Positions 1 to 64,000 of a DNA stretch of 64,000 nucleotides are shown piece by piece. Below the pieces are notes generated by a model. That model saw only the letters and a program-made list of their open reading frames with translations. It did no database searches and was not told the DNA's origin. The stretch comes from Sphingomonas daechungensis (GTDB lineage: Bacteria > Pseudomonadota > Alphaproteobacteria > Sphingomonadales > Sphingomonadaceae): the NCBI RefSeq assembly GCF_014489495.1, contig NZ_CP060780.1:1-64000 (forward strand), given 5' to 3'. The translations under genes and the position numbers were made by a program. The first letter of the stretch is position 1. The number at the start of each line of letters is the position of its first letter.

Positions 1-1236
1 GAGATATCCGCCGAGCGTCCCCTGCAGCTCCGGAAACTCGCCGACGATCTGACTGACGAGGTCGGCCTTGGCGAGCTTCGCGGCCGCTTTGACCTGCTCG
101 ATATCCGCACCCGGGACCAGCCGTTCCTTGACCAGCCACTCGGCCAGCTTGGCAACGCGAGCAACCTTGTCGGCCGTCGTCCCGAGCTTTTCGTGAAAGA
201 CGATTCCGCTCAGTTTCGCCGCTTGCTCCTCGAGCGGGACCTTCAGATCCTGCTCCCAGAAGAACCGGGCGTCCGCCAGCCGAGCTGCAAGCACACGGCG
301 GTTGCCCTCGACGATTGCCTCGCCCTTGTCTTTCGAATCGATGTTGGCGACGCAGACGAACGCAGGCGCCAGCGCACCAACGTCGTCGGTGCAGGCGAAA
401 TATTTCTGGTTGGTCCGCATGGTGAGCACGATCACTTCACGCGGAACATCGAGGTAATCAGGATCGAAGCGGCCAAGCAGCGGGATCGGCCACTCCGTGA
501 GGCCGGCGTTCTCAACCACGAGCCCCTCGTCCGGAACAAGCGTCAGTCCGGCGTCCGCGGCCGCCCTTTCGGCCCCCTCGCGGATCAGCTTTTCGCGCTC
601 TTCATGATCGACGATGACGTGGCAGGCCCGCAGCTTCTCGGCATAGTCATGAGCGCCACCCACCGTAATCGGGCCCGCATGATGAAACCGGTGTCCGACT
701 GTCGTTGCCCCGGAACTGATCCCATCGATCTGCACCGGGACAATGTCCTCGCCGAGAAAGGCGACGACGCCATGGAGCGGGCGCACCCACCGAAGAGAGC
801 CACTGCTCTCCGACGAGGCGCCCCACCGCATCGACTTGGGCCAGGGGAAGTCGCGAACGATCCGCTCGACGATTGGACCCAGCAGGTCGCGCATCGGCTG
901 CCCAGCCTTTTCGACCACCGCGAACCACACGCCGTCACGATCCTGCAGTTGCTCGTGCGGTAAGCCGACCTTGCGCAGGAACCCTTCCAGCGCCTGCGGC
1001 GGCGCACTTGTGCGCGGCCCTTTGATCTCCTCGCTGACCGCCTGCGTTTCTGCCGGAAGTCCGCGCGCGATAAGCGCCAGCCGACGCGGCGTCGACCAAA
1101 CGTCGATCGCTTCCGCCGTCACGCCGAGCTCGTCCATCTCCTGCGCAAACATGCGCGCCAGATCGTTACGGGCGCCCGCCTGCATCCGCGCCGGAATTTC
1201 CTCGCTCAGGAGTTCGAGGAGAAAATCTGCACTCAC
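1..1236 (-). CDS. glyS: Glycine--tRNA ligase beta subunit (partial, N-terminal 412 codons)
   Basis: Beta chain of the alpha2beta2 bacterial glycyl-tRNA synthetase, which charges tRNA-Gly in the cytoplasm. The frame opens with GTG at 1236, giving [18 protein letters not shown], the conserved GlyS N terminus. It reads without a stop to the window edge, passing [13 protein letters not shown] and the motifs [14 protein letters not shown] and VFHEKLGT. The family is about 690 residues, so roughly the last 280 lie outside. The GTG overlaps the glyQ stop by 4 bases (GTGA), implying translational coupling. No frameshift was found in the portion visible. Confidence 0.96.
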
Positions 1237-2141
1237 GCTTGCCACTCGTTGCATTCCATCCACGTTGCGCACGCCGCCTTCGCCAGATCGCGTACCCGCC
1301 CGATGTAAGCCTGGCGCTCAGCGACGGAGATCACGCCCCGCGCCTGCAGCGTGTTGAAGATGTGGCTGGCCTTGATCGCCTGCTCATAGGCCGGGATCGG
1401 TAGCTTGTTCGAAACGCAATTCTCGCTCTCGGCAGCAGCCTTGCGGAACAGGTCGAACAGGCTGTCCGTGTTCGCGACCTCGAAATTGTAACGCGATTGC
1501 TCCTTCTCGTTCTCGAGAAATACGTCGCCGTAGGTCACGCCCGCGTCGTTGAACTTGAGGTCGAAGACATTGTCGACGCCCTGGATGTACATCGCGAGCC
1601 GCTCCAGCCCGTAGGTCAACTCACCGGTGACAGGCTTGCAATCGAAGCCACCAACCTGCTGGAAATAGGTGAATTGCGTGACTTCCATCCCGTCACACCA
1701 GACTTCCCAGCCAAGGCCCCAGGCACCAAGCGTTGGGCTCTCCCAATCGTCCTCGACGAAGCGGATGTCGTGCTTCAGCGGGTCAATTCCGATCTCGATC
1801 AGGCTTCCGAGATATAGCTCCTGCAGGTCGGGCGGGCTCGGCTTCAGAACGACCTGATACTGGTAATAGTGCCCGAGGCGGTTGGGGTTATCGCCGTAGC
1901 GGCCGTCGGTCGGCCGGCGGCTCGGCTGGACATAGGCTGCCTTCCACGGATTGGGCCCAAGCGAACGCAAGACGGTGGCCGGGTGGAAAGTCCCTGCCCC
2001 CATTTCCATGTCGTACGGCTGCAGGAGAACGCAGCCCTGCGCGCTCCAGTAGCGATGCAGCGTAAGGATCAGGTCCTGAAAGCTGAGGGCCAAAACCGGA
2101 AACTCGTTCGTTGGTGGATGTTCCGCGAGGCTTTGGCGCAT
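1233..2141 (-). CDS. glyQ: Glycine--tRNA ligase alpha subunit
   Basis: Catalytic alpha chain of heterotetrameric glycyl-tRNA synthetase. The core is unmistakable: [19 protein letters not shown], then [32 protein letters not shown] and [18 protein letters not shown], the class II active-site segments. The start is uncertain: 2141 (303 aa) is chosen, 2183 (317 aa) is possible, and a TTG just before LALSFQDL would give the more usual length near 290. It is divergent from the TraB-like gene at 2222 and forms an operon with glyS. Confidence 0.96.
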
Positions 2142-2221
2142 CGATTCCAAGCGGGCAAGTGGACGCTTGGCGATCGCATTCATACATCCGCCGTCAAGCA
2201 GCAGATGCGCAAAGGATTTCG

Positions 2222-3121
2222 ATGTTGAGAAAATTGATCCGCCGCGGCCTCGCCGCCCTCGGGCTGGTGACCGTCGCAGCGAGCGGCACGCCGGCAATCG
2301 CTCGATCATCCAATGCTCCTGCGCTCTGGGAGGTCAAGGACAAGGACACCACCGTCTATTTGTTCGGGACCATCCACCTGCTTCCGAAGGATCAGTCGGC
2401 CTGGCGCACGCCCAAGTTCGACAAGGCTGTCCAGAATTCGCAGACGTTGGTGCTGGAAACGTTGATCGACACCGCCAATCCGCAGCAGCTCGGATCGATC
2501 ATGGCAGCGCTTGGGTATTCGAGCGGCCTCCCGCCGATTGCCGACCGCGTTCCCGCGGCCAAGCGTCCGCAACTGGAAGCAGCGATCGCCAAGACCCAGA
2601 TCCCGCGCGCTATGTTCGACCGCATGGAAACCTGGGCAGCGTCCTTCACCTTGCTCGGCGTACAATTCCAGATGCTTGGAGTCGAAGGCGAGCAAGGCGT
2701 CGAGGCCGTGCTGCGCAAGTCGTTCGCGGCGGCCGGCAAGCCGGTCGGCGAGCTGGAAACCAATCGCGAGCAACTGAGCTACTTCGACAGGCTGCCCGAA
2801 GAGGCCCAGCGCAACTTGCTAGAAGGATCGATCGAAAACCCCGAAGCGATGCGTTCCCAGTTCGCGCAAATGCTGCAGGCCTGGCTGAGCGGCGACGTCA
2901 AATCCATCGGCAACTCCTTCAACAAGGATCTTGAGGGATCGCCTGAACTGAAGGCCGCCCTCCTCACGCGCCGGAACTACAACTGGAGTCAGTGGATCGA
3001 ACGCCGGATGACACAGCCGGGCACGGTCATGGTCGCTGTCGGCGCGGGCCATCTCGCAGGTGACGGTTCGGTCCAGCAGTATCTGCAGAGCCGCGGCTAC
3101 AAGGTGAAACGCCTTCAATAG
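2222..3121 (+). CDS. TraB/GumN family protein, paralogue 1
   Basis: Exported protein of 299 aa in the TraB/GumN/PrgY superfamily, which includes the animal TIKI metalloproteases; the bacterial function is mostly unknown. It starts with a signal peptide (residues 1-28, ending near PAIARSS). Both family signatures are present: LFGTIHLLP, with GTIH at about 49-52, and [12 protein letters not shown], with GAGH near 274-277, the putative metal-binding GxxH motifs. It is the first of three paralogues within 3.7 kb. The ATG at 2222 is chosen because it starts the signal peptide. Family assignment is firm; peptidase activity is inference. Confidence 0.9.
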
Positions 3122-3133
3122 CGTCTGCATATC

Positions 3134-3148
3134 CTGACATAAAGTCAG
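3134..3148. promoter_or_regulatory. Operator-like inverted repeat CTGAC-N5-GTCAG (copy 1)
   Basis: A perfect palindrome, CTGACATAAAGTCAG, lies just after the first TraB-like gene and 7 bp before a TTGACA -35-like hexamer. The same 15-bp architecture recurs at 3192-3206, and a further GTCAG at 3181-3185 overlaps the predicted -10. The arrangement suggests binding sites for the XRE regulator encoded from 3230, giving autoregulation. The binding protein is inferred. Confidence 0.55.
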
Positions 3149-3154
3149 GTAATA

Positions 3155-3183
3155 TTGACACACACCCGAATCGCCTCTATGTC
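3155..3183 (+). promoter_or_regulatory. Candidate sigma70-type promoter of the XRE/membrane-protein operon
   Basis: A consensus -35 TTGACA at 3155-3160 is followed by a 17-bp spacer and a weak -10 TATGTC at 3178-3183. It is flanked and overlapped by GTCAG/CTGAC operator-like half-sites. It would drive the regulator gene starting at 3230. The -35 match and the spacing are seen directly; activity is inferred. Confidence 0.45.
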
Positions 3184-3191
3184 AGGTTGTG

Positions 3192-3206
3192 CTGACTATA
3201 TGTCAG
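3192..3206. promoter_or_regulatory. Operator-like inverted repeat CTGAC-N5-GTCAG (copy 2)
   Basis: CTGACTATATGTCAG is a perfect 5-bp-arm palindrome with a 5-bp spacer, the same design as the copy at 3134-3148. It sits between the predicted -10 and the regulator start codon, a typical repressor position. Together with GTCAG at 3181-3185 it makes five half-sites in about 75 bp. Confidence 0.55.
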
Positions 3207-3229
3207 TAGGACATGACATGGGAGCGGCG

Positions 3230-3439
3230 ATGGAGAATCGTCTCAGAGTCTTGAGAGCGGAGCGCGGCTGGAGCCAGGCCGAGCTTGGCGGCCGACTTGG
3301 CGTTTCGCGCCAGGCGGTCAACGCCATCGAGACCGGCAAGCACGACCCGTCGCTCCCGCTCGTGTTCAAGATCGCACGGCTTTTCGAGCTGCCGATCGAG
3401 AGCATCTTCAACGACGAGGTGAGCGATGGAAACCGGTGA
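3230..3439 (+). CDS. XRE/Cro-family helix-turn-helix regulator
   Basis: Small DNA-binding protein of 69 aa made almost entirely of one HTH_3 domain: RLRVLRAERGWSQAELGGRL, then GVSRQAVNAIETGKHDPSL, with the helix-turn-helix at about residues 15-34. This is the YozG-like short Cro/CI type. The ATG at 3230 follows GGGAG with good spacing and starts just ahead of the domain; in-frame starts at 3155 and 3218 would add residues not typical of the family. The frame overlaps the next gene by 14 bases. It probably represses its own promoter through the CTGAC/GTCAG repeats. Confidence 0.88.
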   Translation: MENRLRVLRAERGWSQAELGGRLGVSRQAVNAIETGKHDPSLPLVFKIARLFELPIESIFNDEVSDGNR

Positions 3440-3854
3440 GGGCGAACGCCTGCACTCGCAGCAGCGTAAGCGGTTTTGGTCGATTCTTGCGGCGCTGGCC
3501 GGTGTTGGGCTGGTCGCGGGATTTGCGAGCGGGTTCGCTGCCGGCTTCTTCGATGCCGGCGGAGGAGTGGGATCGCCGATCGTGCTTTTCGTTGGCGCGG
3601 CGGGTGTCGCTCTGTTCGTCGTCGCCGTCGTCTATGGCAGCTGGCGCTTCTTCGTGAACGCGGATGAAGTGGAGGTCAGCGATAACCTGTGGGCATCGCT
3701 GATCGGCTTCTATTTCTACGCAATCGCCTTCCCCGCCTGGTGGTGTCTCTCGAAAATCCGGGTCGTTGGCGAGCCTAACGACTGGGTCATCTACGCGGCA
3801 ACCATCGTCATCGCGACCGGCGCATACGCATTCCGCAAATGGCAATCACGCTAA
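3426..3854 (+). CDS. Predicted four-helix inner-membrane protein
   Basis: Protein of 142 aa with no family I recognise. After a charged N terminus (METGEGERLHSQQRKR) there are about four hydrophobic segments, near residues 19-41, 51-73, 88-107 and 119-136. It overlaps the XRE regulator by 14 bases, so the two are surely co-transcribed. Small XRE regulator plus multi-TM protein pairs recur in bacterial genomes, often as autoregulated envelope modules. The function here is unknown, and it lies inside the TraB/GumN gene cluster. Confidence 0.75.
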   Translation: METGEGERLHSQQRKRFWSILAALAGVGLVAGFASGFAAGFFDAGGGVGSPIVLFVGAAGVALFVVAVVYGSWRFFVNADEVEVSDNLWASLIGFYFYAIAFPAWWCLSKIRVVGEPNDWVIYAATIVIATGAYAFRKWQSR

Positions 3855-3879
3855 GATCCTCGAACATAAGGGAGTTCAC

Positions 3880-4788
3880 ATGCTGAAACTGAGGTTCGCA
3901 TTTCTCGCTACCGCTTTGGCCTGCGCTTCGGCTGTCCAGGGACAGGCTCCCGCGACTGCGCCTGCGCCTGCACTTCCAGACGCCGATCCTGCAATCTGGG
4001 TCGTCAAGGATCCGGATACGACCATCTATCTGTTCGGGACGTTTCACGCGCTCGACGGAAAGTCGGCCTGGTTCAACGACGAGGTCAAAGCGGCATTCGA
4101 TCGCTCGAAGGAGTTGGTTCTCGAGATTCCGCCGGTGGACGATCCCGCCAGCATTCAGCCGATCATCATGAAGTATGCACTCGACACATCGGGCAAGCCC
4201 CTATCGGATCGGCTTTCGCCGGCGACAAAGGAAAAGTTCGTCGCCGCCCTTGCGAAGCTCGGAGCCCCGCCGAACGCATTCGACAAGTTCACCCCATTCT
4301 TTGCAGCCCTGACGCTTACAATGGCGAACGCGCAGAAATTGGGAATGACCGCCGCGAACGGGTCCGAAGCTGTCCTCACCAAGGCGGCCAAGGATGACAA
4401 GAAGCCGATCAGCGGTCTCGAAACGATCGAATATCAGATGTCGATCTTCGCAAACCTGTCGGATGCCGAGCAGATTGCCATGCTAGAGCAGACGCTCGAC
4501 GAGCTCGATGAGGTGGCTGGGCTCTTCAAGAAAATGAACGACCACTGGTCCAAGGGTGATTCCGAAGGAATGGCTGCGCTGATCAACGAAATGAATGCAA
4601 AATCTCCCAAGCTTTACAAAGTGCTGTTGACGGACCGCAACGCCAATTGGGCGGAGTGGATCGACAAGAGGCTCGATCAGCCGGGTGTCGTGTTCGTTGG
4701 CGTTGGCGCCGGGCACCTCGGTGGCGAAACGAGCGTCCAGGCATTGCTCGCCAAGCGCGGGATCAAGAGCGAACGCCTGACGCAGTGA
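3880..4788 (+). CDS. TraB/GumN family protein, paralogue 2
   Basis: Second TraB/GumN paralogue, 302 aa. It has a signal peptide (residues 1-22, ending near VQGQA), then an Ala/Pro-rich linker (ATAPAPALPDADP), then AIWVVKDPDTTIYLFGTFHA with GTFH at about 53-56, and a C-terminal GAGHLGGETSV near 276-279. The ATG at 3880 follows an AAGGGAG ribosome binding site. It is 25 bases after the membrane-protein gene and could be in its operon. It is closer to paralogue 3 (shared LFGTFHALDGKS and WFNDEV) than to paralogue 1. Confidence 0.9.
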   Translation: MLKLRFAFLATALACASAVQGQAPATAPAPALPDADPAIWVVKDPDTTIYLFGTFHALDGKSAWFNDEVKAAFDRSKELVLEIPPVDDPASIQPIIMKYALDTSGKPLSDRLSPATKEKFVAALAKLGAPPNAFDKFTPFFAALTLTMANAQKLGMTAANGSEAVLTKAAKDDKKPISGLETIEYQMSIFANLSDAEQIAMLEQTLDELDEVAGLFKKMNDHWSKGDSEGMAALINEMNAKSPKLYKVLLTDRNANWAEWIDKRLDQPGVVFVGVGAGHLGGETSVQALLAKRGIKSERLTQ

Positions 4789-5084
4789 GGGGTTTTAGGA
4801 ACGGCAACAGGATCAGGAGATTGAATGGATTCCGCGCGCTGAAAAAAGGGACGTACTCCACTCGTCGCGAATAATTCGCTTCGCGCTGAATTCGCTAGAC
4901 TTTTCTTAATCTGTTGGTGACCATCATCGCCGGATATCGGGCTGGGGGGCCACGATGAACCGGATGCTTGGGCGCGCCGCAGCGCGAAGGAGACCAAACG
5001 GGGGCGACTAGTCGTCCGCGAACGCTGCCAGTCGTCCATGTGCCGGCCAATCCCCTCTCCGCTCGCTGGGTGTGGAGACCTGGG

Positions 5085-5891
5085 ATGCTTGCTGCGCTGA
5101 TTGCCGCTGCCGTCACGACAACGCCGGTTCCGCCGGCGTCGCCTACCCCCCGCCCGAACGTCCATCCGGCTCTGTGGGTGGTCAACGACGAAGACACGAT
5201 CATCTATCTGTTCGGCACGTTCCACGCGCTCGACGGCAAGAGCGAGTGGTTCAACGACGAGGTCCGCACGGCCTTTTCCGGCTCGGAAGAACTCGTCCTC
5301 GAAACCATCGTCCCGGACAGCTTGAAGAAGCGGGTCCCGCAAAGGCCTGCTCCGCAGGGCGTAGGGATGCAGACGGTCGGTCCCTTCGCCGGGTCGGCGA
5401 GCTTTCTCTCGACCAGCAAGATGGTGATGTCCGCCGGTCGCTCCCAAGGCATGTCTACGGACCATGGCGCGGACGCAATCCTGCGCGAAGCTGCTGACGA
5501 TGCCGGCATGCCGGTCAAAGGACTGGAAACGTTCGACTTCCAGCTTGGAATGTTCGGCAAGATGCCGGGCGCCAAGCCGCCTGCCAATCCCACGGAAGCC
5601 GCTCGCACGAAAGCAGCAGTGGCCGCCGTTCTTGCCCAGCTTCAATCCGACTGGAACCGCGGCGACGTGGAGGGTTTCGTGCCGATGCTGGAGCAGATGG
5701 AAGCGCGCTCTCCGGCAACATACAAACTGCTGTTCAACGATCGGAACAACCGCTGGGCCTTCTGGATTGCAAAGCGTCTCCGGCAGCCTGGCGTGGTCTT
5801 CGTCGCCGTGGGTGCCGGGCACCTGGCCGGCAAGGACAGCGTCCAGCAGAAGCTTAGCCTCTACGGTATCCGAACGGCCCGGGTGAACTGA
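5085..5891 (+). CDS. TraB/GumN family protein, paralogue 3
   Basis: Third TraB/GumN paralogue, 268 aa, with a short hydrophobic N terminus (MLAALIAAAV), a Pro-rich linker, LFGTFHALDGKS with GTFH near 44-47, and GAGHLAGKDSV near 243-246. The middle is shorter and more divergent than in the other two copies. An in-frame start at 4968 exists, but the added residues are basic and precede the signal-like segment, so the ATG at 5085 is preferred. The 296 bases between paralogues 2 and 3 hold no gene that I can support. Confidence 0.85.
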   Translation: MLAALIAAAVTTTPVPPASPTPRPNVHPALWVVNDEDTIIYLFGTFHALDGKSEWFNDEVRTAFSGSEELVLETIVPDSLKKRVPQRPAPQGVGMQTVGPFAGSASFLSTSKMVMSAGRSQGMSTDHGADAILREAADDAGMPVKGLETFDFQLGMFGKMPGAKPPANPTEAARTKAAVAAVLAQLQSDWNRGDVEGFVPMLEQMEARSPATYKLLFNDRNNRWAFWIAKRLRQPGVVFVAVGAGHLAGKDSVQQKLSLYGIRTARVN

Positions 5892-6003
5892 CAGCGCAGT
5901 AACTTGCGCTAAAGAGGCCTCTCGCCTATAGGCGCGCCCTTCCCGGCCAATGTCATCCCTGGAGGCGTGGCGGGAAGCAACTCTATCAAGGAACACGCAA
6001 AAA

Positions 6004-6672
6004 ATGAGCGATCAGCTGACGCTGCCCGCCGAAACGCGCGACTGGGCTGGCAAGGGAGCCTCCCGCGAACTGCGTCGTGGTGGACGGGTACCGGCCGTTG
6101 TGTACGGCCAGAAGAAGGAAGCCCTCTCGATTCACGTCGAAGAGAAGCTCCTCACCAGGATGCTCCAGACGGGGCACTTCATGAATTCCGTCGTCATGGT
6201 CGAGGTCGGCGGCAAGCCGACCCGAACGCTGCCGAAGGCCGTGGACTTCCACCCGGTTTCGAGCCGCCCGATCCATGTCGACTTCCTGCGCATCAGCGAG
6301 CACACCAAGGTGAACGTCGCTGTCCCGATGCGCTTCGACAACGAAGACGCTTCGCCGGGTCTCAAGCGCGGTGGCGTTCTCAACGTCGTCGTCCACGAGC
6401 TCGAGATCGTCTGCGACGCGGCCCACATCCCGAGTGAGATCCACATCCCGCTCGACGGGCTGGAGATCGGCGATTCGATCCACATCAGCAATGTGAAGCT
6501 GCCTGAGGGCGTCAACCCGGCGAACTCTGAAGAGGATTTCACCGTCGCGACGATCGTCGCTCCGTCGGCCATGAAGTCCGAGGAAGAAGAAACGGCCGCT
6601 GCCGATGCGGTTCCGACCGTCGACAGCGACGAAGGCGAAGGCGACGCTGCCGAGGGCGGCGAGGAAGCCTAA
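6004..6672 (+). CDS. rplY: 50S ribosomal protein L25 (Ctc form)
   Basis: 5S-rRNA-binding ribosomal protein L25 of the long TL5/Ctc type, 222 aa. The N-terminal L25 domain reads [18 protein letters not shown] then [11 protein letters not shown]; the C-terminal beta domain includes [19 protein letters not shown]. An acidic tail rich in Glu, Asp and Ala (about residues 185-222) is typical of alphaproteobacterial L25. The ATG at 6004 is preceded by AAGGA. A strong terminator separates it from pth, its usual neighbour. Confidence 0.96.
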
Positions 6673-6698
6673 GCTTTCTTCCAATGCGAAAACCGAAG

Positions 6699-6731
6699 CC
6701 GCTCATCCGAAAGGATGGGCGGTTTCTTTTT
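6699..6731 (+). terminator. Rho-independent terminator after rplY
   Basis: A 10-bp stem (CCGCTCATCC / GGATGGGCGG, one G-T wobble) closes a GAAA tetraloop and is followed by TTTCTTTTT. It lies 27 bases after the rplY stop and before pth, so pth needs its own promoter or read-through. Confidence 0.88.
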
Positions 6732-6758
6732 GTGCCGCCCTCACGCTAGGTGAACGCG

Positions 6759-7340
6759 ATGCAGATTTGGGTGGGCCTTGGAAATCCAGGCGCGAAATAC
6801 GCGCTTCACCGGCACAATGTCGGAATGATGTCTGCCGACATCATTGCGGAAGTGCACGGCTTCGGCCCGTGGACCAAGAAATTCCGCAGCCTCATCTCCG
6901 AAGGCCGCATCGGCCGTCACAAGGTCCTGCTGGTGAAGCCGCAGACCTTCATGAACGATAGCGGCGATGCAGTTCAGCAGGCGCTGCACTTCTACAGGCT
7001 CGATGAGGAGGCGCTCACCGTCTTTCACGACGAACTCGATCTCGCTCCTTTCAAGGTAAAGGTTCGCGTCGGCGGCGGACTCGCCGGCCACAACGGGCTA
7101 CGATCGATCAACGCCTCACTCGGCCCCGACTTCCGCCGCGTCCGCATCGGCATCGGCCACCCTGGCCCCGGCCAGAAAGAAAAAGTCACGCCCCACGTTC
7201 TCGGCAACTATCACAAGATCGAGATGGAGGAGCTTTCCGACATGCTCGCAGCGATCGCAGCCGAAGCCGAATGGCTCGCCGATGGGGACGACGTGCGCTT
7301 CATGAGCGAAGTCGCTCGCCGCCTGCAGGACGACGCATGA
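6759..7340 (+). CDS. pth: Peptidyl-tRNA hydrolase
   Basis: Recycles peptidyl-tRNAs released from stalled ribosomes by cleaving the ester bond. The 193-residue sequence shows MQIWVGLGNPGAKYALHRHN (catalytic His in RHNVG), LLVKPQTFMNDSG, VFHDELDL and GGLAGHNGLRSI, all Pth signatures. The ATG at 6759 is chosen because AGGTGA lies six bases upstream; a GTG at 6750 is possible. Its stop overlaps the next start (ATGA). Confidence 0.96.
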   Translation: MQIWVGLGNPGAKYALHRHNVGMMSADIIAEVHGFGPWTKKFRSLISEGRIGRHKVLLVKPQTFMNDSGDAVQQALHFYRLDEEALTVFHDELDLAPFKVKVRVGGGLAGHNGLRSINASLGPDFRRVRIGIGHPGPGQKEKVTPHVLGNYHKIEMEELSDMLAAIAAEAEWLADGDDVRFMSEVARRLQDDA

Positions 7341-7930
7341 TCCGTTCGCTGTTCGTCACCAAGCTCTACGAAGCCATCATTGCAGACGACCTGCTGAACG
7401 ATCTGGCGTATTCGATCCGAAGCTTGGCAGAAGATGACAAGGCCGGTCAGCGCTGGTCCAGCGAGCACCGGTATGCCGGTTACACCAGCTACGCGTCGCT
7501 CAACGACCTCCCTCGTCGCGACCCTGCAATCGGCGACCTGGCCAAGCTGCTGACAAAGCACGCGTCCGAATTCGCCAAAGATTGCGCCTTCGACCTCGTG
7601 CGGAAGCCGAAGCTCGATAGCCTATGGGTCAACCTCTTGCGCGGTTCCGGTCATCACAGCGCGCACATCCACCCGCACAGCGTCATCTCCGGCACGCTTT
7701 ATGTAGAAGTACCGAAAGGCTCGGGCGCCATCCGCTTCGAGGACCCTCGCCTGCCACTGATGATGGTGGCGCCGACACGAAGGCCTGACGCGCCTGAAGA
7801 CCTCCAGTCATTCGTGACTGTCCAGCCGCGACCAGGGCTCCTGCTTCTTTGGGAGAGCTGGCTTCGCCACGAGGTCCTCCCCGGCAGCGGCCGCGGAGAA
7901 CGCCTGTCGATCAGCTTCAACTTCGCCTGA
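7337..7930 (+). CDS. Putative 2-oxoglutarate/Fe(II)-dependent oxygenase (TIGR02466-like)
   Basis: Protein of 197 aa resembling the 2OG-FeII_Oxy_5 / TIGR02466 family. Candidate iron ligands lie in HHSAHIHPHSVISGTLYVEV and in SWLRHEVLPGSGRGERLSIS, where the second His precedes an Arg that would bind 2-oxoglutarate. The substrate is unknown. The ATG overlaps the pth stop by 4 bases, so it is translationally coupled to pth, an unusual partner. It converges with the GST gene, whose stop codon begins at the next base. Confidence 0.82.
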   Translation: MIRSLFVTKLYEAIIADDLLNDLAYSIRSLAEDDKAGQRWSSEHRYAGYTSYASLNDLPRRDPAIGDLAKLLTKHASEFAKDCAFDLVRKPKLDSLWVNLLRGSGHHSAHIHPHSVISGTLYVEVPKGSGAIRFEDPRLPLMMVAPTRRPDAPEDLQSFVTVQPRPGLLLLWESWLRHEVLPGSGRGERLSISFNFA

Positions 7931-8629
7931 TCAGTCCTTCGACGGGATCATCAGTCCGCGTTGAACGGCCGGGCGAGCGAGCCCGCGTTCCAGCCATGCC
8001 GGGACGTTCGACAACGCGTCGAACGCAACCAAGTCCCGAGCGTCGTAGAAGCCAATCAGGTTCCTGACCCAGCCGAGCAGGGAAATGTCGGCGATGGAAT
8101 AATCGTCCATGATCCAATCGCGACCCTGCAAGCGTTCGTCGAGAACCTTCAACAGACGCTTTGATTCGTCCGCAAAGCGCTGGAGCGGTCGCTTGTCCTC
8201 CCAGTGACGCCCCGCGAACTTATGGAAGAAGCCAACCTGTCCGAAGAATGGTCCAACGTGGCCAACCTGCCAGAACACCCACTGCATCGTCTGATAGCGC
8301 CGGGCGCCCTCCGGCAGGAGTTGACCCGTCTTGTCGGCCAGATAGACGAGGATCGCCCCGGATTCGAACAAGGCGATCGGCTCGCCATCCGGCCCTTTCG
8401 GATCGATGATGGCCGGGATCTTCCCGTTCGGGTTGAGCGACAGGAATTCTTCCGTCCAGCTTTCATTCTCGCCGATGAGTACGAGGTGCGGCTCATACTC
8501 CAGCCCGACTTCCTCCAGCATGATAGAGACCTTCACCCCGTTGGGTGAGTTGATGGAGTAGAGCTGGAGGACATCGGGGTTCGCGGCTGGCCAGCGGCGC
8601 GTGATCGGAAAGGTTGGGAGGTCGCTCAT
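7931..8629 (-). CDS. Glutathione S-transferase, YghU/YfcG type
   Basis: Cytosolic glutathione transferase of the Nu class (YghU/YfcG), 232 aa. The thioredoxin-fold N domain contains LQLYSINSPNGVKVSIMLEE, where SPN is the glutathione-contacting turn, then LNPNGKIPAIIDP and ALFESGAILVYLADK. The helical C domain has WVFWQVGHVGPFFGQ and YSIADISLLGWV. These enzymes often have disulfide reductase activity toward glutathione conjugates. The ATG at 8629 follows a long in-frame extension that comes from the repeat at 8711 and is not coding. Confidence 0.92.
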   Translation of the reverse strand: MSDLPTFPITRRWPAANPDVLQLYSINSPNGVKVSIMLEEVGLEYEPHLVLIGENESWTEEFLSLNPNGKIPAIIDPKGPDGEPIALFESGAILVYLADKTGQLLPEGARRYQTMQWVFWQVGHVGPFFGQVGFFHKFAGRHWEDKRPLQRFADESKRLLKVLDERLQGRDWIMDDYSIADISLLGWVRNLIGFYDARDLVAFDALSNVPAWLERGLARPAVQRGLMIPSKD

Positions 8630-8710
8630 CCTTAACCAACTAAGGCGCCGCCCGCCGGTTTCAAACCGCGGTTGAGGAAATCGCGCGGTTTGCCTAATGG
8701 CTCCCCATTC

Positions 8711-8776
8711 CGTCATCGCGAGGAGCGTAGCGACGCGGCGACCCCGCTCGATTGCTTCGCTCCGCTCGCAATGACG
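8711..8776. repeat. REP-like extragenic palindrome
   Basis: An imperfect 66-bp inverted repeat: CGTCATCGCGAGGAGCGTAG on the left and CTCCGCTCGCAATGACG on the right, with complementary ends CGTCAT/ATGACG. Translated on the minus strand it gives HCERSEAI, the tell-tale peptide of this widespread family of extragenic repeats in alphaproteobacteria. It sits between GST and ychF. One copy only in this window. Confidence 0.8.
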
Positions 8777-8793
8777 AACCAACTGGAGATTTC

Positions 8794-9894
8794 ATGGGCT
8801 TTCGCTGCGGCATCGTCGGCTTGCCGAACGTCGGCAAATCCACGCTTTTCAATGCGCTGACCGAGACCGCGGCGGCGCAGGCTGCCAACTATCCGTTCTG
8901 CACGATCGAGCCGAACGTGGGCCGCGTCGCCGTCCCTGACGAGCGCCTCGACAAGATCCGCGATATCGCCAAGTCGGCGCAGGAGATCGAAACCCAGATC
9001 GAGTTCGTCGACATCGCGGGCCTCGTCCGCGGCGCGTCCAAGGGCGAGGGCCTCGGCAATCAGTTCCTCGCGAACATCCGCGAGGTGGACGCGATCGTCC
9101 ACGTGCTGCGGTGCTTCGAAGGCGGCGACGTGACTCACGTCGAAGGCCGCGTCGATCCCATCGCCGACGCCGATACGGTCGAGACCGAGCTCATGCTCGC
9201 CGACCTCGACAGCCTCGAACGCCGCGTGCCCAACCTCGTCAAGAAGGCGCAGCAGGGCGACAAGGAAGCGAAGATCGAGGCATCGGTGCTGGGCCAGACG
9301 CTCGAATTGCTGCGTGAATCGAAGCCCGCGCGCCTGACCCGGCCCAAAGACCCGGAGGAGGAGCGCGCGTTGACCCGTGCACAGCTGCTGACCGCCAAGC
9401 CCGTGCTCTACGTCTGCAATGTCGACGAAGGCGAAGCGGCGACCGGCAATGCGCTGTCCGAACGCGTGTTCGCCAAAGCCGCAGCCGAGGGCGCCAAAGC
9501 AGTCGTGATATCAGCCGCGATCGAAGCAGAAATTGCGACCCTGCCGTCCGAAGAGCGTGATGCCTTCCTGTCCGACCTGGGGCTGCATGAAACGGGCCTC
9601 AACCGGATGATCCAGGCGGGATATGAGCTCCTCGGGCTCATTACCTTCTTCACTGCCGGTCCCAAGGAAGCGCGGGCCTGGACCGTCCGTCGTGGCGCGA
9701 AGGCGCCGGAAGCGGCCGGGGCGATCCATTCCGACTTTGAACGCGGGTTCATCCGCGCCGAGACGATCGGTTACGACGACTTCGTCGCATTCGGTGGTGA
9801 AACCGGCGCCAAGGAAGCGGGCAAGATGCGCGCAGAAGGCAAGGAGTATGTCGTGCAGGACGGCGACGTCCTGCTCTTCCGCTTCAACGTCTAA
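8794..9894 (+). CDS. ychF: Redox-regulated ATPase YchF (OLA1 family)
   Basis: Universally conserved Obg-like P-loop ATPase that binds ribosomes and is linked to oxidative stress. The 366-residue protein begins [20 protein letters not shown] (P-loop, residues 9-17), then [19 protein letters not shown] (G3 region), and ends with the TGS-like [18 protein letters not shown] lies upstream of the ATG at 8794. Its end overlaps the convergent PAP2 gene by 11 bases. Confidence 0.96.
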
Positions 9895-10501
9895 GCTCGA
9901 ACTTCTCCGCGATTGCGTAGAGGGCGAGCACCCACAATAGCCCGAAGCTCCAGCCACCGATGACGTCGCTGGGCCAGTGGACGCCAAGCATGAGGCGCGT
10001 CAGCCCAATGATGAGCGCGAGAAGGCATGCGCCCGCAATCCAATAGGCTCTGCCCTTCTCTACCGCCGGGATCAGAAGCGCCAGGGTCACATAGATCATT
10101 ACCGAATTCGCCGCATGCGCGCTCGGGAAGCTGAGGCTGTGAATCTCGACAAGGTGAGGATTCGCGTCCGGCCTCAGCCGGTCGATCTCGTATTTCTGAA
10201 GCTCAACCAGAATACGACCGAACGACGTTCCGACCAGCAGCAGGAGGGCAAGTCGCGCTCGCCGGCGCAGCGCTAGAACAAGCGCGGCACCAGCGATGAC
10301 CGCAGTAACGAAGTAGCCGCCACCGACGAAGGTCACGAACCGAGCGATCTCGGCAAGGGGCGCGATGTGCCCGACGTAGAACTTGCCGAGGACCAAGCTG
10401 TCGACCGGCCCGTCGCCGAGCAAGAGCATCGCAAGCCAAAGCAGCGCGAGCCCGCCGGCCAATAGACCCAGACCGATTTGCTTGCGGCGAGGCGTCTCCA
10501 T
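9884..10501 (-). CDS. PAP2-family membrane phosphatase
   Basis: Lipid phosphatase-like membrane protein of 205 aa with about six hydrophobic helices. All three PAP2 motifs are visible: KYEIDRLRP (KX6RP), [11 protein letters not shown] (PSxH) and [12 protein letters not shown] (SRX5HX3D, with Thr in the first position). Likely substrates are undecaprenyl-PP or phosphatidate-type lipid phosphates at the periplasmic face. It is convergent with ychF. Confidence 0.9.
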
Positions 10502-10538
10502 CGACGCCTAACGCCGCTAGCTGCTCAACTGCTCCGCG

Positions 10539-13130
10539 TCAGAACCGTGTGCCGAGTCGAAGTCCGATCGTGCGCGGCCTGCCGGGCACGATATGGACGT
10601 TCGTACAGATGCTGCACGAGACGCCGCGGGAAAGCTCGTTGCGGCTATCGAACAGGTTCGTGGCGAAGAGCTCGATGCTGTGCTTGTTCCACTCGTAACC
10701 CGCGAACAGGTCGACGAGCGTGTAGGCACGAAGCTTCCCGGTCTGCAGGTTGTCGGCGACCCTGAGCGCCGAGCGTGCCGAGCCCTGATGGACCAGGCCG
10801 ATCTGTCCATGAGCCTTACCCGGGCCGATGTCCCAGGTGTAGCGCGCTGTCCCCGTTACCTTGAACTTCGGGGTGATAGGCAGGCGCGTTCCCTTGGGGC
10901 GGTGATTGAGTCCCGGGTACGCCGTCGCAGTCGGGAGCCGTGTCGGCAGCGACGGCGCAGACGTTCTGCTTTACCTTCGCGTCGGTGTAGGCCGCGGCGG
11001 CGTTCAGGCTGAGGCCGCCACTGACGTAGCTGATATCCGTCTCAATGCCGTTCACCTTCGCATCGCGGCCGTTCTGGACAACCGTAAGGCTGTTCAGGCC
11101 AAGGAAGCTGAACTGGAAGCTTTCCCAAAGCTGATGATAGATCGCACCGTTCCACCGCAGCGGCCCGAACGAAGTCTTCCATCCCAGCTCGTAGTTCACG
11201 AGGAAGTCCGGATCATAGGGCGCCAGTCCCGGCTGGCGGTTGATGCCGCCAGGCCGGAAGCCCTTCGACCAGGTCCCGTAGAACAGCAGACCCTCCTGCG
11301 GCTTCCAGGTACCGTTGAAGCGATAGGTGAAGCCGGAATCCTTGCTTTGCTTCGGGACCAGCTTGCCGTTCACGAAGTCGGCGACGTTGATGCATGGCGT
11401 GCCGGCGATGGCGCCATTGGTGATCAAGGTCGTGTCGGTGCCGTTGAGCTGCGAATCCCGCAGGGTATCGCCGCTCGTCGTGTAGCACTGCGCAACGCCC
11501 GTTCGAGTGCTGCCGACCGCGTTCGGCGGCGGATTGCCCGATGCGCCCTGGAAGAAGGCTGGGTCACGACCGAAGCCCGCAAAACCGAAGACGGTATTGT
11601 CGAACTTGTACCAGCGGAGGCCGCCGGTCAGCGCGAATTGCGGCGAGACGTCGAACGTCGCTTCCCCGAACAGCGCATAGTCGCGGTCGATTCTCTTCTG
11701 CGACGTCAGCCAGATTAGACCCGGGCGGCCGTTGACGGACAACGTGTCAGCGAGGTTGTCGACATGGTATTCCTGGAGAATATCGTTGGTCTGGCGTTGG
11801 TAGAACGCACCCCCGATGACCCGGAAACGATTCTCTGCCGGGGACGCGATCCGCAGTTCCTGGCTCATCTTCTTGTAGTTGTTCCCGCCTGTAATGTACT
11901 GGCGCGGGTCAACCGAGTTGCCGTTGTTGTCGAAGTAATACTGATAGTTCGCGATGCCGCCGTAGCTCTCGTAATAGGCGTCATAGGCATCAGCATAGTC
12001 GGTGTAGTCGTTGGTCGAATGATTTGGCCGATGCATGAACGCGCCGGCATAGGTGATGTCGAAATTGCCCACCTTCCCCTCAACGGTCAGGGCATATTGC
12101 GTGAACTTGTCTACGCCTGGCTCCTTCCGGAACCTCTGCGTTTCCAAATCGCCAAGGCGTTCGTCGAAGTACCAGACACCCCGCGTTTCCGAGCGCTGGT
12201 GCATGATCGTCGGCGTGACGGTCCAATTCTCGTTAAGATCGATTTTCAACGCCGCTCGACCGCCGTAGGTCGTGTTGGTGTTGAAATTGTCCTTCACGAA
12301 AGAAGCGTTATCGGCCTGGAATCCGTCTCGGATACAACCGATGATGCCGCCGTTGAGAGGATCGAGGATCGGCGTTCCGCAATAGGACCGCGTGCCGCGG
12401 ATATTGTCTATGTAACCGGCATCCCTCTGCCAGAAGGCCACGCCGCGGAACGCGATGTTGTCGGAAACCGGCAGGTTGACCATGCCCTCCAGGCTTCCGC
12501 CTACGCCGCCGTGAGCGACCGTGTTGAGCTCAGCGTCAATCCGGCCAGCGGTGACCCCAAGCTCCGGCTTGTTGGTGATGATGCGGATCGTGCCCGCTTC
12601 GCTCGATGCGCCGTAGAGAGTGCCCTGGGCCCAGCGAGGCTCTCGATGCGCGCAATGTCGTAGATATGAACATCGAGGTTGCCGCCGATGGTCGTGACCG
12701 GCTGCTCATCCAGATAATAGCCGACTGAAGGCAGCGAACCTGTGTGATTGCCGTCACCGCCCGTGGCGACGCCGCGCATATAGACGATAGCGAAGCCCGG
12801 TGCCGCGGTCTGGAAACTGACGGACGGAAGCTGCTTCGCGAAATCCTCGAAGTTGGAAATGTTCAGCTGGTCGAGCCGCCGAGTGCCGATCGCCTGGACG
12901 CTGATCGGGACGTTCTGGAGATTCTCCTCACGCTTCTGGGCCGTGACGATGATCTCGTTGGAGTCCTCTGCTTGAGCGACTTGAGTCGGTGCGGGCTGCT
13001 CTGCCGCGTCTGCTGCCGCAGGCTCCTGGCTGGGATCCGGTGCAGGCGTCGTTTGCGCGAATGATGGTGCGGCAATTGCCGTCGACGCGAGAAAACCGAA
13101 TGTAAGCGCGCGAATCTTCCGAGCGGTCAT
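10539..13130 (-). CDS. TonB-dependent receptor (frameshifted)
   Basis: Outer-membrane active transporter of about 863 aa. It has a signal peptide (MTARKIRALTFGFLASTAIA... cut near APSFAQ), a TonB-box-like EIIVTAQKREENLQNVPISV, a plug and a 22-strand barrel ending GLRLGTRF. Two breaks interrupt it. At 12627-12632 one C is missing from the codons for LAGPQGTLYG. At 10891-10900 the frame changes near SPPQGTRLPITPKFK (one extra G, or two missing bases). Frame is kept on both sides with good barrel sequence, so I read these as sequence errors. The substrate is unknown. Confidence 0.88.
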
Positions 13131-13237
13131 TTAAGCCCCCTACTGACCAAGTAGGCCTATGCCGTCAGAGCGCTTACGACTTGTCAACGTCCAGTCGTTG
13201 CGGTGCCGTCACTTCACGGCGGATTGTGTCGACGATG

Positions 13238-14807
13238 CTACAGATATTCGACAGGAGCGCGCGGGTATGCGTCGAGCATAGTCCCCAATGCCGCTTTGAG
13301 CGGGCCGAGATGAGGTTCGTAGGCGCGCCATTCGTCGGTGGCGTGGGTATAAATCGGCTGCCGTACCTGTTCGGAGCTCGGAGTCCGAACCGCGCGCTCT
13401 GTCTTGTAAAATTCCATCACCGAAGGCTCGAACTCCAATCCGCAATATTCGAGCAGCGCCCGGACTTGTTCCTCCGTATTTTCCACCATCCGCTCGTAGA
13501 CGACCCGATGAACCCGGCCCGGCATCACCAAGTCCATGTGAGCCATCAAGCGCACATAGTCGGAGTAGTACCGTCCGAGATCCCCGAGATCGTAGGTGAA
13601 GTCCTGACCGCGAGCGAAATGCTGCCGGAAGTTGGACATGCAGCAGGCGAGCGGGTGACGCCTGGCGTCGATGATCTTCGCGTTCGGCAGCACGAACTGG
13701 ATGAAGGGGACGAAAGTCCAGTTGTTCGGCAGCTTGTCGATGAAGAAGGGCCGGTCCGTCCGCCGCTGCACCGCGCTGCGCTTGAGGTATTCCTCACCGG
13801 CGTCCCGTCGCTCGTCTTCGCTGAGGTCAACGGCAGATGACGGATACTTCCCCGACCGCGAGCGACGGCGGGCATGTCCGGCAGTTCCGACGTACCTTCG
13901 ACCAAACTATGCGAGGACAGGATCTGTTCGATCAAGGTCGATCCCGCACGCGGCATGCCGACGATGAAGATCGGATCCGGCGCGGGACTCCCGCCTGGCC
14001 GCGTCAGGAGTTCAGCCGTAAACAGCTCGATGCTGCGATCCACCAGCTGCGTCAGGTGATCCGCATTGAACGGATGATATTCGCGCCGAAGCTTGTTGCC
14101 CGCCGCGTAATGGGCGAACGCCTCGTCCCGCGGCCGCGATCGTGAAAAGCCTTCCCGAGCGCGAACTCGACGTGGAAGCGATCGTCGTCCTTGAGATCGG
14201 AGCGCGCCAGAGCAGCTTCCATGGCCGCAATGTCTTCGTCGGTGAACTCGACCGTCTTGAGATTGGCGAGGCTCCACCACACCTCGCCCAGCGCCGGGTT
14301 GATCGCGATCGCATCCCGATACGCAGCAACCGAATCCCCCAGCCGCCCAACGGTCTTCAGCATGTGGCCGTAGCTCATCAGTACGCGCGGCTGGTTGGGC
14401 GCGCGGGACAAGACCTGCTCGTAGAGCATCAGTGCCTGCTCGAAATCGCCCAACCGTCCCAACGTTGCCGCCTTGAGGTTGAGGTGGCCAACGCGATCGG
14501 GCTCGGCCTCAAAGACGCCGTCCAGCAGTTCCAGCGCCTCCGAGGGCCGCCCGAGCCTGCCAAGAACCATCGCCAGGTTGGCGCGCGCGCCCGTGAAGTT
14601 AGGATCGATCTCCAGCGCGCGACGCAGGAGAACCTCGGAATCCTTCAGCCGCCCCAGCCGCGCCGCAAGCTCGGCAAGCATGCGGATGGCGCGGACATCG
14701 AACGGGTCCTCCATCAGGTGCGGCTTCAGCAGACGCTCTGCGATATCCAGCCGGTTTTCATTAAGAGCCTTCGCGGCCTCCACGAGCCGCGGGTGCCACC
14801 GCATCAT
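13238..14807 (-). CDS. TPR-repeat sulfotransferase (frameshifted)
   Basis: Two-domain protein of about 523 aa. The N half is TPR repeats (for example EVLLRRALEIDPNFTGARAN and PSEALELLDGVFEAEPDRVG); the C half is a sulfotransferase with the PAPS-binding loop PIFIVGMPRAGSTLIEQILS and a later KIIDARRHPLACCMSNF. Such fusions are common in sphingomonads; targets are unknown. Two missing bases, in G runs at 14127-14129 and 13850-13853 (plus-strand C runs), split the frame; restoring each gives a continuous protein. The start is 14807 or 14804 (consecutive ATGs). Confidence 0.86.
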
Positions 14808-14891
14808 TCCTGCAGAACCGTTCGTCACAAGCGGCGTGGTAGCGCGCCCTTTGCACTCGCGCCAAGCCATGACGGTGGCTAACGGTGCCCA

Positions 14892-15344
14892 ATGATTTAT
14901 TTCGAAGATTTGCAGGTCGGCTCCGAGACCTACTTCGGTAGTTACGACGTCACTCGCGAGGAAGTGCTGGAGTTCGCTCGCAAGTACGATCCGCAGCCAT
15001 TCCACTTGTCGGACGAGGCCGCCGCCAAAACCCATTTCGGGAGGCTGGCGGCCAGCGGCTGGCACACGACGGCCATGACCATGGCCGTGATCGCCCGCTA
15101 TGTTGTCGAGGACGAGCAAGCGGGACTGGGCTCACCCGGCATTGACGAGCTGCGCTGGCTGAAGCCGGTCTATCCCGGCGACACCCTTCACGTGCGCGGA
15201 AAGATCATCGAGACGAGACCATCGCAGTCGAAGCCCGACATCGGCTCGTTCCGAACGGAAACGACGGTCACCAACCAGGACGACGTCCCGGTGATGCGCT
15301 TCACATCGATCGTGCTGATCCGGCGCCGACCAACCGAGGACTGA
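14892..15344 (+). CDS. MaoC-like dehydratase
   Basis: Hot-dog-fold (R)-specific enoyl hydratase-type protein, 150 aa. MaoC features include YFEDLQVGSETYFGSYDVT, then EFARKYDPQPFHLSDEAA with the catalytic Asp/His pair (DPQPFH), and HFGRLAASGWHTTAMTM. It probably hydrates an enoyl-thioester. It is divergent from the TPR-sulfotransferase and is followed by a convergent lipoprotein gene. Confidence 0.92.
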   Translation: MIYFEDLQVGSETYFGSYDVTREEVLEFARKYDPQPFHLSDEAAAKTHFGRLAASGWHTTAMTMAVIARYVVEDEQAGLGSPGIDELRWLKPVYPGDTLHVRGKIIETRPSQSKPDIGSFRTETTVTNQDDVPVMRFTSIVLIRRRPTED

Positions 15345-15383
15345 GCAACCGGAGCGGCCGAGCGACCGCTCCGTCACTTATCG

Positions 15384-15950
15384 TCAGTCTTGTTGCGTGT
15401 GGCGGTTACGGCCGCCGCGATTGCCGCGGCGATCCTGCTGTTCGCCCTCGCTGCGGACGACACGACGAGGCTGCTGCGCCCGCTCGCGAGTCGGCTCGGT
15501 GAAGGTCTGATTGGTCCTCACGCCGCGCTGCTGCCGAACATTGTTGTTCGTCGCTCGCGGGCCGTTTTGGAAGTCGGCCCAGTTCTGGACGATCTGGCCG
15601 GTGCCACCCGTCGCCCGCGGCGCGCCACGCTGGCGCCACTGCCAATAGCGGCGCTGCGTATCGGACCAACGGTACGGGTTCCGATGGCGATCGTACACGT
15701 AATAGCCGGATCCCGGATAATAATAGCCGTCGTACCAGCCGTAGCCCGGCGTGCCGTAGCCGATGCCGCCATAATAGCTGCTGCCATAGTAGCCGCCGCC
15801 GTAATATCCGCTGCCGTAGTACGGGTCGTAATAGCCGTCACCGTACCCGACACCGACGCCAAGTCCGCCATAAGGTCCGTAGGCGCAGCCGCCGAGGCCA
15901 ATCGCGGCGGTGACTGCGAGCGCACCGAGCTTGAGTTGAGAAACGCGCAT
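15384..15950 (-). CDS. Gly/Tyr-rich lipoprotein
   Basis: Predicted lipoprotein of 188 aa: the signal peptide MRVSQLKLGALAVTAAIGLG is followed by lipobox GGC (Cys21). Residues 22-80 are almost only Gly, Tyr, Asp, Pro and Ser (GYGDGYYDPYYGSGYYGGG and similar), and the C-terminal half is Arg/Gln/Asn-rich. The low-complexity YYG repeats suggest a flexible surface segment. No enzymatic domain is recognised. Confidence 0.8.
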   Translation of the reverse strand: MRVSQLKLGALAVTAAIGLGGCAYGPYGGLGVGVGYGDGYYDPYYGSGYYGGGYYGSSYYGGIGYGTPGYGWYDGYYYPGSGYYVYDRHRNPYRWSDTQRRYWQWRQRGAPRATGGTGQIVQNWADFQNGPRATNNNVRQQRGVRTNQTFTEPTRERAQQPRRVVRSEGEQQDRRGNRGGRNRHTQQD

Positions 15951-16060
15951 AAGGAATTCCAGTACGCTTGAGTTACACGTTACCCTGCATTTCCGCGCGC
16001 GGGCGTGAATACGAAATGAACTAAGCCGATGATTTCAGATGGCTTATCCGAACCTTGCGA

Positions 16061-16672
16061 CTAGCTACGGTTGAGACGCGAGCCCGCTCGCCACTGGAGC
16101 AGGATCTCGGTGAGGAACAAGGGCATCACCCAGGTCGCCCATATCATGTCGTTGACATTGGCTTGAAGCTCTCCGGGCATCGCCCGGGACCAAAATCGGC
16201 ACGCCACGAACGTCCAGGCCGCAACGTAGCTGCGGATCATCCAGGTTCTGTGCTGCTCGATCCGCCGGTTCCTGATCGCGCGGAACGCCATCGCTGTGAA
16301 CGCAATCCACACAGCCGCGAGAGCGCCGGTGGAGATGCCCGGGGTATGCTGGGTGTCGAACGACCGGATCAGCGCGGCGATAGCGCCGGCCGATCCGCCA
16401 ACGATGTAGGTGTAGCCGGCAGGCTTATGCCATCGGAACCATTCGCGGGTGAGCCCAATGCGTAGCGCTATGGCGCCAGCGAAGAGCATGCAGATGCCGC
16501 CCGCAATGTGAGCATAGAGCATTGGCAAATGCCCCGCATGGACCTTCTGCTTGACTGGCCCAAACACAGGCCCCGCAATAAGCCACACGAAAATCGCAGC
16601 TGAAACGATCGCGACGCCGACAAGAGCGTCCGTCCGCGCGTGCGGGTAATGCCTTCTGGAAGCCGTCGCCAT
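16061..16672 (-). CDS. DUF2306 family membrane protein
   Basis: Integral membrane protein of 203 aa with about five or six TM helices, resembling DUF2306. Conserved-looking segments are KVHAGHLPMLYAHIAGGICM and EQHRTWMIRSYVAAWTFV, with His residues inside helices that suggest cofactor or quinone contact, though this is inference. The ATG at 16672 is preferred over an upstream GTG-like extension because GGGAGGG lies five bases before it. It lies just downstream of petC on the same strand. Confidence 0.82.
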   Translation of the reverse strand: MATASRRHYPHARTDALVGVAIVSAAIFVWLIAGPVFGPVKQKVHAGHLPMLYAHIAGGICMLFAGAIALRIGLTREWFRWHKPAGYTYIVGGSAGAIAALIRSFDTQHTPGISTGALAAVWIAFTAMAFRAIRNRRIEQHRTWMIRSYVAAWTFVACRFWSRAMPGELQANVNDMIWATWVMPLFLTEILLQWRAGSRLNRS

Positions 16673-16738
16673 GGGCCCTCCCTGTCCGTCGCCGCATAAC
16701 ACGGCGACGGTCAGGGTCACAGCCTTGGAGGCTGTTCG

Positions 16739-17665
16739 TCAGCCGTCGATGCCAGCCTTGCGCTTGGCTCGCTTCGACTTGGCCTGGTTCTCCGGCTCGA
16801 GGACGCCGGTCTCGCGAACCAGGGTCGCCTTCTTCTGATTGCGAATGTTCAGGAAGGCGAGACGCGCAAGGACAGTCGCGAAGAGGAGGAATACTGCCAC
16901 TGCAATGCCCGTCGCGTGACGGTTCGGCAGATTGGGCTCCGCCGTCCACACCAGGAACGCTGCAACGTCCTTGGCCATCTGGTCGACGGTCGGTTTCGGA
17001 TTACCCGGAGCGTACACGACCTGGCCTTCGCTGGTCAGCGGCGGCGGCATCGCGAGGTTGAGGTTCGCGAAGTACGGGTTGTAATGCAGGCCCTGCGGGG
17101 TTTTCGCGGCCGGGAACTCCTTGAGCAGCTCGGCGGGCTGATTCCGATAGCCGGTCAGCAGCGAATAAACGTAGGCCGCGCCGCCATGGCGCGCCTTGGT
17201 CATCAGCGAGAGATCAGGCGGAAGCGCATTGTTGTTCGCTGCGCGCGCAGCCGTGTCGTTGGCGTAGGGTGCCGGGAAGCGATCCGACGGCAGTGCCTTG
17301 CGGGTCGCGGGTTCGCCGGTTTCAGGGTTCACACTCGGAACCTCGGTCGGCCACTGATTGGCGATCGCCTTGATCTCGGCCTCGGTATAGCCAAGCCCTT
17401 CAAGGTTGTGGAACGCGACCTGGCTGAGGCTGTGGCATGCCGAGCAGACCTCCTTGTAGACCTGGAAGCCGCGCTGGAGCTGCTGCTTGTCGAACTTCCC
17501 GAGCGGGCCATCGCTCGCCAGCGAGAGGTGCTTGGGATGGAGATGAAATTCCTCCTCAGCAGTCTTTGGTGGCGGGCTCGACCAATAGGTCGAGACGTTG
17601 CTGAAGAACGAGATCAGCAGCACTACCGAAAAGACGGCGCCGACCAAGCCCAGTATGTAACGCAT
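16739..17665 (-). CDS. petC: Cytochrome c1 of the bc1 complex
   Basis: Haem c-bearing subunit of ubiquinol:cytochrome c oxidoreductase, 308 aa. It has an N-terminal membrane segment (ILGLVGAVFSVVLLISFF), the haem site VCSACHSLSQVAF (CxxCH), an ALPPDLSLMTKARHGG segment, MPPPLTSEGQVVY with the haem Met, and a C-terminal TM anchor (TGIAVAVFLLFATVLARLAF) followed by a basic tail. It is the last gene of petABC. Two hairpins (16719-16735 and 16688-16708) follow the stop but lack a U tract. Confidence 0.96.
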   Translation of the reverse strand: MRYILGLVGAVFSVVLLISFFSNVSTYWSSPPPKTAEEEFHLHPKHLSLASDGPLGKFDKQQLQRGFQVYKEVCSACHSLSQVAFHNLEGLGYTEAEIKAIANQWPTEVPSVNPETGEPATRKALPSDRFPAPYANDTAARAANNNALPPDLSLMTKARHGGAAYVYSLLTGYRNQPAELLKEFPAAKTPQGLHYNPYFANLNLAMPPPLTSEGQVVYAPGNPKPTVDQMAKDVAAFLVWTAEPNLPNRHATGIAVAVFLLFATVLARLAFLNIRNQKKATLVRETGVLEPENQAKSKRAKRKAGIDG

Positions 17666-17675
17666 TCCCGTCCCC

Positions 17676-18977
17676 TTACTCGGCGGCCGCACGGCCGGTC
17701 GCCAGCGTACCGGCGGGGCCCTGTTCCGTTTCATGATGCAGCACGGCCGATGTGATCGAATCCGGCAGCGGAAGCGGCCGTTCGAACGCCGACACCAGCG
17801 GCAGGATGATCAGGAAGTGCGCGAAATAATATGCTGCTGCCAGCTGGCTCAGGCCGACATAGAGCGGCGTCGCCGGAGCGCCTCCGCAATAGCCGAGGAT
17901 CAGGACGTCGATCACCAGCAGCCAGAAGAATCGCTTGAACACCGGACGATAGTTGCCGGAGCGAACCGGCGACTTGTCGAGCCAAGGCAGGAAGAACAGG
18001 ATCAGGATCGAGCTGAACATCGCCAGCACGCCCCACAGCTTTGCCGGCAAGATGAAGTCCACGGTGAAGGCGCGAAGGATCGCGTAGAATGGCCAGAAGT
18101 ACCATTCGGGCACGATATGCGCCGGCGTCGCCAACGGGTTGGCCGGAATGTAGTTGTCCGGATGTCCAAGGTAGTTCGGCAGGAAATAGACGAACAGCGA
18201 GAAGACCAGCAGGAAGCCCGCCGCAAACCAGCCGTCCTTCGCCGTGTAGTACGGGTGGAAAGGCAGAGTGTCCTTTTCATCCTTGACGTCGACGCCCGTC
18301 GGGTTGCTCGAACCCGGAATGTGCAGCGCCCAGATGTGCAGGATCACGACCGCCGCGATCACGAACGGCAGCAAATAGTGCAGCGAGAAGAACCGGGTCA
18401 ATGCAGCCTGGTCCGGCGCGAAGCCGCCAAGCAGCCAGACACGGATCGGCTCGCCCACGAGCGGGAATGCCGAGAAGAAGCCGGTGATGACCTGCGCTCC
18501 CCAGTAGCTCATTTGTCCCCAGGGGAGCACGTAACCCATGAACGCCGTCGCCATCATCAGCAGGTAAATGACGAGGCCGAGCATCCACACCAGCTCACGC
18601 GGTGCCTTGTACGAACCGTAATAGAGCCCGCGGAAGATGTGGATATAGGTGACGATGAAGAAGAAGCTCGCGCCGTTCATGTGGATGTAGCGAAGGGCCC
18701 ATCCACCGTTCACGTCGCGCATGATGTGCTCGACCGAATTGAACGCTCCGTCGACGCTCGCATAATACCACATGGCTAGGACGATTCCGGTGACGATCTG
18801 GATCGTCAGGAACAGGCCGGCGAGGATGCCGAAGTTCCACCAGTAGTTCAGATTACGCGGAACCGGATAACCGCCGCCGACCGCGCCATAGACCAGGCGG
18901 GGAAGCGGTAGCCGCTCGTCCAGCCACCGCATGAGCGGGGCCTTCGGTTCGTAGGGTTTTGCCCAGGCAAAGCTCAT
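17676..18977 (-). CDS. petB: Cytochrome b of the bc1 complex
   Basis: Di-haem b subunit with the quinol oxidation and reduction sites, 433 aa with eight predicted TM helices. Recognisable parts are [20 protein letters not shown], the haem-ligand helices ([20 protein letters not shown] and [11 protein letters not shown]-type segments), [19 protein letters not shown], and the Qo-site [15 protein letters not shown]. It starts with [20 protein letters not shown]. It lies between petA and petC with gaps of 17 and 10 bases. Confidence 0.97.
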
Positions 18978-18994
18978 CTTAGGCTCTTTCCCCT

Positions 18995-19555
18995 TTAGCC
19001 GATGCGAACAGTCGTGTCGGACACGAATTCATAATTGGGTACCATCAAGTTCTTCGGGGCCGGTCCCTGGCGGATCCGGGCCGCGGTGTCGTACGCCGAA
19101 CCGTGGCACGGGCAGAAATAACCGCCGAACGGTCCGCGGTTCTCACCCTCGCCGACACCCAGCGGCACGCAGCCGAGGTGGGTGCACACACCGAGCGTGA
19201 TCAGCCAGTTCGCCTTGCCCGGCTTGGTGCGCTGAGCGAGCGATTCCGGATCGCGAAGCTCCGACATCGGAACGGCATTGGCAGCCTGAATCTCAGCCGG
19301 AGTCAGGTTACGGATGAACACCGGCTGCTTGCGCCACACGGTCTTGATCGCCTGCCCCGATGCGATCTTCGAGATATCGACTTCGGTCGACGCCAGCGCC
19401 AGCACGTCCGCCGGCGGATTCATCTGGTTGATCAGCGGAATGGCGACGGCAACCGCACCGACTCCGGCGAAGCTGACGGCCGCGACATTCAGGAAATCCC
19501 GGCGGCGAACGCCACCCTCCGTTTCAGCCTGTGCGGATTGTTCCAGCGTGGCCAT
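18995..19555 (-). CDS. petA: Ubiquinol-cytochrome c reductase Rieske iron-sulfur subunit
   Basis: Rieske 2Fe-2S subunit, 186 aa. The N terminus carries a twin-arginine-like signal anchor ([20 protein letters not shown]); the cluster is bound by VCTHLGCVP and CPCHGSAYD, giving the CTHLGC and CPCHGS boxes. The ATG at 19555 is used since the longer frame upstream has no homology to the family. It is the first gene of petABC and divergent from hemF. Confidence 0.96.
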
Positions 19556-19563
19556 GCTTCCCC

Positions 19564-19609
19564 TTGTGACGCCCAATGTGACGCATTGTCTGTCCGTGCC
19601 GACCGGCAC
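19564..19609. promoter_or_regulatory. Repeats in the petA-hemF divergent region
   Basis: Two direct copies of TGTGACGC, offset by 12 bp (19565-19572 and 19577-19584), and a perfect palindrome GTGCCG-AC-CGGCAC (19596-19609) lie within 55 bp of the petA start. They may be regulator sites for respiratory or haem genes. Only the repeats are seen; the regulator is unknown. Confidence 0.35.
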
Positions 19610-19726
19610 ATAACGAAGTCGCCCACGGGAGGACCCCAAGGGCGATTGGCGGTGCTGATAGCGGCGCGTTTCGGCACTGCCAAGTGCCACAATTGGCATT
19701 CGCGCACGGTGCGCTATGTGGCGGCC

Positions 19727-20588
19727 ATGCTTGTGCTCGACGAACAACAGCAGGCCGCCCGCGACTGGTTCGAATCGCTGCGCGATCGCATCTGTGCGGC
19801 ATTCGAGAAAATCGAGCGCGAAGCCGATAGCGAAGCGTCCTTCCGCTACACTCCGTGGGAGCGCGAAGATGCCGAGGGCGGGCCGGGCGGCGGCGGCGTT
19901 CGCGGCCAGATGACCGGCAAGGTCTTCGAAAAGGTCGGCGTCAATGTCTCGACCGTCGGTGGCCGCTTCGCCCGGAGTTCGCGGCAAGCATCCACGGCGC
20001 GGCAGAGGATCCCCGGTTCTTCGCCACCGGCATCAGCCTGGTCGCCCACATGGCCAATCCGCACGTCCCGGCCGTCCACATGAACACGCGCTTCCTGACG
20101 ACGACCAAACGCTGGTTCGGGGGCGGCGCGGATCTCAACCCCGCCATTCCAAACCCGGAAGACACTGACGCCTTCCACGCTCGTCTCCGTGCGGCCTGCG
20201 CCGCCCACGACCCGACCTTCTATCCGCGCTTCTCGAAGTGGGCCGAAGACTATTTCTTCCTGCCCATCGCGGTGTCGCTCGCGGGGTCGGCGGGATCTTC
20301 TACGACCATCTCGAGTGCTTTGAGCCTGGGGAAGGACCGACTTTCGAGGAGAACTTCGCCTTTACCCGAGATGTCGGCGAAGCCTTCCTCGACATCTTTC
20401 CGAAGATTGTCCGCGCCCGCCTGAGAACGCCTTTCACCGAAGACGACATGAGCAAGCTGCTGGAATTCCGCGGCCGCTATGTGGAGTTCAACCTCCTCTA
20501 CGACCGCGGCACCTTGTTCGGCCTCAAGACTGGCGGAAACATCGACGCCATCCTGATGAGCCTCCCGCCCCTCGCCGCCTGGACATGA
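19727..20588 (+). CDS. hemF: Oxygen-dependent coproporphyrinogen III oxidase (frameshifted)
   Basis: Converts coproporphyrinogen III to protoporphyrinogen IX by two oxidative decarboxylations, using O2. About 287 aa after repair: FRYTPWEREDAEGGPGGGGV, VNVSTVGGRF, ANPHVPAVHMNTRF, TKRWFGGGADLNPAIPNPED, YFFLPHRGVARGVGG and YVEFNLLYDRGTLFGLKTGG are HemF hallmarks. One C is missing at 19971-19973 (before FAPEFAAS) and one at 20263-20265 (in FLPHRG). Adding both gives an exact full-length frame. The start is the ATG at 19727. It overlaps the GNAT gene by 4 bases. Confidence 0.93.
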
Positions 20589-21175
20589 GCTACGACGAAG
20601 TCTCGGACCGCGATCTCGTCGCGGTCGTCACATTCCTGGAGATGCACGCGCGGCCGCAGGTCGAAGTGCCTCCCTCACCTTGGAAGCTCCGCCGCATCGA
20701 GGACCCGGAGCCCGGCGCCTATCGCGAGCTTTTCGCAAGCATTGGGTCCCGATGGCTCTGGTTTTCGCGCCTCGTGATGGCTGATGGCGACCTGTCCGCG
20801 ATCATCCAGGACCCGAAGGTCGAGCTTTTCTCCGTTGAAGACGAGGCTGGGAGGGCGGTCGGCATGCTGGAACTCGATTATCGCCAGCCGGGCGAATGCG
20901 AACTCTCCTTCGTCGGCGTACTCCCAGAGTTGTCCGGGCAAGGTCATGGCCGCTGGCTACTCGCCGAGGCTGTCGACAGGGCCTGGCGAGACGGCGTCCG
21001 CCGGGTCCACGTGCACACTTGCACGCTTGATCATCCGGCGGCCCTCTCAGCCTATCGCCGGGCGGGCTTCACTCCGTACAAGCGCGCGATCGAGCGCTTT
21101 CCCGATCCACGCCTGATCGGAGCGCTGCCGCGCGATTGCGCTCCTCAGATCCCGCTGCTGGGGACGCTCGCCTGA
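20585..21175 (+). CDS. GNAT family N-acetyltransferase
   Basis: Acyl-CoA-dependent acetyltransferase of 196 aa. The acetyl-CoA-binding motif A appears as LSFVGVLPELSGQGHGRWLL (Q/R-x-x-G-x-G/A type: SGQGHG), followed by VHVHTCTLDHPAALSAYRRA and GFTPYKR, the C-terminal GNAT elements. The substrate is unknown. Its ATG overlaps the hemF stop (ATGA), so translation is coupled. The 3' end overlaps the convergent membrane-protein gene by about 31 bases. Confidence 0.9.
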   Translation: MSYDEVSDRDLVAVVTFLEMHARPQVEVPPSPWKLRRIEDPEPGAYRELFASIGSRWLWFSRLVMADGDLSAIIQDPKVELFSVEDEAGRAVGMLELDYRQPGECELSFVGVLPELSGQGHGRWLLAEAVDRAWRDGVRRVHVHTCTLDHPAALSAYRRAGFTPYKRAIERFPDPRLIGALPRDCAPQIPLLGTLA

Positions 21176-21939
21176 GCCTCTTGGCCTGAGGCCTGCACGT
21201 ATAGCCGAGCCAGCATCACCATCAGGACGACGTAGACGCCGGCCTGCACGATCTCGCCGGCGAGGGAGACGAGAAGCGCGCCGACGGTGAACGGCTCCAT
21301 CTCGCCGAAGACCATGCGAACCACCAAGCCAAGGATCGAGAAGGTCGCGAGGATCAGGATCGCCGCGCCGATGAGAAAGATCATCAGGAAAGCGAACAGC
21401 CGCCACCAATTCCCTGCCGTCAGGTTCCAGCTTCGCTTGACGATTTCGACGGGCCCAATCTGTTCCGCAACGGCGATCGGACCGGTCAGAACCATGCGGA
21501 TAACGACGAAGAAGAACGCAACGAGGACGACCAGGAACAGGAGGGCTAATGCGCCGCCCGGCTGAGCCTGCAAGGTGCGGCCGATCCCCACGAACAGGAT
21601 GGCGAACGGCAGGCCCCAGATCATCTGACTGATGAAATAGACGGGCATCCGCGCGAAGCTGCTGGTGATCACTTCTCCCACGGTCAGCCGATTGCCCATG
21701 GCCAGCTTGGCGAGCGCTAGCTGCCCCACGATCGCGATCAGCATCGCGACGAGCAAGACCGCGACCCAAGCACCCGGCGCCGGAAATTCACCGACCTTGG
21801 GAGTTGGCATGAACAGGTTGGCGACGAGTCCGGGCAAAACCAGCAACGCGAGTGCAACCGTGGCGAACAGCTTGCCGTCACTCTGAAGGAGCGCACGCGT
21901 TTCGTCCCAGGCGCGCGAGATGGAGAGTTTACTTGTCAC
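21145..21939 (-). CDS. Multi-pass membrane protein (GDPD-membrane/YciC-like)
   Basis: Integral membrane protein of 264 aa with about six TM helices. The layout (cytoplasmic [20 protein letters not shown], paired helices, then [20 protein letters not shown] between helices) resembles the UPF0259/YciC and glycerophosphodiesterase membrane-domain group, whose role is unclear. It is divergent from lipB. Confidence 0.72.
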
Positions 21940-22037
21940 CAGGGTCCCCCTGTTGGAATGGTGGCGCAGTTATGCGGACCGTCGCCGGGACTTGCAACGC
22001 GCTTGCGACCAGCGAATGCAAAGGCCATCTCGCAGCC

Positions 22038-22699
22038 ATGATCGACACCAGCGACATCGAATGGCGCGTAAGTGAAGGGCAGGTGCCCTACCCCGATGCG
22101 CTGGCATTCATGGAGGAGCGCGCGGCCGCCATTCGGGCCGGAACGGCGAGCGAATGCATCTGGCTGGTCGAGCATCCCCCGCTCTTCACTGCCGGGACGA
22201 GCGCCGACCCAACGGAGTTGTTCAATCCCGCCGGCTTCCCGGTCTACGATGCCGGCCGCGGCGGCCGCTACACCTATCACGGCCCGGCCAGCGGGTTGGA
22301 TACCTGATGCTCGACCTTGAACGGCGCGGCCGCGATGTGCGGAATCTGGTCTGCTCGCTCGAAGGCTGGATGATCTCTACCCTGGCCGATCTCGGGATTT
22401 CCGCCCACCGGGCGCCTGGCAGGATCGGAATTTGGGTCGGCGAAGGGCCCGCCGAGGCAAAGATCGCCGCGCTCGGCATCCGGATCAAACGCTGGGTTAC
22501 CTTGCACGGGTTTGCAATCAATGTTGCACCGGACCTTTCCCACTTCGGCGGCATCGTTCCTTGTGGGATCAGCGAGTTTGGGGTGACGAGCATGAAAGCG
22601 CTTGGGAAAGAAATGCCTCTGACGCGCGTTGATGATGCGCTGAAGCGAACTTTCCCGTCATTTGTCAGTGACTTGTCACTGACGTGTAAAGTGTCTTGA
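22038..22699 (+). CDS. lipB: Lipoyl(octanoyl) transferase (frameshifted)
   Basis: Transfers the octanoyl chain from acyl-ACP to lipoyl domains of 2-oxoacid dehydrogenases and GcvH. About 220 aa after repair: [40 protein letters not shown] (active-site region), [40 protein letters not shown] with the catalytic Cys in PCGI. One G is missing at 22286-22287 in the GPGQ codons; adding it restores the frame. The ATG at 22038 starts [14 protein letters not shown]. Confidence 0.93.
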
Positions 22700-22786
22700 T
22701 GGGCGCGAGCGCTTCAGACTATTGTGCGCGCGATTTGCGAGGTGGGCGCCGCCCACTTTCAGATCGGATAATCTAGGGAGTTTTGA

Positions 22787-23029
22787 ATGCGTGCTCTTAT
22801 CCTGGTCGCCGGTGCGGCCCTGGCGGTTTCGGCTTGCAGCAGCAACGAAGCCGCAGACAACACGATGAACGTCGACAACCTTGTCGTCGACAACATGACC
22901 ATGAACGAGCCAGCGATGGACGCCAACATGGACATGAATGCGACGACCGACGCGAACGCGGTTACGACCGACATGAACGCGACGACCGACGCCAACGCGA
23001 CGGATGCCAACGCAACCAACGCGATGTAA
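22787..23029 (+). CDS. Small Asn/Thr/Asp/Met-rich lipoprotein
   Basis: Predicted 80-aa lipoprotein: signal MRALILVAGAALAVS with lipobox VSAC (Cys17). The mature part is built from short imperfect repeats such as MNATTDANA, TTDMNATTDANA and TDANATNAM, nearly all Asn, Asp, Thr, Ala, Met and Val. No domain is recognised. A strong terminator follows. A second small lipoprotein gene with a related Asn/Ala-rich tail follows directly. Confidence 0.8.
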   Translation: MRALILVAGAALAVSACSSNEAADNTMNVDNLVVDNMTMNEPAMDANMDMNATTDANAVTTDMNATTDANATDANATNAM

Positions 23030-23063
23030 TTCGACGGCTCTCCATTTGGAGTGCTGACGAACA

Positions 23064-23098
23064 AGAGGCTGCCGGTTTTTCCGGCAGCCTCTTTTTTT
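23064..23098 (+). terminator. Rho-independent terminator after the Asn-rich lipoprotein gene
   Basis: A perfect 12-bp stem (AGAGGCTGCCGG / CCGGCAGCCTCT) with a TTTTT loop and a run of seven T. It lies 35 bases after the stop codon. Confidence 0.93.
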
Positions 23099-23117
23099 GT
23101 ACTTGCGAGGAAATCCG

Positions 23118-23372
23118 ATGAAACGCCTGCTCTGCACCGGCCTGATGGTGATCGCATTGTCCTCCTGCGGCAGCTATAGGCAGACCACCGAGAACAGCGG
23201 AGTCCTCGACAACGTCTCAGTCGAGGCGATGCCGGCGAACGATGCCAGCGCCCTTGAAGCGGTTGAAGCGCAGGACTCACGCCTCGCCACGCAGGAATTG
23301 GCCAACGAGACGGTCGAAACCGCAACCAACGATTCCAACGCCGTCGGAAACGCCGCCGGTAACTCGCAATAG
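23118..23372 (+). CDS. Small predicted lipoprotein
   Basis: 84-aa product with signal MKRLLCTGLMVIALS and lipobox LSSC (Cys18). The mature part is polar, acidic and Ala/Asn/Glu-rich (for example NDASALEAVEAQDSRLATQ), ending in an Asn/Ala-rich tail. The ATG at 23118 has CGAGGA upstream. No family is recognised. It follows the terminator of the preceding lipoprotein gene, so it probably has its own promoter. Confidence 0.72.
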   Translation: MKRLLCTGLMVIALSSCGSYRQTTENSGVLDNVSVEAMPANDASALEAVEAQDSRLATQELANETVETATNDSNAVGNAAGNSQ

Positions 23373-24005
23373 CTAAGGCAGGCCGATGACCTTGTGAGCC
23401 TGCAGTGACAGGCGCCACAGCGGCCGCTCCATCACTAGCCGGATCGAATCCTGGAGCGCCCACTCCCGCTCCTCGCAATCCATCGGCTGGATCAGGAAAT
23501 TCGAGAAGTCCCAGCACTCGAACTCAGCCGGGTCGATACCCATCTGTGGCCAGACCAGTTTCAGTTCGTTACCCCGGCGCTGAACCACGTCGGTGCCCGC
23601 CTTGGGGCTGATGCAGAGCCAGTCGATGCCTGCAACCGCCGAGATCGTGCCGTTACTCTCGACCGCGATTCGGAAGCCGCGTGCATGCAAGGCCTCGACC
23701 AGTGGCGGGTCGAGCTGCAACATCGGCTCTCCGCCCGTGATGACCACCAGCCGATCCTCCGTGCCAGGGCCCCAGGTTCGTTCGACCTGCTGAGCGAGGG
23801 TCGGGGCATCGGCGAACTTGCCCCCGCCCTCTACGTCAGTCCCGACGAAATCCGTATCGCAGAAATTGCACTGGGCCGTGTCGCGGTCCTGCTCGCGGCC
23901 AGTCCAGAGGTTGCAACCGGCGAAGCGAAGGAACACGGCCCGACGCCCCGTTTGAACCCCTTCGCCCTGAAGCGTGAGGAAGCACTCCTTGACCGCATAG
24001 CTCAT
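23373..24005 (-). CDS. queE: 7-carboxy-7-deazaguanine synthase
   Basis: Radical SAM enzyme of queuosine biosynthesis that converts 6-carboxytetrahydropterin to 7-carboxy-7-deazaguanine. The 210-residue sequence has [20 protein letters not shown] then FAGCNLW, and the cluster cysteines in the spacing C-x14-C-x2-C (GCNLW ... [12 protein letters not shown]), the variant known from Burkholderia QueE, not the usual CX3CX2[12 protein letters not shown] is the SAM-binding GGEP motif. The ATG overlaps the queC stop. Confidence 0.94.
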
Positions 24006-24687
24006 GCGTAGGCCGTCGGATCCTCGATCCCGGCATCTGCGAACCCTTTCGAGCGTAGGCGGCAGGCATCGCATTCGCCACAAGCCCGCCCGTCTGGAGC
24101 GGGGTCGTAGCAGCTGTGACTGATGCCGGCGTCCAGGCCGAGCCTGTTGGCCTCGCTCGCGATTTGGGCTTTGGTCATCTCCTGCAAGGGAGCGTTGATT
24201 GTGATCGTTCCACCTTCGGAACCGGCCTTGGTCGCCAGCCGCGCAAGAGTCTCGAAACCGGCGACAAATTCCGGCCGGCAATCGGGATAGCCGGAATAAT
24301 CCAGAGCGTTGACCCCGATGAAGATGTCATCCGCCCCCTCGGCCTCGGCCCAGGCCAGAGCGATGCTGAGGAAGATGAGGTTGCGCGCCGGCACGTACGT
24401 CACCGGGATACCCGGCTGCACACCGTCCTTCGGCACTTCGGTCTCGCTCGTCAGCGCCGATCCGCCGAAAGCCCGAAGGTCGAGGGCAGGATGATGTGAC
24501 GATCTGCGATGTCGGCTGCAATGCGTCTCGCAGCTTCGATCTCGACCCGGTGGCGCTGGTTGTAGTCGATTGTCAGCGCCAGGACTTCGAACCCGCGTTC
24601 GCGAGCAAGCGCCGCGCACACCATCGAGTCGAGCCCGCCCGAAAGGAGCACGATCGCCTTCTTCCTGTCTGAGCCGATTCCCGCCAT
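24002..24687 (-). CDS. queC: 7-cyano-7-deazaguanine synthase (frameshifted)
   Basis: ATP-dependent ligase that makes preQ0 from 7-carboxy-7-deazaguanine and ammonia. About 228 aa after repair. The PP-loop [19 protein letters not shown] is near the N terminus; [18 protein letters not shown] and the zinc-binding Cys set [20 protein letters not shown] are at the C end. One C is missing at 24484-24486 (codons for [16 protein letters not shown]). It is upstream of and overlaps queE by 4 bases. Confidence 0.94.
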
Positions 24688-24713
24688 GGCGGCGCCCTCT
24701 AAGGCGTTGAAGG

Positions 24714-24752
24714 CAACAAAAGAAGGGCCGCTCGTCGTTCAACAAGCGGCCC
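24714..24752 (-). terminator. Rho-independent terminator downstream of the gene at 24858
   Basis: On the minus strand GGGCCGCT pairs with AGCGGCCC around a 12-base loop, followed by TTCTTTTGTTG. It separates the small secreted-protein gene from queC. Confidence 0.75.
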
Positions 24753-24857
24753 AGTTCCGGGCCTGAGCCCGTTTGGGAGGAAAGCGTGCCAAAATCCGGC
24801 ACGACCCCCTCCTACCTGACCTTGGTTAAACCCTTGCTTAATGGAATGGGAATTTTC

Positions 24858-25247
24858 TCAGCAATTCCCAATTCTTCGCGCCTGGAGCACGTAATGAAAC
24901 GGCGCATTGTTGGAGATGCCCTGTGTCTCAATCCGCAGCGATCGCGGCGTAATCAGCTGGACGTTGGACTGTCCGAATGCGCCACCTGTACAGGTGTAAT
25001 GGACCTCCGTGCGGCTCTGCTGGTCGCGGATAATCTCACGCGAGCAGTTTGAGCGCAGATGCTCGTACTGGGAAAGAACAGCAGGATCCGCGATACAGAT
25101 GTTACGGCGCCCTCCGTCCGCGCGGCTAACCTCCCACAAGCCACCGGAAGTCTGCATAAAGACCGCCGGACGGGCAGCAGCCGTCAAAGCGAGCAGCGCC
25201 ACGGCTGCCGCGCAAACTCCTGTGGTCGCTCGAATCGGGCGCTTCAT
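24858..25247 (-). CDS. Small secreted protein, DUF3617-like
   Basis: 129 aa with a signal peptide (residues 1-29, ending near ARPAVFM). The mature part (GLWEVSRADGGRRNICIADP, then HYTCTGGAFGQSNVQLITPR) has a W-E near the start, four Cys likely forming disulfides, and beta-rich spacing similar to the periplasmic DUF3617 family. The function is unknown. The ATG at 25247 lies within a longer open frame whose upstream part is antisense to hslO. Confidence 0.7.
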   Translation of the reverse strand: MKRPIRATTGVCAAAVALLALTAAARPAVFMQTSGGLWEVSRADGGRRNICIADPAVLSQYEHLRSNCSREIIRDQQSRTEVHYTCTGGAFGQSNVQLITPRSLRIETQGISNNAPFHYVLQARRIGNC

Positions 25248-25296
25248 CGGGCGGCACTTACCATGAAATAGGTTAACGTGGAGCGTGTTTCCTCGA

Positions 25297-26199
25297 CTAG
25301 GACACGTCCACCAGGGCGATCGGAAAGCTTTGGGAGCAGAATGCACAATCGACCGTGATGAAGCCATCGGGGCCGACCATCTCCGCCCTCTCCTCCTCGG
25401 GGAAGCGAGCGATGACCGAACGAACGTAGTCGGGATCGCACCGGCATCCACGTTTCAGCGCGACTGGTTCGAAGGTTAGCACCTCCGCCTCTTCGTGGAA
25501 TAGGCGCCAAATCAGGCCGTCGAGGGGGAGCTCGGGATCCGTCAGCTCTTCCGGCTTCACCGAGCCAGCGAGGATCGCGACATGCGGCCAGTCCGGATGG
25601 TCGAGCTGTGTATGAAGGCGCTCGCGCCCTTCCTCGCCCTCCGGAAGATGCTGAAACAGGATCCCACCCGCATGCCATTTGCCGTCCCGCTTTTCCGAGG
25701 CGAGCCGGACTAGGCTGGGGATCTGTTCTGATTGAGCGAAGTAACTTTGTGCGGCCTGGGCAAGGCTCTCGCCTTCGAGCGGCACAATACCCTGGTATCG
25801 CTCGTCGCTTACGGGCTGGTCAAACGTGATGGCCAGGTAGCCCTTTCCGAACAGCGCGAACAGCGATGGGTTCGGGCCGATGTCGGCGAGCCGCTCGGGG
25901 CGATGACGAACGTAGCCGCGGAGCTCCCCGGCGAGGTAGTCGCAGACGAGCAAGTCGACGGCGCCGTTCTCCGTCTGCGCCTGCAACGTCATCTGGCCCT
26001 GTGGGTCCTTGAGCAGCGAGCCGAGCAACGCGGTCAGCGTCAGCGCTTCGGCGAGCAGCCGTTCGATTACCGGCGGGTAGTTATGCGCGGACAGGATCTG
26101 GTCGAGCACAGGACCGATACGCGCGGCTCGCCCACGAGCGTCGCGCGACGGGATGGTGACGCCGATGGCGACGTCCATGGACAATTTATCTGCGGGCAT
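25297..26199 (-). CDS. hslO: Hsp33 redox-regulated chaperone
   Basis: Holdase chaperone activated by oxidative unfolding, 300 aa. The C-terminal zinc redox switch is present: GCRCDPDYV with Cys252 and Cys254 and DCAFCSQSF with Cys285 and Cys288 (CxC and CxxC). The N-terminal domain has SAHNYPPVIERLLAEALTLT and GYVRHRPERL. It is 39 bases downstream of argD on the same strand, so probably one operon. Confidence 0.95.
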   Translation of the reverse strand: MPADKLSMDVAIGVTIPSRDARGRAARIGPVLDQILSAHNYPPVIERLLAEALTLTALLGSLLKDPQGQMTLQAQTENGAVDLLVCDYLAGELRGYVRHRPERLADIGPNPSLFALFGKGYLAITFDQPVSDERYQGIVPLEGESLAQAAQSYFAQSEQIPSLVRLASEKRDGKWHAGGILFQHLPEGEEGRERLHTQLDHPDWPHVAILAGSVKPEELTDPELPLDGLIWRLFHEEAEVLTFEPVALKRGCRCDPDYVRSVIARFPEEERAEMVGPDGFITVDCAFCSQSFPIALVDVS

Positions 26200-26238
26200 G
26201 ATGCTTAGATAGGAGCCAGGCGCCCGCCTTCCAACCGC

Positions 26239-27429
26239 TTAAGCGGCGGCCGCCGGAGCCTCATACTGGGCGGCTGCGGCGGACAGGCTCTCGACGAACT
26301 CCCGAATGTGGCTTTCGTCGATGACCAGTGGCGGAAGCACGCGCATGACGTTGTCGCCCGCGGCGACCGTCAGCAGACCCTGTGTGCGAAGCCAGTTCAC
26401 AAATTGGCGGCTGTCGGTCTTCATCTTGATGCCGAGCATCAGACCCATGCCACGAACGCTTTCGAACAGATGGTCGTGGTTCGGGATCATCTGCTCGAGC
26501 GCCGAGCGCAGGCGCTCGCCCATCAGTTGAACGTTGGTGAGAAACTCATCGTTGGCGATCACGTCGAAGACCGCCTGACCGGCCGCCATTGCCAACGGAT
26601 TGCCGCCGTAGGTCGAGCCGTGCGTTCCAATGACCATTCCACTGGCAGCCTTCTCGGTTGCGAGGCAGGCGCCAAGCGGGAAGCCTCCGCCGATGCCCTT
26701 GGCAGAAGCCATGATGTCCGGCTCAACGCCATATTGCTCGTAGGCATAGAGCGTGCCCGTGCGCGCAACGCCGCACTGCACTTCGTCGAACACCAGCATC
26801 AGGTCCTTCTCGTCGCAAACGGCGCGGAGGCCGGCGATGAATTCGTGGCTGGCGGGGCGGATCCCGCCTTCGCCCTGCACCGGCTCAAGAAGGAAACCGG
26901 CGGTGTTGTCGTCGACCGCGGCCAGCGCCTGCTCCAGATTGTCGAACTCCACGACCTTGAAGCCGGGCAGCAGCGGCGCGAAGCCGTCGCGAAGCTTCTC
27001 CTGATTGGTCGCGCTGATCGTGGCCATTGTCCGCCCGTGGAAGGCGTTCGAAAAGGTGATCAGGTCATGCTTGTGGGGATTGCCCTTGGCATGGTGGTAG
27101 CGGCGCGCGGTCTTGATCGCGCACTCGACCGCCTCGGCGCCCGAATTGGTGAAAAAGACGGTGTCGGCGAAAGTCAGGTCGACCAGCCGCTGCGCGAATG
27201 CCTCGCCCTGAGGGCTACCGTACAGGTTCGACACGTGCATCAGCGTCGCCGCCTGCTTGGCGATCGCCTCGGTCAGATGCGGATGGCCGTGACCCAGCAG
27301 GTTGACCGCGATGCCCGACGCGAAGTCCAGGTACTTCTCGCCGTTCTCGCCATAGAGATAGACGCCTTCACCTCGAACCGGCCTCACCTCGCAACGAGGA
27401 TAAACGGGCATGAGCGGAGTGATGGCCAT
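26239..27429 (-). CDS. argD: Acetylornithine/succinyldiaminopimelate aminotransferase family
   Basis: PLP-dependent class III aminotransferase of arginine (and possibly lysine) synthesis, 396 aa. Features: EGVYLYGENGEKYLDFASGI, FFTNSGAEAVECAIKTARRY, LVFDEVQCGVARTGTLYAYE, and the PLP-lysine segment SAKGIGGGFPLGACLA. Many sphingomonads have argF between argD and hslO; it is absent here. Confidence 0.93.
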   Translation of the reverse strand: MAITPLMPVYPRCEVRPVRGEGVYLYGENGEKYLDFASGIAVNLLGHGHPHLTEAIAKQAATLMHVSNLYGSPQGEAFAQRLVDLTFADTVFFTNSGAEAVECAIKTARRYHHAKGNPHKHDLITFSNAFHGRTMATISATNQEKLRDGFAPLLPGFKVVEFDNLEQALAAVDDNTAGFLLEPVQGEGGIRPASHEFIAGLRAVCDEKDLMLVFDEVQCGVARTGTLYAYEQYGVEPDIMASAKGIGGGFPLGACLATEKAASGMVIGTHGSTYGGNPLAMAAGQAVFDVIANDEFLTNVQLMGERLRSALEQMIPNHDHLFESVRGMGLMLGIKMKTDSRQFVNWLRTQGLLTVAAGDNVMRVLPPLVIDESHIREFVESLSAAAAQYEAPAAAA

Positions 27430-27499
27430 CTCGGGCAGGTCCTTCTGTGGTCTGTGGGGTGCGGCTGATTACCGGTCCGGCCCTATAGCCAGACGGCCC

Positions 27500-27535
27500 A
27501 AAAAGGGAAAGGCGCGCCGGTTTCCCAACGCGCCT
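27500..27535 (-). terminator. Rho-independent terminator after the coiled-coil secreted-protein gene
   Basis: On the minus strand AGGCGCG and CGCGCCT form a stem around a loop of about 12 bases, then TTTCCCTTTTT. It lies 27 bases after the stop at 27563 and before argD. Confidence 0.75.
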
Positions 27536-27562
27536 CCTTGTTTCGGACCTGTTCCGAAGGTC

Positions 27563-28006
27563 TTAGTCGTGGCGGTAGCCGCGATCGTCTTCGTAGCGAT
27601 CGTTGCGGCCGTCACGATCGCGGTCGCTCCAGCCGTTGTTGCCCCAGCGATTTCCGTCGCGCGCTTCGTAGCCGATCCGCTGCTCGAGACGCGAAATGCG
27701 ATACGTGAGCGACTGCGCCTCGCGCGGGTTGAGCCCGTTGCGAGCCGAGCGGTAGATCTGCCGTTCGAGATCGCGAGACTGGTTGCGCAGGCTATTGGCC
27801 TCGCGCTCGCTCAGGATATTGCGCTGGTCGAGCCGGTTGATCGTGCGCTGCAGGTTGTCGACCCGTGCCTGAAGGCTGCGGACCGAGCCATAATTATTGT
27901 TGTAGCCATAGCCCTGCGGGGCTGGATGGTACTGGGCAGGTGCGGGCGTTGCGACAGCGAGAGCCGAAGCAACAGCGGCGATACCGATAAGAACTTCACG
28001 CATCAT
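27563..28006 (-). CDS. Secreted coiled-coil protein
   Basis: 147 aa. Signal peptide 1-25 (MMREVLIGIAAVASALAVAT, PAPAQ). After a Gly/Tyr/Asn-rich linker, residues about 40-110 form heptad-like repeats (QARVDNLQRTINRLDQRNIL, SEREANSLRNQSRDLERQI, SLTYRISRLEQRIGYEARDG), then an Arg/Asp-rich tail. The SD AAGGAG precedes two tandem ATGs at 28006 and 28003. No known domain; probably periplasmic. Confidence 0.78.
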   Translation of the reverse strand: MMREVLIGIAAVASALAVATPAPAQYHPAPQGYGYNNNYGSVRSLQARVDNLQRTINRLDQRNILSEREANSLRNQSRDLERQIYRSARNGLNPREAQSLTYRISRLEQRIGYEARDGNRWGNNGWSDRDRDGRNDRYEDDRGYRHD

Positions 28007-28104
28007 GGCTCTCCTTGAGCGGTTGATGCGTCTGTTGTGCTCCTGACCGCTTGCCGGGACGCTGAACGCTTCCGTTATCGGGCGTTCAACTAGCTTAACG
28101 CGGC

Positions 28105-28945
28105 TTATTGCTTGATCTTCCAGCCTTTTTTCAAAAGCGTAAAGCAAATCGCCCACAAGGCGACGTTGACACAGAGGAGTCCGATGGCCCCGACCGCTAT
28201 CGGCGAATCGCTGATTCCCAGAAATCCGAATCGGAAACCCGAGATCACGTAGAAGAACGGGTTCGCGTGGCTGATTGCCCGGAACGTCGGCGCCAACTGC
28301 TCAACCGAGTAGAAGGTCCCGGACAGGAGCGACAGCGGCGTCACCACGAAATTGGTCACGGCGGCAGCATGGTCGAACTTGTCGGCCCACAGAGACGTCA
28401 GCAGCCCCATGAAGCTCAGCATCAACGCACCCATCAGTCCGAACCACAGAGCCCAGAGCGGGTGCTCCAACCGGACATGCACTCCCGGCCACAGCAGCAT
28501 CGCAAGCCACACCGCAAAACCGACCAGGAATGCGCGCGTCACTGCCGCGCCCACCAGGCCCGCAATCAGCTCGCCGGTCGACAACGGGGCATGAGATAGT
28601 CGACGATGTTCCCCTGCATCTTGCCGACCAGCAGCGAGAAGCTGGCATTGGCGAAGGCGTTCTGAATCATGGCCATGACGATCAGCCCCGGCGCGATGAA
28701 GTCGGCGAAGGGAACGCCCATCACGGTGCGCCCACCGCGGCCTAATGCGACCGTGAAAATCGCCAGATACAGGAGCGTCGTGATCGCCGGTGCCCAGACG
28801 GTCTGCATCTGCACCTTGAAGAACCGGCGCACCTCCTTGATATAGAGGGTCCTGAGCCCGCCCAGTTGACGCCGTGCAATACCGGCTCTCCCGGTGGTGT
28901 TCGAACCCAGATTGGAGATTGCTCGCTCGGAGTGGTCACGGGCAT
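28105..28945 (-). CDS. ABC-2 type transporter permease (frameshifted)
   Basis: Membrane subunit of an ABC-2 exporter, about 280 aa after repair, with six TM helices: TLYIKEVRRFFKVQMQTVWA, FIAPGLIVMAMIQNAFANAS, MQGNIVDYLMPPLSTGEL, TPLSLLSGTFYSVEQL and HANPFFYVISGFRFGFLG. One base is missing at 28857-28859 and another at 28586-28589; both are C/G runs. The ATPase partner is not adjacent, since gcrA lies divergently upstream. The start is the ATG at 28945. Confidence 0.86.
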
Positions 28946-29005
28946 GCGCCTATCGGTTGGCGCCAGCCCCCGCAACCCGAGCGACGACGTTGGAGAAGTA
29001 TTTAG

Positions 29006-29672
29006 ATGTCCTGGACTGAAGAGCGGATCGAGCGCCTGAAGGCGATGTGGACGCAAGGCGCGACGGCCAGCCAGATTGCCGACGAGCTCGGCGGCGTGAG
29101 CCGCAATGCCGTCATCGGCAAGGCCCACCGCCTCGGCCTGGAAGCCCGTCCATCGCCGGTCAAACCGGGTGAAGAGAAAGAGCATCGCGCACCGGCTGCC
29201 GCCGCGCCCGCACCAAAGCCCGCTCCCGCCGAGCGCCCGGCACCCCGTCCGGCCCCGCCGCGGCCGATGCTGCTCCGGAACAGGCTACCCCGGCCGAGCG
29301 CCCCGCGCGTTCGCCGCAGCGCCAGAGCTCGCCTGAGATGCAGTATCGCTCGATCGGTCCGGGCGGCTTCATCCGCCAGGGTCCGGGCGACCAGCAGGCG
29401 CCGATCCCGCCGGCCCCGCCGCGCCGCCTTGTCCCGGCCAAGCCGAGCGACGAGGTCGCCGACAAGACGAGCCTGCTCGACCTCAACGACCGCATCTGCA
29501 AGTGGCCGATGGGACACCCGGGCGAGCCCGACTTCCACTTCTGCGGCAATGCGTCGAACCCAGGCTTCCCGTACTGCGTCGAGCATTGCGGCGTCGCCTA
29601 CCAGGCGCAGCTCCCGCGCCGCGATCGCCGTCCGCCCCCGCCGCTTCCCTTCGGCGGCCCCGGGTCCGCTAA
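29006..29672 (+). CDS. gcrA: GcrA cell-cycle regulator (frameshifted)
   Basis: Alphaproteobacterial sigma70-binding transcription factor that acts on CcrM-methylated promoters. The N domain (MSWTEERIERLKAMWTQGAT, IADELGGVSRNAVIGKAHRL) is the GcrA HTH; a Pro/Ala-rich linker follows, then a conserved C domain (DRICKWPMGHPGEPDFHFCG, CVEHCGVAYQ) that holds the sigma-contact region. About 222 aa after adding one C at 29253-29256 and one at 29658-29661; the second gives a stop after PFGGPRVR. The 3' end overlaps the convergent hydrolase gene by 4 bases. Confidence 0.93.
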
Positions 29673-32366
29673 GCGAAGACGCGTTTCTTTTCGCCGAGGA
29701 ACGCCCGCAAGGCAGCGCGCGCACGCGTCCAGCCTTTGTCATGGTCGAGCGGGATGTGATTCTCGCTGTCCAGCAGCACGAGCTTCGATCCTGCGATCTG
29801 CGCCGCCATTGTTTCTGAGCAAGCCGACGGGATGATCCGGTCGCCGCGGCTGTGCATGATCAACGTCGGCGCCTGGATCTTCGCCAAGTCCGGCCGGAGG
29901 TCGATCGTTCGGAAGACGTCCTGCAACTGCTCGCTGAGCACACTGATCGTGCCGAGGCGGTCCACAAACCAATCCATCATCTCGCTATTGGCTTCGGGCC
30001 AGTAGAGCGCACCAAGCATCCGGGCGAATGACCCGCGGTCGCTGGGCGCATAGCCGCGCCCGAGGTTCAGCAGCGTTTCCCTTCGCATGATCTCCTCGGG
30101 GTCGTTGCGGACGCCGAACCCTTCTGCGTAACCGCCGATCAGCACGAGTCTGCGTACCCGCTCCGGAAAGCGCGCCGCATATGCGATCGCCACCAGTGCG
30201 CCGTGTGACATGCCGAGGACGTCAAGCTTCTCGACTCCCGCGCCGTCGATGACCGCGACGAAGTCGTCCAGGAGCGAGTCGAAATTCCACCGGTGAGGAT
30301 CCGGATCCGACAATCCAACGCCGCGCATGTCGCTCCGGATCAGCCGCCGTCCGCGTAGTCCCTCCGCCATCCAATGGCTCCAGGTCGGCGTCGAAAGGTC
30401 CTTGTCGATGTGATGGAACCAGACGGCCGGCATGACCAGGGGAAAGCCTTCGCCAATGCTCGTCCAGGCGATCTTCGCTCCGTCCGAGGACGCGCACGTT
30501 CCGCTTTGCTCGGCCGGCTTGGCCTCAGCCACAAGCGGGTCGAGCTCGTCTCCCTCCTCCGGCTTGAGAAACTGCCGCGCGAGGCGGACGAAGTCGTTCC
30601 AGCCGGCCTCCTTCTCCAGCAAAAGGTGATTGTCTCCGTCGAGCGGCACAAAGGTCGCCTCCGGGATGTTCCGGGCGAGATATTCCCCGGCGGAAAACGG
30701 AACGACCTGGTCGTCGCGGGAATGGAAGATCAACGTCGGCACGGACACCTGCGGCAAGAGATCGCGGACATCGATCAACGATAGTGCCCGCTGCAGCTTG
30801 ACCGCATTTTCCGGTGAGCAGCTGACCTTCTGCATCTCGTTCCACCAGTTGATCTGCTCCGGCGTGCCGTTCGGAATGTACAGGCTGGTGAAGACCTGCC
30901 GGTAGGTCGGGTGATCGGCGCCCCATCCCACTTCTGTCAGTGTCAGCAGAGCCTCGCGGCGCGCGATCTCCTCCGGGTCACCCCGCGCAGCCCATCCGGC
31001 CGCATAGCCGCCACAGATCAGGAGCCGCCGCACCCTCTCCGGATGGCGGACCGCATAGGCGATTGCCACCGACGCCCCCTGGCTGATCCCAAGCAGGTCG
31101 AACTTGTCGACCCCTGCCTGCTCGACCACGCATTCGAGGTCGTCCACGAAAGCCTCGAACGAAATTTCGGGCGTGTCCCAGTCGGACATGCCGTTCGCGC
31201 GCTCATCATAGCGGATCAGCGAGTGCCCGCGGGCGAACTCATGCAACCAATGGCGCCAGACGGGGCTTTTCCAGTCGTGCTCGAGGTGGTTTAGCCAGTT
31301 CGCCGCTTTTACCAGCGGTGGCCCCTCCCCATGATCGAGAAGGCAAGGCGCGTTCCGTCCTCGGCGCGCGCGTACCGCACAACCTGCTGCGGCAGCCCGG
31401 TCTGGGCGAGCTCGACGCGCTTCTTTGCATCGTCCTCAACGCGCCGCCGCCAGGTCGCAGGCGGCTCCCCATATTCGCGCTTGAATGCTCGCGTGAACGC
31501 CGCCTCGGAGTTGAAGCCGACGGAGTAAGCGACGTTCGACGCATTCTGCTTGCCGTCGCGAAGCATGTTCGCGGCGACGCGCATCCGCCATCGCCCGCAA
31601 TATCGCATCGGCGGCTCGCCGATCAGTTCGGCGAACAGCTCGCCCAGCTTGGTCCGGGATACGCCGGCCTCGCGCGCGAGAGTCTCAATGTCGAGTTCCT
31701 CGGCGTAGCGGCTGTGAATAACGGCCAACGCCTTCGCGACGGCCGGATCCTTGAGGCCAGCCAGCCAGCCGCGCTCGCCCCTTGGCAACCTGTCCATGTA
31801 TCGCCGGATGGCCTCGGCGAAGAAAAGCTCGGAGACTCTGGCCACCATCTCCGGCGACTGCCCCGCCTCGTTGAGCATGCGCATGGATGTTTCGATCCAG
31901 TCCGAATGCGCATCGTCGCTCGAATCCAGCTTGAGCATCTTGGGCAGGCTGTCGAGCAGCGGATGGTTCTCCGTCGAAACGCCCAGAAAGCCGCAGTAAA
32001 AATCGACTGCGTCCCCCCGTTATCGATCAATACCCGAGCAGGTCCGTTAGGCGCGGCCTCGATCACCTCGTGGGAATCGATCGGCGTTAGCCCGGGCCGT
32101 GTGTAGAGCAGGTGCACGTCGTTGCGCGGCAGAAGAACGATGTCGCCGGGATTCAATGTGATCGGCGGCTCACCGTCGACGGAAGCGTAGAGCCTGCCCG
32201 AGCGAATGTAGTGATAGGCGACCAGTTCGTCGGCGCGGACCTGGAAGCGCTCGGAATCCTCATCCTTGAATCTCGACAACAGGCAGAAGTCGCCGCGGGT
32301 CTGGGCGTCGATGACCACGCCGCCGGTGAGGCGAAGCGACGCAAGAATGTCGGTCAAAACGTCCAT
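29669..32366 (-). CDS. AraC-type regulator fused to two alpha/beta-hydrolase domains (frameshifted)
   Basis: One protein of about 899 aa after two repairs. Domains in order: an AraC cupin_6-like sensor (MDVLTDILASLRLTGGVVID, PGDIVLLPRNDVHLL), an AraC HTH (EAGVSRTKLGELFAELIG, SVGFNSEAAFTRAFKREYGE), and two alpha/beta-hydrolases. Both hydrolases keep a Ser-Asp-His set: GISQGAS, HSRDDQVVP, GDNHLLL, and GMSHGAL, HSRGDRIIP, SENHIPL. Repairs: one G at 32013-32018 and one at 31322-31325, where MGRGPPLVKAANW resumes. It is divergent from the diiron-OsmC-methyltransferase operon, which it probably controls. The hydrolases may sense or process the inducer; this is inference. Confidence 0.85.
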
Positions 32367-32401
32367 CGCCACCCCGACCATGCATACGAATGCGGCGTTT
32401 C

Positions 32402-32436
32402 GGTCAAGTTATCCGGCAAGCTGGTCATTTTGGCAA
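32402..32436. promoter_or_regulatory. AraC-style direct repeats in the divergent intergenic region
   Basis: Two copies of a GGTCA...GGCAA pair: GGTCA at 32402 and 32423 (21 bp apart, two helical turns) and GGCAA at 32415 and 32432. They lie 36 bp upstream of the AraC-hydrolase start and 116 bp upstream of the first gene of the divergent operon. The layout is typical for AraC half-sites. Binding is inferred. Confidence 0.4.
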
Positions 32437-32489
32437 ACCGGCGCCTGAAGTAGAGACTGGGCCATCGAGTTTCAGGATGCGCTGCATGA

Positions 32490-32510
32490 TTCGGAAGTAC
32501 TGCTTCCGAA
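32490..32510. promoter_or_regulatory. Perfect inverted repeat in the divergent promoter region
   Basis: TTCGGAAG and CTTCCGAA form 8-bp perfect arms around TACTG. It lies 41 bases before the first start codon of the operon that begins at 32552. It could be an operator or a 5'-UTR hairpin. Seen directly; role inferred. Confidence 0.55.
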
Positions 32511-32551
32511 AACGGCGAACTGCGGCTCTTGAACAAGCAAGGGGAATCGAA

Positions 32552-32668
32552 ATGAGCAAGCTTGAAAGAGATATCAACTCGCGAAGAGCGGTAGTCATCT
32601 TCTTCGCAGTTCTTTCTGGTGTTTCAGCGGTTGCGACTGCCGTCGCACCGGCAATTGTCCACGCCTAA
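32552..32668 (+). CDS. 38-residue single-TM or signal-like peptide
   Basis: A short frame with an N-terminal basic part (MSKLERDINSRRA) and one hydrophobic stretch (VVIFFAVLSGVSAVATAVAP) ending in AIVHA. It could be a small membrane peptide or a bare signal sequence; SRRAVV also resembles a weak twin-arginine motif. A strong SD (AAGGGG) lies seven bases before the ATG. The next gene carries an almost identical SD region (AAGGGGAAT). Too short for homology; the SD, spacing and operon position support it. Confidence 0.6.
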   Translation: MSKLERDINSRRAVVIFFAVLSGVSAVATAVAPAIVHA

Positions 32669-32689
32669 GTAAAATCAAGGGGAATGCAA

Positions 32690-33595
32690 ATGTACCACGA
32701 TTTCAACTATGAGGCGACGCTGGCATCGTCCCTGCGTGCCCAATGGCAGCTCGACGACGTCCTTCGTGAAGACCAGGAATTGGACTTCAGCCGCAACTTC
32801 ATGCCGGAAAGCCTGGCCCGCACCCGCGCCGTCGAAGGTCTAAATCCCTTCGAGCAGCGCCTGCTCAACCAGATCTCCGCTCACCAGTACCTCTGCATCT
32901 TCGGCGTGGTCGAGGAAGCGATCCTTCCGTTCTTGCTCGATCATGCACGTCCGCACCTGATGGAGGACGACTGGCGGGTTCGCGCGCTGCTCAACTTCGC
33001 GGGCGAGGAAGCCAAGCACATTCATTTGTTCAAGCGGTATCACTCCGCATTCGTCCGGGGCTTCCCCGTCGAGTGCGAGATGATCGGTCCGTCCGAGGCG
33101 ATTGGCGCGGAGATCCTTCGCCACGATCCGCTCGCGGTCGCGCTGGTGATCCTGATGATCGAGTGGATGACCCAGCAGCACTACCTGGGCAGCATCCGCG
33201 ACGACGGCGATATCGACCCGCTCTTCAAAAGCCTGATGAAGTTCCACTGGATGGAAGAGGCGCAGCACGCGAAGCTCGACACGCTGATCGTGGATGCACT
33301 GGCCGAGGGCCGTTCCGACGCTGAGATCGACAAGGCGGTGGACGAGTTCTTCGAGATCGGCGCCTTCCTTGACGGCGGGCTCAAGCAGCAGGCGACTTTC
33401 AACCTCGACGCACTCGAGAAGGTGATCGGCCGCAAGCTCCCAAACCGCGAGGCAATCGAGGCCCAGCAGCATCAGGCTGCTCGATGGACCTACGTCGGCT
33501 CCGGCCTTGTCCATGAGCGCTTCAAAGCCACGCTGAAGAGCATTGCGCCGCGCATCGTCGCTCGCTTCGAAGAAGCCGAGCCGGTCTTCGCCTGA
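32690..33595 (+). CDS. Ferritin-like diiron protein (AurF-like oxygenase candidate)
   Basis: 301 aa, mostly helical. Diiron ligand pattern E, ExxH, E, ExxH is visible: E75/E76 in GVVEEAILPF, E107-x2-H110 in GEEAKHIHLF, E158 in MIEWMTQQH, E190-x2-H193 in MEEAQHAKLD. This fits ferritin-like N- or C-oxygenases and related oxidases. The substrate is unknown. The ATG at 32690 is preferred over 32684 since its SD spacing copies the upstream small gene. It is the second gene of a likely five-gene operon divergent from the AraC-hydrolase fusion. Confidence 0.82.
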   Translation: MYHDFNYEATLASSLRAQWQLDDVLREDQELDFSRNFMPESLARTRAVEGLNPFEQRLLNQISAHQYLCIFGVVEEAILPFLLDHARPHLMEDDWRVRALLNFAGEEAKHIHLFKRYHSAFVRGFPVECEMIGPSEAIGAEILRHDPLAVALVILMIEWMTQQHYLGSIRDDGDIDPLFKSLMKFHWMEEAQHAKLDTLIVDALAEGRSDAEIDKAVDEFFEIGAFLDGGLKQQATFNLDALEKVIGRKLPNREAIEAQQHQAARWTYVGSGLVHERFKATLKSIAPRIVARFEEAEPVFA

Positions 33596-33622
33596 ACCAA
33601 CCCACCCAAAGGAGAATGAAGA

Positions 33623-34186
33623 ATGTTGGACACCGTCAAGAACGCTCCCGTGAACGGGCTCGATCTCGCCGCCCTCGGCGAAGTCATTGAAGCCATCCAG
33701 GCCGATAGCTCGAAGGGAATCGTCGGCTTCGACGTCGTCACCCGCTGGAAGGGCCAGACCCGCAGCGAGACGACCGTCACCGGCTTCAACATCGCCGGCG
33801 AGCGCGTCCAGCGCAGTCACAAGATCGTCGCCGACGAACCGTTCGAGCTGCTCGGCGCCGATACTGCGCCGAATCCGCAGGAGCTGCTGATGGCGGCGTT
33901 CAACGCCTGCATCACCGTCGGTTACGTCGCCGGCGCGTCGCTCAAGGGCATCAATCTCGACTCACTCGAGATCCGGACCAAGGGCGAACTCGACCTGCGT
34001 GGCTTTTTGGGCCTCAGCGACGATGTCGCTCCGGGCTACCAGAACGTCGACTACGAGGTCGTCATCAAGGGTGATGGATCGGCTGCGGATTTTGAGGAAA
34101 TCCACCAGACGGTCATGAAGACGTCGCCCAACTACTTCAACATGAGCCGTCCGATCAAAATGAACGGGACGCTGAGCGTCGGCTGA
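33623..34186 (+). CDS. OsmC family protein lacking the second cysteine
   Basis: OsmC/Ohr-fold protein of 187 aa. NPQELLMAAFNACITVGYVA holds the first Cys (Cys96), as in OsmC peroxidases, and the C-terminal part (FEEIHQTVMKTSPNYFNMSR) aligns with the second-Cys segment, but Ser stands where the family has Cys. It therefore probably lacks the usual thiol peroxidase cycle. AAGGAG lies nine bases before the ATG. It sits between the diiron gene and the methyltransferase gene on the same strand. Confidence 0.88.
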   Translation: MLDTVKNAPVNGLDLAALGEVIEAIQADSSKGIVGFDVVTRWKGQTRSETTVTGFNIAGERVQRSHKIVADEPFELLGADTAPNPQELLMAAFNACITVGYVAGASLKGINLDSLEIRTKGELDLRGFLGLSDDVAPGYQNVDYEVVIKGDGSAADFEEIHQTVMKTSPNYFNMSRPIKMNGTLSVG

Positions 34187-34270
34187 GCACGATCGGCCGC
34201 GGTGCCGTGCCTGGCGCCCCAAAACGTCAGGCACGGCATCAAACGGCAGCAATAAAGGGGGTAATCGAAT

Positions 34271-35104
34271 ATGTCCGACCTGGTCATCGAAAAGGTCAAT
34301 CCGAACAAGGCTCTTTGGGAGAAGGGCGACTTCACGCGCATTGCCGACACCATGCGGCAGAGCGGCGAGGAGCTGGTCAGCACGCTCGGCATCACGCCGA
34401 GCATGAACGTCCTCGATCTCGGCTGCGGCGACGGCACGACCGCGCTTCCGGCCGCCAAGATCGGAGCCACCGTGACGGGCGTCGATATCGCCGCCAATCT
34501 CGTTGCGGCCGGCAACAGGCGCGCTTCAGCCGCCGGCCTCACCAACCTTCACTTCCGCGAGGGCGACGCGTCGAACCTCGAGGGCATCGACAGTGACAAG
34601 TACGACCTCGTCGTCAGCGTCTTCGGTGCGATGTTCGCTCCGCGACCATTCGACGTCGCGTCGGAGATGGTGCGCGTCACCAAGCCCGGTGGCCGCATCG
34701 TGATGGGCAATTGGATCCCCGGCGATCCGACGCTCGTCGCCCAGATCCTGAAGATCAGCGCGGCCTACACGCCCCCGCCGCCGGAAGGCTTCGTCAGCCC
34801 GATGACCTGGGGCGACGAAGACAAGGTGCGCGAGCGTTTCGAAGCAGCCGGGATCACCCCCGAGAACGTCCGCTTCGAGCGTGCCACCTGGTACTTCCGA
34901 GTGCCCGGCCAACCCGCCGAGCTGCTGGCGATCTTCCGCGACTTCTACGGCCCGACGATGAATGCGTTCGAGGCTGCTGCCAAGGCTGGAAAGTCGGAGC
35001 AACTGGAGCGTGAGCTCATCGACCTGTTCGTCGCCCAGAACAAAGGCTTCGAACGCACCGAAATCCCCGCGATCTTCCTCAAAGTCACCGCGACCAAGAG
35101 CTAA
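34271..35104 (+). CDS. Class I SAM-dependent methyltransferase
   Basis: 277 aa. Rossmann-fold methyltransferase with motif I VLDLGCGDGTTALPAAK, acidic end of strand 2 in VTGVDIAANLV, motif II region FREGDASNLEG and post-I FDVASEMVRVTKPGGRIVMG, the UbiE/type 11 pattern. Its substrate may be a small molecule made or modified by the adjacent diiron protein. The SD AAAGGGGG precedes the ATG at 34271. Fourth gene of the operon. Confidence 0.9.
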   Translation: MSDLVIEKVNPNKALWEKGDFTRIADTMRQSGEELVSTLGITPSMNVLDLGCGDGTTALPAAKIGATVTGVDIAANLVAAGNRRASAAGLTNLHFREGDASNLEGIDSDKYDLVVSVFGAMFAPRPFDVASEMVRVTKPGGRIVMGNWIPGDPTLVAQILKISAAYTPPPPEGFVSPMTWGDEDKVRERFEAAGITPENVRFERATWYFRVPGQPAELLAIFRDFYGPTMNAFEAAAKAGKSEQLERELIDLFVAQNKGFERTEIPAIFLKVTATKS

Positions 35105-35132
35105 ATTCGCCAAAGCCCCAGGAACCAGAAGG

Positions 35133-35543
35133 ATGAAACACGAAGTCATTGAACGTGCAGACCGGTCGCTGTTCCAGCGTATCGCGTTGCGTCCCCGCCG
35201 TCGTCGCCAGTTGCGCGCCGAACGGATCAGGCCCTCGCTGCCGCATTCGCGCGCCGCGAATCGGTTTGCCGAGACCTGCGCCGGGATCGGCGGAACGACC
35301 ATGCTCCACGACCTGATGCCGGACATCGTCACGGTCAGCTTCGGCGAGCGGACGAAGGCCATCCATGCCCGGCTCCACTCGCAGGGTTGGAAGTCCGTTG
35401 GCCTCGGCGACTGGCAGGGCGAGCGCGTGCTCGGTGTTTCATTCGGCGGTGATCGTCGCGCGACCCGGACCGCCGATGACCTGCTCGACGCCCTTATCGC
35501 CATCGTCGGCGAAATGGAGATCGCGGAAACGCGCGCCTGGTGA
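35133..35543 (+). CDS. Uncharacterised protein closing the diiron-OsmC-methyltransferase operon
   Basis: 136 aa from the ATG at 35133, with a very basic N-terminal third (RIALRPRRRRQLRAERIRPS) and a more ordinary C-terminal part (IGGTTMLHDLMPDIVTVSFG, WQGERVLGVSFGGDRRATRT). No family is recognised. An internal start at 35301 would give a compact 80-aa product and cannot be excluded. It follows the methyltransferase gene by 28 bases and is followed by a strong terminator. Confidence 0.6.
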   Translation: MKHEVIERADRSLFQRIALRPRRRRQLRAERIRPSLPHSRAANRFAETCAGIGGTTMLHDLMPDIVTVSFGERTKAIHARLHSQGWKSVGLGDWQGERVLGVSFGGDRRATRTADDLLDALIAIVGEMEIAETRAW

Positions 35544-35589
35544 ACTGAACCCCTCGCGCCGGCCCCTCCTCCCCCTCCCCAGCCGGCGC

Positions 35590-35630
35590 AAAAAGGAAGG
35601 CCCCGGAGCGCAAAGCCCCGGGGCCTTTTC
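35590..35630. terminator. Bidirectional rho-independent terminator
   Basis: AAGGCCCCGG (35597-35606) pairs with CCGGGGCCTT (35618-35627), followed by TTTTCTTTT on the plus strand and by TTCCTTTTTGC on the minus strand. It serves both the operon ending at 35543 and the convergent hsp20 gene. Confidence 0.9.
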
Positions 35631-35649
35631 TTTTACCGATCGAGGAAGC

Positions 35650-36123
35650 TTACGCCTTCTCGGCTTCGAGCGTCTGCTGCGACGCCGGCTTCTCGCCGCC
35701 GCTGATGCTGATCTTCCGCGGCTTCATCGCCTCGGGAATCTCGCGCACCAGTTCGATCGCGAGCAGGCCGTCCTTCAGGTCCGCACCGCGTACCTGGATG
35801 TGATCGGCAAGCGCGAAGCGGCGCTCGAACGAGCGGGTCGCGATGCCGCGGTAGATGTAATCGTTGCCGCGGTTCTCGCTGTCCTCGGCCTTCTTGCCGC
35901 TGACGATCAGAACGTTCTGCTGGGCGGTGATGTCGATCTCGTCGGACTTGAAGCCGGCAACCGCAAGCTCGATCCGATAATCGTTGTCGCCGAGCTTGAT
36001 GAGGTCGAACGGCGGGTAGTTTTCCTGTGCCTGGCCGGTGTTGCTGTTCTCGAGCATGTCGAACAGCCGGTCGAAGCCGACGGTGGAGCGGCGATAGGGT
36101 CCAAAATCAAAAGCACTACGCAT
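35650..36123 (-). CDS. Small heat-shock protein Hsp20 (IbpA family)
   Basis: 157-aa alpha-crystallin-type holdase. It starts MRSAFDFGPYRRSTVGFDRL (IbpA-like); the alpha-crystallin domain includes PPFDLIKLGDNDYRIELAVA, DEIDITAQQNVLIVSGKK and ERRFALADHIQVRGADLKDG; the C-terminal IxI-type motif is RKISISGG. Expression is probably controlled at two levels: a sigma32-like promoter and a ROSE-type RNA thermometer in the 5' UTR. Confidence 0.94.
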   Translation of the reverse strand: MRSAFDFGPYRRSTVGFDRLFDMLENSNTGQAQENYPPFDLIKLGDNDYRIELAVAGFKSDEIDITAQQNVLIVSGKKAEDSENRGNDYIYRGIATRSFERRFALADHIQVRGADLKDGLLAIELVREIPEAMKPRKISISGGEKPASQQTLEAEKA

Positions 36124-36203
36124 GTCTTGTCCTCCATTTGAGCAACAAGGCGGGGAGCGGCTGAGGCCGCGGCCCCGTCACCGGCCCCATCTGGCGACCG
36201 GCA
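36124..36203 (-). ncRNA. ROSE-type RNA thermometer in the hsp20 5' UTR
   Basis: On the minus strand, CTTGTTGCTC pairs with GGAGGACAAG around AAAT (36126-36149). The SD GGAGG is held in the stem by TTGCTC with one G bulged, the same U(U/C)GCU-to-AGGA pairing that defines ROSE elements of alphaproteobacterial small heat-shock genes. The SD lies seven bases from the ATG. The hairpin is seen; the rest of the UTR structure was not modelled. Confidence 0.8.
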
Positions 36204-36209
36204 CCGCTG

Positions 36210-36237
36210 ATTTGGAATTGCCGCTTGCGATTTCAAG
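36210..36237 (-). promoter_or_regulatory. Candidate sigma32 heat-shock promoter of hsp20
   Basis: On the minus strand CTTGAAA (plus 36231-36237) matches the sigma32 -35 box exactly; CCAAAT (plus 36210-36215) lies 15 bases on as a partial -10. It would place the transcript start about 80 bases before the hsp20 ATG, a usual ROSE leader length. Confidence 0.5.
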
Positions 36238-36302
36238 GCTGTGGAAAACACCTAGTCGCAAGCTTGGCACGGCTTGAATCAGGGCCTTATAGCTATCCCC
36301 AC

Positions 36303-38296
<1,994 letters not shown>

Positions 38297-38357
38297 CGTC
38301 TCGCTAGGAACGGGCAAATCCGCTGAACGTTCGGCCCGGACAGAAAGGGAGAGTTTC

Positions 38358-38933
38358 ATGCGTCTTTCCGTATTGCTCCTATCCGCCGCGCTGCCCCTTG
38401 CGATTGGGGCCTGCGGACAGAGCGACACAGCGCCTTCGGTCGCGAACGATGCGGCTTCAAGCGAAGCTGCAATCGCTAACAATTCGGCTTCCGTCCCTGC
38501 ATCGGGCGCACAGGCGTTCGTCAATGCCGCCGCCGCCAGCGACCGGTTTGAAATAGAGACGTCAAAGCTGGCCCCCGGCTCCGCCGCGTCGAACGCGTTG
38601 ATGGCGTACGCGCGAGAGATGGTCGCAGCGCATACGGCGTCGAGCGCGAAGCTGAAGGCGATCGCTGGCAAGGACCCGGTCGGCATCACGATCGACGACA
38701 CGCTGAACACGTCGCAGAACGCCACGCTCGAGGACATGAAGACCAAGAAAGGCTACCTTTTCGACGCTGCCTACCTCGCCGCCCAGGTCCACGCGCACGA
38801 ACAGGCGCTGACCGAGCTCAAGGCCTATGCCGCGTCCGGCGACAATGCCGAGCTCAAGGCCTTTGTCGAAGGACTGTTACCGACCGTGACCGGACACCTC
38901 GAACAGGCGAAGGCGCTCAGCCAGGCCAAATAA
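38358..38933 (+). CDS. DUF4142 family lipoprotein
   Basis: 191 aa with signal MRLSVLLLSAALPLAIGA and lipobox IGAC (Cys19). The four-helix DUF4142 domain spans about residues 55-190 (FVNAAAASDRFEIETSKLAP, LMAYAREMVAAHTASSAKL, LFDAAYLAAQVHAHEQALTE). It has a Ser/Ala-rich linker after the lipobox. Role unknown; in the family it is envelope-associated. AGGGAGAG is the likely SD. Confidence 0.86.
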   Translation: MRLSVLLLSAALPLAIGACGQSDTAPSVANDAASSEAAIANNSASVPASGAQAFVNAAAASDRFEIETSKLAPGSAASNALMAYAREMVAAHTASSAKLKAIAGKDPVGITIDDTLNTSQNATLEDMKTKKGYLFDAAYLAAQVHAHEQALTELKAYAASGDNAELKAFVEGLLPTVTGHLEQAKALSQAK

Positions 38934-39021
38934 GCATCCTGATTTAAGTTACTGAGATTACCTGCAACTTCGCTGAACTCGCCCGCGTTTTAAGGCCGCG
39001 TGTCAATGCGAGTTGAAGAGA

Positions 39022-39204
39022 GTGAATGTTGAACAAGATGGCCGTTGGTCCTTCCTGCTGGGACTGGACGTCCACCCGTTTGGGGCAGCGCTACGGCGAG
39101 CGATCCGCCTCCCGGACAAGAACCTCCCGGCTGACCTCAGCCACCTGCTCGACTCCATCGACCCGAGACCATGTAACCGGAGGGAAGAGTGCCGAGAGAA
39201 TTGA
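39022..39204 (+). CDS. Possible small NepR-like protein
   Basis: A 60-aa GTG-started frame. Residues near the middle, [20 protein letters not shown] then SHLLDSID, loosely match the NepR core (G-x-x-LR ... P-x-x-L-x-x-LL-x-x-LD). NepR is the anti-sigma factor of the general stress response. No ecfG or phyR gene is near, and a competing frame starts at 39026. With undercalled bases elsewhere in this sequence, the true frame is uncertain. It overlaps the next small gene by 16 bases. Confidence 0.3.
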   Translation: MNVEQDGRWSFLLGLDVHPFGAALRRAIRLPDKNLPADLSHLLDSIDPRPCNRREECREN

Positions 39205-39356
39205 TCGACACGGGAACCGATAAGCGTTTCGTTCGCCGCGACAAGGAAGGGCGTTTCAAGGAGTCCGACGATGTCGGACGGAGCCTCGCGCAGGACCAGA
39301 AGCGAGATTCGAAGACTAAGCCCAAGCGTGGCGAAGGCGACAAGGGCGACCGCTGA
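39189..39356 (+). CDS. Small basic protein of a conserved alphaproteobacterial type
   Basis: 55-aa protein from GTG: PRELIDTGTDKRFVRRDKEG then RFKESDDVGRSLAQDQKRD and a Lys/Gly/Asp-rich tail. This charged pattern (RFVRRD...F.ES.DVGRSL..D...) is familiar from small uncharacterised proteins of sphingomonads and rhizobia. GGAGGGAAGA lies just upstream as SD. The stop overlaps the next ATG (ATGA is within TGATGA). It was found by direct reading; too short for most gene finders. Confidence 0.72.
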   Translation: MPRELIDTGTDKRFVRRDKEGRFKESDDVGRSLAQDQKRDSKTKPKRGEGDKGDR

Positions 39357-39448
39357 TGATCCATCGCTCGCGCTACGTCATCGGCGTGGCGGCGGCGATG
39401 ATCGCGATCTTCGTCTTCGCCTATGCGATCAACATCGAGAGGTTCTGA
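39356..39448 (+). CDS. 30-residue single-TM peptide
   Basis: Reads MIHRSRYVIGVAAAMIAIFV then FAYAINIERF and stops. It has a basic N terminus and one hydrophobic helix of about 18 residues. The ATG shares a base with the stop of the preceding small gene, implying coupling. Function unknown. Confidence 0.55.
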   Translation: MIHRSRYVIGVAAAMIAIFVFAYAINIERF

Positions 39449-39509
39449 CGGGATCGATCCACTAACGCCAGGTTGGCCGCCGGTTAGCCAAGAGACTAAC
39501 AATGGGGCG

Positions 39510-40763
39510 ATGCATCGTCCCATCTCTCGCGGATCGCTTGCCGTCGCGGCCTTTTCGACTGTGGTCGAGTGGTACGACTTCACGCTCTACCTCTATTTCG
39601 CGACGGTTCTCGCCCGCGTCTTCTTCGGCCCGGGCGAGGCGTCGCTGCTGGTGACCCTGGGCGGCTTTGCCATCGCCTATCTGATGCGACCACTGGGAGC
39701 GATTTTCTTCGGCCACATTGGTGATCGCAAGGGACGGCGGCATATGCTGCTGCTCTCGGTGGCGCTGATGACCGCCGCCATGCTCTCGACCGCCATGCTG
39801 CCGACCTACGCCCAGATCGGGCCGGCGGCAGGCGTGCTGCTGGTGCTCCTGCGCTGCGTGATGGGGTTTAGCGTCGGCGGCGAATATACCGGGGTTGTCG
39901 CTTACCTGCTCGAAGGCGCCGAGCCCCACCGCCGCGGCCTGATTGCCTCCTCCGCCTCGGCTGCAAGCGAAGTCGGTGCCTTGCTCGCGGTCGGCGTGTC
40001 GGCGCTTACTGTTGCGTCGATGAGCGAACCGGATCTCGCAAGCTGGGGTTGGCGAATCCCGTTCTTCGTCGGTGCGGCGCTGGCGGGTACGGTGTGGATC
40101 GCTCGCTCGACGATGGAAGAATCACCCGAATTCCATCGGCAGGTGCGAGAGCAGACCATCCCTGAAAGTCCGCTTCGCCACAGCCTTGCCAACCATCGCG
40201 GCGGGATCGCGCGGGCCTTCGCCATCTCCGCGCTTGGCTCGATCACTTACTATGTCGGGATCACCTACGTTCCCGCGTTCCTGACTTCGGCTGGCTCGCT
40301 CACGGAGAGCGTCTCTCTCTGGCTGTCGACCGCAGCGGCGGTTGTCGTCATCCTGGTGACGCCGTTGACCGGAATCCTCTCCGACCGTGTGGGACGGAAG
40401 CCCGCTCTCGTCGTCCTGGCGCTGGGAAGCGCGGTTCTCCCGATGACCATGTTTGCGCTGATGGCCAGCGGCTCGCATGACCAGGCACTGATCGGGACAT
40501 TCGTTCTCGCGGCGCTCGCCGGCGGAGTCAGCGCTGTCGGAGCCGTTGCCACGGCCGAGCAATTTCCCGGTGAGGGGCGCGTCACCGGACTCGCCCTCAG
40601 CGCCACTATGGCTACCGCGATTTTCGGCGGGCTGACCCCCTACGTCGCTCAACTCCTCGTCGAACGGACCGGCTGGACGATGGCGCCGGGAGCAATGATC
40701 GCGCTCGTGAGTCTCTGTGTTCTTCCCGTCTTCCTCCTCATGAAAGAAACGGCACCGCGGTGA
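39510..40763 (+). CDS. MFS transporter, metabolite:H+ symporter (MHS/ProP-like) family
   Basis: 417-aa secondary transporter with 12 predicted TM helices. FSTVVEWYDFTLYLYFATVL and FGHIGDRKGRRHMLLLSVAL are the helix 1 and loop 2-3 signatures of the MHS family; LLRCVMGFSVGGEYTGVVAY is helix 4. Substrates in the family are organic acids, betaine or proline; which applies here cannot be told. The ATG at 39510 begins MHRPISRGSLAVAAF. Confidence 0.9.
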   Translation: MHRPISRGSLAVAAFSTVVEWYDFTLYLYFATVLARVFFGPGEASLLVTLGGFAIAYLMRPLGAIFFGHIGDRKGRRHMLLLSVALMTAAMLSTAMLPTYAQIGPAAGVLLVLLRCVMGFSVGGEYTGVVAYLLEGAEPHRRGLIASSASAASEVGALLAVGVSALTVASMSEPDLASWGWRIPFFVGAALAGTVWIARSTMEESPEFHRQVREQTIPESPLRHSLANHRGGIARAFAISALGSITYYVGITYVPAFLTSAGSLTESVSLWLSTAAAVVVILVTPLTGILSDRVGRKPALVVLALGSAVLPMTMFALMASGSHDQALIGTFVLAALAGGVSAVGAVATAEQFPGEGRVTGLALSATMATAIFGGLTPYVAQLLVERTGWTMAPGAMIALVSLCVLPVFLLMKETAPR

Positions 40764-40787
40764 GCACGGCCTTCCTCTTCGACGCGC

Positions 40788-42051
40788 CTAAAGCGACCAG
40801 CGCCGGATCGAAGGGTCGAGCGTCAGTCCGCGCCAGATCCCCTTGATGTCGGCAAGTGTGCCACCGTCCTTGACCCAGGAGTTCAACCGATCCGGAGCAA
40901 GGTCGCGATAGGCCTGATGCCCGACCGCTCCCACGACAAGGTCATAAGCTTCGCCATCCGATTCGGTGAGTTGAAGCCCGTGGATCGCTTGTAGCTCGGC
41001 TGCGTCCGCCAAGGGATCGGCCACGTCGACGTCGTAGCCGAGCTCGCTCAGCCGCTCGACGAGATCGAAGCTGCGGCTGTTCCTGAGATCCGGAACATTC
41101 TCCTTGAATGTCAGGCCGAGGATCAGCGCCCTGCCCGCCTTGCCGCCCCGTTCGGCATGCAGCGTGTCGGCAATCCACCGGCCCATGCCGTCTTTGGTGC
41201 CCGCCCCGCGAGGATCACCTGCGGGTTGTGACCCAGCTCCTCGGCCAGATGGCTGAGGTAATAGGGATCGACCCCGATGCAGTGACCGCCGACGAGGCCG
41301 GGCTCAAAGGGCAAGAAGTTCCATTTGGTGCGCGACGCCTCGAGCACGTCCCACACGGACACGCCGATCTTCGCGAAGATTTGGGTCACCTCGTTCATGA
41401 AGGCGATGTTGATATCACGCTGGGCGTTCTCGATGGCCTTGGCGGCCTCGGCAGCTTTGATCGACGCAGCGCGGAACACGCCGCCTTCGGTAACGGCGCC
41501 GTAGATCCGCTCCATCTGGTCGAGGACTTCCCGATCCTCGCCGGCGATGACTTTCGTAATACGGTCAATCGTATGCTGCCGATCGCCGGGATTGATCCGC
41601 TCCGGCTGTAGCCGAGGCGGAAATCGCGGCCGCGCTTGAGACCCGAAGCCTTTTCGATTTCCGAGCCGCAAATCCCTTCGGTAACACCCGGATAAACCGT
41701 GCTTTCGTAGATGATCGTGGGACGCTTCGTGCCATCGATGGATTCAGCGACAATCCTCGTCGCGGCGATGAGCGCGGATAGATCCGGGCGATTTTGCTCA
41801 TCGACCGGCGTCGGCACGGTTACGATAAAGACATCCGCGCCCGAGCAATGCGAGCGATCGCTGGAAAGCTTCAAAGTCGAGGACTTGAGAGTCTCTTCGT
41901 CGACTTCTCGTGTTCGGTCGTAATTCTGTCGAAGCTCACCGATTCGATTGGCATCGATGTCGAACCCGATAACTTCGAACTTCCGAGCGAGCGCGACCGC
42001 CAGCGGCAGGCCGACATAGCCGAGCCCGACGACGACGATCCGTTCGCCCAT
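40788..42051 (-). CDS. Nucleotide-sugar dehydrogenase (UDP-HexNAc 6-dehydrogenase type; frameshifted)
   Basis: NAD-dependent four-electron oxidase of a UDP-sugar to the uronate, about 421 aa after repair. N domain: RIVVVGLGYVGLPLAVALAR, TVPTPVDEQNRPDL, IIYESTVYPGVTEG; GYSPERINPGD; active-site Cys in GLVGGHCIGVDPYYL; C domain: GLTFKENVPDLRNSRSFDLV. This pattern fits the WbpO/TviB/WecC group, not UDP-Glc dehydrogenase. Missing bases: one at 41604-41605 (GYSPER) and one at 41200-41202 (AGRGTKDG). It follows ugd by 4 bases on the same strand. Confidence 0.92.
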
Positions 42052-42055
42052 GGGG

Positions 42056-43419
42056 CTAGCGCGCTGCTGCTTCTGGGCCGTTCTTAACGAGCTTCAGGCG
42101 CGGACCTCGACCAACCTTGCCGCGGCCGATCCCAAAATATTCGAAGCCGGCTTCTTCCGCATCATCCGGATTGTAGACGTTGCGAAGGTCGACGATGATT
42201 TTGCCGCGCATGATCCGCGCGAAACGGTCAAGATCGAGCGCCCGGAATTCGTCCCACTCGGTGACGACCACGAGCGCGTCGGCGTCCCGTGCCGCTTCGT
42301 AAGGGTCGCTCACGAACTCGGCGCCCGGCATGAACTTCCGGGCGTTCTCCGTCGCCGCCGGGTCGAACGCGGCAACAGTCGCGCCGCCCTCCAAGAGCCT
42401 GTTCACCAACGGTATCGACGGAGCGTCGCGCATGTCGTCGGTGTTCTGCTTGAAGGCCAAGCCCAGTACGGCGACGCGCTTTCCGCTGACGCTACCGTCG
42501 AGGGCCTTGCTGACGCGGTCAGCCATGCTGTTCTTGCGGTCGTCATTGACGTCCACCACGGTTTTCACAATGCGCTGCTCGACGCCGGCCTCGTTCGCCG
42601 TCTGAAGAAGCGCCAGGGTGTCCTTCGGGAAGCAGCTGCCACCGTAACCGGGGCCCGGATGCAGGAACTTGGGGCCGATGCGATTGTCGAGACCGATCCC
42701 GCGAGCGACGTCCTGGACGTCAGCATCGACGGCCTCGCAAAGGTTCGCGATCTCGTTGATGAAACTGATCTTCACCGCGAGGAAGGCGTTCGCGGCATAT
42801 TTCGTCAGTTCGGCAGTGCGTCGGCCGGTGAACAGCATCGGCGCCTGGTTAAGGAACAGAGGCCGATAGATTTCGCGAAGCACTTCGCGAGCCCGATCGT
42901 CCTCGGCGCCGACCACGATGCGATCGGGAATCTTGAAGTCGCGGATGGCGGCGCCCTCGCGGAGAAATTCGGGATTAGAAGCTACCGAGGTTCCGGCCGG
43001 AGCGCCCTCCTGCTGAAGCAATTCGGTGATCTTATCGCCGGTGCCGACGGGAACCGTTGACTTGGTCACGACGACTGCCGGGCCTTTGAGGACGTGCGCC
43101 AATTCGCGCACTGCATCAAACACAAAGGTGAGGTCGGCATGTCCGTCGCCGCGCCGCGCAGGCGTTCCCACGGCGATGAAAACGGCCTCTGCCCCTCGAC
43201 GCCCGTCGCAAGGTCGGTCGTGAAGCTTAGCCTGCCCCGATCGACGTTAGCCTTGACCAGTGCCTCGAGCCCCGGCTCCCAGATCGGCATGAGGCCATTC
43301 TTCAGAGCTTCGATCTTGCCTGCGTCCTTGTCGATGCAGACGACATCGTGGCCGAAGTCCGAAAGGCACGCGCCGGAAACAAGGCCGACGTAACCGGTGC
43401 CGATCATCGCAATGCGCAT
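42056..43419 (-). CDS. ugd: UDP-glucose 6-dehydrogenase (frameshifted)
   Basis: Makes UDP-glucuronate for capsule or exopolysaccharide. About 454 aa after repair: MRIAMIGTGYVGLVSGACLS, FIAVGTPARRGDGHADLTFV, VVVTKSTVPVGTGDKI, SNPEFLREGAAIRDF, catalytic Cys in PGYGGSCFPKDTLALL, AFKQNTDDMRDAPSI. One base is missing at 43192-43195 in the codons of GVEGAEAVFIAVGTP. First gene of a two-gene operon with the other dehydrogenase. Confidence 0.95.
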
Positions 43420-43557
43420 TATTCACTCCTGGGTGGGACGGGCGCGTCTTAGACCGCAGTAGGACGCATGGCCAGATGAGGCTCCGAGAACTTCCCCTTA
43501 TGGGACGGTCAACCCTTTTTGTGAGGTGGACGGTGATCGCGGGAGTAAGGAGGTCAG

Positions 43558-44127
43558 ATGACAATTGACCTGGATCGCGCCGTACTCCTGCCCATCGACA
43601 TGCAGCTTGCGTTCGATACGCCGCCCTGGCCACGGCGGTGGAACGAGAAAGTCGACCCTAATGGTCTAGCGTTGTTGGATTTCTGGCGGGCGGCCGGGCG
43701 CACGATCATCCATGTGCGGCATGATTCCGTGCAGCCAGGCTCCTCTCTGGCGCCGGGGTCTCCTGGAAATGCCTTCAGGCCGGGCTTCGAGCCTCTGGCC
43801 GGAGAACAGCTCGTCACCAAGAGCGTGAACTCCGCCTTCATCGGTACCGACCTCGACATTCGCCTGAAACGGTTGAACGCCAAGCATGTTGTTACCTTCG
43901 GAATCTCCACCGATATGTGTGTGTCGACGACGGTCCGCACGGGCGCGAACATGGGCTGGGACATGATCCTGGTGCCTGACGCCTGCGACTGCTTTGACCT
44001 GCCAGACGGGCAAGGCGGCATCGTTTCGGCCGAGGACGTGCAGCGCGCCCATGTGGCAACGCTCGGCTTTGAATTTGCCCGGATCATGACCACGGCGGAG
44101 CTGACGAACCTGCGCGCTGCAGCATAG
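43558..44127 (+). CDS. Isochorismatase-family cysteine hydrolase
   Basis: 189 aa. The family triad is visible: Asp14 in [11 protein letters not shown], a Lys in [19 protein letters not shown] and the Cys in [19 protein letters not shown]. Members hydrolyse isochorismate, nicotinamide, N-carbamoyl or other amide substrates. Target unknown. It is flanked by ugd (divergent) and rimO. Confidence 0.9.
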
Positions 44128-44184
44128 GTTCACCTAATCGCCTAGTTTTCGCCCGAAACTTCCTATATTGGGCGCCGCTTCCCG

Positions 44185-45517
44185 ATGGAAACGACAACTC
44201 TGCCTCGACCCCGCGCGTGGGCCTGGTGTCGCTTGGCTGTCCCAAGGCATTGGTCGACAGCGAGCGGATCATCACCAAGCTGCGCGCCGATGGATACCAG
44301 ATGTCCCCGACTATGCGGGCGCGGACGTCGTGCTGGTCAACACCTGCGGCTTTCTCGATTCTGCGAAGGAAGAAAGTCTTGAAGCGATCGGCGAGGCCAT
44401 CGCCGAGAACGGCCGCGTGGTCGTCACCGGCTGCATGGGCAATGAGGCGGATGTCATCCGCAAGCGCTTTCCCGACGTGCTCGCGGTCACCGGGCCGCAG
44501 CAATATGAGCAAGTCGTCTCGGCGGTTCACGATGCCGCGCCGGCCGCGACCTCACCCTATCTCGATCTTGTGCCGGAAGCCGGCCTGAAGCTCACGCCGC
44601 GCCACTACAGCTATCTCAAGATTTCCGAGGGCTGCAATCACCGCTGCAGCTTTTGCATCATCCCGAGCATTCGCGGCGACCTCGTCAGCCGACGGCCCGA
44701 TGCTATCCTTCGCGAAGCGGAGAAGTTGGTCGAGGCAGGCACGAAGGAATTGCTGGTCATCAGCCAGGACACATCCGCCTATGGTGTCGACATCCGGCAT
44801 CAGCCGCGGATGTGGAAAGGCGAGGAAGTCCGCGCTCACATGACGGACCTGGCGCGCGAGCTGGGCAAGCTCGGCGCTTGGGTGCGGCTGCACTACGTCT
44901 ACCCCTACCCGCACGTCGACCAGGTCATCCCGCTGATGGCTGAGGGGCTGGTGCTTCCCTACCTCGACATCCCCTTCCAGCATGCGAGCCCGAAGGTCCT
45001 CCGCTCGATGAAGCGGCCGGCCAACGAGGCGAAGGTGCTCGAGCGGCTGAAGAACTGGCGATCGATTGTTCCGGACATGGCGGTTCGCTCCTCCTTCGTC
45101 GTCGGTTTCCCTGGCGAGACGGAGGACGACTTCCAGTACCTTCTCAACTGGCTCGAAGAAGCGCAGCTCGATCGCGTCGGCGCGTTCAAGTTCGAGCCGG
45201 TGTCCGGCGCTGCGGCGAACGCTTTGCCAGATCCGGTTCCTGAAGAAGTGAAGCAGGAACGCTACGAGCGAGTGATGGCGCTTTCCGCCCGCATTTCCGC
45301 CGAGAAGCTGGAAGCGAAGATCGGCAAGACGCTCGACGTCCTCATCGACACGGTCGACGCGGAAAGCGGCGGCGCCACGGGCCGTTCAAAGGCCGATGCA
45401 CCGGAGATCGATGGCGAAGTGCACCTGCGCGATGCCGGTCATCTGTCCCAGGGCGATATCGTCACCGTCCATATCGAGGACAGCGACGAGCACGACCTGT
45501 TCGGAGTTCCCGCTTAG
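44185..45517 (+). CDS. rimO: Ribosomal protein S12 methylthiotransferase RimO (frameshifted)
   Basis: Radical SAM enzyme that methylthiolates Asp89 of ribosomal protein S12. About 444 aa after repair. N domain: [51 protein letters not shown]; radical SAM site [20 protein letters not shown] (CX3CX2C); [18 protein letters not shown]-terminal TRAM domain. One C is missing at 44209-44212 and another at 44305-44308. The start is the ATG at 44185. Confidence 0.95.
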
Positions 45518-45987
45518 TCCTTCGGCTTGTTGAGGCGGTCGATTGCTTGGTCGACGGCCCTGGTCACCCGCTTGATCGCGAACGACAGAGCATCGAGTTC
45601 CTGCAGCGCTTTTTCGACGACCTCTGCGCTGGGCTGAGTGGTCGATGCTGGGCTTTGCAATAGTGCGGCGCTCACGGCGGCGGTCGCGATAGGCTTGCGG
45701 AACTTACAACCGAAGAACCGGCTACTGGTCCAGGCAACCTCCGCCTGAACCGGCCCGGCTTCCGGCAGTACGACGTCGATGACCTCACCGATCGAGAGGG
45801 CGCTTGCCGTTTCCACCAGCAGGCCCTCCTCAGACAGATCGTGGATGGTCACTACCGCCTGTCCCGGACCGGCACTTCCTTCCGATTCAATGCGAAGCTT
45901 GCGGCGGCGCGACCTACGGCGTTCGCTTGCATCGGACGCGATCTCGAGTTGGGCACGCAAGGACATCCGGGATGCTTGGCGCTTCAT
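45514..45987 (-). CDS. PilZ-domain protein (c-di-GMP receptor candidate)
   Basis: 157 aa. PilZ signature: basic [15 protein letters not shown] followed by [13 protein letters not shown] (D-x-S-x-x-G), then [15 protein letters not shown] and [11 protein letters not shown]. It has an extra C-terminal helix ([19 protein letters not shown]). The start at 45987 (MKRQASRM) is preferred; 46017 would add ten residues. It converges with rimO, overlapping by 4 bases. Confidence 0.86.
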
Positions 45988-46073
45988 GGCTAAGAAGAAG
46001 TTAACTTTGCCTGTCATCTGGCGCGGCGCGCGGGCATTTCACCGGTTCGAGCATGCCGCTAAGGCACATCGCC

Positions 46074-47474
46074 ATGACTGACTTCAATTCGCTGCTCGCA
46101 ACGGACCGCGGCCAGAAGGCGCATCCGATCCATCTCGTCGATAAGGCTAACTTCGAGGGTTGGGCGAAAACGCGTCCCGCGGAGGACCGGGCACTCCTCA
46201 AGGCTCACCGGTTCGATGGAAAGGCGGGCTTCGCCTTCGTCATGCTGCCGCGGAAAGTCGATGAGTTCGAAGTCGTTTCGGCGGTGCACAATGTCGACGA
46301 ACTATCGCCGTGGTGTCTCGCAAAACTCGCTGAGAGCCTGCCCGAGGGTACTTACAAGCTCGCAACCGGCGAGCCCGGACCAGCCGCCCTGGGATGGCTG
46401 CTCGGTCAGCATCGCTTCGACGATTATCGATCGAAGACCGACGACGCCGAACGTGGCGCGCGGGTGTTGGTCACCGGGGAGCCGGCCAGGATCGACGCGA
46501 CGGTGCGGCTGGCCGATGCCGTCGCGCTCGTCCGCGATCTCGTCAACACCCCAGCGCTGGACCTTGGTCCGGCTGAGCTGGAACAGGCGGTCCGGACGCA
46601 AGCTGAGAGAATCGGCGCCGAGGTCAAGGTCATCTCGGGCGATGAGCTATCCAGCGGTTACCCCTTGATCGCCGCGGTCGGACAGGCCGCGAGCAAGGAC
46701 CGGGCCCCGCGCCTGCTCGAAGTCGAATGGGGCAATCCGGACCACCCACGGGTCACGATCATCGGCAAGGGTGTCTGCTTTGACACAGGCGGGCTGGATC
46801 TGAAGCCGGCAAGCGGCATGCGGCTGATGAAGAAGGACATGGGCGGCGCTGCGCACGCGCTGGCGCTGGCGACACTGATCGCGGGGGAACGGCTTCCAGT
46901 GCGGCTTCAGTTGCTTATCCCGGCCGTGGAGAACAGCGTGTCGGGTAGCGCGATACGCCCCGGCGATGTCGTCAAGTCGCGGCAGGGTCTTCAGGTCGAA
47001 ATCGACAATACGGATGCTGAAGGGCGGCTCGTCCTCGCCGACGCGCTCGCAAGGGCGAGCGAAAGGGAGCCAGAGCTGATCGTCGACTTTGCGACGCTCA
47101 CGGGCGCCGCACGAGTTGCCCTCGGTCCTGATCTTCCAGCGATGTTCGTCAACGACGACGACTTTGCCAACGATCTGGCGAAGGCCGGGACCGAGGTGAC
47201 AGACCCGGTCTGGCGAATGCCCTTGTGGGACGCCTACGACGAGATGTTGAAGAGCGACATCGCCGATCTCGCCAATGCGTCGAACACACCGATGGCCGGG
47301 GCGGTAGTCGCCGCAATGTTCCTCAAGAGATTTGTGCCGCAAGGCGCCAAATGGGCGCATTTCGACACTTATGCCTGGCGAGACCAGGCAAAACCGGGTC
47401 GTCCAAAAGGCGGGGATGCACTCGGATTACGCGCTGTTTTCGCTGTCCTTTCCAGGCGTTACCCGCGACCGTGA
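46074..47474 (+). CDS. M17-family leucyl aminopeptidase (PepA-like)
   Basis: Dizinc cytosolic aminopeptidase, 466 aa. The metal-binding and catalytic segments are present: TIIGKGVCFDTGGLDLKPAS, MKKDMGGAAHALALA, VEIDNTDAEGRLVLADALA (NTDAEGRL), VDFATLTGAARVALG. N domain: short and divergent, as in many alphaproteobacterial members. The ATG at 46074 has an AAGG nine bases upstream. Confidence 0.95.
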   Translation: MTDFNSLLATDRGQKAHPIHLVDKANFEGWAKTRPAEDRALLKAHRFDGKAGFAFVMLPRKVDEFEVVSAVHNVDELSPWCLAKLAESLPEGTYKLATGEPGPAALGWLLGQHRFDDYRSKTDDAERGARVLVTGEPARIDATVRLADAVALVRDLVNTPALDLGPAELEQAVRTQAERIGAEVKVISGDELSSGYPLIAAVGQAASKDRAPRLLEVEWGNPDHPRVTIIGKGVCFDTGGLDLKPASGMRLMKKDMGGAAHALALATLIAGERLPVRLQLLIPAVENSVSGSAIRPGDVVKSRQGLQVEIDNTDAEGRLVLADALARASEREPELIVDFATLTGAARVALGPDLPAMFVNDDDFANDLAKAGTEVTDPVWRMPLWDAYDEMLKSDIADLANASNTPMAGAVVAAMFLKRFVPQGAKWAHFDTYAWRDQAKPGRPKGGDALGLRAVFAVLSRRYPRP

Positions 47475-47593
47475 AGGTATCGTACTGACGACGACTGCAT
47501 TTAATTCGTCTCTCAATCCGGACCGGACCTGCAACATTTCGGCAAGTTGCCGGTTTACTTTGGGGTCACGCGAAGGATGGGAGTGTTAATCGC

Positions 47594-47976
47594 ATGGGCG
47601 ACGAATCGCTGGCAGGCTGGATGCGAGCGCTGATTGCGTACGTCCGCTCGGGCGAGCCCGATCTCACGAACAGGCAGATGGCTCTGCTGATGCTCGTCTA
47701 TCTCACCCCCGGTCCGCACACGGTGCGTGGCCTCGCCAAGGTTCTCGGGTCTCGAAGCCGGTTGTGACCCGTGCCTTGAATACTCTCGGCACGCTGGGTT
47801 ATCTCCGCCGGGAGCGGGACCCGGACGACCGCCGCAACGTGTTCGTTGTCCGGACCAGCAACGGGACTGATTTTCTTGAAGGGTTCAAACGCAACCTCCG
47901 GGAGAGCGACCGCGTCGCCGCGTCGCACCGGCCAGTTATTGGACAGCAACAGCCCGCCTTCGCCCACGGCCGCTGA
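47594..47976 (+). CDS. MarR-type winged-helix regulator (frameshifted)
   Basis: About 127 aa after repair. MGDESLAGWMRALIAYVRSG, DLTNRQMALLMLVYL, GPHTVRGLAKVLGVSKPVVT, RALNTLGTLGYLRRERDPDD and RRNVFVVRTSNGTDFL give a MarR fold with the recognition helix and wing. One G is missing at 47747-47749 (VLGVSKP); without it the frame stops at 47768. In sphingomonads a MarR gene next to an NlpC/P60 gene is common, and that remnant follows here. Confidence 0.82.
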
Positions 47977-48279
47977 GGAGTTTGCGCTGTCGGGCCCGTC
48001 AAACCCGCCCGACCCGCGCTTCAATGCCTATCGCCCAGACCTCGCCGATGTGGCCCTGGCTGGACGCGTGATCGCCTCGCATTACGCGGACCCGCTGCAG
48101 CGGTCGGTCACCATCAATGCCCCCTACGTCTTTCGCCGTCTGAGGGAGCGGAGGAAATTGCGGAGCTGGAACCGGAGGATTCGTTCAGCCTGCTGGACGA
48201 CACTTTGGGCTGGGCCTGGGGCTACGCCGGCCGCGACCGCCTTGTCGGCTATGTGCGCTCGGACGCGTTGAGCGCCTGA
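47939..48279 (+). pseudogene. NlpC/P60 family remnant: SH3-like domain only (frameshifted, truncated)
   Basis: The frame gives an SH3-like domain (FALSGPSNPPDPRFNAYRPD, LADVALAGRVIASHYADPLQ, DDTLGWAWGYAGRDRLVGYV), the N-terminal part of sphingomonad C40 (NlpC/P60) peptidoglycan hydrolases. It ends right after this domain and the mltG gene starts at the next base, so the peptidase domain is missing. One C is also undercalled at 48120-48124. The start is uncertain (TTG at 47939, overlapping MarR). Confidence 0.65.
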
Positions 48280-49251
48280 TCACATCTCGCCGCGTTGGCG
48301 GCGGATTTCGTACCATTTCTTCACATTGGCCTGGTGCTGCTCGAGCGTGTCCGCGAAGACGTGCCCGCCAGTTCCATCGGCGACGAAATAGAGCGCATTG
48401 GTCTTCGCGGGATTAAGCACCGCGGCAATGCTTTCCTTGCCCGGATTTGCGATCGGGCCTGCCGGCAGGCCGGGCTCCCGGTAGGTATTGTAGCCCGTGA
48501 TTGCGTTCAGCTCCGACCGCTTGATCCGGCGGCCAAGCGGCTTGCCCTTGGTGATCGGGTAAATGACGGTCGGGTCTGCATCCAGCTTCATGCCGATCCG
48601 AAGGCGATTGCAGTAAACCCCTGCAACCATTGGCCGTTCGGACGCCTTGCCGGTTTCCTTCTCCACGATCGAAGCCAAAGTGAGAACGTCCTGCCGGGAC
48701 GATACGGGGCAGTTGCCGCCTGGCGTCTTCAAAGCCTGGTCAAGCGTCTTGGTCATCGCGGCCTGCATCCGCGCAACAACGGAGGCGCGGGTTTCACCGC
48801 GTTCATAGCCATAGCTGTCGGGAAGCACTGACCCCTCGGGTATCGACGGGGTTGTACCCGTCAGGAAGTTGTTCGCGGACAGCTTCTCCTCGACGATGAT
48901 CGAGGGCATGCCTTCGGTAACGGTGATGAGGCGTTGCATGGGTTTGCCGTGCTGCAACAGGTCGAGGATCGCCGCACCGCTAGCGCCCTTCGGAATCTCG
49001 AATTCGCCGGCCTGGACCGGATCGCCACTGCCCATGAAGCGTGCGCCAAGCTTGAAACGGTCGACAGAAGCAACCAGCCCCGCCTTGTAAAGCTGTCCCG
49101 CCACGGCGGACACGCTGGAACCCTCCTCGACCGTGAACGTCTGCGCCTTTGTGCTCGGGCCGGGCCCATACCATCCGTAGAGGACCGTCGCCGCGGCGAC
49201 GCCAACCGCAACTGCCGCCCCCAGCGCCAGCAGGCGCCAGAGAGAGCGCAC
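48280..49251 (-). CDS. mltG: Endolytic murein transglycosylase MltG
   Basis: Membrane-anchored lytic transglycosylase that ends glycan strand elongation, 323 aa. N-terminal TM helix (LLALGAAVAVGVAAATVLYG), a LysM-like part (TFTVEEGSSVSAVAGQLYKA), and the YceG catalytic domain with TLASIVEKETGKASERPMVA (catalytic Glu) and MKLDADPTVIYPI, YNTYREPGLPAGPIANPGKE. GTG start at 49251 overlaps the fabF stop by one base. Confidence 0.95.
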   Translation of the reverse strand: MRSLWRLLALGAAVAVGVAAATVLYGWYGPGPSTKAQTFTVEEGSSVSAVAGQLYKAGLVASVDRFKLGARFMGSGDPVQAGEFEIPKGASGAAILDLLQHGKPMQRLITVTEGMPSIIVEEKLSANNFLTGTTPSIPEGSVLPDSYGYERGETRASVVARMQAAMTKTLDQALKTPGGNCPVSSRQDVLTLASIVEKETGKASERPMVAGVYCNRLRIGMKLDADPTVIYPITKGKPLGRRIKRSELNAITGYNTYREPGLPAGPIANPGKESIAAVLNPAKTNALYFVADGTGGHVFADTLEQHQANVKKWYEIRRQRGEM

Positions 49252-50507
49252 TAGACGGCCTTCATGATGATCGAGGCGTTCGTGCCACCGAAGCCGAAGC
49301 TGTTATTCAGCGCGGCGCGAACGGGCCGCTTCTTCGCCTTGTGTGGAACGAGGTCGACGCCTTCCGTACCTTCGTCCGGATCGTCGAGATTGAGCGTTGG
49401 CGGAACAATCTGGTCACGGATCGCCAGGATGCAGAAGATCGCCTCGACCGCTCCGGCACCGCCGAGCAAGTGGCCGATGGCCGACTTCGTGCTGCTCATC
49501 GACGCACCGTGGAGGTCATCTCCCAGGACTCGCTTCACTGCTGCCAGCTCGATCGTGTCGGCCATGGTCGAAGTCCCGTGCGCGTTGACGTAATCGATGT
49601 CCTCCGGCTGGAGGCCCGCCTTTTTCAGAGCCATGCGCATCGCCAGTTCCGCGCCCCGGCCCTCGGGGTGCGGCGCGGTCACGTGATAGGCGTCGCCCGA
49701 CAGGCCATAGCCCGCGATCTCGGCATAGATCTTGGCGCCGCGCGCCTTGGCGTGCTCATATTCCTCGAGGACAACGACACCCGCTCCCTCGCCCATGACG
49801 AAGCCGTCGCGGCCCTTGTCGTAAGGACGGCTCGCTTGCTCGGGACGGTCGTTGAAGCTCATGTTCAGAGCGCGCGCCTGGGCGAAGCCTGCAACGCCGA
49901 GCGGGTTGATCGTGCTCTCGGCCCCACCGGCCAGCATGATGTCCGCGTCGCCGTCCTTGATCATGCGTGCAGCATCACCGATCGAGTGTGCGCCGGTGGA
50001 GCATGCGGTCACGACCGAGTGGTTGGGTCCCATCAGTCCATACTTGATAGAAACCTGACCGGACGTGAGATTGATCAGCCGTCCGTGCACGAAGTGCGGA
50101 CTGACCCGCCCGGGCCCTTTTTCCGCCAGGACCAGGGATTCACTCTCGATGCCCGGAAGACCGCCGATACCGGACCCGATCGAAACGCCTGCGCGCTCCT
50201 TCGTTTCGTCGTCCATCTCCGTGAGACCAGCATCCTCCAGCGCCTGGCCGGCGGCATCGATCGCATAGACGATGAAAGGATCCACCTGACGCTGGACCTT
50301 GTGGTCGACACGCTTGTCGGGATCGAAGCCGTAGGGGTGATCCTTCGGCTTCACCTCGCCGGCGATCTTCGCCTTCTGGTCCGACGTATCGAAGCGGGTA
50401 ATCGGAGCGATCCCGCTTTTGCCGGCAATAAGGTTCTGCCAAGTCGTCTCGACATCGCCTCCAAGCGGCGTCACGAGACCAAGACCCGTCACCACGACAC
50501 GGCGCAT
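49251..50507 (-). CDS. fabF: Beta-ketoacyl-ACP synthase II
   Basis: Elongating condensing enzyme of type II fatty-acid synthesis, 418 aa. Cys-His-His triad: SVVTACSTGAHSIGDAARMI, YVNAHGTSTMADTIELAAVK, SSTKSAIGHLLGGAGAVEAI. It starts MRRVVVTGLGLVTPLGGDVE. It is part of acpP-fabF-mltG, the standard alphaproteobacterial order. Confidence 0.97.
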   Translation of the reverse strand: MRRVVVTGLGLVTPLGGDVETTWQNLIAGKSGIAPITRFDTSDQKAKIAGEVKPKDHPYGFDPDKRVDHKVQRQVDPFIVYAIDAAGQALEDAGLTEMDDETKERAGVSIGSGIGGLPGIESESLVLAEKGPGRVSPHFVHGRLINLTSGQVSIKYGLMGPNHSVVTACSTGAHSIGDAARMIKDGDADIMLAGGAESTINPLGVAGFAQARALNMSFNDRPEQASRPYDKGRDGFVMGEGAGVVVLEEYEHAKARGAKIYAEIAGYGLSGDAYHVTAPHPEGRGAELAMRMALKKAGLQPEDIDYVNAHGTSTMADTIELAAVKRVLGDDLHGASMSSTKSAIGHLLGGAGAVEAIFCILAIRDQIVPPTLNLDDPDEGTEGVDLVPHKAKKRPVRAALNNSFGFGGTNASIIMKAV

Positions 50508-50538
50508 CAGTTCACTCCACGATAGTCTTCAAAAGCAA

Positions 50539-50567
50539 ACGGCCTCCCACAGGCTGCGGGAAGCCGT
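50539..50567 (-). terminator. Attenuator-like hairpin between acpP and fabF
   Basis: On the minus strand ACGGCTTCCC pairs with GGGAGGCCGT (one wobble) over a 9-base loop, followed by TTGCTTTTG. The U run is imperfect, so a partial terminator that lowers fabF relative to acpP is likely. Confidence 0.55.
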
Positions 50568-50612
50568 TCGTGCCGCCAGAATACATCCTGCCGGCGGCAG
50601 AATTCGGACCCC

Positions 50613-50849
50613 TTAGCCCTTGTTCTGCTCGATATAGTCGATCGCGTCCTTGACGGTGCTGATCTTCTCGGCGGCGTCGTCCGGAATCTCGACCCCGAAC
50701 TCTTCCTCAAAGGCCATGACCAGCTCGACGATGTCGAGGCTGTCGGCTCCGAGATCGTCGATGAAGCTCGCGTCCTCGGTGACCTTGTCCTGCTCGACAC
50801 CAAGATGTTCGACGACGATCTTCTTCACCCGATCGGCAGTCTCGCTCAT
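50613..50849 (-). CDS. acpP: Acyl carrier protein
   Basis: 78-aa acidic carrier of fatty-acid intermediates. The phosphopantetheine Ser37 lies in [31 protein letters not shown] precedes the ATG. It is the first gene of acpP-fabF-mltG. Confidence 0.98.
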
Positions 50850-50980
50850 GGAACCTTCCTCCGTTTTGTCTAATTTTGGCCAGCCCTAGCCCCGCAGTCT
50901 TATTCCGGCAAGTAGCGCAAATCGGGGTTCCGCTATCGGCCGTGAACGCTACGTAAAGCCAAGATTGAGGTCCTGAACGC

Positions 50981-51454
50981 GTGAATGCTCCAAATGCCTC
51001 ACGTCCCCTGACGAATGGCGAGGTCAAGCTCGCGCGTTCGATCTTCGGCGATGCCATTGATTATGCGGCGGTTCGCCTGATTCGGCGCAAGTGGTGGCCA
51101 TTGCAGCCGAGGAGCGTCGTCATGGCTCCTACCGGGAACATTCACTTCCACCCGGATGGCGACTTGTGGTCGGAGGACTTCAGTAAGGAGCCCCTGCACC
51201 GACAGGGCCTGTTCGTTCACGAACTGACACACGTCTGGCAGGCACAGAAGCGAGGCCGGTTCTACCTGCCGCTGATGCGCCATCCCTTCTGCCGATACCG
51301 CTATGAAATCGAACTGGGCCGCCGGTTCGAGGACTATGGACTGGAACAACAGGCGGAGATCGTCCGCCATCGCTTTCTGGCCGACCGAGGGTGGGTCGCG
51401 CCCGTCTGTCCGCCTGTCGAATTGCTTCCGTTTTCGGGAGAAATCGGTCTGTAG
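50981..51454 (+). CDS. HExxH-containing protein (Vgr-related/metallopeptidase-like)
   Basis: 157 aa. A zinc-site motif HELTHVW appears in QGLFVHELTHVWQAQKRGRF, and a Glu that could be the third ligand in RRFEDYGLEQQAEIVRHRFL. Sphingomonad homologues are often called Vgr related protein. It has no signal peptide, so it seems cytoplasmic. GTG start at 50981 with GAGG upstream. Activity is inferred. Confidence 0.75.
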   Translation: MNAPNASRPLTNGEVKLARSIFGDAIDYAAVRLIRRKWWPLQPRSVVMAPTGNIHFHPDGDLWSEDFSKEPLHRQGLFVHELTHVWQAQKRGRFYLPLMRHPFCRYRYEIELGRRFEDYGLEQQAEIVRHRFLADRGWVAPVCPPVELLPFSGEIGL

Positions 51455-51573
51455 CGCGAGAGCAACACCAGCGTGACAAAGCTGGAGCGAAAGCATGGGC
51501 GCGCTTCCAATGACGCCCGTTCAGAATAATCATTACGCGTTCAGTACAGTTTCGCGCGACCAAAGGGGCTTTC

Positions 51574-54157
51574 ATGCGCAACACCGCTCTTTTGCTGCTC
51601 GGCACCGCCGTCGCAGCTCTTTCGACACCTTCGTTCGCCCAATCGACGGAGGAGCAGACCGCCCAGTCTGCAAATCAGCCTGAAGCGGCGCCAGCGAGCG
51701 GGGACGAGATCATCGTGACCGCAACGAAGCGCGCGTCGCGTGTGCAGGACGTCCCGTTCTCGATCAACGCGCAGACCCAGGAAGACATTCAGCGCGCCAA
51801 CGCGCAGTCGATTGAGGACATCAGCCGCAACGTCGCGGGCCTAACGGTCCAGAACCTCGGGCCTGGCCAGAGCCAGGTGTCCGTCCGCGGCGTTTCTGCA
51901 GGTCAGATCGCTCGCGACCAGCCGGGCGTGAAGGAGCAGGTCGGAATCTATCTCGACGAGACGATCACGTCCCTCTCGCTCTTCACTCCTGATTTCGACC
52001 TGTATGATTTGAACCGCGTGGAGACCCTCCGCGGACCGCAGGGCACCCTGTTCGGAGCCGGCAGCGTCGGCGGCACGATCCGCTACATTACCAATCAGCC
52101 AACCGTTGACCGCATCGAAGGCTCCATTGAAAGCGACGTGAACGTCCTGAAGGGCGGCGACTTCGGCTATGGTCTCAAGGGTGCAGTGAACCTTCCGCTC
52201 GGTGATACCGCGGCGGTCCGCGTGGTCGGCTACGGTACGCACTTCGGCGGCTTCATCGATTCCGTCGGTCCGTACAGCAAGGACAACGTCAACGACGGCG
52301 ACCGCGTCGGCGGCCGAGTGTCGGTGCTCTTCCAGCCGGCCCCGGAACTGAAGATCACGCCGCGCATCGCGTACCAGAAGGTCGAGGCCGGCGGCTTCAA
52401 CCGCGAGGATCACTACATCCTCTTCGACAACCAGTTCACCACGACGGGCGGCGACCTGATCGGAAAGCGCACGCAATATCTGAACTTCCGCGAGAAGTTC
52501 CGCGACAAGACGCTGCTCGCTGACCTCGTCGCAAGCTACGATTTCGGCCCTGCCGAACTGACGTCCGTGACCAGTTACGTCCATCGCGACATCCTGGTGA
52601 GCCGCGACGCTTCCGCGCTCACGGACTCGGTCACCATCAACCCGTTCGTCCTTGCCCTAGGAATGAACCCAGCGGCCATTCCGCTCTTCTCGAACCTTCG
52701 GGATACGACGAAGCTGAAGCAGTTTACCCAGGAATTGCGCATCGCTTCGACAGGGGCGGGACCGTTCCAATGGGTGTTCGGCGGCTTCTATTCCAAGGTC
52801 GACCGCAAGTATGCCCAGCGTCTCCCGACCCCGGGATATGACGCGTATGTCGATGCAGCGTTGGGCACGGGAACCTCGGCTGCCGTTGCGAACGGCTTCC
52901 CGGCGGACTCGCCTTACAACGCCGACATTCCTTACGACATCAAGCAGCGCGCGCTGTTCGGCGAAGTCAGCTATGACTTCGGTCAGTTCAAGCTGACCGG
53001 CGGCGGCCGCTACTACAACTTCAAGGAAGAGCGCGACTTTGTTTCCGGCGGCATCTTTTCGGACGTCAACACCAACCTTGGTGATCGCACGAAATCGGAC
53101 GGTTTCTCCCCGCGGGTGATTGCGACCTGGGAACCGACGAACAATTTCAGCGTGAACATCCAGGCCGCGAAGGGCTTCCGCCTGGGCGGCATCAATGACC
53201 CGATCAACGTTCCGCTCTGCTCACCTGCCGACCTTGCCACGTTCGGCGGGCTTGGCGCTTATGACGATGAGACGCTTTGGAATTACGAAGCCGGCGTCAA
53301 ATATTCGAAGAACGGCATCACCTTTAATTCGGCCATCTTCCACAACGAGATCCGCGATCTGCAGGTGACGCTGACTGCAGGAAGCTGCTCGTCTCGCGTG
53401 GTCTTCAACGTTCCGAAGGCCCACTCGACCGGCATCGAAGCGGAGTTCTCCGCGAACCCGCTTCCGGGCCTCGAGTTCTCGATCAACGGTAACTACCAGA
53501 ACGCAGAATTCGATTCGACCGTGGTGGGCGGAAGTCCGGTTGCTCCGATCGGCGGGATCGAAAAGGGCAACCGCCTGCCGACGGTCCCCAAATTCCAGAT
53601 CGCGGCATCGGCGACCTACGGCCTGCCGATCAGCGATACGATGGACTGGTCGATCACCGGCAGCGTGCAGCACATCGGCAACCGCTTCGGCGAGCCTGGC
53701 GACCAGGTTTCCGGTGCCGGCCTTGTCGGCAATGCCTTGTTCTATGATCCGGTCACCGGCGCTTACGGCACCGGCGTCAACGACATCGGCTCCCTGCGCT
53801 TGCCGTCGTACACAATCGCCAACCTGTCGATGAACCTGAACCTGGCCAGCGGGCTCGAATTCACGGTCTATGCGAAGAACCTGTTCGACGAAAATCCGAA
53901 GCTTTCGATCGACCGCGAGCGCGGTCTTCGCGCGCGCTTCGGATATTTGATCGGCCAGCCTCGAACGATCGGACTGACGGCGCGGTACAAGTTCCGCCAG
54001 GTCGACGCACCACCGCCCCTCCGCCGCCCCACCCCCGCCGCCTCCGCCGCCGCCGGCGACGCAGACTTGCGCGGATGGGTCGGTCATCCTGGCGACGGAC
54101 GCTTGCCCGGTTCCGCCGCCGCCTCCGCCGCCGCCGCCGGCGCCGGAACGCGGTTGA
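51574..54157 (+). CDS. TonB-dependent receptor with Cys/poly-Pro tail (frameshifted)
   Basis: Outer-membrane transporter, about 861 aa. Signal MRNTALLLLGTAVAALSTPS with cleavage near FAQ; plug with DEIIVTATKRASRVQDVPFS and LRGPQGTLFGAGSVGGTIRY; the barrel ends IGLTARYKF. After the barrel comes a poly-proline run, then TQTCADGSVILATDACP, another proline run and APERG, a tail common in Sphingomonadales receptors. Two bases are missing at 54016-54019 and 54027-54030 in the C runs. The substrate may be linked to the FAD oxidase next to it. Confidence 0.9.
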
Positions 54158-54164
54158 TCGCAGT

Positions 54165-55429
54165 ATGAGTAGCGGCAAGTCGAAAGCCTCGCCGCACTTG
54201 CATGTCACGCGCCGCTCGCTCCTAAAGGGGCGGGCGGCGCTGCCGTTCTGGCTGCGGGGAGCTCGTCGATGGCAAAGGGGAAAAGCGAGCGCGTAATCGT
54301 CCTCGGCGCCGGCGTGTTCGGGGCCTGGACGGCGCATCACCTCCAGAATGCGGGCCACAAGGTGACCCTGATCGACGCCTGGGGCGCCTCCCATAGCCGC
54401 GCGTCGTCGGGCGGGGAGTCGCGGCTGACCCGGGCGGGCTACGGCAAGGATGCCATCTACACGCGGTTCGCGACCGAGAGCCTCGGGCAGTGGCAAGCAT
54501 TGAGCGCAGTCTCGGGCCTGCCGATCCTGATCCCCTGCGGCGTCGTCTTCTTCTCCGCTGTGGAGGACGATTACTTCCGCAGCAGTATCGAGGTTCACAA
54601 ACAGCTCGGCCTGCCCATCGAGCAGATGGACCGCGCCGCGATGCAGCGCCGATTCCCGATGATTGATTTCGAAGGAATCGAGATCGGCCTGTTCGAGCCG
54701 AAATTCGGAGCGCTAATGGCCCGCCGCTCGGTCCAGACCCTGGTCGACCGGTTCGTGCGCGCTGGGGGCGAATATCGTCTAGGGCAGGCAAAGCCCATTC
54801 AGGGTGATGAGACGCTAAAGACGGTAAAGCTGCAGTCAGGCGAGGATCTGTCCGCCGACCGCTTCGTTTTCGCGCTCGGGCCGTGGTTGCCGAAGATCTT
54901 TCCGGACGTGCTTGGAAAGAAGATCTTCGCGACGCGGCAGGAGGTATTCTATTTCGCCAAGCCGGCGGGAGACAAAAGCTATTCGCCCGAAGCAATGCCG
55001 GGCTGGGCGGATTTCAATGCCGGTGACATCTTCTACGGCTTCCCCGACCTAGAGAACCGCGGGGTCAAGTTCGCGCATGACCAGCATGGCGTCCTGATCG
55101 ACCCGGATACGCAGGACCGGCGGCCGACACAGGCGGCGCTGAACGAAGTCGTTGCCTTCCGTGATCGCCGCTTTCCGGGCCTACGCGGCGCTCCGCTGAC
55201 TGGTGCGGAGGTCTGCCAGTACGAGAACAGCTCCAACGGCGACTTCTTGATCGACATGCACCCCAGCATGCCGAACGTGCTGCTGGTGGGCGGCGGCTCA
55301 GGCCACGGGTTCAAGCACGGGCCGGAAGTCGGCCGCTATGCCGCTGCCCGCCTGTTCGGAGCCGTGAAGGAAGAACCGCGCTTCAGCCTCGCCACCAAGG
55401 GCGAAACCCAGCACCGCGAGGTTCATTAG
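54165..55429 (+). CDS. Tat-exported FAD-dependent amine/amino-acid oxidase (frameshifted)
   Basis: About 421 aa after repair. Tat signal: VTRRSLLKGAGGAAVLAAG, ahead of the dinucleotide-binding RVIVLGAGVFGAWTAHHLQN (GxGxxG) of the DAO family (sarcosine / N-methyltryptophan oxidase-like). C-terminal FAD part: NVLLVGGGSGHGFKHGPEVG. One G is missing at 54227-54230; without it a shorter start at 54269 would hide the signal. It starts 8 bases after the receptor stop, so likely one operon. Confidence 0.86.
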
Positions 55430-55980
55430 TCCGGCTTCTTCGCCACCCCCACGAGCGCAGGCCGAAGCAATCGGTCCTTGAGCATGTAGCCGGGCTGCAT
55501 CTCCTGGACGATCGACCCCGGCTCTGCATCGGCGCTGGGGATTTCCATCATCGCCTGATGCTTGTTCGGGTCGAGCGGCTCGCCCATCGCCTCTATGCGG
55601 GTCACGCCGTGACGGGTGAACACCTGGTCCAGCTCTCGCGCAGTCGACTCAATGCCCGCGAGGAAATTGCTCGCCACCTTGTCGTTGCGCAGCTCTTCGG
55701 AGACTGCGTTCAGCGCGCGCTCCAAATGATCCTTGATCGCCAGCATGTCGCGGGCGAATTGGGTGGTTGCATAAAGACCAGCCTGCTGCTTCTCGGTCTC
55801 CAGTCGCCGGCGAACGTTCTGGATTTCCGCGGCAGCATAGAGCGCCTTGCTGTTGGCCTCCTCAAGTTGCCTTTCGAACTCCGCCACGCGGTCATGCTCG
55901 GCAACTTCGGGAGCGCCTTGAGCGGTTTCGCGACGAATGTCCTCCGCCTCGTTTTCGTACCTGTCTTCGTTCTCAATCAT
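55426..55980 (-). CDS. grpE: Nucleotide exchange factor GrpE
   Basis: DnaK cochaperone that releases ADP, 184 aa. The long N-terminal coiled-coil is visible ([37 protein letters not shown]), then [39 protein letters not shown] and [20 protein letters not shown]. The ATG overlaps the hrcA stop (ATGA). It converges with the FAD oxidase, overlapping by 4 bases. Confidence 0.96.
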
Positions 55981-57010
55981 GCCATCAATCTCGTAAGGGC
56001 CTTGGCCGTGAAGTCTACCATTGGGATGACTCGGGCATAGTTCAAGCGCGTGGGCCCGATGACTCCGACAACGCCAACGACGTCACCCTGGCTCCCGCGA
56101 TAGGGGCGGCGATGACGGAAGAGCCTGACAAAGCGAACATCCTGTTTTCGCTTCCGATGAAGATCCGGCAACCTGGAGCATCGCGTGCACCTTCCAGCAC
56201 CCGAGCAATTTCCTGCCTGTTCTCAAGCTCTTCCAGCAAGCTGCGGACGCGTTCGAGGTCGGCGGCTGCTTCATCGTCGATCAGGTTGGCCTGCCCGCGA
56301 ACGATCAGCACGGGCCGACGCTGATGATCCTCGCTCCACGCCGCCAGCCCCGAAGCAATGAGTGACGCAGCGGCATGGTCGAGCGCTTCCCGCCGATCGC
56401 GGATTTCCGCCAGCAAGCGCGCTTGCGCCTCCGCGAGCGTCATTCCCGCCAGGTTAGCATTGACGAAGTTAGTGACCTCGTTGAGCGCATCGGCGCTGGT
56501 CGCTCCGTCGAGATTGACGACGCGGTTCTCGATATTGCCGTCCGCGCCGACGAGAACCGCAAGGGCGCGGTCCGGCCCAAGCGGCACGAGGCCAAGCTGC
56601 TTCAACCGCATCTCGCTTTTGGGTGCGAGCACGACGCCCGCGGCCTGAGAAAGGCCGGACAGCGCTGCGGAAGCAGCCGCAAGCGCATCCTCGATTGGCT
56701 GGTCACGAACGATCTGACGTTCGATCTCGCGCCGCTCGCGAGGATCGGGTGCAGCGACCTGCATGATGCCATCGACGAACAGCCGAAGGCCGATTTCCGT
56801 CGGGATTCGTCCGGCGGAGGTGTGCGGATGCGTCAGCAGGCCCCGTTCCTCCAGGTCCTGCATCACGCCACGGATCGACGCCGGCGAGAGGTTGACGGTC
56901 CCGGTCAGCGCCTTGGAGCCGACCGGAATACCGCGCTCGAGATAGGCCTCGACCACGTGGCCGAAGATCTCGCGCATGCGATTGCTGAGATCGCCGATAT
57001 GCTCTGCCAT
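55977..57010 (-). CDS. hrcA: Heat-inducible transcription repressor HrcA (frameshifted)
   Basis: CIRCE-binding repressor of chaperonin genes, about 344 aa after repair. N domain winged helix: [59 protein letters not shown]; end: [20 protein letters not shown] then [11 protein letters not shown]. One base is missing at 56103-56106 in the codons of SSVIAAPYRGSQ. It is coupled to grpE. No CIRCE palindrome was seen in front of it. Confidence 0.94.
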
Positions 57011-57042
57011 AGGCGCCGATGTATGAAGCCGGCGCGCCGACC

Positions 57043-57557
57043 TCAACGTTCTTGTGTCGCAGGGCGCGTTTCGACGGGCGCCACAGCCTTGGCAGCATCC
57101 TCAACGATCCGGTCGGCGGCAAAGACGGCTGCGCCGAGTTCGGCATCGCGGCCCTTCTCGCAATTGCCGTCGAACGGGAGTGACTGCTCGCCCGACCCGT
57201 CATTCCACCGGAACGTGCCGTAAGGACCGTCGGTGCGGCGCAGATCGCAGTGTTCGGGCTGGGCGAGCACTTCCCGGATGCGGACGACCGCAGCGGCCAG
57301 TTCCTCTCTTGCGGCCGGTGTCAGCGTCAGCCGACGAAACTCGATCGTCGTATTTGCCGGGTCCTTGCCCGGTTGTCCTCCAGACGAGAATTCGACCCGA
57401 CCGTCGGCGTCCACGCTCCAGCTCCGCAGGGTCACCCCCACGATTTCACATCGGCGGCAACCGATTGGAGTTTGTGCGGCGTCGAACTGCTTTCGGCGGA
57501 GGGCGTCGGCGCACACGACACCAGAAATGCACTTCCGAGATAAATGAGCGAGCGCAT
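57043..57557 (-). CDS. Lipoprotein upstream of hrcA (frameshifted)
   Basis: About 171 aa after repair. Signal MRSLIYLGSAFLVS with Cys15 (FLVSC). The mature part has Ser/Thr-rich start, then VTLRSWSVDADGRVEFSSGG, TTIEFRRLTLTPAAREELAA, HCDLRRTDGPYGTFRWNDG. One G is missing at 57435-57439 (VKSWGVTLRSW). No family is recognised. It lies 32 bases before hrcA on the same strand, between rph and hrcA, which are often adjacent in this order. Confidence 0.72.
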
Positions 57558-57628
57558 GGCTTGTCCCCGGTTGAATGATTCCTCTGGCATCCATATGGCC
57601 GCCGCAAATCCAAGACGAGAGGAATCAC

Positions 57629-58345
57629 ATGCGCCCAAGCGGCCGCGCACCCGACCAGATGCGAGCACTGAGCTTCGAACCCGGCTTCACGCGTCATGCG
57701 GAGGGCTCGTGCCTCGTCTCGTTCGGCGACACCCGCGTGCTGGTTACGGCATCGGTCGAGGACAAGGTTCCACCCTTCCTTCGCGGCAAGGGCCAAGGCT
57801 GGGTCACGGCCGAATATGGGATGCTCCCGCGCGCGACCCATACCCGCGGCAATCGAGAGGCCGCCAAGGGCAAGCAGTCGGGGCGCACGCAGGAGATCCA
57901 GCGCCTGATCGGTCGTTCGCTGCGGGCAGTGGTCGACCTGAAGGCGCTCGGCGAGCGGCAGATCATCGTCGACTGTGACGTGATCCAGGCGGACGGAGGA
58001 ACGCGGACGGCATCCATTTCGGGTGCTTGGGTCGCGCTTCGGATTGCGGTCGACAAGTTGCTCGCATCGAAGGCGATCGAGAAAGATCCAATCCGTATGC
58101 AGGTCGCAGCAGTGAGCTGCGGCATCCACCAGGGCAACGCGGTGCTGGACCTCGACTATGAGGAAGACAGCTCGGCCGGGTCGGACGGCAATTTCGTCCT
58201 GACGTCCGACGGCTCGATCGTCGAAGCACAGGTGACGGCCGAGGGCGAAACCTACGACGAAGAGGGATTGCTGAGACTGCTACGGCTCGCACGCATAGGC
58301 TGCGGGGATATCTTCGAGGCGCAGCGCAAGGCGACGGGCAAGTGA
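57629..58345 (+). CDS. rph: Ribonuclease PH
   Basis: Phosphorolytic 3'-5' exoribonuclease of tRNA maturation, 238 aa. [80 protein letters not shown] are family signatures, including phosphate-binding Arg. The ATG at 57629 begins MRPSGR. The next gene rdgB starts inside its stop codon. Confidence 0.97.
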
Positions 58346-58950
58346 GGCCGATCGGCGACAAGCTCGTCATCGCCACTCATAATGCGGGCAAACTGCGCGA
58401 GATTGCGGCGCTGATCGAGCCGCTCGGCATCCAATGCTTCAGCGCGAAAGAGCTCGACCTGCCGGAGCCGGAAGAGATCGGGAATACCTTCGCCGACAAT
58501 GCCGACCTGAAGGCGCGTGAGGCGGCAGACCTGTCGGGCCTTCCGGCGTTGGCGGACGACAGCGGGTTGTGCGTCGATGCGCTTCATGGCGCTCCTGGCA
58601 TCTTTTCAGCACGCTGGGCTGAGGACGAAGAGGGCAACCGCGACTGGATGCGTGCGATGGACCGAGTCTGGCGGGAGTGCGAGGCGACCGAGCCCGACGC
58701 TGCTCCGGCAGCGCATTTCGTCTGCGCGCTGGCAATCGCCTGGCCGAACGATGGACAGGCCGAGAATTTCGAGGGTCGTGTCGACGGGACGCTGACCTGG
58801 CCACCACGGGGAGAAAAGGGCTTCGGCTACGACCCGATCTTCGTGCCAGCGGGACACGAACTGACGTTCGGCGAGATGGAGCCCGACGACAAGCACCGCA
58901 TGAGCCATCGCGCGGAAGCCTTCCGAAAGCTGGTAGAAGCGTTGCAGTGA
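58342..58950 (+). CDS. rdgB: RdgB/HAM1 XTP/dITP diphosphatase
   Basis: House-cleaning pyrophosphatase that removes dITP, dHAPTP and XTP, 202 aa. [60 protein letters not shown] and [20 protein letters not shown] are family motifs. GTG start at 58342 overlaps the rph stop. Confidence 0.97.
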
Positions 58951-60081
58951 CTGCCGAGCCACTGGCTCTCTACGTCCACTGGCCGTTCTGCGTCAGCAAA
59001 TGCCCTTACTGCGATTTCAACAGTCACGTCCGATCGGGCGTCGACCAGAATGAGTGGCGTGAAGCACTCCTCGCCGACCTCGCACATGAAGCGCGGCTGC
59101 TGCCCGGCAGGACGCTGACGTCGATCTTCTTCGGTGGCGGTACCCCCTCCCTAATGGAACCGAAGACGGTCGGAGACATCATCCGCAGCGCGCGCCAGAA
59201 CTGGGATGCATCCGACGACATCGAAATCACTCTCGAAGCGAACCCGAACTCCGTCGAAGCAGACCGCTTCGCAGATCTCGCCTCCGCGGGCGTCAATCGT
59301 CTGTCGCTGGGATTGCAGAGCTTCGAAGATGAGAAGCTCGCCTTTCTCGGGCGTGCACACTCGGCGGCCGAAGGGCAGCGGGCGCTCGACCTTGCCCAAG
59401 AGCATTTCGAGCGAGTGAGCTTCGACCTGATCTACGCCCTGCCCGGCGAGACCCAGGCAGACTGGTCCGCCACCCTCGACCGAGCACTCTCGAGGGCACG
59501 TCGCATCTGTCGCTCTATCAGCTGACGATTGAGCCCGGGACGCGCTTCGCGTCGATGGTTGCGAAATCAGAATTTAAGCCGCTGGATTCCGATGAGGCCG
59601 CCGAACTCTACGAGGTCACCGCATCGCGAACGCAGGCGGCCGGCATCCCGAGCTACGAAGTCAGCAATTACGCTCGCGCCGGGCACGAGAGCCGGCATAA
59701 TCTCACCTACTGGCGCTATGGCGACTACGCGGGGATCGGGCCCGGAGCGCATGGGCGGCGCTTGGGCCAGCGCACTGCCCGTCATCGAAAGCCGGAAAAC
59801 TTCCTGTCGGGATTGAAGCGGAACGGCCACGGCATCGTCGAAGAGGAACCGCTGGAGCCTTCCGAGGCGGCCGACGAGGCGCTGGTCATGGGGCTTCGAC
59901 TATCGGAGGGCATCGAGCCCGAAAGACTGTCTCTCCGCTTCGGCAGACTGGTGTTCGATCATCGCGCCGTCGAGCGACTTATCGAGAGCGGTCACCTGGA
60001 GCAGCACGGTGCGCGTTTGCGTGCCACCCCGCGGGGCGGCTCGTGCTCGATCGCGTTCTCGCGGAGATTGCGGCTACGTGA
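58947..60081 (+). CDS. hemW: Radical SAM haem chaperone HemW (frameshifted)
   Basis: HemN-like protein that binds haem for insertion into respiratory enzymes, about 378 aa after repair. [20 protein letters not shown] (CX3CX2C), [59 protein letters not shown]. HemW lacks the fourth Cys of HemN, as here. One base is missing near 59491 ([14 protein letters not shown]) and one at 60033-60036 ([11 protein letters not shown]); the frame then ends at 60081. GTG start overlaps the rdgB stop. Confidence 0.93.
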
Positions 60082-60082
60082 C

Positions 60083-60403
60083 CTATTTCGGCGCGTCTGC
60101 CGCGTAGTGATCGGAAGCCGTCGCGACAAAGTCCTCCACCTGCGCTTCGGCGTTGGACTCCGACTCCTTTTTCGACATCTTGTTCTTGGAATCGAAGGCC
60201 CAGATCGCGGACTTAAATCCGGATTCCTGCGCCGAGCATTTCTGCCGTGCGAAGGCTGAAAATGCGTCCGTGGCCACCTTCTGGTCCTTGGCCTCGGCCG
60301 ACGCTTGCTTGAGGCAAGCGCGGAACGCGGTGCGTGCATCATTGGCCGCTGCGGTCTGGAACGCCGCCGCCCAGATTGCGGACGACACGAACAAAACGAT
60401 CAT
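60083..60403 (-). CDS. Small exported protein, function unknown
   Basis: 106 aa. An N-terminal signal-like segment (MIVLFVSSAIWAAAFQTAAA) precedes a Lys/Ala/Ser-rich helical domain with two Cys (FRACLKQASAEAKDQKVATD, FARQKCSAQESGFKSAIWAF). The start at 60403 is chosen because it opens the signal peptide. It is convergent with hemW (one base between the stops). Confidence 0.75.
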   Translation of the reverse strand: MIVLFVSSAIWAAAFQTAAANDARTAFRACLKQASAEAKDQKVATDAFSAFARQKCSAQESGFKSAIWAFDSKNKMSKKESESNAEAQVEDFVATASDHYAADAPK

Positions 60404-60517
60404 GACCCTCTCCCAGAGCCTTAAGAGATCGGAGGATGACTCTTTTCCTTCGCCTTTGGAAGTGACTTGCTTGAAGGGTTGCCGGGTTGGCACATCGGGT
60501 GCCATTCACGACTGCGA

Positions 60518-61354
60518 ATGACCGAAGATCGCCTTCCGCCCGGCCTCTATATCGTCGCGACCCCCATTGGGAATTTGGGAGACCTCTCGCCGCGAGCAGC
60601 GAACACGCTTCGGGGCGCGGATCTGGTGCTCGCGGAAGACAAGAGGGTGACCGCGAAATTACTGTCGCACACGGGCGCCAGGACACGACTCGCAAATTAC
60701 AACGATCACACGAGCGAGGCGGAGCGGAATGCGATCGTCGCGCGGCTTGGATCGGAGGCGATCGCGCTCGTCAGTGATGCCGGGACCCCGCTCATTTCAG
60801 ACCCCGGCTACAAGCTCGTTCGCGCTGCCCGGGAGGCCGGTCATGACGTGCACACCGTTCCTGGCCCGTCTGCGGTGATCGCAGCACTCACCCTCGCTGG
60901 GCTGCCGACCGACCGGTTCCTGTTCGCAGGCTTTCTCCCGTCCAAGGCGAAGGCGCGCACCGACGCGATCGAGGAAGTTTCCACCATTCGCGCAACCTTG
61001 GTCTTCTTCGAAAGCGGTCCGCGCCTGGCCGACGCAATCGCCGCCCTGCGTGAAGGGCTGGGAGATCGCGAGGCCGCCGTCGTGCGCGAAATCAGCAAGC
61101 TCCACGAGGAAACGGTCACCGGCTCCCTTGCGGACCTTGTTGAGCGTTACGCAGACAAACCTCCGAAGGGCGAGATCGTTATCGTCGTGGGTCCCCCACC
61201 CGAGCGCTCCGAAGCAAGCGATGAAGAACTCGATCTCGCCCTCGACGAAGCTCTCAGGACTCAATCGCCATCGCGCGCGGCCGCCGAAGTCGCTTCATTG
61301 CTGAATGTCCCCAAGAAGCGCGCCTACGCACGCGCCCTCGAACGCTCGAAGTGA
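60518..61354 (+). CDS. rsmI: 16S rRNA (cytidine1402-2'-O)-methyltransferase RsmI
   Basis: 278 aa tetrapyrrole-methylase-fold enzyme. GLYIVATPIGNLGDLSPRAA, VLAEDKRVTAKLLSHTG, ALVSDAGTPLISDPGYKLVR, TVPGPSAVIAALTLAGLPTD and FLFAGFLPSKAKART are RsmI hallmarks. The ATG at 60518 begins MTEDRLPPG. It forms rsmI-yraN with a 4-base overlap. Confidence 0.96.
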   Translation: MTEDRLPPGLYIVATPIGNLGDLSPRAANTLRGADLVLAEDKRVTAKLLSHTGARTRLANYNDHTSEAERNAIVARLGSEAIALVSDAGTPLISDPGYKLVRAAREAGHDVHTVPGPSAVIAALTLAGLPTDRFLFAGFLPSKAKARTDAIEEVSTIRATLVFFESGPRLADAIAALREGLGDREAAVVREISKLHEETVTGSLADLVERYADKPPKGEIVIVVGPPPERSEASDEELDLALDEALRTQSPSRAAAEVASLLNVPKKRAYARALERSK

Positions 61355-61701
61355 ATCGCGAAGCGGCCGAGAAACGTGGCCGCAGTGCCGAGACGATTGC
61401 CTGCTGGTGGCTGCGCCTCCGTGGCTGGCGAATCCTCGCGCGAAGGGCCCGCGTGCCCGGCGGCGAGGTCGACATCATCGCGCGGCGTGGGCGGACGCTG
61501 GCGTTCGTCGAGGTCAAAGCTCGAGCGACCGAGCAGGCCGCAGCAATGTCGCTCGATCCCTGGCGAATTCGTCGCGTCGTCGTTGCCGCCGAGCGGCTGG
61601 CGCCTCGCTTCCAAAAGCCCGGTGACGACATTCGGATCGACGCGATCTACGTCGTGCCGGGCCGCCTGCCGCGCCATGCCCCGAACATTTGGCAAGGGTG
61701 A
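61351..61701 (+). CDS. yraN: YraN family protein (UPF0102)
   Basis: 116 aa endonuclease-fold protein with unknown role. AETIACWWLRLRGWRILARR, ARVPGGEVDIIARRGRTLAF and VEVKAR show the E-x-D-x-I ... F-V-E-V-K core of the restriction-endonuclease-like fold. GTG start overlapping rsmI. The rsmI-yraN-gshB order is conserved in alphaproteobacteria. Confidence 0.93.
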   Translation: MNREAAEKRGRSAETIACWWLRLRGWRILARRARVPGGEVDIIARRGRTLAFVEVKARATEQAAAMSLDPWRIRRVVVAAERLAPRFQKPGDDIRIDAIYVVPGRLPRHAPNIWQG

Positions 61702-61732
61702 CAAAGGCCTGAGCCTCGCCTAGTCGGCGGCA

Positions 61733-62695
61733 ATGTCGCTGCGCGTCGCCGTTCAGATGGACCCGCTGGAGAGCATCAATATCTCCGGCGATTCGACGTT
61801 CGCGATCATGCTTGGAGCGCAGCAGCGCGGGCACACGCTTTACCACTACCTCGCCGAAGACCTGACCTGGCAGGACGGCCGCCTGTACGCCGGCGCGCAC
61901 GAAGTCACAGTGCAGCCGGTCGCTGGTGCTCACTTCAAGCGCGGCGAGTTCGTGATCCTCGACCTCGGCCGGGACGTGGACGTAGTTCTGATGCGGCAGG
62001 ATCCGCCCTTCGACCTTGGCTACATCACCGCGACCCATCTGCTTGAGCGGATCAAGGACGAGACCTTGGTGGTCAACGATCCGACCGCCGTCCGGAATTC
62101 TCCCGAAAAGGTCTGGGTTCTCGACTTCGCCCGGTTCATGCCGCCGACAATGGTGACGCGCTCGATCGGCGCCGCTCGCGAGTTCCTGAAGACGCATGGC
62201 GACATCGTGGTGAAGCCGCTCCACGGCTTTGCCGGCGGCTCCGTCTTCCGCATCGGAGCCGATGGTCGCAACCTCGCCTCGCTGATGGAGCTGTTCAACC
62301 GCACCTACCGCGAGCCGCACGTCGTCCAGAAATTTCTCCCGGAGATCTCCGAGGGCGACAAGAGAATCGTCATTGTCGACGGCGAAGTGGCCGGCGCGGT
62401 CAACCGCGTGCCCGGCGCCGGTGAAATCCGTTCCAACCTCGCGGTCGGCGGCAAGGGACAAAAAACGGAACTGACAGCTGAGGAACTCGAAATCTGCGCC
62501 GTGCTCGGCCCGGAGCTCAAGCGGCGCGGTCTCCTTTTCGTCGGGATCGATGTCATTGGCGGCAAGTGGCTGACGGAGATCAACGTCACATCGCCCACCG
62601 GCATCGTCGCAATCGACAAGTTTAACGGTACCGATACCCCTGCGCGCATATGGGATGCGATCGAGGCACGTCTCGAGGCACGGCGGAGCGCGTGA
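61733..62695 (+). CDS. gshB: Glutathione synthetase
   Basis: ATP-grasp ligase adding glycine to gamma-glutamylcysteine, 320 aa. VAVQMDPLESINISGDSTFA, VVLMRQDPPFDLGYITATHL, VVNDPTAVRNSPEKVWVLDF, DIVVKPLHGFAGGSVFRI and GGKWLTEINVTSPTGIVAID are family motifs. It follows yraN by 31 bases. Confidence 0.97.
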   Translation: MSLRVAVQMDPLESINISGDSTFAIMLGAQQRGHTLYHYLAEDLTWQDGRLYAGAHEVTVQPVAGAHFKRGEFVILDLGRDVDVVLMRQDPPFDLGYITATHLLERIKDETLVVNDPTAVRNSPEKVWVLDFARFMPPTMVTRSIGAAREFLKTHGDIVVKPLHGFAGGSVFRIGADGRNLASLMELFNRTYREPHVVQKFLPEISEGDKRIVIVDGEVAGAVNRVPGAGEIRSNLAVGGKGQKTELTAEELEICAVLGPELKRRGLLFVGIDVIGGKWLTEINVTSPTGIVAIDKFNGTDTPARIWDAIEARLEARRSA

Positions 62696-62699
62696 TCCT

Positions 62700-63308
62700 A
62701 TGAATGACTGGGTCATCCGCCTGATCGAGCAATCGGGCTACCTCGGAGTCGGCTTCCTGATGTTCCTGGAAACCGTTTTCCCTCCGATCCCTTCGGAAGT
62801 GATCATGCCGGTCGCGGGGATGGCTGCTGCCGAGGGCACGCTGAGCTATTGGCTGGTCGTCGCCAGCGGCACCGCGGGCGCGATGCTTGGAAACATTGTC
62901 TGGTACCTGGCCGCTCGCGCGCTTGGCGTGAACCGCCTGGAGCCGATCATCCGCAAGCACGGACGTTGGGTGACGATGACCTGGCCCGAAGTCGAGAGGG
63001 CCCAGGTCTGGTTTCGCCGCAACGGCGTCTTCTTCGTCTTCCTCGGGCGGCTGCTTCCGACGGTCCGCTCGCTAGTCTCGGTTCCGGCCGGCCTCCTGAA
63101 GATGCGGTTCAAGACCTTCTTCATCGCCTCTACACTGGGGACGGCGGGCTGGACTGCCCTGCTCGCGACGGCTGGTTACAAGCTGAAAGAGAATTTCAGC
63201 GAGATCGACCAATATGTTGGCACCGCGTCCAACGCGATCCTTGCCGTTCTCGTCGTCGGCTACCTCTGGCGGCTGTGGAATCATCGCCATGCGGAATCCG
63301 GCGAATAG
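62700..63308 (+). CDS. DedA family membrane protein
   Basis: 202 aa, SNARE-associated/DedA fold, probably a lipid-carrier flippase at the inner membrane. FLMFLETVFPPIPSEVIMPV (conserved E-x-x-x-P-P-x-P), FFVFLGRLLPTVRSLVSVPA (F-x-GR-x-x-P-x-x-R) and GTAGWTALLATAGYKL are DedA signatures. It starts 4 bases after the gshB stop, so it may be in the same operon. Confidence 0.93.
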   Translation: MNDWVIRLIEQSGYLGVGFLMFLETVFPPIPSEVIMPVAGMAAAEGTLSYWLVVASGTAGAMLGNIVWYLAARALGVNRLEPIIRKHGRWVTMTWPEVERAQVWFRRNGVFFVFLGRLLPTVRSLVSVPAGLLKMRFKTFFIASTLGTAGWTALLATAGYKLKENFSEIDQYVGTASNAILAVLVVGYLWRLWNHRHAESGE

Positions 63309-63346
63309 GCGTTGCAAGTCGCACCGCCGCTCGCCAGCCTAAGGGG

Positions 63347-63652
63347 GTGAGCGGCAAGACCGTCCTGATCCTCGGTTCCTACGCGCCATCGCTGGTGCAT
63401 TTTAGAGGCGAACTGATCGCGGCGATCGCGCAGCGAGGCCACAGAGTCGTCGCCGCGGCACCGCAGATTTCGGCCGAAATCGCCGAGCAGCTTCGGGACC
63501 GCGGAGCGGAGCCGCGGGAACTTTCGCTAGTCAACGCCAGCCTCAATCCGTTCGCCATGTTGCAATCCTTCCGAGATGTGCGGCGCCTGATCCGCGATGT
63601 CGGACCGGATGTCTTGATCGCATATACGATCAACTTCCCAATCAGCCCGTAA
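63347..63652 (+). pseudogene. Truncated glycosyltransferase N terminus
   Basis: A 101-aa frame starting GTG: KTVLILGSYAPSLVHFRGEL, AIAQRGHRVVAAAPQISAEI, VGPDVLIAYTINFPISP and stop. It matches the N-terminal Rossmann part of GT4-type glycosyltransferases, where DVLIAYTIKPVIYG-like text would continue. The frame ends there and the other two frames give no continuation. The remaining two-thirds are absent, so it is probably a deletion remnant. Confidence 0.6.
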
Positions 63653-63691
63653 CGCCCGGTTCCAGCAACCGTTCGACAAAGGGAGACAGGC

Positions 63692-64000
63692 ATGGGCAAG
63701 GGCGAAATCACGAAGGCACTCATAGGAGCGATGCTCCTCGCCGCGCCCGCGACCGGCTTTACGCAGACCGGCTGGGTGCCTGGCGCAGAGATCACCGGGC
63801 AGTCGGTCCAGGTCGAAACCAACGGAGTCACCAACACCGTCTTCTTCGACCCCGGCGGAGTAGCGCGGATCCAGACTCCTCGCGGCATCATGGTCCCCGG
63901 GAGCTGGGCCACCGCAAACGGGCAACTTTGCCTGACGACGGGCGGAGCGCAGGAATGCTGGCCCTACGCGCAGCCTTTCAAGGCCGGTCAGCAAGTCACG
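63692..64000 (+). CDS. Secreted protein of unknown function (partial, runs off the window)
   Basis: 103 codons without a stop to the window end. Signal peptide MGKGEITKALIGAMLLAAPA with likely cleavage near TGFTQ. Mature part: WVPGAEITGQSVQVETNGVT, FFDPGGVARIQTPRGIMVPG, WATANGQLCLTTGGAQECWP, a beta-rich exported pattern with two Cys. AGGGAG precedes the ATG. No family named with confidence. Confidence 0.75.
   Translation, partial: MGKGEITKALIGAMLLAAPATGFTQTGWVPGAEITGQSVQVETNGVTNTVFFDPGGVARIQTPRGIMVPGSWATANGQLCLTTGGAQECWPYAQPFKAGQQVT

Follow-up and report, generated by a model that had tools for sequence, protein, structure and literature searches.

What links the genes of a Sphingomonas daechungensis locus at which three TraB/GumN genes stand around a small regulator and a membrane protein, and do they answer to a single control? 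TraB/GumN proteins are common in sphingomonads. We analyzed a 64-kb stretch of DNA (the window) that carries the locus, along with related loci and genomes. The window features are as follows.

2222..3121, plus strand: TraB1, a TraB/GumN protein of 299 aa, predicted exported (PF01963 E 7.5e-69, 232.9 bits)
3122..4860, plus strand: the XRE-TM4-TraB2 cassette including its own upstream region, ~1.74 kb
3230..3439, plus strand: XRE, a single-domain HTH regulator of 69 aa, alternative start 3218 (HTH_3 E 1.5e-15, 57.3 bits)
3426..3854, plus strand: TM4, a four-helix membrane protein (from its model) of 142 aa; the gene overlaps XRE
3880..4788, plus strand: TraB2, a TraB/GumN protein of 302 aa, starting 25 bp past TM4 (PF01963 E 3.1e-78, 263.7 bits)
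4861..5039, plus strand: the TraB3 leader, kept in two relatives without the cassette
5040..5891, plus strand: TraB3, a short TraB/GumN protein of 283 aa with a GTG start (PF01963 E 1.6e-44 in two stretches, 153.2 bits)

The PF01963 and HTH_3 matches and the coordinates bear out the preliminary description of three TraB/GumN genes around an XRE/four-TM module, with the XRE and TM4 genes located between TraB1 and TraB2. All three PF01963 matches, full-length in TraB1 and TraB2 and split in TraB3, exceed the Pfam gathering cut-off of 26.8 bits. These scores, and translations that read GTIH (TraB1), GTFH (TraB2 and TraB3) and GAGH (all three), also uphold the TIKI-like superfamily membership with GTxH and GAGH retained that had been proposed. 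No other PF01963 gene was found in the organism's 3.0-Mb assembly (completeness 86.6%). The hydrophobic N-termini of TraB1, TraB2 and TraB3 indicate that the proteins are probably exported; in TraB3 the leader peptide requires translation to begin at the GTG codon at 5040 or at an ATG inside the gene. The gene arrangement is not due to chance, since computed synteny places glyQ on 54/56 and rplY on 44/56 of the genus TraB loci, within the stretch retrieved per locus. TM4 had no family match at E ≤ 0.1 in Pfam and NCBIfam, nor at E ≤ 0.01 in PADLOC. A defense-system reading found no support: PADLOC returned only HTH-type matches for XRE and none for TM4 or the TraB proteins (E ≤ 0.01).

The three copies had been taken for a tandem triplication. 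As a recent event, this is ruled out by phylogeny against other sphingomonads, in which the copies are spread over separate old lineages, gained and lost independently. The underlying alignment counts 109 rows, with 7/116 dropped as fragments or broken frames (L039_2, L039_3, L065_2, L065_3, L065_4, L085_1 and L090_2). TraB1 lies within a 41-row genus clade (support 98), and TraB3 belongs to a group of 33 short rows that arose once (support 99). Compared with other TraB/PrgY/GumN proteins, the TraB3 clade lacks ~25 central residues, the central stretch being 48 residues in TraB3 and 72 in TraB2; the shortened segment follows the strand-end Glu. This shortening is the sole concrete hint toward diversification for different substrates. 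It is very improbable that TraB3 is a decaying copy with no functional form: its reduced length and GTG start, the split of its counterpart in the relative G040 over three frames and the loss of the Arg in two of the 33 short rows (Pro in L075_2 and L076_2) would fit decay, but the short clade has one origin, its members retain the GTxH His, a conserved Glu, the LET Glu and the GAGH His in 33/33 rows each (Arg in 31/33), and the TraB3 model is good (pLDDT 84.8, pTM 0.82). A dead copy is thus not favored, despite the two Arg losses. We propose that TraB1 and TraB3 are older paralogues that share the locus with the genes between them and are transcribed separately from these.

Those intervening genes, XRE, TM4 and TraB2, are a cassette separate from TraB1 and TraB3. 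The cassette is missing from locus L065 (G040), as its flanks align there nearly contiguously, window positions 2001-3120 to 5755-6878 and 4861-6098 to 6896-8137. It is also missing at this site in L082 (G060), which has 544 bp of different sequence in its place; G040 and G060 are the two nearest relatives examined. On a glyQ + rplY + pth tree, 34/56 rows lack XRE, and a short TraB is present in 24 of these 34. The presence of XRE requires 12 changes on this tree, at least 8 of them forced, compared to 17.6 in shuffles, and because presence is clustered in this way, related loci are not independent. An independent-pairs test of XRE and TraB2 on the tree, which has low power, gave a median p of 0.125.

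The upstream region of the cassette holds the candidate control elements.

3135..3147, no strand: palindrome O1, operator-like, TGACATAAAGTCA, of the form TGAC-N5-GTCA
3155..3183, plus strand: putative promoter, by eye, with TTGACA (3155-3160), a 17-bp spacer and TATGTC (3178-3183)
3193..3205, no strand: second palindrome, TGACTATATGTCA, near the expected transcription start

These are the only two TGAC-N5-GTCA sites in the window, and both are upstream of XRE. The pattern TGACANNNNGTCA has six sites in the 3.0-Mb genome of the organism (control, 0), three at XRE modules and three away from XRE genes. Across 677 kb from 57 genus loci, 21/24 TGAC-N5-GTCA sites are upstream of XRE and none of the 112 TraB genes has one directly upstream; there is likewise no exact palindrome upstream of TraB1 or TraB3. 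More broadly, 71 sites occur in the 27 kb that precede XRE genes versus 125 in 1.98 Mb of loci, a total that includes these 27 kb and contains some overlapping loci. The sites are repeated upstream of XRE with recurring spacings and, in many relatives, TTGAC follows 20 bp past the first palindrome; binding by the regulator and the promoter itself are predicted. In 7/22 genus XRE genes, the 900 bp that precede the gene end contain no exact site. The palindromes on both sides of the −35 box suggest repression by XRE. We infer the −10 box (TATGTC) by eye, as a consensus promoter scan saw no promoter upstream of XRE.

XRE is probably autoregulated, as had been suggested, since its own gene is preceded by the two palindromes. 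The wider suggestion that XRE controls all three TraB genes is not supported. Because the palindromes mostly precede XRE operons (21/24) and directly precede 0/112 TraB genes, XRE probably controls itself and TraB2, the latter presumably as the third gene of the XRE operon, and not TraB1 or TraB3 through their own promoters. A single regulon, or read-through, covering all three genes would be in keeping with their shared strand, a TraB2-TraB3 gap of only 251 bp and a scan that detected no terminator in this gap. Yet we consider it unlikely: an exact palindrome is lacking at both TraB1 and TraB3, two relatives devoid of XRE still conserve the TraB3 leader, and XRE is missing from the 34 tree rows noted above, 24 of them with short TraB.

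The association of XRE, TM4 and TraB recurs well beyond this genome. With the window TM4 as query, 21 matches were obtained in 18/61 genus genomes (its own included), each at a TraB locus, and a TM4 profile matched 63/249 family genomes and 34/96 genera. The best 30 of 74 profile matches, window included, all have the order XRE-TM4-TraB. Around the best 80 of 519 named XRE relatives, a sample biased to near relatives of TraB-linked XRE, TM4 is present in 75, a downstream TraB in 73 and both in 71; five have no scored TM4. The trio is also kept at 13/17 full-length loci without glyQ or rplY, some of which are near relatives of one another. Sphingomonas rhizophila (L126) is one named relative that has it. 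In the organism's own genome, a weak TM4-profile match (2433685) adjoins another XRE, and no TraB was found there. The cargo is not strict. At four other loci, a different hydrolase replaces TraB after XRE and the membrane gene, namely an S8 (L127), an S33/S9-like (L201) or an M13 enzyme (L179; L181, by eye), while L147 has a TonB_C gene and L169 no hydrolase.

XRE is 68-84% identical to 14 relatives, with the stretch SRQAVNAIETGK invariant. The TM4 model (pLDDT 89.0, pTM 0.66) has helices at residues 5-42, 51-78, 81-110 and 119-141 and no match in the PDB at E ≤ 0.001. Small overlapping genes with palindromes upstream, together with the patchy presence of XRE (the 12 changes, at least 8 forced), would also suit a toxin-antitoxin pair of HTH antitoxin and membrane toxin beside the TraB genes, and XRE does show matches to Y4mF/HipB-type antitoxins. 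However, these fall under the curated cut-offs (TIGR03070, 42 bits versus 71.65; PRK09726, 24.6 versus 79), and such a pair would not need the TraB found downstream in 73/80 of the best XRE loci. We therefore do not favor a type II pair and regard a toxin-antitoxin identity as quite improbable.

The Tiki superfamily includes Tiki, PrgY, EreA/B/C and ChaN. As ChaN is a haem binder, hydrolysis by the TraB proteins is not assured. The window TraB proteins share with TraB/PrgY/GumN (PF01963) and the Tiki superfamily the GTxH and GAGH motifs, the strand-end Glu and the Arg; the Tiki-type Glu and Arg are present in all three. Over the 109 TraB rows, the GTxH His is found in 108, the conserved Glu in 109, the LET Glu in 108, the Arg in 107 and the GAGH His in 109. 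The set of a His-Glu pair, a second His and a basic residue, with roles assigned in PMC6254334, is found in the window copies, equivalence being by position. The 2His/2Glu set in PMC6254334 includes a Glu at position −2 relative to the first His, whereas this position is Thr in the window copies and in 107/109 rows overall (Ser in 2). The difference bears on that set and not on PF01963 membership, and the same source reports one Tiki-fold protease as metal-independent.

In structural comparison, the TraB3 model matches a Tetrahymena complex IV subunit best, with Z 10.9 across 213-216 residues. Matches to ChaN (Z 6.0) and EreC (Z 4.0) are weak, with unrelated chains between them at 5.1-5.5, among these phosphoserine phosphatase (Z 5.5) and MutT1 (5.4). 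Foldseek with this model returned no match at E ≤ 0.001, and sequence searches of solved structures mainly retrieved unrelated chains, designed helical bundles among them. ChaN is the second-best distinct fold match, and an Erwinia amylovora TraB/GumN gene rises with copper alongside copA and cueO (log2FC 2.5-3.6; PMC12542790). Both could point to TraB proteins that bind metal or haem in the envelope, in a ChaN-like or copper-linked role, instead of acting as hydrolases, with the cassette answering metal stress. We think this unlikely, as no metal-handling gene is among the seven proteins scanned at the locus, the genes that replace TraB are mostly peptidase-like and the window copies keep the Tiki active-site Arg and Glu.

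The account we favor, and hold to be somewhat probable, is an autoregulated XRE/membrane-protein switch that drives an exported Tiki-fold hydrolase. XRE, TM4 and TraB2 would be transcribed as a unit and serve as a small, autoregulated cassette for responses to the envelope. XRE would bind the TGAC-N5-GTCA palindromes that lie around its own −35 box and transcription start, and would keep the operon low. TM4, as its inner-membrane partner, would sense an envelope condition and alter XRE activity. Relief of XRE would then allow production of TraB2, an exported hydrolase, probably a peptidase or esterase, in which catalysis would use the GTxH His and strand-end Glu, together with Arg and the His of GAGH. 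This placement inside an operon of XRE and a membrane protein sets TraB2 apart from TraB/PrgY/GumN proteins generally.

LytTR Regulatory Systems (PMC6193735) likewise combine an autoregulated regulator with a membrane inhibitor. Both have a regulator gene and a membrane-protein gene in one operon, and repeated regulator sites at the operon's promoter, putative here along with that promoter, would be common to the two. Unlike in those systems, the regulator is of the HTH_3/XRE type and not defined by a LytTR DNA-binding domain, the palindromes lie before and behind the putative −35 box, and, in the class sample, a single family accounts for all TM4 matches. A second parallel is found in YgzD/YozG-like XRE regulators, which pair with small membrane proteins. 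These share a small single-domain XRE adjoining a membrane protein, but here TM4 belongs to no Pfam or NCBIfam family and the cargo is usually a predicted exported hydrolase. A bolder reading, which we offer tentatively and as doubtful, is that XRE-TM4 represents, in sphingomonads, a distinct class of two-protein transmembrane signaling devoted to exported peptidases: TM4 would relay an envelope or peptide signal directly to DNA-bound XRE without phosphorylation, TraB (or an S8 or M13 substitute) would destroy the signal or damaging agent and close a feedback loop, and the cassette would be gained and lost as a unit.

We found no settled function for bacterial GumN-type proteins in the full-text literature searched, and no description of an XRE-TM4-TraB operon within the top entries of one full-text collection. 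Association in an operon with a small regulator whose operator is readable provides a direct handle on the role of TraB/GumN proteins, and the empty sites in close relatives allow testing of the cassette. Identifying what relieves XRE would reveal the physiological setting of the enzyme. If correct, the proposed switch would be an XRE-based addition to the few described regulator/membrane-protein pairs, and the arrangement, common to many sphingomonads, may give them a simple means to sense the envelope and switch on an exported enzyme.

Five genes lie in a row between glyQ and rplY in the window, and a gene at 6750-7340, behind rplY, is presumably pth-like. XRE, TM4 and TraB2, with their upstream region, form a cassette of ~1.74 kb.

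Genes of the TraB locus in the window
1233-2186, reverse strand: glyQ, flanking the five genes on the TraB1 side
2222-3121, forward strand: TraB1, above the PF01963 cut-off
3230-3439, forward strand: XRE, small HTH regulator
3426-3854, forward strand: TM4, four-helix membrane protein
3880-4788, forward strand: TraB2, above the PF01963 cut-off
5040-5891, forward strand: TraB3, above the PF01963 cut-off; requires a GTG start
6004-6672, forward strand: rplY, flanking the five genes on the TraB3 side

The three TraB proteins were the only PF01963 proteins found in the host assembly, and each retains the GTxH and GAGH motifs, as the preliminary description had stated. Their hydrophobic N-termini suggest export, and TraB1 and TraB3 are probably in the same compartment as TraB2. 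The G+C contents of TraB2, XRE and TM4 are 58.2%, 62.9% and 61.3%, with 62.8% for the window. The TraB3 leader contains an 18-codon open frame (4955-5011, ATG to TAG), the start of which is conserved in the close relative G040; it is possibly a leader peptide or a chance frame.

PF01963 matches were obtained in 56 of the 61 genus genomes searched, the host included, and the TraB cluster of each of the 56 was fetched along with two stray loci. On the fetched stretches glyQ was present in 54/56 loci and rplY in 44/56. Content varied: the number of TraB genes ranged from one to four, and 22/56 loci carried XRE. After exclusion of 7/116 domains (fragments or broken frames), 109 were aligned. Two positions were kept in all 109 rows, the strand-end Glu and the GAGH His; the GTxH His and the LET Glu were each kept in 108 and the Arg in 107. 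The exceptions are L043_2, a long row without the first His or the LET Glu, and the short rows L075_2 and L076_2, where the Arg is missing. The full set is found in each of the window copies.

A tree computed without the central columns places TraB1 in a 41-row clade (support 98*). The 33 short rows, TraB3 among them, form a clade of single origin (99*) nested in a 47-row group (98*), the rest of which is TraB2 and 13 other long rows. The central stretch spans 31-52 residues in short rows (48 in TraB3) versus 69-76 in long rows (72 in TraB2). The clades and lengths thus indicate that each of the three copies is an old lineage and that the short form is a stable variant. This speaks against the tandem triplication as a recent event; of the length differences, previously taken to suggest diversification for different substrates, the shorter centre of the TraB3 clade is the one concrete feature that may point that way. 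The G040 copy of TraB3 (L065, 7077-7972) extends over three reading frames, through gene breakage or sequencing errors, unlike the intact TraB3 of other genomes.

The cassette itself is patchily present. At the G040 locus the sequence matches window positions 2001-3120 and, after 17 bp, 4861-6098, so that XRE, TM4 and TraB2 are missing. These genes are also missing in G060 (L082), where 544 bp unlike the window occupy the cassette site between TraB1 and TraB3. On a 56-row glyQ+rplY+pth tree, the window is the only XRE-bearing row in its 13-row clade (99*). Explaining the distribution of XRE on this tree takes 12 changes (gains or losses), of which starred branches force at least 8.

XRE, TM4 and TraB recur together as a trio. 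Among the 22 XRE-bearing genus loci, a TM4 frame was detected in 19 with the profile used and a TraB gene follows XRE in 20; the remaining two have a subtilase (L041, which is the L127 locus) or a contig end (L091). A search with the window TM4 gave 21 matches in 18/61 genus genomes, all at the TraB locus. The TM4 profile matched 63/249 family genomes (34/96 genera) and, in the class sample, 4/289 genomes, the host included, all of the host family. The trio was present in 30/30 of the best 30 of 74 family TM4 matches; nine weaker matches had E > 1e-9, one of them in the host genome beside an XRE relative at 2434265. Among the best 80 of 519 XRE loci in named genomes, TM4 occurs in 75, TraB in 73 and both in 71, and the trio is kept in 13/17 full-length loci without glyQ and rplY. 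Seven of these 80 lack TraB.

TraB-less loci among the best 80 XRE loci
L127, 8657-10609 (Sphingomonas arenae): S8 subtilase (Peptidase_S8) directly behind XRE-TM4, in the TraB place
L201: S33/S9-like hydrolase in the TraB place
L179, 8699-10798: M13 peptidase behind XRE and the gene of a small membrane protein
L181, 8702-10709: by eye, an M13 peptidase behind XRE and a small membrane gene, split over two frames
L147: TonB_C gene in the TraB place
L169: no hydrolase gene seen in the TraB place
L151: contig end where TraB is expected

The L179 and L181 membrane proteins gave no score with the TM4 profile. An alpha/beta hydrolase follows a second XRE of the genus (L246). The host genome encodes three further strong XRE relatives (1303620, 2754977 and 2434265), the first with a membrane protein gene in front. 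Tandem TM4-like genes follow XRE in L035, L067 and L077.

The 118 upstream regions of XRE genes, those of relatives among them, total 27 kb and contain 71 copies of the operator-like palindrome TGAC-N5-GTCA; the whole 1.98 Mb of loci, of which these regions are part, contains 125. An exact copy is present in 53/118 regions, and several others have an extra gene ahead of XRE. With one mismatch allowed, palindromes are most often spaced 21 bp apart (29 pairs), then 40 or 61 bp (14 pairs each) and 57 bp (10 pairs); ten Sphingomonas loci account for the spacings of 8, 29 and 32 bp, with 10 pairs each. TTGAC is frequently found 20 bp behind the first palindrome. The window has exactly two sites, at 3135 and 3193. 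In the host genome TGACANNNNGTCA occurs six times (control, 0): two at the cassette, one ahead of the membrane gene-XRE pair at 1303620, and three (C1 311266, 648036 and 1651631) away from the XRE relatives found. Of the 24 exact palindromes in 57 genus loci, 21 are located in the 900 bp upstream of the end of an XRE gene, and 15/22 XRE genes have one, a placement that fits the proposed local XRE autoregulation. Repression is the likely sign, because one palindrome sits near the expected start. None of 112 TraB genes in these loci has a palindrome directly upstream, and no evidence in this analysis places TraB1 or TraB3 under XRE, which had been suggested to control all three. Many loci in the L094-L203 series, from Erythrobacter and other genera, carry an additional open frame whose end is often hydrophobic; it extends into the start of XRE and lies between that gene and the palindromes.

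The TraB3 model (pLDDT 84.8, pTM 0.82) gave zero Foldseek matches at E <= 0.001. Its top structural matches were a Tetrahymena complex IV subunit (Z 10.9) and ChaN (Z 6.0), followed by unrelated chains including phosphoserine phosphatase (5.5 and 5.1) and MutT1 (5.4); HopBA1 (4.3), EreC (4.0), RRSP (3.9) and BcR135 (3.4-3.5) scored below unrelated chains. One account places ChaN, HopBA1 and Bcr135 in the Tiki superfamily, describes a His-Glu pair, a second His and a basic residue, and reports one member as metal-independent (PMC6254334). The TM4 model has four helices (pLDDT 89.0, pTM 0.66) and zero PDB relatives at E <= 0.001; its most conserved positions are G6-E7, D80-E81 and W105. With its N-terminus inside, the D80-E81 turn would be cytoplasmic and could contact XRE.

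Every cassette component is of a known kind. In full-text searches of one open library, covered mostly at listing level, we found no description of the XRE-TM4-TraB operon, of its palindrome array, of its cassette behaviour, or of the short TraB3 clade. The cassette may have a role in metal stress, since an Erwinia amylovora TraB/GumN gene is reported to rise with copper (PMC12542790). The operon logic, in which an HTH gene that regulates itself is joined by a membrane partner and an exchangeable enzyme, argues for an envelope-response switch, in which XRE-TM4 would drive what is probably an exported hydrolase, with TraB replaceable by peptidases in the enzyme slot.
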